Below, piece after piece: positions 1 through 7,202 of a stretch of DNA of 7,202 bases. The notes below the pieces were generated by a model. It saw only the letters and a program-made list of their open reading frames with translations, made no database searches and was not told where the DNA came from. The DNA lies in NCBI GenBank assembly GCA_003577005.1, contig QEUW01000376.1, positions 1 to 7,202 on the forward strand. The letters run 5' to 3'. Position 1 is the stretch's first letter. Each line of letters starts with the position of its first letter. Origin of the DNA: Chloroflexota bacterium (lineage in GTDB: Bacteria; Chloroflexota; Anaerolineae; Caldilineales; Caldilineaceae). The position numbers were made by a program, and so were the translations under genes.

Positions 1-402
1 TAACATCTGGTCGGTGGTGGCAGCCAGCAACGTCATATCCGCCTGTTTGAGTTGATGGCGTGTCACCAGACCCAGCAATGATGAACGGCGCAAGAGAACC
101 GTGTCGCCATAGAGAATCAGCAGCGGCCCCTCATAGCCGGCCAACGCCCGCTCCGCCTGCAAGACTGCGTGTCCGGTGCCACGGCGTTCGCCCTGCACCA
201 CGTAGCGATAGCGGTCGCCAAAATGGGCAGCGACCGCGCTGTTGGCCTGCTCTATAACCACGAGCAGATGGTCGGGCGCAACCAGCGTCGTTGCCCGCTC
301 GACCACATAATCGATCAGCGCCCGGTCGCCCAGCGGTTGCAACAACCAGGCCGGGTCATCCGGATGATGGGGCGAACCCGCCGCAAGGATCAACGCTTTC
401 AT
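1..402 (-). CDS. GlmU-like sugar nucleotidyltransferase, N-terminal part (cut by window edge)
   Basis: The first 134 codons of a gene running off the left edge; the ATG is at 402-400. The start MKALILAAG is the first strand and loop of the nucleotidyltransferase (GT-A-like Rossmann) fold. Around residues 70-80, QGERRGTGHAV matches the GlmU-type uracil-recognition segment (Q70 and GTGHA), and LYGD at 97-100 supplies the metal-binding Asp (D100). Known members join a sugar 1-phosphate, or a similar phosphate, to an NTP and release pyrophosphate. The oddity is at residues 10-21. The usual GxGTRM...PK signature is replaced by SPHHPDDPAWLL, so the expected Arg and Lys appear as His and Trp in my alignment. 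The enzyme may be divergent or its catalysis altered. The ATG lies 4 nt after the stop of the upstream kinase gene, suggesting translational coupling; no strong Shine-Dalgarno is visible. An attached acyltransferase domain cannot be excluded because the C-terminus is missing. Confidence 0.85.
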   Translation of the reverse strand, partial: MKALILAAGSPHHPDDPAWLLQPLGDRALIDYVVERATTLVAPDHLLVVIEQANSAVAAHFGDRYRYVVQGERRGTGHAVLQAERALAGYEGPLLILYGDTVLLRRSSLLGLVTRHQLKQADMTLLAATTDQML

Positions 403-405
403 GGT

Positions 406-426
406 TCTACGCTCTACGCTCTACGT
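406..426. repeat. Heptamer tandem array at the kinase/nucleotidyltransferase junction
   Basis: Three head-to-tail 7-bp units on the plus strand: TCTACGC (406-412), TCTACGC (413-419) and TCTACGT (420-426). The array spans the last codons and the stop codon (407-409) of the kinase gene and ends 4 nt before the ATG of the nucleotidyltransferase gene. Read on the coding strand the unit is GCGTAGA, which supplies the TAG stop. Confidence 0.85.
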
Positions 427-1330
427 TCTTAAGCCAGGTTTCTAACGCATCTACTGCACAGTTGTGCATGAATCGCTCCAGGTGGCGGGTCCCGTAGCTC
501 GCAAAGTCAAAGTCGAGTGCGGAAATACGGGTCTGCACCATCCCCCAGATCCCCTCGCGGGCATCAGAGACGATCTTCATCAGCTTCAGGCGTGCCCATG
601 CCGGTTCGACGACCTCGCCAAAATAAGCGGTGAGCAGCGCCTCGTCTTCGCCGTCGGTGAACTCGTTGTTGACGGCCAGGTTGCCCAGGTCAAAAAAGGG
701 ATCGCCCCAGCCTGCATATTCCCAGTCTACCAGTTGGAGGCGACCCTCTGGCTCTTCCAATAGATTGGCTGGGAGCAGGTCGTTGTGACAGGCAGCCAAC
801 GGTGGTGGGTTGCGCTGTAGCGCGCTTTCGATCCGGTCCATCTGCGCCGCAACAGTCCCAATCCAATCCGGCAACGGCGCCTCATGAGCATGGCAGAAGG
901 CAAGCCCTTGCTCAAAGATGCGAAAGACATCAAAGCGGCCGGCAAAATGGGGCAGGGCGTGATAACGGCGCATCAGGTTCATCACCTGTTCCAGCCGGGG
1001 TGAGGAGCGTACGTGAGCAGCCTCCAGGGTGCGACCTTCCACAAAGCGGGTGATCAGCACCTCCTGGCCTGCGGGCAAGTCGTCAAAGAAAGCAACAAAT
1101 TCGGGTGCGATACCAATGGCGGCTGCCGCCTGGCTGCACTCCTGTTCGGCCTGGCGGTCGATGCCGTGGATCGCCACACCTTGCGCACAAATACGAACGA
1201 CAAAAGCTTCGTCATCTACCTGAACTCTGTAATTTTTGTTCGTAATGCCACCGGTCATCGGCGACACAGCGACAGGTTTATCTGCCCAGGCAGGGAGTCG
1301 CTGTTGTAGTTCGTCAATCAGTGCATCCAT
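407..1330 (-). CDS. Choline kinase / aminoglycoside phosphotransferase-fold small-molecule kinase
   Basis: A 307-aa protein of the ChoK/LicA/APH kinase fold, of normal length for the family. GGITNKNYRV at residues 27-36 is the nucleotide-binding loop typical of choline kinase/LicA members, followed by FVVRI at 43-47. The Brenner motif HNDLLPANLL (182-191) carries catalytic D184 and N189. VDWEYAGWGDPFFDLGNL (201-218) carries the metal-binding D202. Known relatives phosphorylate a hydroxyl on choline, ethanolamine, a sugar or an aminoglycoside in the cytoplasm; the substrate here is unknown. I chose the ATG at 1330. The frame stays open much further upstream, but that extension overlaps the preceding isomerase gene in another frame and shows no family similarity. 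An AAGAGG lies only 1 nt before the ATG, too close for a good ribosome site. GAG motifs in the upstream heptamers sit at a better distance. The last residues (about 303-307) are encoded by the heptamer array. Confidence 0.88.
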   Translation of the reverse strand: MDALIDELQQRLPAWADKPVAVSPMTGGITNKNYRVQVDDEAFVVRICAQGVAIHGIDRQAEQECSQAAAAIGIAPEFVAFFDDLPAGQEVLITRFVEGRTLEAAHVRSSPRLEQVMNLMRRYHALPHFAGRFDVFRIFEQGLAFCHAHEAPLPDWIGTVAAQMDRIESALQRNPPPLAACHNDLLPANLLEEPEGRLQLVDWEYAGWGDPFFDLGNLAVNNEFTDGEDEALLTAYFGEVVEPAWARLKLMKIVSDAREGIWGMVQTRISALDFDFASYGTRHLERFMHNCAVDALETWLKNVERRA

Positions 1331-1336
1331 GCCTCT

Positions 1337-1357
1337 TGATCTCTGGTCTCTAGTCTC
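1337..1357. repeat. Heptamer tandem array between isomerase and kinase genes
   Basis: Three degenerate 7-bp units on the plus strand: TGATCTC (1337-1343), TGGTCTC (1344-1350) and TAGTCTC (1351-1357). On the coding strand they read GAGACTA, GAGACCA and GAGATCA. They fill most of the 28-nt gap, starting just after the isomerase stop codon (1359-1361) and ending 7 nt before the kinase ATG. The GAGA cores may stand in for a Shine-Dalgarno sequence; that is inference. Confidence 0.75.
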
Positions 1358-1358
1358 A

Positions 1359-2216
1359 TCAGCCCCCAACCGCCTGTTGCCACGCCTCTTGCAACATCGC
1401 CACACTCTTGGGCATGGCTGTCTCGGCGGCCTCGGCGCCCTCCATCTCGATGGAGACGTAGCCGCTGAAACCGGCGTCGAGGAGCGTGCGGAAGATGCGA
1501 GCGTAGTCCAGGTCGAGCGAATACCAGGTGCCGCCGCCAAAATAGGTCTTGGCGTGAGCAAGCCGGACGTGCGGTGCAATACGCTGCATGGCGGCGTACA
1601 TGTCGGGCTCAAAGAGAAAATTGCCCATGTCCAGGATCGCCTTGAGCCAGGGCGAGTTGACCGTCTCAATGATGGTGGCCATATCCTCGGCAAAGGTAGT
1701 GAGCCCCCAGTGGTTCTCCAGCAGCAGCATGACACCGTGCCGTTCGGCGTGGGGCAGACAGGCGTTGATGGCGTCGATACACCAGCGGAAGCCATCGTCT
1801 TTGGTGTAGCCGGCCCACGGTTCGACCCAACCTTTGGCCTTGATCAGATCATCGAAGCTCCCCCCTTTGCGCCACCCGCCCGAATTGATGCGGATCGAGC
1901 CGATGCCCATGTTGTTCGCCAGCTCGATGCAGCGGACCGTATGGTCGATATGTTGCTGGCGCTCCTCAGCGTTCTCCCAGACAAAATCCTGGTGGATGCT
2001 GAGGTTATAAAGGTTCAGCCCCAGGCGAAAGGCGTGGCGTTTGAGCCCTTGCAGATAGCTGTTCTCTTCGCTCGCCAGTTGGCGGTGTAGGACCTCTACC
2101 CCGTGCAGGCCGAGCTTGTGCGCTTCATCGAGCACGGTTTCGATAGCCGTCACTTCCGGCGTGAAGTGCCAGTAGGAGTAGGTGGAAGTTCCAAGGCGGA
2201 GGGTAGGTGAGTGCAT
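1359..2216 (-). CDS. Sugar phosphate isomerase/epimerase, xylose-isomerase-like TIM barrel
   Basis: A 285-aa protein of the xylose isomerase-like/AP endonuclease family 2 TIM-barrel superfamily, at normal full length. The metal-binding pattern is complete: E167 in LLLENHWG, D196 in ILDMGNF, H221 in LAHAKTYF and E257 in SIEMEG, each at the end of a predicted barrel strand. E41 (GVEVLH) and H75 (LSIHQDF) fit the usual early active-site positions. Relatives isomerise or epimerise ketoses, cyclitols (IolE, IolI) or keto-sugars with a divalent metal in the cytoplasm. The neighbouring Gfo/Idh/MocA dehydrogenases fit a pathway in which an oxidised sugar or cyclitol is then rearranged, or in which a keto-glycoside is cleaved by elimination. 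The substrate is not determinable. The ATG is preceded by AAAGGA about 10 nt upstream, which overlaps the stop of the dehydrogenase gene 14 nt away, so coupling is likely. Confidence 0.88.
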   Translation of the reverse strand: MHSPTLRLGTSTYSYWHFTPEVTAIETVLDEAHKLGLHGVEVLHRQLASEENSYLQGLKRHAFRLGLNLYNLSIHQDFVWENAEERQQHIDHTVRCIELANNMGIGSIRINSGGWRKGGSFDDLIKAKGWVEPWAGYTKDDGFRWCIDAINACLPHAERHGVMLLLENHWGLTTFAEDMATIIETVNSPWLKAILDMGNFLFEPDMYAAMQRIAPHVRLAHAKTYFGGGTWYSLDLDYARIFRTLLDAGFSGYVSIEMEGAEAAETAMPKSVAMLQEAWQQAVGG

Positions 2217-2225
2217 GGGATGTCA

Positions 2226-2233
2226 ATCCTTTA
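2226..2233 (-). promoter_or_regulatory. Shine-Dalgarno for the isomerase gene, overlapping the upstream stop
   Basis: On the coding strand TAAAGGAT holds both the TAA stop of the upstream dehydrogenase (2233-2231) and an AAAGGA ribosome site. The site lies about 10 nt before the ATG at 2216-2214. The overlap suggests that ribosomes finishing the dehydrogenase reload on the isomerase. Confidence 0.6.
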
Positions 2234-3247
2234 TGATCGAGAATCGCTAGAACGTACGGCAACCGGCTCGCCTGCCTCCGCCGAGCGGTAGGCAGCCAGC
2301 GTCACTTCCAGCGCCCGTAGCCCATCCTCGCCGGTGATCGAAGGGGAACGGCCACGCTGGATCATCGAGACAAAGTCATCGATCAGCCCCTGATTCATAT
2401 CGCTGCCCCAGGGGTGCCAGTATGTTTTGCCATGCTTTTCCGAGCTGATTGCCAAATGCTGGCGAAAGGTGTCCACATAGAGCACACCGTTTTCACCCGT
2501 CACTTCGATCTTGACATCTCCCCAGGTGGGGTAGCTTGACGGACGCGACCAACTGGTATCAAGTGTCCCGTAGACCCCATTTGCCAGGGTAAAGGAGAGC
2601 AGGCCGACATCATCGATCCCCAGACCAGGGTGGAGCACGCTGTCGCCGATTTCGGCATAGACTTCGGTCACTTCGGTCTGCCAGAACCAGCGCAATAGGT
2701 CGATTACGTGGACCGTGTGGTCCATGACAGCGCCGCCGCCGGCAAGCTGCCGGTCGATAAACCAGCGTCCTGGCGTCCCGCCGTGGTTGGTGGTCTGCAC
2801 GGCGTAGACAGCGCCAAGGAGACCTTCATCCAGCTTGGTCTTCAGCCATTGGATGGGCGGCGCAAAGCGCACGGGGAAGGCGATCTGTAGCCGGGCGCCG
2901 GTGCGGGCGCAGGTATCGATCATGGCCTGGGCGTCCGCAACGGTGGTGGCAATGGGTTTCTCACAGAGGATCGCCCCGACCCGGCCCGTGGCCTGTTCTA
3001 CCATTGGGCGGTGTTTGGCATTTTCGGCGCAGACGACCACACCGTCGAGTTGCTGATCGAGCAATTCATCGGCAGATGCAAAGAACTCAATTTTATGACC
3101 GTCTGCCGCTTGCCGGCCACGGTCCAGGTCGTCATCATAGAGGCCGACCACCGTCACATCACGGCGGTTGCGGAGACAGGCCAGATAGCTATGCACATGG
3201 CCGTGAGCGGCGCTCAAAATCCCAATTCGGGTGAGGTTGGCTGTCAA
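2231..3247 (-). CDS. Gfo/Idh/MocA family oxidoreductase (third of three), TTG start
   Basis: A 338-aa NAD(P)-dependent dehydrogenase of the Gfo/Idh/MocA family. The N-terminal Rossmann domain occupies roughly residues 6-125, with the signature C95-E96-K97-P98 holding the catalytic Lys. The C-terminal alpha/beta domain has GGGAVMDHTVHVID at about 170-183, which gives the usual Asp (D176) and catalytic His (H180). Relatives oxidise or reduce hydroxyl groups of sugars, sugar acids and inositols. The nucleotide-binding loop is unusual: after strand 1 it reads RIGILSAAHGHVH (7-19) and not GxGxxG. The start is a TTG (3247-3245) with GGAG 9 nt upstream, and I see no ATG or GTG that would preserve the first strand. 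The protein differs clearly from the two upstream paralogs, so this is not a recent tandem duplicate. Substrate and cofactor preference are unknown. Confidence 0.88.
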   Translation of the reverse strand: MTANLTRIGILSAAHGHVHSYLACLRNRRDVTVVGLYDDDLDRGRQAADGHKIEFFASADELLDQQLDGVVVCAENAKHRPMVEQATGRVGAILCEKPIATTVADAQAMIDTCARTGARLQIAFPVRFAPPIQWLKTKLDEGLLGAVYAVQTTNHGGTPGRWFIDRQLAGGGAVMDHTVHVIDLLRWFWQTEVTEVYAEIGDSVLHPGLGIDDVGLLSFTLANGVYGTLDTSWSRPSSYPTWGDVKIEVTGENGVLYVDTFRQHLAISSEKHGKTYWHPWGSDMNQGLIDDFVSMIQRGRSPSITGEDGLRALEVTLAAYRSAEAGEPVAVRSSDSRS

Positions 3248-3256
3248 CGTCTCTAG

Positions 3257-3260
3257 CTCC
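3257..3260 (-). promoter_or_regulatory. Shine-Dalgarno supporting a TTG start
   Basis: GGAG on the coding strand lies 9 nt before the TTG at 3247-3245. It decides the start of this dehydrogenase, which has no suitable ATG near its N-terminal beta strand. Confidence 0.55.
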
Positions 3261-3271
3261 TGATTTGCGGT

Positions 3272-3292
3272 TGATGAGTGATGAGTGATGAG
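3272..3292. repeat. Heptamer array, left arm of the 108-nt spacer
   Basis: Three exact copies of TGATGAG (3272-3278, 3279-3285, 3286-3292), followed by a degenerate TAAACAG. This is the left member of an inverted pair; the right member is at 3334-3361. Confidence 0.9.
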
Positions 3293-3362
3293 TAAACAGG
3301 AATGGTGTTAGTCTTTTCCCCTCCCTGTCGCCATTCACTTATCACTTCTCACTCATCACTCA
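3275..3362. other. Long imperfect inverted repeat (hairpin) built from heptamers
   Basis: The 14 nt TGAGTGATGAGTGA at 3275-3288 is exactly complementary to 3349-3362. Further in, GAATGG (3300-3305) pairs with CCATTC (3331-3336). Between them the pairing is broken, leaving a central loop of about 25 nt (3306-3330) with a pyrimidine-rich plus strand. The outer arm reaches the TGA stop of the upstream dehydrogenase gene (3356-3358). There is no U-tract after the stem in the direction of transcription, so a classical intrinsic terminator is unlikely. mRNA processing, stabilisation or attenuation are possible roles (inference). Confidence 0.7.
3334..3361. repeat. Heptamer array, right arm of the 108-nt spacer
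   Basis: Four degenerate units on the plus strand: TTCACTT, ATCACTT, CTCACTC and ATCACTC. On the coding strand they read as AGTGA-type heptamers and include the TGA stop codon of the upstream gene. They are the reverse complement family of the TGATGAG units at 3272-3292. Confidence 0.8.
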
Positions 3363-4354
3363 CCTTTCGTAAAATTTGCGATCTCCACCGGCTTGCCCGT
3401 GCGCATGGATTCGTTGGCGGCCAGCGCCACCTTGACCGCCATCAGCGCATCGTGCGGCGTGACGAGGAAGGGTGCGCCGCTTTCCAGACAATCCAGAAAA
3501 TGGGCCAACTCGGCAAAATAGGGGTTGTCGTTGGGCGCCAGCGGCGTGTGCTCGCTATAGACATTGCCATCCTGCGTCTCATTCGCCATGATCTGGGTGA
3601 TGGGGCCATTGTCATTCGAGTCCCACTCGATGACGCCGCCGTCACCGCAGATCTCAAGCCGGGTGCGCCAGTGACCCGGCGGGCCGGCCCAACCAGCCTC
3701 GATATGGCCGACGCCGCCGTTGGCAAAGCGCAGCGTGATCAGGGCATGGTCGCGCTCGGTAGGGCGAAAGGTCAGCCCGCGGGCAAAGACTCGTTCGACC
3801 TCACCCATGCACCAGCGGTGAAAGTCGATGTCGTGGATGCCCACGTCGAGGATCACGCCGCCGCTCAGGTTGAAATCGGCAAAGAAAGGGCGCCCACGCG
3901 GGAAGGCCCCGGCGCGGATGGTGCGGATCACGCCGGGCTTGCCGATTGCGCCGCTGTCGATGGCCGCTTTGGCCTGAGCAAACTGGGCAAAGAAACGCAC
4001 CACATGCGCCACAAAGAGGGGAACACCGGCCTGCCCCACCGCCTCGACCATTTCGTAGCAGTCGGCCAGATGGCGGGCCAGGGGTTTTTCGCAGACCATG
4101 GGCTTTCCGGCGCGGGCGACGGCGAGCACATGCTCCTTGTGCGCCACCGACGGCGAACAAATATCGACGATGTCTACCCTGTCCAAAAGCTGGTGCAGAT
4201 CAGTGAACGCCTGCCCGCCGTACTGCTGGCTAAAGCGCTGCGCCGCCTCGGGCACAGCATCATAATAACCAACGACCTCAACGGGCAGTTGCTGCCAACT
4301 CGCTACGTGAACCCGGGCAATATTGCCTGCCCCAATGATTCCGATTCTTTTCAT
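3356..4354 (-). CDS. Gfo/Idh/MocA family oxidoreductase (second of three)
   Basis: A 332-aa NAD(P)-dependent dehydrogenase and the most canonical of the three paralogs. MKRIGIIGAGNIARVH gives the first Rossmann strand with a GxGxxA loop at residues 8-13. VCEKPLA has E89-K90-P91 with the catalytic Lys. ILDVGIHDIDFHRW (168-181) has D170 and the catalytic H174. Length is normal for the family. Relatives include inositol 2-dehydrogenase, glucose-fructose oxidoreductase, 1,5-anhydrofructose reductase and glycoside 3-dehydrogenases; the exact substrate cannot be assigned. The ATG (4354-4352) lies 4 nt after the stop of the upstream paralog, with no strong ribosome site, so translation is probably coupled. 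The stop codon falls in a heptamer repeat array. A long open frame on the opposite strand (3302-4381) is a codon-bias shadow of this gene. Confidence 0.92.
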   Translation of the reverse strand: MKRIGIIGAGNIARVHVASWQQLPVEVVGYYDAVPEAAQRFSQQYGGQAFTDLHQLLDRVDIVDICSPSVAHKEHVLAVARAGKPMVCEKPLARHLADCYEMVEAVGQAGVPLFVAHVVRFFAQFAQAKAAIDSGAIGKPGVIRTIRAGAFPRGRPFFADFNLSGGVILDVGIHDIDFHRWCMGEVERVFARGLTFRPTERDHALITLRFANGGVGHIEAGWAGPPGHWRTRLEICGDGGVIEWDSNDNGPITQIMANETQDGNVYSEHTPLAPNDNPYFAELAHFLDCLESGAPFLVTPHDALMAVKVALAANESMRTGKPVEIANFTKGE

Positions 4355-4358
4355 TCTG

Positions 4359-5606
4359 TTAGATGCTGTAGTACTGGTTGATTTCCCGCTGATAGTAATC
4401 GACCTGTCCGTTCAATACCTCGTCGATGGAAACGGCGCGCCCCAGGTGTGAGGATTCGATCATGGCGTAGGCCGCGGCGAGGTCGCAGAGCCCGCATTCG
4501 CCGTCGGTCTCGGGCTGGCCGCCTCGCTCGATGGCTTGCAACCAGTCATATTGTTGAATCGTGTAGGGGTCGCGGAAGCCGATTGGGTAAAAGAGCTCCC
4601 GGGTCGTGCCATCGGCCTGCTCATCGAAGAGCGCAGTCGTCGTCGTGCGCGTGCCGTCGTCGAGGATCACATTGCTGCCTTTGATACAACCCTTGGAGCC
4701 AAAAAAGGCCGGCGTCCCAGGGATCTCGATCGCCTCACCGTGGGCGCCCCACGACCAGAGCAACTGGCCGATGGCGCCGTTGCGAAAGTTGATCGTGGCA
4801 AAGTAGGTGTCATCCACATTGCACTCGGTGCGGTTGGCAATGGCGCCGTCGGGTGTGCGCGTATAGCGCACCGGTTCAAAGGTGCGCACCGAGGCGTGAA
4901 CCGACTCGATGTCGCCACCGACATAGCGGATCCAGTGCATCGCGTGGACGCCAATATCGATCGCGCCCCCACCGCCGCCGGCCAATTTGTGATGGCGCCA
5001 CGGTGTCTCTGCCACGATCTTGTCCGGCGACCAGAAACCGCCGATACTGCCCATGAGCGCCATCTGCAGCTCGCCAATGATCCGCTGCTTGACGACCCAA
5101 TGGGCGGCGCGCACGCTCTCAACCTGGCGCACGTTCTCGAAGAGACCGAGCGTCAATCCGCCCGCTTTGGCTGCATCTACCAGCATCCGGCCCGCCTTGA
5201 CGGTGATGGTCAGCGGCTTTTGCACCAGCAGATGTTTCCCCCGTTCCAGCGCATAGAGGCCCACCTGATGATGCATCAAGAGCGAGGTAAAATCATTGAC
5301 CGCGTCGACCTGGCCGGAATCGATCAGCTCGCGATAGTCGGTGAAGATGGCTACTTCAGTCTCCGGCTGAAAGTCGCTCAGATAGGTATGGGGCGCAGCG
5401 AGCGGATCACCCGTTTCCGGGGCCAGCACCGGCGGGCGGGGCGGTGGCCCTTCACCCCGCTTGCGAAACATGAGCGCATCGTTGGGGTTGCGGGCGCAGA
5501 GCGCCGTGATGCGAAAATTGTCAAAGCCAGCCTCGCGCAACTCGCGATAAGCCTGCAGATGGGCATTCAATATCCGCCCACAACCGACAATACCAATACG
5601 GATCAT
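4359..5606 (-). CDS. Gfo/Idh/MocA family oxidoreductase (first of three), extended form with QKP
   Basis: A 415-aa member of the Gfo/Idh/MocA family, longer than the typical 330-390 aa. IRIGIVGCGRILNAH (2-16) is the Rossmann dinucleotide loop. An extra proline-rich stretch at about 45-85 (GEGPPPRPPVLAPETGD and beyond) lies between the second strand and the next part of the Rossmann domain. The catalytic-Lys motif reads V128-Q129-K130-P131, with Gln in place of the usual Glu. LAGGGGGAIDIGVHAMHW (208-225) supplies D217 and catalytic H221. The fold and likely sugar or cyclitol dehydrogenase chemistry are well supported, but the substrate is unknown. An excellent AAGGAGA ribosome site sits 4 nt before the ATG, so this gene is probably the first of the metabolic group after proS. 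It overlaps nothing, and its stop is 4 nt from the next paralog. Confidence 0.9.
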   Translation of the reverse strand: MIRIGIVGCGRILNAHLQAYRELREAGFDNFRITALCARNPNDALMFRKRGEGPPPRPPVLAPETGDPLAAPHTYLSDFQPETEVAIFTDYRELIDSGQVDAVNDFTSLLMHHQVGLYALERGKHLLVQKPLTITVKAGRMLVDAAKAGGLTLGLFENVRQVESVRAAHWVVKQRIIGELQMALMGSIGGFWSPDKIVAETPWRHHKLAGGGGGAIDIGVHAMHWIRYVGGDIESVHASVRTFEPVRYTRTPDGAIANRTECNVDDTYFATINFRNGAIGQLLWSWGAHGEAIEIPGTPAFFGSKGCIKGSNVILDDGTRTTTTALFDEQADGTTRELFYPIGFRDPYTIQQYDWLQAIERGGQPETDGECGLCDLAAAYAMIESSHLGRAVSIDEVLNGQVDYYQREINQYYSI

Positions 5607-5610
5607 GGGT

Positions 5611-5617
5611 TCTCCTT
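5611..5617 (-). promoter_or_regulatory. Strong Shine-Dalgarno for the first dehydrogenase gene
   Basis: AAGGAGA on the coding strand, 4 nt before the ATG at 5606-5604. It is the best ribosome site in the window. Confidence 0.8.
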
Positions 5618-5620
5618 CAA

Positions 5621-5647
5621 TGGACGGTAGACGGTGGACGATGGCGC
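5621..5647. repeat. Heptamer array, left arm of the proS/dehydrogenase spacer
   Basis: Units TGGACGG (5621-5627), TAGACGG (5628-5634) and TGGACGA (5635-5641), then a decaying TGGCGC. It pairs in inverted orientation with the array at 5684-5707. Confidence 0.85.
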
Positions 5648-5707
5648 TACTCCTAGTATGCCTGGCCTACTGCGTGAGGAGGGCAATCGCCCATCGTCTA
5701 TCGTCTA
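5628..5707. other. Long hairpin beginning at the proS stop codon
   Basis: The arms 5628-5646 and 5688-5707 are complementary over 17 of 19 pairs, with one bulged base. The 41-nt loop has its own nested pairing, CTCCT (5650-5654) with AGGAG (5677-5681) and AGTA (5655-5658) with TACT (5668-5671). On the transcribed strand the outer stem opens with the TAG stop of proS. There is no U-tract, so it is not a standard intrinsic terminator. It may separate proS expression from the downstream genes or protect the proS 3' end (inference). Confidence 0.75.
5684..5707. repeat. Heptamer array, right arm at the proS stop
   Basis: Units CAATCGC (5684-5690), CCATCGT (5691-5697) and CTATCGT (5698-5704), then CTA. 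On the coding strand they read TAG followed by ACGATAG, ACGATGG and GCGATTG, so the proS stop codon is in phase with the repeat. Confidence 0.85.
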
Positions 5708-7147
5708 ATATGACCTGCCAAAAATGGCGATTTGTGTTGCCTGCTTGCCCGTGTAAAAGCAGACACCGCTGCCGCCGGGCGGGTCGAGCGGGATGCAGCG
5801 GAGCGTCGCTCGGGTCTCTTCCTGGATGCGCTTTTCGTCAGCGCTGCTGCCGGCCCACCAGACCCGTGCGAATCCTTTGTTCACCGCCTCTTTGAACTCC
5901 TCATAATTCGCCGGTTCAAGCGTGTTTTCATCACGGAATTGGCTCGCTCTATTCAGCAGCGCAGTATGAATCTGGCGCAGCAGATCAGGCGCCACGGCCG
6001 CCAGTTGGTCGCGGGCGATGGATTGCTTCCCCTCTCGTCCGCGCTGGTCGCGGCGAGCCAGAACCAGCGCCTTGTTTTGTACATCGCGCGGGCCGATCTC
6101 GATACGCATGGGGACGCCCTTGAGCTCCCAGTCGTTGAATTTGAAACCGGGCGATAGCTGCTCGCGGCGGTCGATCTTGCTGCGTATCCCCAGGTCGCCC
6201 AACTCCTGGTGGACGCTTTCGGCGGCGGCCAGCACTGTGCTCTTTTCGCTGTCGCTCTTGTAGATCGGCACGATGGCACACTGGATAGGCGCCAGCCGCG
6301 GCGGCATGATGAGCCCTGCATTGTCCCCGTGCGTCATGATAATGGCGCCGATAAAGCGCGTACTCAATCCCCAGGAAGTAGTCCAGCAAAACTGCCAGTC
6401 GTTGTTGGTATCCTGATATTTGATGTCAAAGGCCTTGGCAAAATTTTGCCCCATAAAGTGCGATGTGCCTGACTGAAGCGACCGTCCATCGCCCATCATC
6501 GCTTCGATGGTGAGCGTCATTTCGGCCCCGGCAAAACGCTCGTTCTCCGACTTTTCGCCTCGAATCACCGGGATTGCCGCATCGTTGATGGCGAAGTCGG
6601 CATAGACATCCAACATCTGGCGTGTTTCGGCGATGGCTTCTTCGGCGGTGGCATGGGCCGTGTGCCCCTCCTGCCAGTAGAATTCGAGGGTGCGCAGAAA
6701 GAGCTTGGTGCGCATCTCCCAGCGCACGACGCTGTTCCACAGGTTGAGCAGAATGGGGAGGTCGCGGTAACTCTGTACCCACTTGGCATAGGTGTGGCCG
6801 ATGATCGTCTCGGACGTGGGGCGTACGGCCAGGGGTTCGGCCAACTCCTCACCGCCGCCGTGGGTGACGACAGCCAGTTCGGGCGCAAACCCCTCCACAT
6901 GTTTGGCCTCCTTCGCCATAAAGCTGAGGGGAATAAACATGGGGAAGGCGGCATTTTCATGGCCGGTGGCCTTGAAGCGCCGGTCCAGCGCCTGTTGGAT
7001 GTTCTCCCAGAGCGCCCAACCATAGGGGCGGACGATCATGGTGCCGCGCACCGGGCCATAGTCGGCCAGTTCGGCTTTGAGCACCAGTGAGTTATACCAC
7101 TCGTTAAAATCTTCTTCTTTTGAAACTAGAAAATCGCTCGATGACAT
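5705..7147 (-). CDS. proS: Prolyl-tRNA synthetase, archaeal/eukaryote-type
   Basis: A 480-aa class II aminoacyl-tRNA synthetase that charges tRNA-Pro with proline using ATP in the cytoplasm. Its length and lack of the bacterial INS editing insert mark the archaeal/eukaryote-type form found in several bacterial phyla. Motif 1 lies near residues 35-56 (RGTMIVRPYGWALWENI). The proline-binding TxE loop is RPTSE (109-113). Motif 2 runs from VVRWEMR (141-147) to WQEGHTAH (158-165). GTSHFMGQNFAKAF (227-240) and motif 3 around GLSTRFIGAIIMTHGDNAG (260-278) complete the catalytic core. The anticodon-binding domain follows from about 288 to 395. The C-terminal domain (about 405-480) ends in the hallmark Tyr, but only two cysteines (C451, C463) remain where zinc-binding members have four. 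The ATG at 7147 is the first possible start, because an in-frame stop lies about 20 nt upstream. Confidence 0.97.
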   Translation of the reverse strand: MSSSDFLVSKEEDFNEWYNSLVLKAELADYGPVRGTMIVRPYGWALWENIQQALDRRFKATGHENAAFPMFIPLSFMAKEAKHVEGFAPELAVVTHGGGEELAEPLAVRPTSETIIGHTYAKWVQSYRDLPILLNLWNSVVRWEMRTKLFLRTLEFYWQEGHTAHATAEEAIAETRQMLDVYADFAINDAAIPVIRGEKSENERFAGAEMTLTIEAMMGDGRSLQSGTSHFMGQNFAKAFDIKYQDTNNDWQFCWTTSWGLSTRFIGAIIMTHGDNAGLIMPPRLAPIQCAIVPIYKSDSEKSTVLAAAESVHQELGDLGIRSKIDRREQLSPGFKFNDWELKGVPMRIEIGPRDVQNKALVLARRDQRGREGKQSIARDQLAAVAPDLLRQIHTALLNRASQFRDENTLEPANYEEFKEAVNKGFARVWWAGSSADEKRIQEETRATLRCIPLDPPGGSGVCFYTGKQATQIAIFGRSY

Positions 7148-7160
7148 TTTGGGTTTGGAT

Positions 7161-7167
7161 CTCCTTT
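7161..7167 (-). promoter_or_regulatory. Shine-Dalgarno for proS with long spacing
   Basis: AAAGGAG on the coding strand, with 13 nt between it and the ATG at 7147-7145, longer than the usual 5-9. An in-frame TAA just upstream rules out an earlier start. Confidence 0.6.
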
Positions 7168-7168
7168 A

Positions 7169-7202
7169 GCGTGGCACGTGATACGTAATACGTGATGCGT
7201 AA
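7169..7202. repeat. Heptamer array upstream of proS (cut by window edge)
   Basis: Units on the plus strand are GCGTGGC (7169-7175), ACGTGAT (7176-7182), ACGTAAT (7183-7189), ACGTGAT (7190-7196) and a partial GCGTAA at the edge. The core CGT is constant. The array may be one arm of an inverted pair or follow the stop of the next gene upstream. No promoter could be identified in the visible 55 nt. Confidence 0.8.

Follow-up and report, generated by a model that had tools for sequence, protein, structure and literature searches.

The 7-bp tandem arrays in the window, by which we mean the whole 7,202-nt stretch of DNA analysed here, are real. They represent a class of bacterial repeats that has been described but little explained, of which the window and other Chloroflexota genomes hold an unusually varied set of sequences. 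Six lag-7 segments were found at a score of at least 9, against 0.06 expected under a first-order Markov null (maximum 1 in 200 simulations); lags 5, 6 and 8 gave none and lag 9 gave two. On balance we favour reading the arrays as heptamer simple-sequence repeats of the kind present in Xanthomonas and cyanobacteria, which often stand as hairpins at gene ends ahead of the next ribosome-binding site, have grown by slippage and are sometimes retained.

Arrays and hairpins in the window

The genes and arrays are listed below; the array scan also used a slightly short version of the kinase gene, 412-1330.

1..402, minus strand: nucleotidyltransferase gene, cut by the window start
406..429, minus strand: single heptamer array TCTACGC (GCGTAGA on the gene strand), a lag-7 segment with TRF score 41
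407..1330, minus strand: kin, choline kinase/APH-fold kinase; frame end from the open reading frames, families from a search with 412-1330
1337..1357, minus strand: weak heptamer array TGATCTC/TGGTCTC/TAGTCTC (GAGAYYA on the gene strand), readable in the sequence, score below 9
1359..2216, minus strand: iso, xylose-isomerase-like TIM barrel protein
2231..3247, minus strand: oxA, Gfo/Idh/MocA oxidoreductase, TTG start as listed
3272..3293, minus strand: hairpin 1, 3' arm, three perfect TGATGAG units (given on the plus strand)
3335..3362, minus strand: hairpin 1, 5' arm, imperfect units TGAGTGA, TGAGTGA, GAAGTGA, TAAGTGA (gene strand), holding stop codon 3356-3358
3356..4354, minus strand: oxB, Gfo/Idh/MocA oxidoreductase
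4359..5606, minus strand: oxC, Gfo/Idh/MocA oxidoreductase
5623..5644, minus strand: hairpin 2, 3' arm, GACGGTA, GACGGTG, GACGATG (given on the plus strand)
5686..5707, minus strand: hairpin 2, 5' arm, GACGATA, GACGATG, GGCGATT (gene strand), holding the ProRS stop codon 5705-5707
5705..7147, minus strand: proline--tRNA ligase (ProRS) gene, TIGR00408 above cut-off
7170..7202, minus strand: imperfect heptamer array CGTGGCA CGTGATA CGTAATA CGTGATG (given on the plus strand), with lag-7 segment 7176-7200

The initial annotation had counted seven arrays and placed one at every non-coupled gene junction. Six of them pass the threshold (406-429, 3272-3293, 3335-3362, 5623-5644, 5686-5707 and 7176-7200), and 1337-1357, the weakest in the window, falls just under it. 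Arrays do occur at five of the seven junctions, the seventh being truncated where the window ends. The rule itself is inexact, because spacers 403-406 and 4355-4358 are both 4 nt long and the latter has no array; the array 406-429 sits inside the kinase gene, where it encodes the last residues NVERRA and contains the stop codon. That the heptamer varies by junction, at 3-4 copies, is borne out within the window. The array at 7170-7202 lies upstream of the ProRS gene and is cut by the window end.

Two properties had gone unremarked. The stop codons 407-409, 3356-3358 and 5705-5707 fall within arrays and 1359-1361 is one base off the array 1337-1357, so that the visible stop codon is contained or nearly touched by an array at all four of the window junctions having one. 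The other property is pairing: 3272-3293 is an inverted repeat of 3335-3362, and 5623-5644 of 5686-5707. Both pairs fold as hairpins (z -4.2 to -6.9), with values of -6.85 on the gene strand and -6.73 on the other strand for hairpin 1, and of -4.23 and -6.22, respectively, for hairpin 2. Intrinsic terminators were rejected as an identity for them, as neither window hairpin is followed by a T-run on the gene strand. A terminator scan reported no site at the window arrays, although it accepts loops of 3-8 only and cannot judge the 41-nt loops found here.

Position, pairing and polarity in related genomes

The initial annotation had proposed comparing lag 7 with its neighbours across the spacers of the source genome, and setting the arrays beside those of close relatives. 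Lag 7 is clearly above lags 5, 6, 8 and 9 in several relatives. In 420 kb of the array-rich genome G036, 81 arrays were found at lag 7 versus 0, 6, 25 and 4 at lags 5, 6, 8 and 9. Outside genes called with a simple purpose-made caller, which was used for all relatives, the counts at threshold 11 were 69 at lag 7, 23 at lag 8, one at lag 6 and none at lags 5 and 9, with 24 further lag-7 arrays inside called genes. The excess is patchy: it was seen in nine of 47 sampled genomes, is weak in G015 and is not clear among the first-search loci at threshold 11, and in G033 lag 14 outnumbers lag 7 (30 versus 18 segments). Relatives have between 2 and 16 copies, most often 4. A period of strictly seven is not supported for such genomes, as G036 also carries 24 period-8 arrays. 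Array-rich genomes such as G036 make the preference for unit length seven in bacteria testable.

The association with stop codons extends beyond the window. Counting periods 7 and 8, 48 of 87 array clusters lie within 15 nt of a stop codon versus 30 expected by uniform placement, and nine of 91 lie at the start-codon side versus 17.6 expected. Among array pairs no more than 200 bp apart, 21/45 are inverted copies (similarity at least 0.7) versus 354/4000 unlinked pairs, and 4/45 are direct copies. The inverted pairs have a polarity, the G-richer arm coming first in 29 of 32 and last in none, with skew of equal sign in the remaining three; it persists in inverted pairs that lack G-runs (16 to 0). 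For neighbouring arrays of any similarity the polarity has exceptions, the counts being 28 G-first, 1 G-last and 11 same-sign up to 150 bp, and 30, 3 and 12, respectively, up to 400 bp. In G001, the closest relative found, the forward arm came first at all nine two-armed loci among 15 GACGRTR loci read.

These observations bear on the suggestion that the hairpins serve as dedicated RNA signals where genes end, acting in termination, 3'-end protection or intercistronic processing, with period 7 a by-product of their construction. Stop-codon proximity and the stable folds would fit such a role, as would the layout at G001:C200, in which stop, hairpin, ribosome-binding site and start follow one another. 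However, no Rfam family was found in the window at the gathering threshold, many arrays are single arms, and in G036, where 61 of 215 spacers of at least 30 nt carry arrays, convergent gaps show no excess (7/26, compared with 45/155 co-directional and 9/34 divergent gaps). Since the window hairpins lack a T-run and divergent gaps in G036 are as array-rich per gap as convergent ones, a 3'-end function is weakened, and we consider this explanation improbable. Per kb, divergent gaps hold 0.60 arrays versus 0.83 and 0.94 in the other two gap classes.

Vocabulary, inheritance and origin

The initial annotation had regarded the heptamer as locus-specific, but the genomes reuse a vocabulary of their own, and the different heptamer at each junction is partly an impression given by a small window. 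A query of three GACGRTR units gave 319 overlapping matches in G001, and among the matches listed 28 separate loci on 26 contigs were counted by eye. Arrays within one genome agree at six or more of seven bases with a frequency 4.5 to 17 times that obtained with shuffled units. Such shared vocabularies count against random local slippage, which should yield unrelated heptamers at each locus. A vocabulary common to cyanobacteria and Chloroflexota was rejected: Trichormus exact matches were 0.13 versus 0.045 for shuffled units (p 0.1), and matches at 6 of 7 bases were 0.80 versus 0.65 (p 0.21), only slightly above shuffled. A contiguous conserved core within units was likewise rejected, the variable positions being unclustered (mean z 0.08, 108 arrays).

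Reuse of one heptamer across many G001 loci, together with the sharing within genomes, is what one might expect if REP/MITE-type mobile elements were involved, with a transposase-like enzyme copying an inverted heptamer pair between loci. Among the flanks of 14 G001 loci there were also three short matches, 21-25 nt long, and the one between L281 and L286 resembles an outer stem. However, no two loops match among the 21 that reach 15 nt, which speaks against a dispersed element with common loops; the 15 matches among 103 masked G036 array regions come mostly from neighbours that overlap, and the others are two short matches, one period-8 repeat and one inverted repeat internal to its region; and arm lengths vary widely, some G001 loci having very unequal arms (1 unit against 8 in one case). 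Querying plasmids with a repeat found nothing, a result of little weight because that search filtered low-complexity sequence. Mobile elements are the explanation we find hardest to credit. A further idea, also very improbable in our view, is that gene ends receive their heptamer units from a cellular process that writes or copies them, using a vocabulary specific to the genome and a fixed polarity in which the G-richer arm leads. If it were true, each genome would have a heptamer dialect of its own within a shared hairpin format, and quadruplex formation would not be the reason for that format.

Comparison of orthologous spacers, also proposed in the initial annotation, came out in favour of the repeats: the single directly orthologous long junction carries them. 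This ProRS|oxC hairpin is common to the window and G001, the 3' arm having the identical unit order GGT, GGT, GAT, and GACGGT units are rare at 18 other G001 loci (3/101 counted). Third codon positions of ProRS and oxC are 58% and 57% identical between the two genomes. Conservation at the level of units speaks against fast slippage there, at one junction. At oxB|oxA, by contrast, G001, G012 and G015, all distant relatives, lack the hairpin, so that one empty site is seen.

The ProRS|oxC junction is relevant to a purely mutational origin, in which slippage growth and mechanical hairpins made by template switching at stalled forks would leave arrays with no function, their position reflecting tolerance. 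The similar per-gap rates across junction classes in G036, the loops without a match, the patchy distribution and the occurrence of period 8 all favour it. Against it stand the unit-by-unit conservation of a hairpin between genes so diverged at third codon positions, and the strict polarity of inverted pairs, which is no obvious outcome of drift. We regard this origin as rather unlikely.

For slippage repeats that are sometimes retained, the reading we favour, the steps may be as follows. Replication slippage, by period-7 duplication, would extend a short heptamer or a small pair of inverted heptamers. As changes that damage coding sequence or ribosome-binding sites would be selected against, most growth would be confined to the region around and after the stop codon. 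Copies would spread into adjacent units and so homogenise each arm; unit mismatch is 0.187 at distance 1 versus 0.303 at distance 5 (144 arrays), and adjacent units being more alike than distant ones fits the prediction of local duplication. Arrays that form hairpins would sometimes be long retained, the probable reason being that a hairpin between cistrons does good or no harm. The data show the period, pairing, polarity and position of the arrays, inheritance at one junction and a presence/absence difference at another; that slippage made the arrays, and whatever benefit the hairpin may bring, we infer.

Comparison with known systems

Heptanucleotide repeats of heterocystous cyanobacteria are known as STRR, and they resemble the arrays described here in their period of 7 and in comprising several heptamers. 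The initial annotation had described the cyanobacterial heptamers as sharing one sequence, which is contradicted by Trichormus plasmid A, where 350 kb hold 15 arrays with many heptamers. Two neighbouring inverted pairs lie among those arrays, and one of the two has the reverse skew, which differs from the Chloroflexota. For Calothrix, three heptamers are cited in PMC4692102.

The further statement that no described system shows such a pattern is not supported, as an excess of heptamers has been published, and so have inverted pairs that converge near stop codons, in the work covered by PMC4692102, PMC4679880 and PMC6749651. Mrazek et al. 2007, as cited in PMC4679880 and PMC4692102, defined a heptanucleotide class of long simple sequence repeats and proposed slippage over a 7-nt polymerase contact; those citations make no mention of pairing, polarity or stop-codon position. 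In Chloroflexus aurantiacus, also a Chloroflexota genome, 22 heptamer-derived (GATAGRA)n satellites have been described (PMC6749651); unlike the window arrays they use a single heptamer, and the passages on them do not mention hairpin pairing. The TAACTGA repeats of marine Beggiatoaceae, with counterparts in cyanobacteria, are likewise intergenic heptamer arrays of 2-6 copies, but they use one heptamer, are direct with one indirect, and lie mostly just upstream of start codons (PMC4679880).

The closest known system is that of the Xanthomonas convergent heptamer repeats (PMC4692102), of which the window arrays are a variant. As reported there, the Xanthomonas/Nostoc repeats share with ours a 7-bp tandem unit, a location mainly outside genes and convergent inverted pairs in which the G-rich strand leads, and the Xanthomonas repeats share the proximity to stop codons; they are scarce between divergent genes, and there are few pairs in Nostoc. 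The units followed in that study, given as GGGAATC or GGGNATC and GGGGA(C/T)T, are G-rich with quadruplex potential and are absent from the window arrays, although G036 has 17 GGGGATT and 3 GGGGACT arrays among many others. That study of paired repeats centres on the quadruplexes that G-rich units form, whereas the Chloroflexota use many heptamers, most of them without G-runs. Because pairing, polarity and stop-codon position in the Chloroflexota include many such units, the hairpin format that they share with the Xanthomonas repeats probably has a cause other than the quadruplex.

Heptamer arrays in the window

The seven genes of the window all lie on the minus strand:

nucleotidyltransferase, cut, minus strand
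choline kinase/APH-fold kinase (kin), minus strand
xylose-isomerase-like protein (iso), minus strand
three Gfo/Idh/MocA oxidoreductases (oxA, oxB and oxC), minus strand
proline--tRNA ligase (ProRS), minus strand

Six lag-7 segments (tandem repeats of a 7-bp unit, or heptamer) scoring at least 9 were found in the window, where 200 Markov simulations gave a mean of 0.06 and never more than 1. Such segments were absent at lags 5, 6 and 8 and numbered two at lag 9. The array at 1337-1357 is readable in the sequence, yet it is absent from the segments scoring at least 9. Four of the arrays make up two inverted-repeat pairs that fold as hairpins on both strands; the folding z-scores are -6.85 (gene strand) and -6.73 (opposite strand) for one pair, and -4.23 and -6.22 for the second. 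Four window junctions show the stop codon of the upstream gene, and in every case that codon is inside an array or one base away. The initial annotation had placed an array at every non-coupled junction, and the six arrays confirm this only partly because the kinase junction departs from it: the array at 406-429 is on the coding side, where it encodes the final six kinase residues (NVERRA) together with their stop codon, and the gene is followed by a spacer of 4 nt. Arrays are thus able to extend into coding ends.

Period and vocabulary among relatives

The predominance of lag 7 over lags 5, 6, 8 and 9 held in G036 and G033, the genomes of two relatives, and in a 520-kb sample of relatives, but it was weak in a third genome, G015 (7, 5 and 9 arrays of periods 7, 8 and 9), and the first-search loci gave no clear excess at threshold 11. 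At threshold 13, loci L001-L113 did show an excess, in a count that takes one junction of the closest relative found, G001, twice (L001 and L081).

Table. Arrays counted at each lag
Sample	Lag 5	Lag 6	Lag 7	Lag 8	Lag 9
Relatives, 40 stretches, 520 kb, threshold 12	1	2	21	1	4
G036, 420 kb	0	6	81	25	4
G033, 420 kb	0	0	18	0	1
First-search loci, Chloroflexota-like titles (n=32), threshold 11	-	3	5	2	6
First-search loci, other titles (n=47), threshold 11	-	6	6	3	6
Loci L001-L113, threshold 13	0	2	12	4	3

Lag 14 was likewise high (48 in G036, 30 in G033). TRF gave a concordant picture, with 82 period-7 and 24 period-8 repeats in G036, and 25 and 0 in G033. The 24 period-8 arrays of G036 indicate that the period is not exclusively 7; some of the period-8 arrays in this genome occur as inverted pairs. 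The spread is patchy, with at least one array in 9 of 47 genomes at threshold 11, many of them sampled over a few kb only. Heptamer arrays are also present in loci titled Acidobacteria (L045), Candidatus Aquidulcis (L054) and Terriglobia (L060). A locus titled Bacteroidetes (L003, 10494-10560), whose ProRS is 71% identical to that of the window, carries a paired heptamer hairpin of a different unit, GATTCTC / GAGAATC.

The proposal that each locus has its own heptamer needs qualification: units do vary among loci, but 12-62% of same-genome array pairs agree at 6 or more of the 7 bases (G001, 62%, 7 arrays; G033, 33%, 23 arrays; G015, 27%, 6 arrays; G036, 12%, 93 arrays), as against 2-4% of pairs of shuffled units. 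Of 10 comparisons between genome sets, 3 showed clearly more sharing than shuffled units did, which argues that vocabularies are largely genome-specific. Three successive GACGRTR units gave 319 overlapping matches in G001, 6 in G015, 5 in G036 and 0 in G012, G033 and G026, and the backward control gave 79 in G036 and 0 in all other genomes; TGATGAG, three times over, matched 7 times in G001, 5 in G012 and nowhere in G015, G036, G033 or G026. A comparison of 21 loops revealed nothing in common, and the flanks of arrays have little in common. At two GACGRTR loci of G001 (L281 and L286) the flanks match over 25 nt (88%) but are oppositely oriented; judged from this match, a larger palindrome may enclose some of the arrays.

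Pairing, polarity and gene ends

Among 45 pairs of arrays at most 200 bp apart, 21 were inverted copies (similarity at least 0.7) and 4 direct copies, compared with 354 and 343 in 4000 unlinked control pairs. In G036 an array and its neighbour were also unusually similar: the neighbour's median rank against 100 other arrays was 10.5, where chance would give about 50. Under looser limits, the G-richer arm came first in 29 of 32 inverted pairs and last in none, the remaining 3 having arms of the same skew sign. This polarity was 13 to 0 in pairs with G3/C3 runs and 16 to 0 in pairs without them, so quadruplex potential is not required. Neighbours of any similarity numbered 28 G-first, 1 G-last and 11 of equal sign within 150 bp, and 30, 3 and 12 within 400 bp. 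At 15 GACGRTR loci of G001 (14 hand-picked among the matches listed, plus L237), units occurred in both orientations at 9, and the forward arm came first in all 9. Period-8 pairs within 150 bp were mixed (4 to 2 among 6), and Trichormus had the opposite skew in one of two pairs.

In four relatives, with periods 7 and 8 combined, 48 of 87 array clusters had a stop codon within 15 nt where uniform placement predicts 30, and 9 of 91 had a start codon within that distance, compared with 17.6 expected; genes in relatives were called by a simple custom script. Gaps of at least 30 nt in G036 carried arrays about equally often whether co-directional (45/155), convergent (7/26) or divergent (9/34), and per kb divergent gaps had the fewest (0.60, vs 0.94 co-directional and 0.83 convergent). 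The clearest arrangement, at G001:C200, runs from stop codon through a hairpin with roughly four units in each arm to ribosome-binding site and start codon.

The top match to the window ProRS among the 80 loci listed is that of G001, a Caldilineaceae MAG (L001, 85% identical), from which the window very probably derives from Chloroflexota. Repeats at orthologous spacers were found at the ProRS-oxC junction, where the window and G001 have hairpins of one heptamer, but not at oxB-oxA, where the hairpin is present in the window only and the spacers of G001, G012 and G015 are short. At ProRS-oxC, where the arms were chosen for comparison on account of being arrays in each genome, one arm has the identical order of unit variants (GACGGTR, GACGGTG, GACGATG) in the window and G001, a conservation of unit order that rests on this single junction. 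Elsewhere in G001, GACGGT units make up 3 of the 101 units counted at 18 other loci. Between the window and G001, identity at third codon positions is 58% for ProRS and 57% for oxC.

The oxA-iso junction, 14 nt without an array in the window, has by eye a two-unit GTGGTGC hairpin in G015 and, in G001 (L246, G001:C286, ~3200-3280), a palindrome GGTGACAGTCACTTT..AAAGTGACTGTCACC beside two GAGACTR units; no array was seen there in G012. The G001 palindrome is similar to REP-type elements. In G012, a long inverted repeat that is AT-rich and, judged by eye, spaced in part by 7 bases lies upstream of oxC (L247, G012:C508, ~7670-7960). The oxC-oxB interval of the same locus (~5460-6440) holds ~1 kb of extra sequence, vs 4 nt in the window, which by eye may encode an Rpn-type nuclease.

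Unit mismatch rises from 18.7% of positions between adjacent units to 30.3% between units five apart, which fits neighbours being copies of each other. Some G001 loci have very unequal arms (1 and 8 units, or 7 and 1). Arrays would arise by period-7 duplication, and the resulting hairpins would be retained at gene ends.

Relation to known heptamer repeats

The window arrays are a real, diversified form of a known class of heptamer repeats. Heptamer repeats of Xanthomonas and Nostoc are described with convergent pairs and with a position close to stop codons (PMC4692102), TAACTGA repeats are reported (PMC4679880), and an excess of heptanucleotide repeats is attributed to Mrazek et al. 2007 as summarised in PMC4679880. 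Among Chloroflexi, the (GATAGRA)n repeats of Chloroflexus (PMC6749651) were the only intergenic heptamer tandem repeats found in a search of open-licence papers, where absence carries little weight, and no closer case appeared among the titles listed. Two features found here, a polarity that holds in pairs lacking G-runs and heptamer dialects particular to a genome, go beyond what the consulted passages of these accounts describe.
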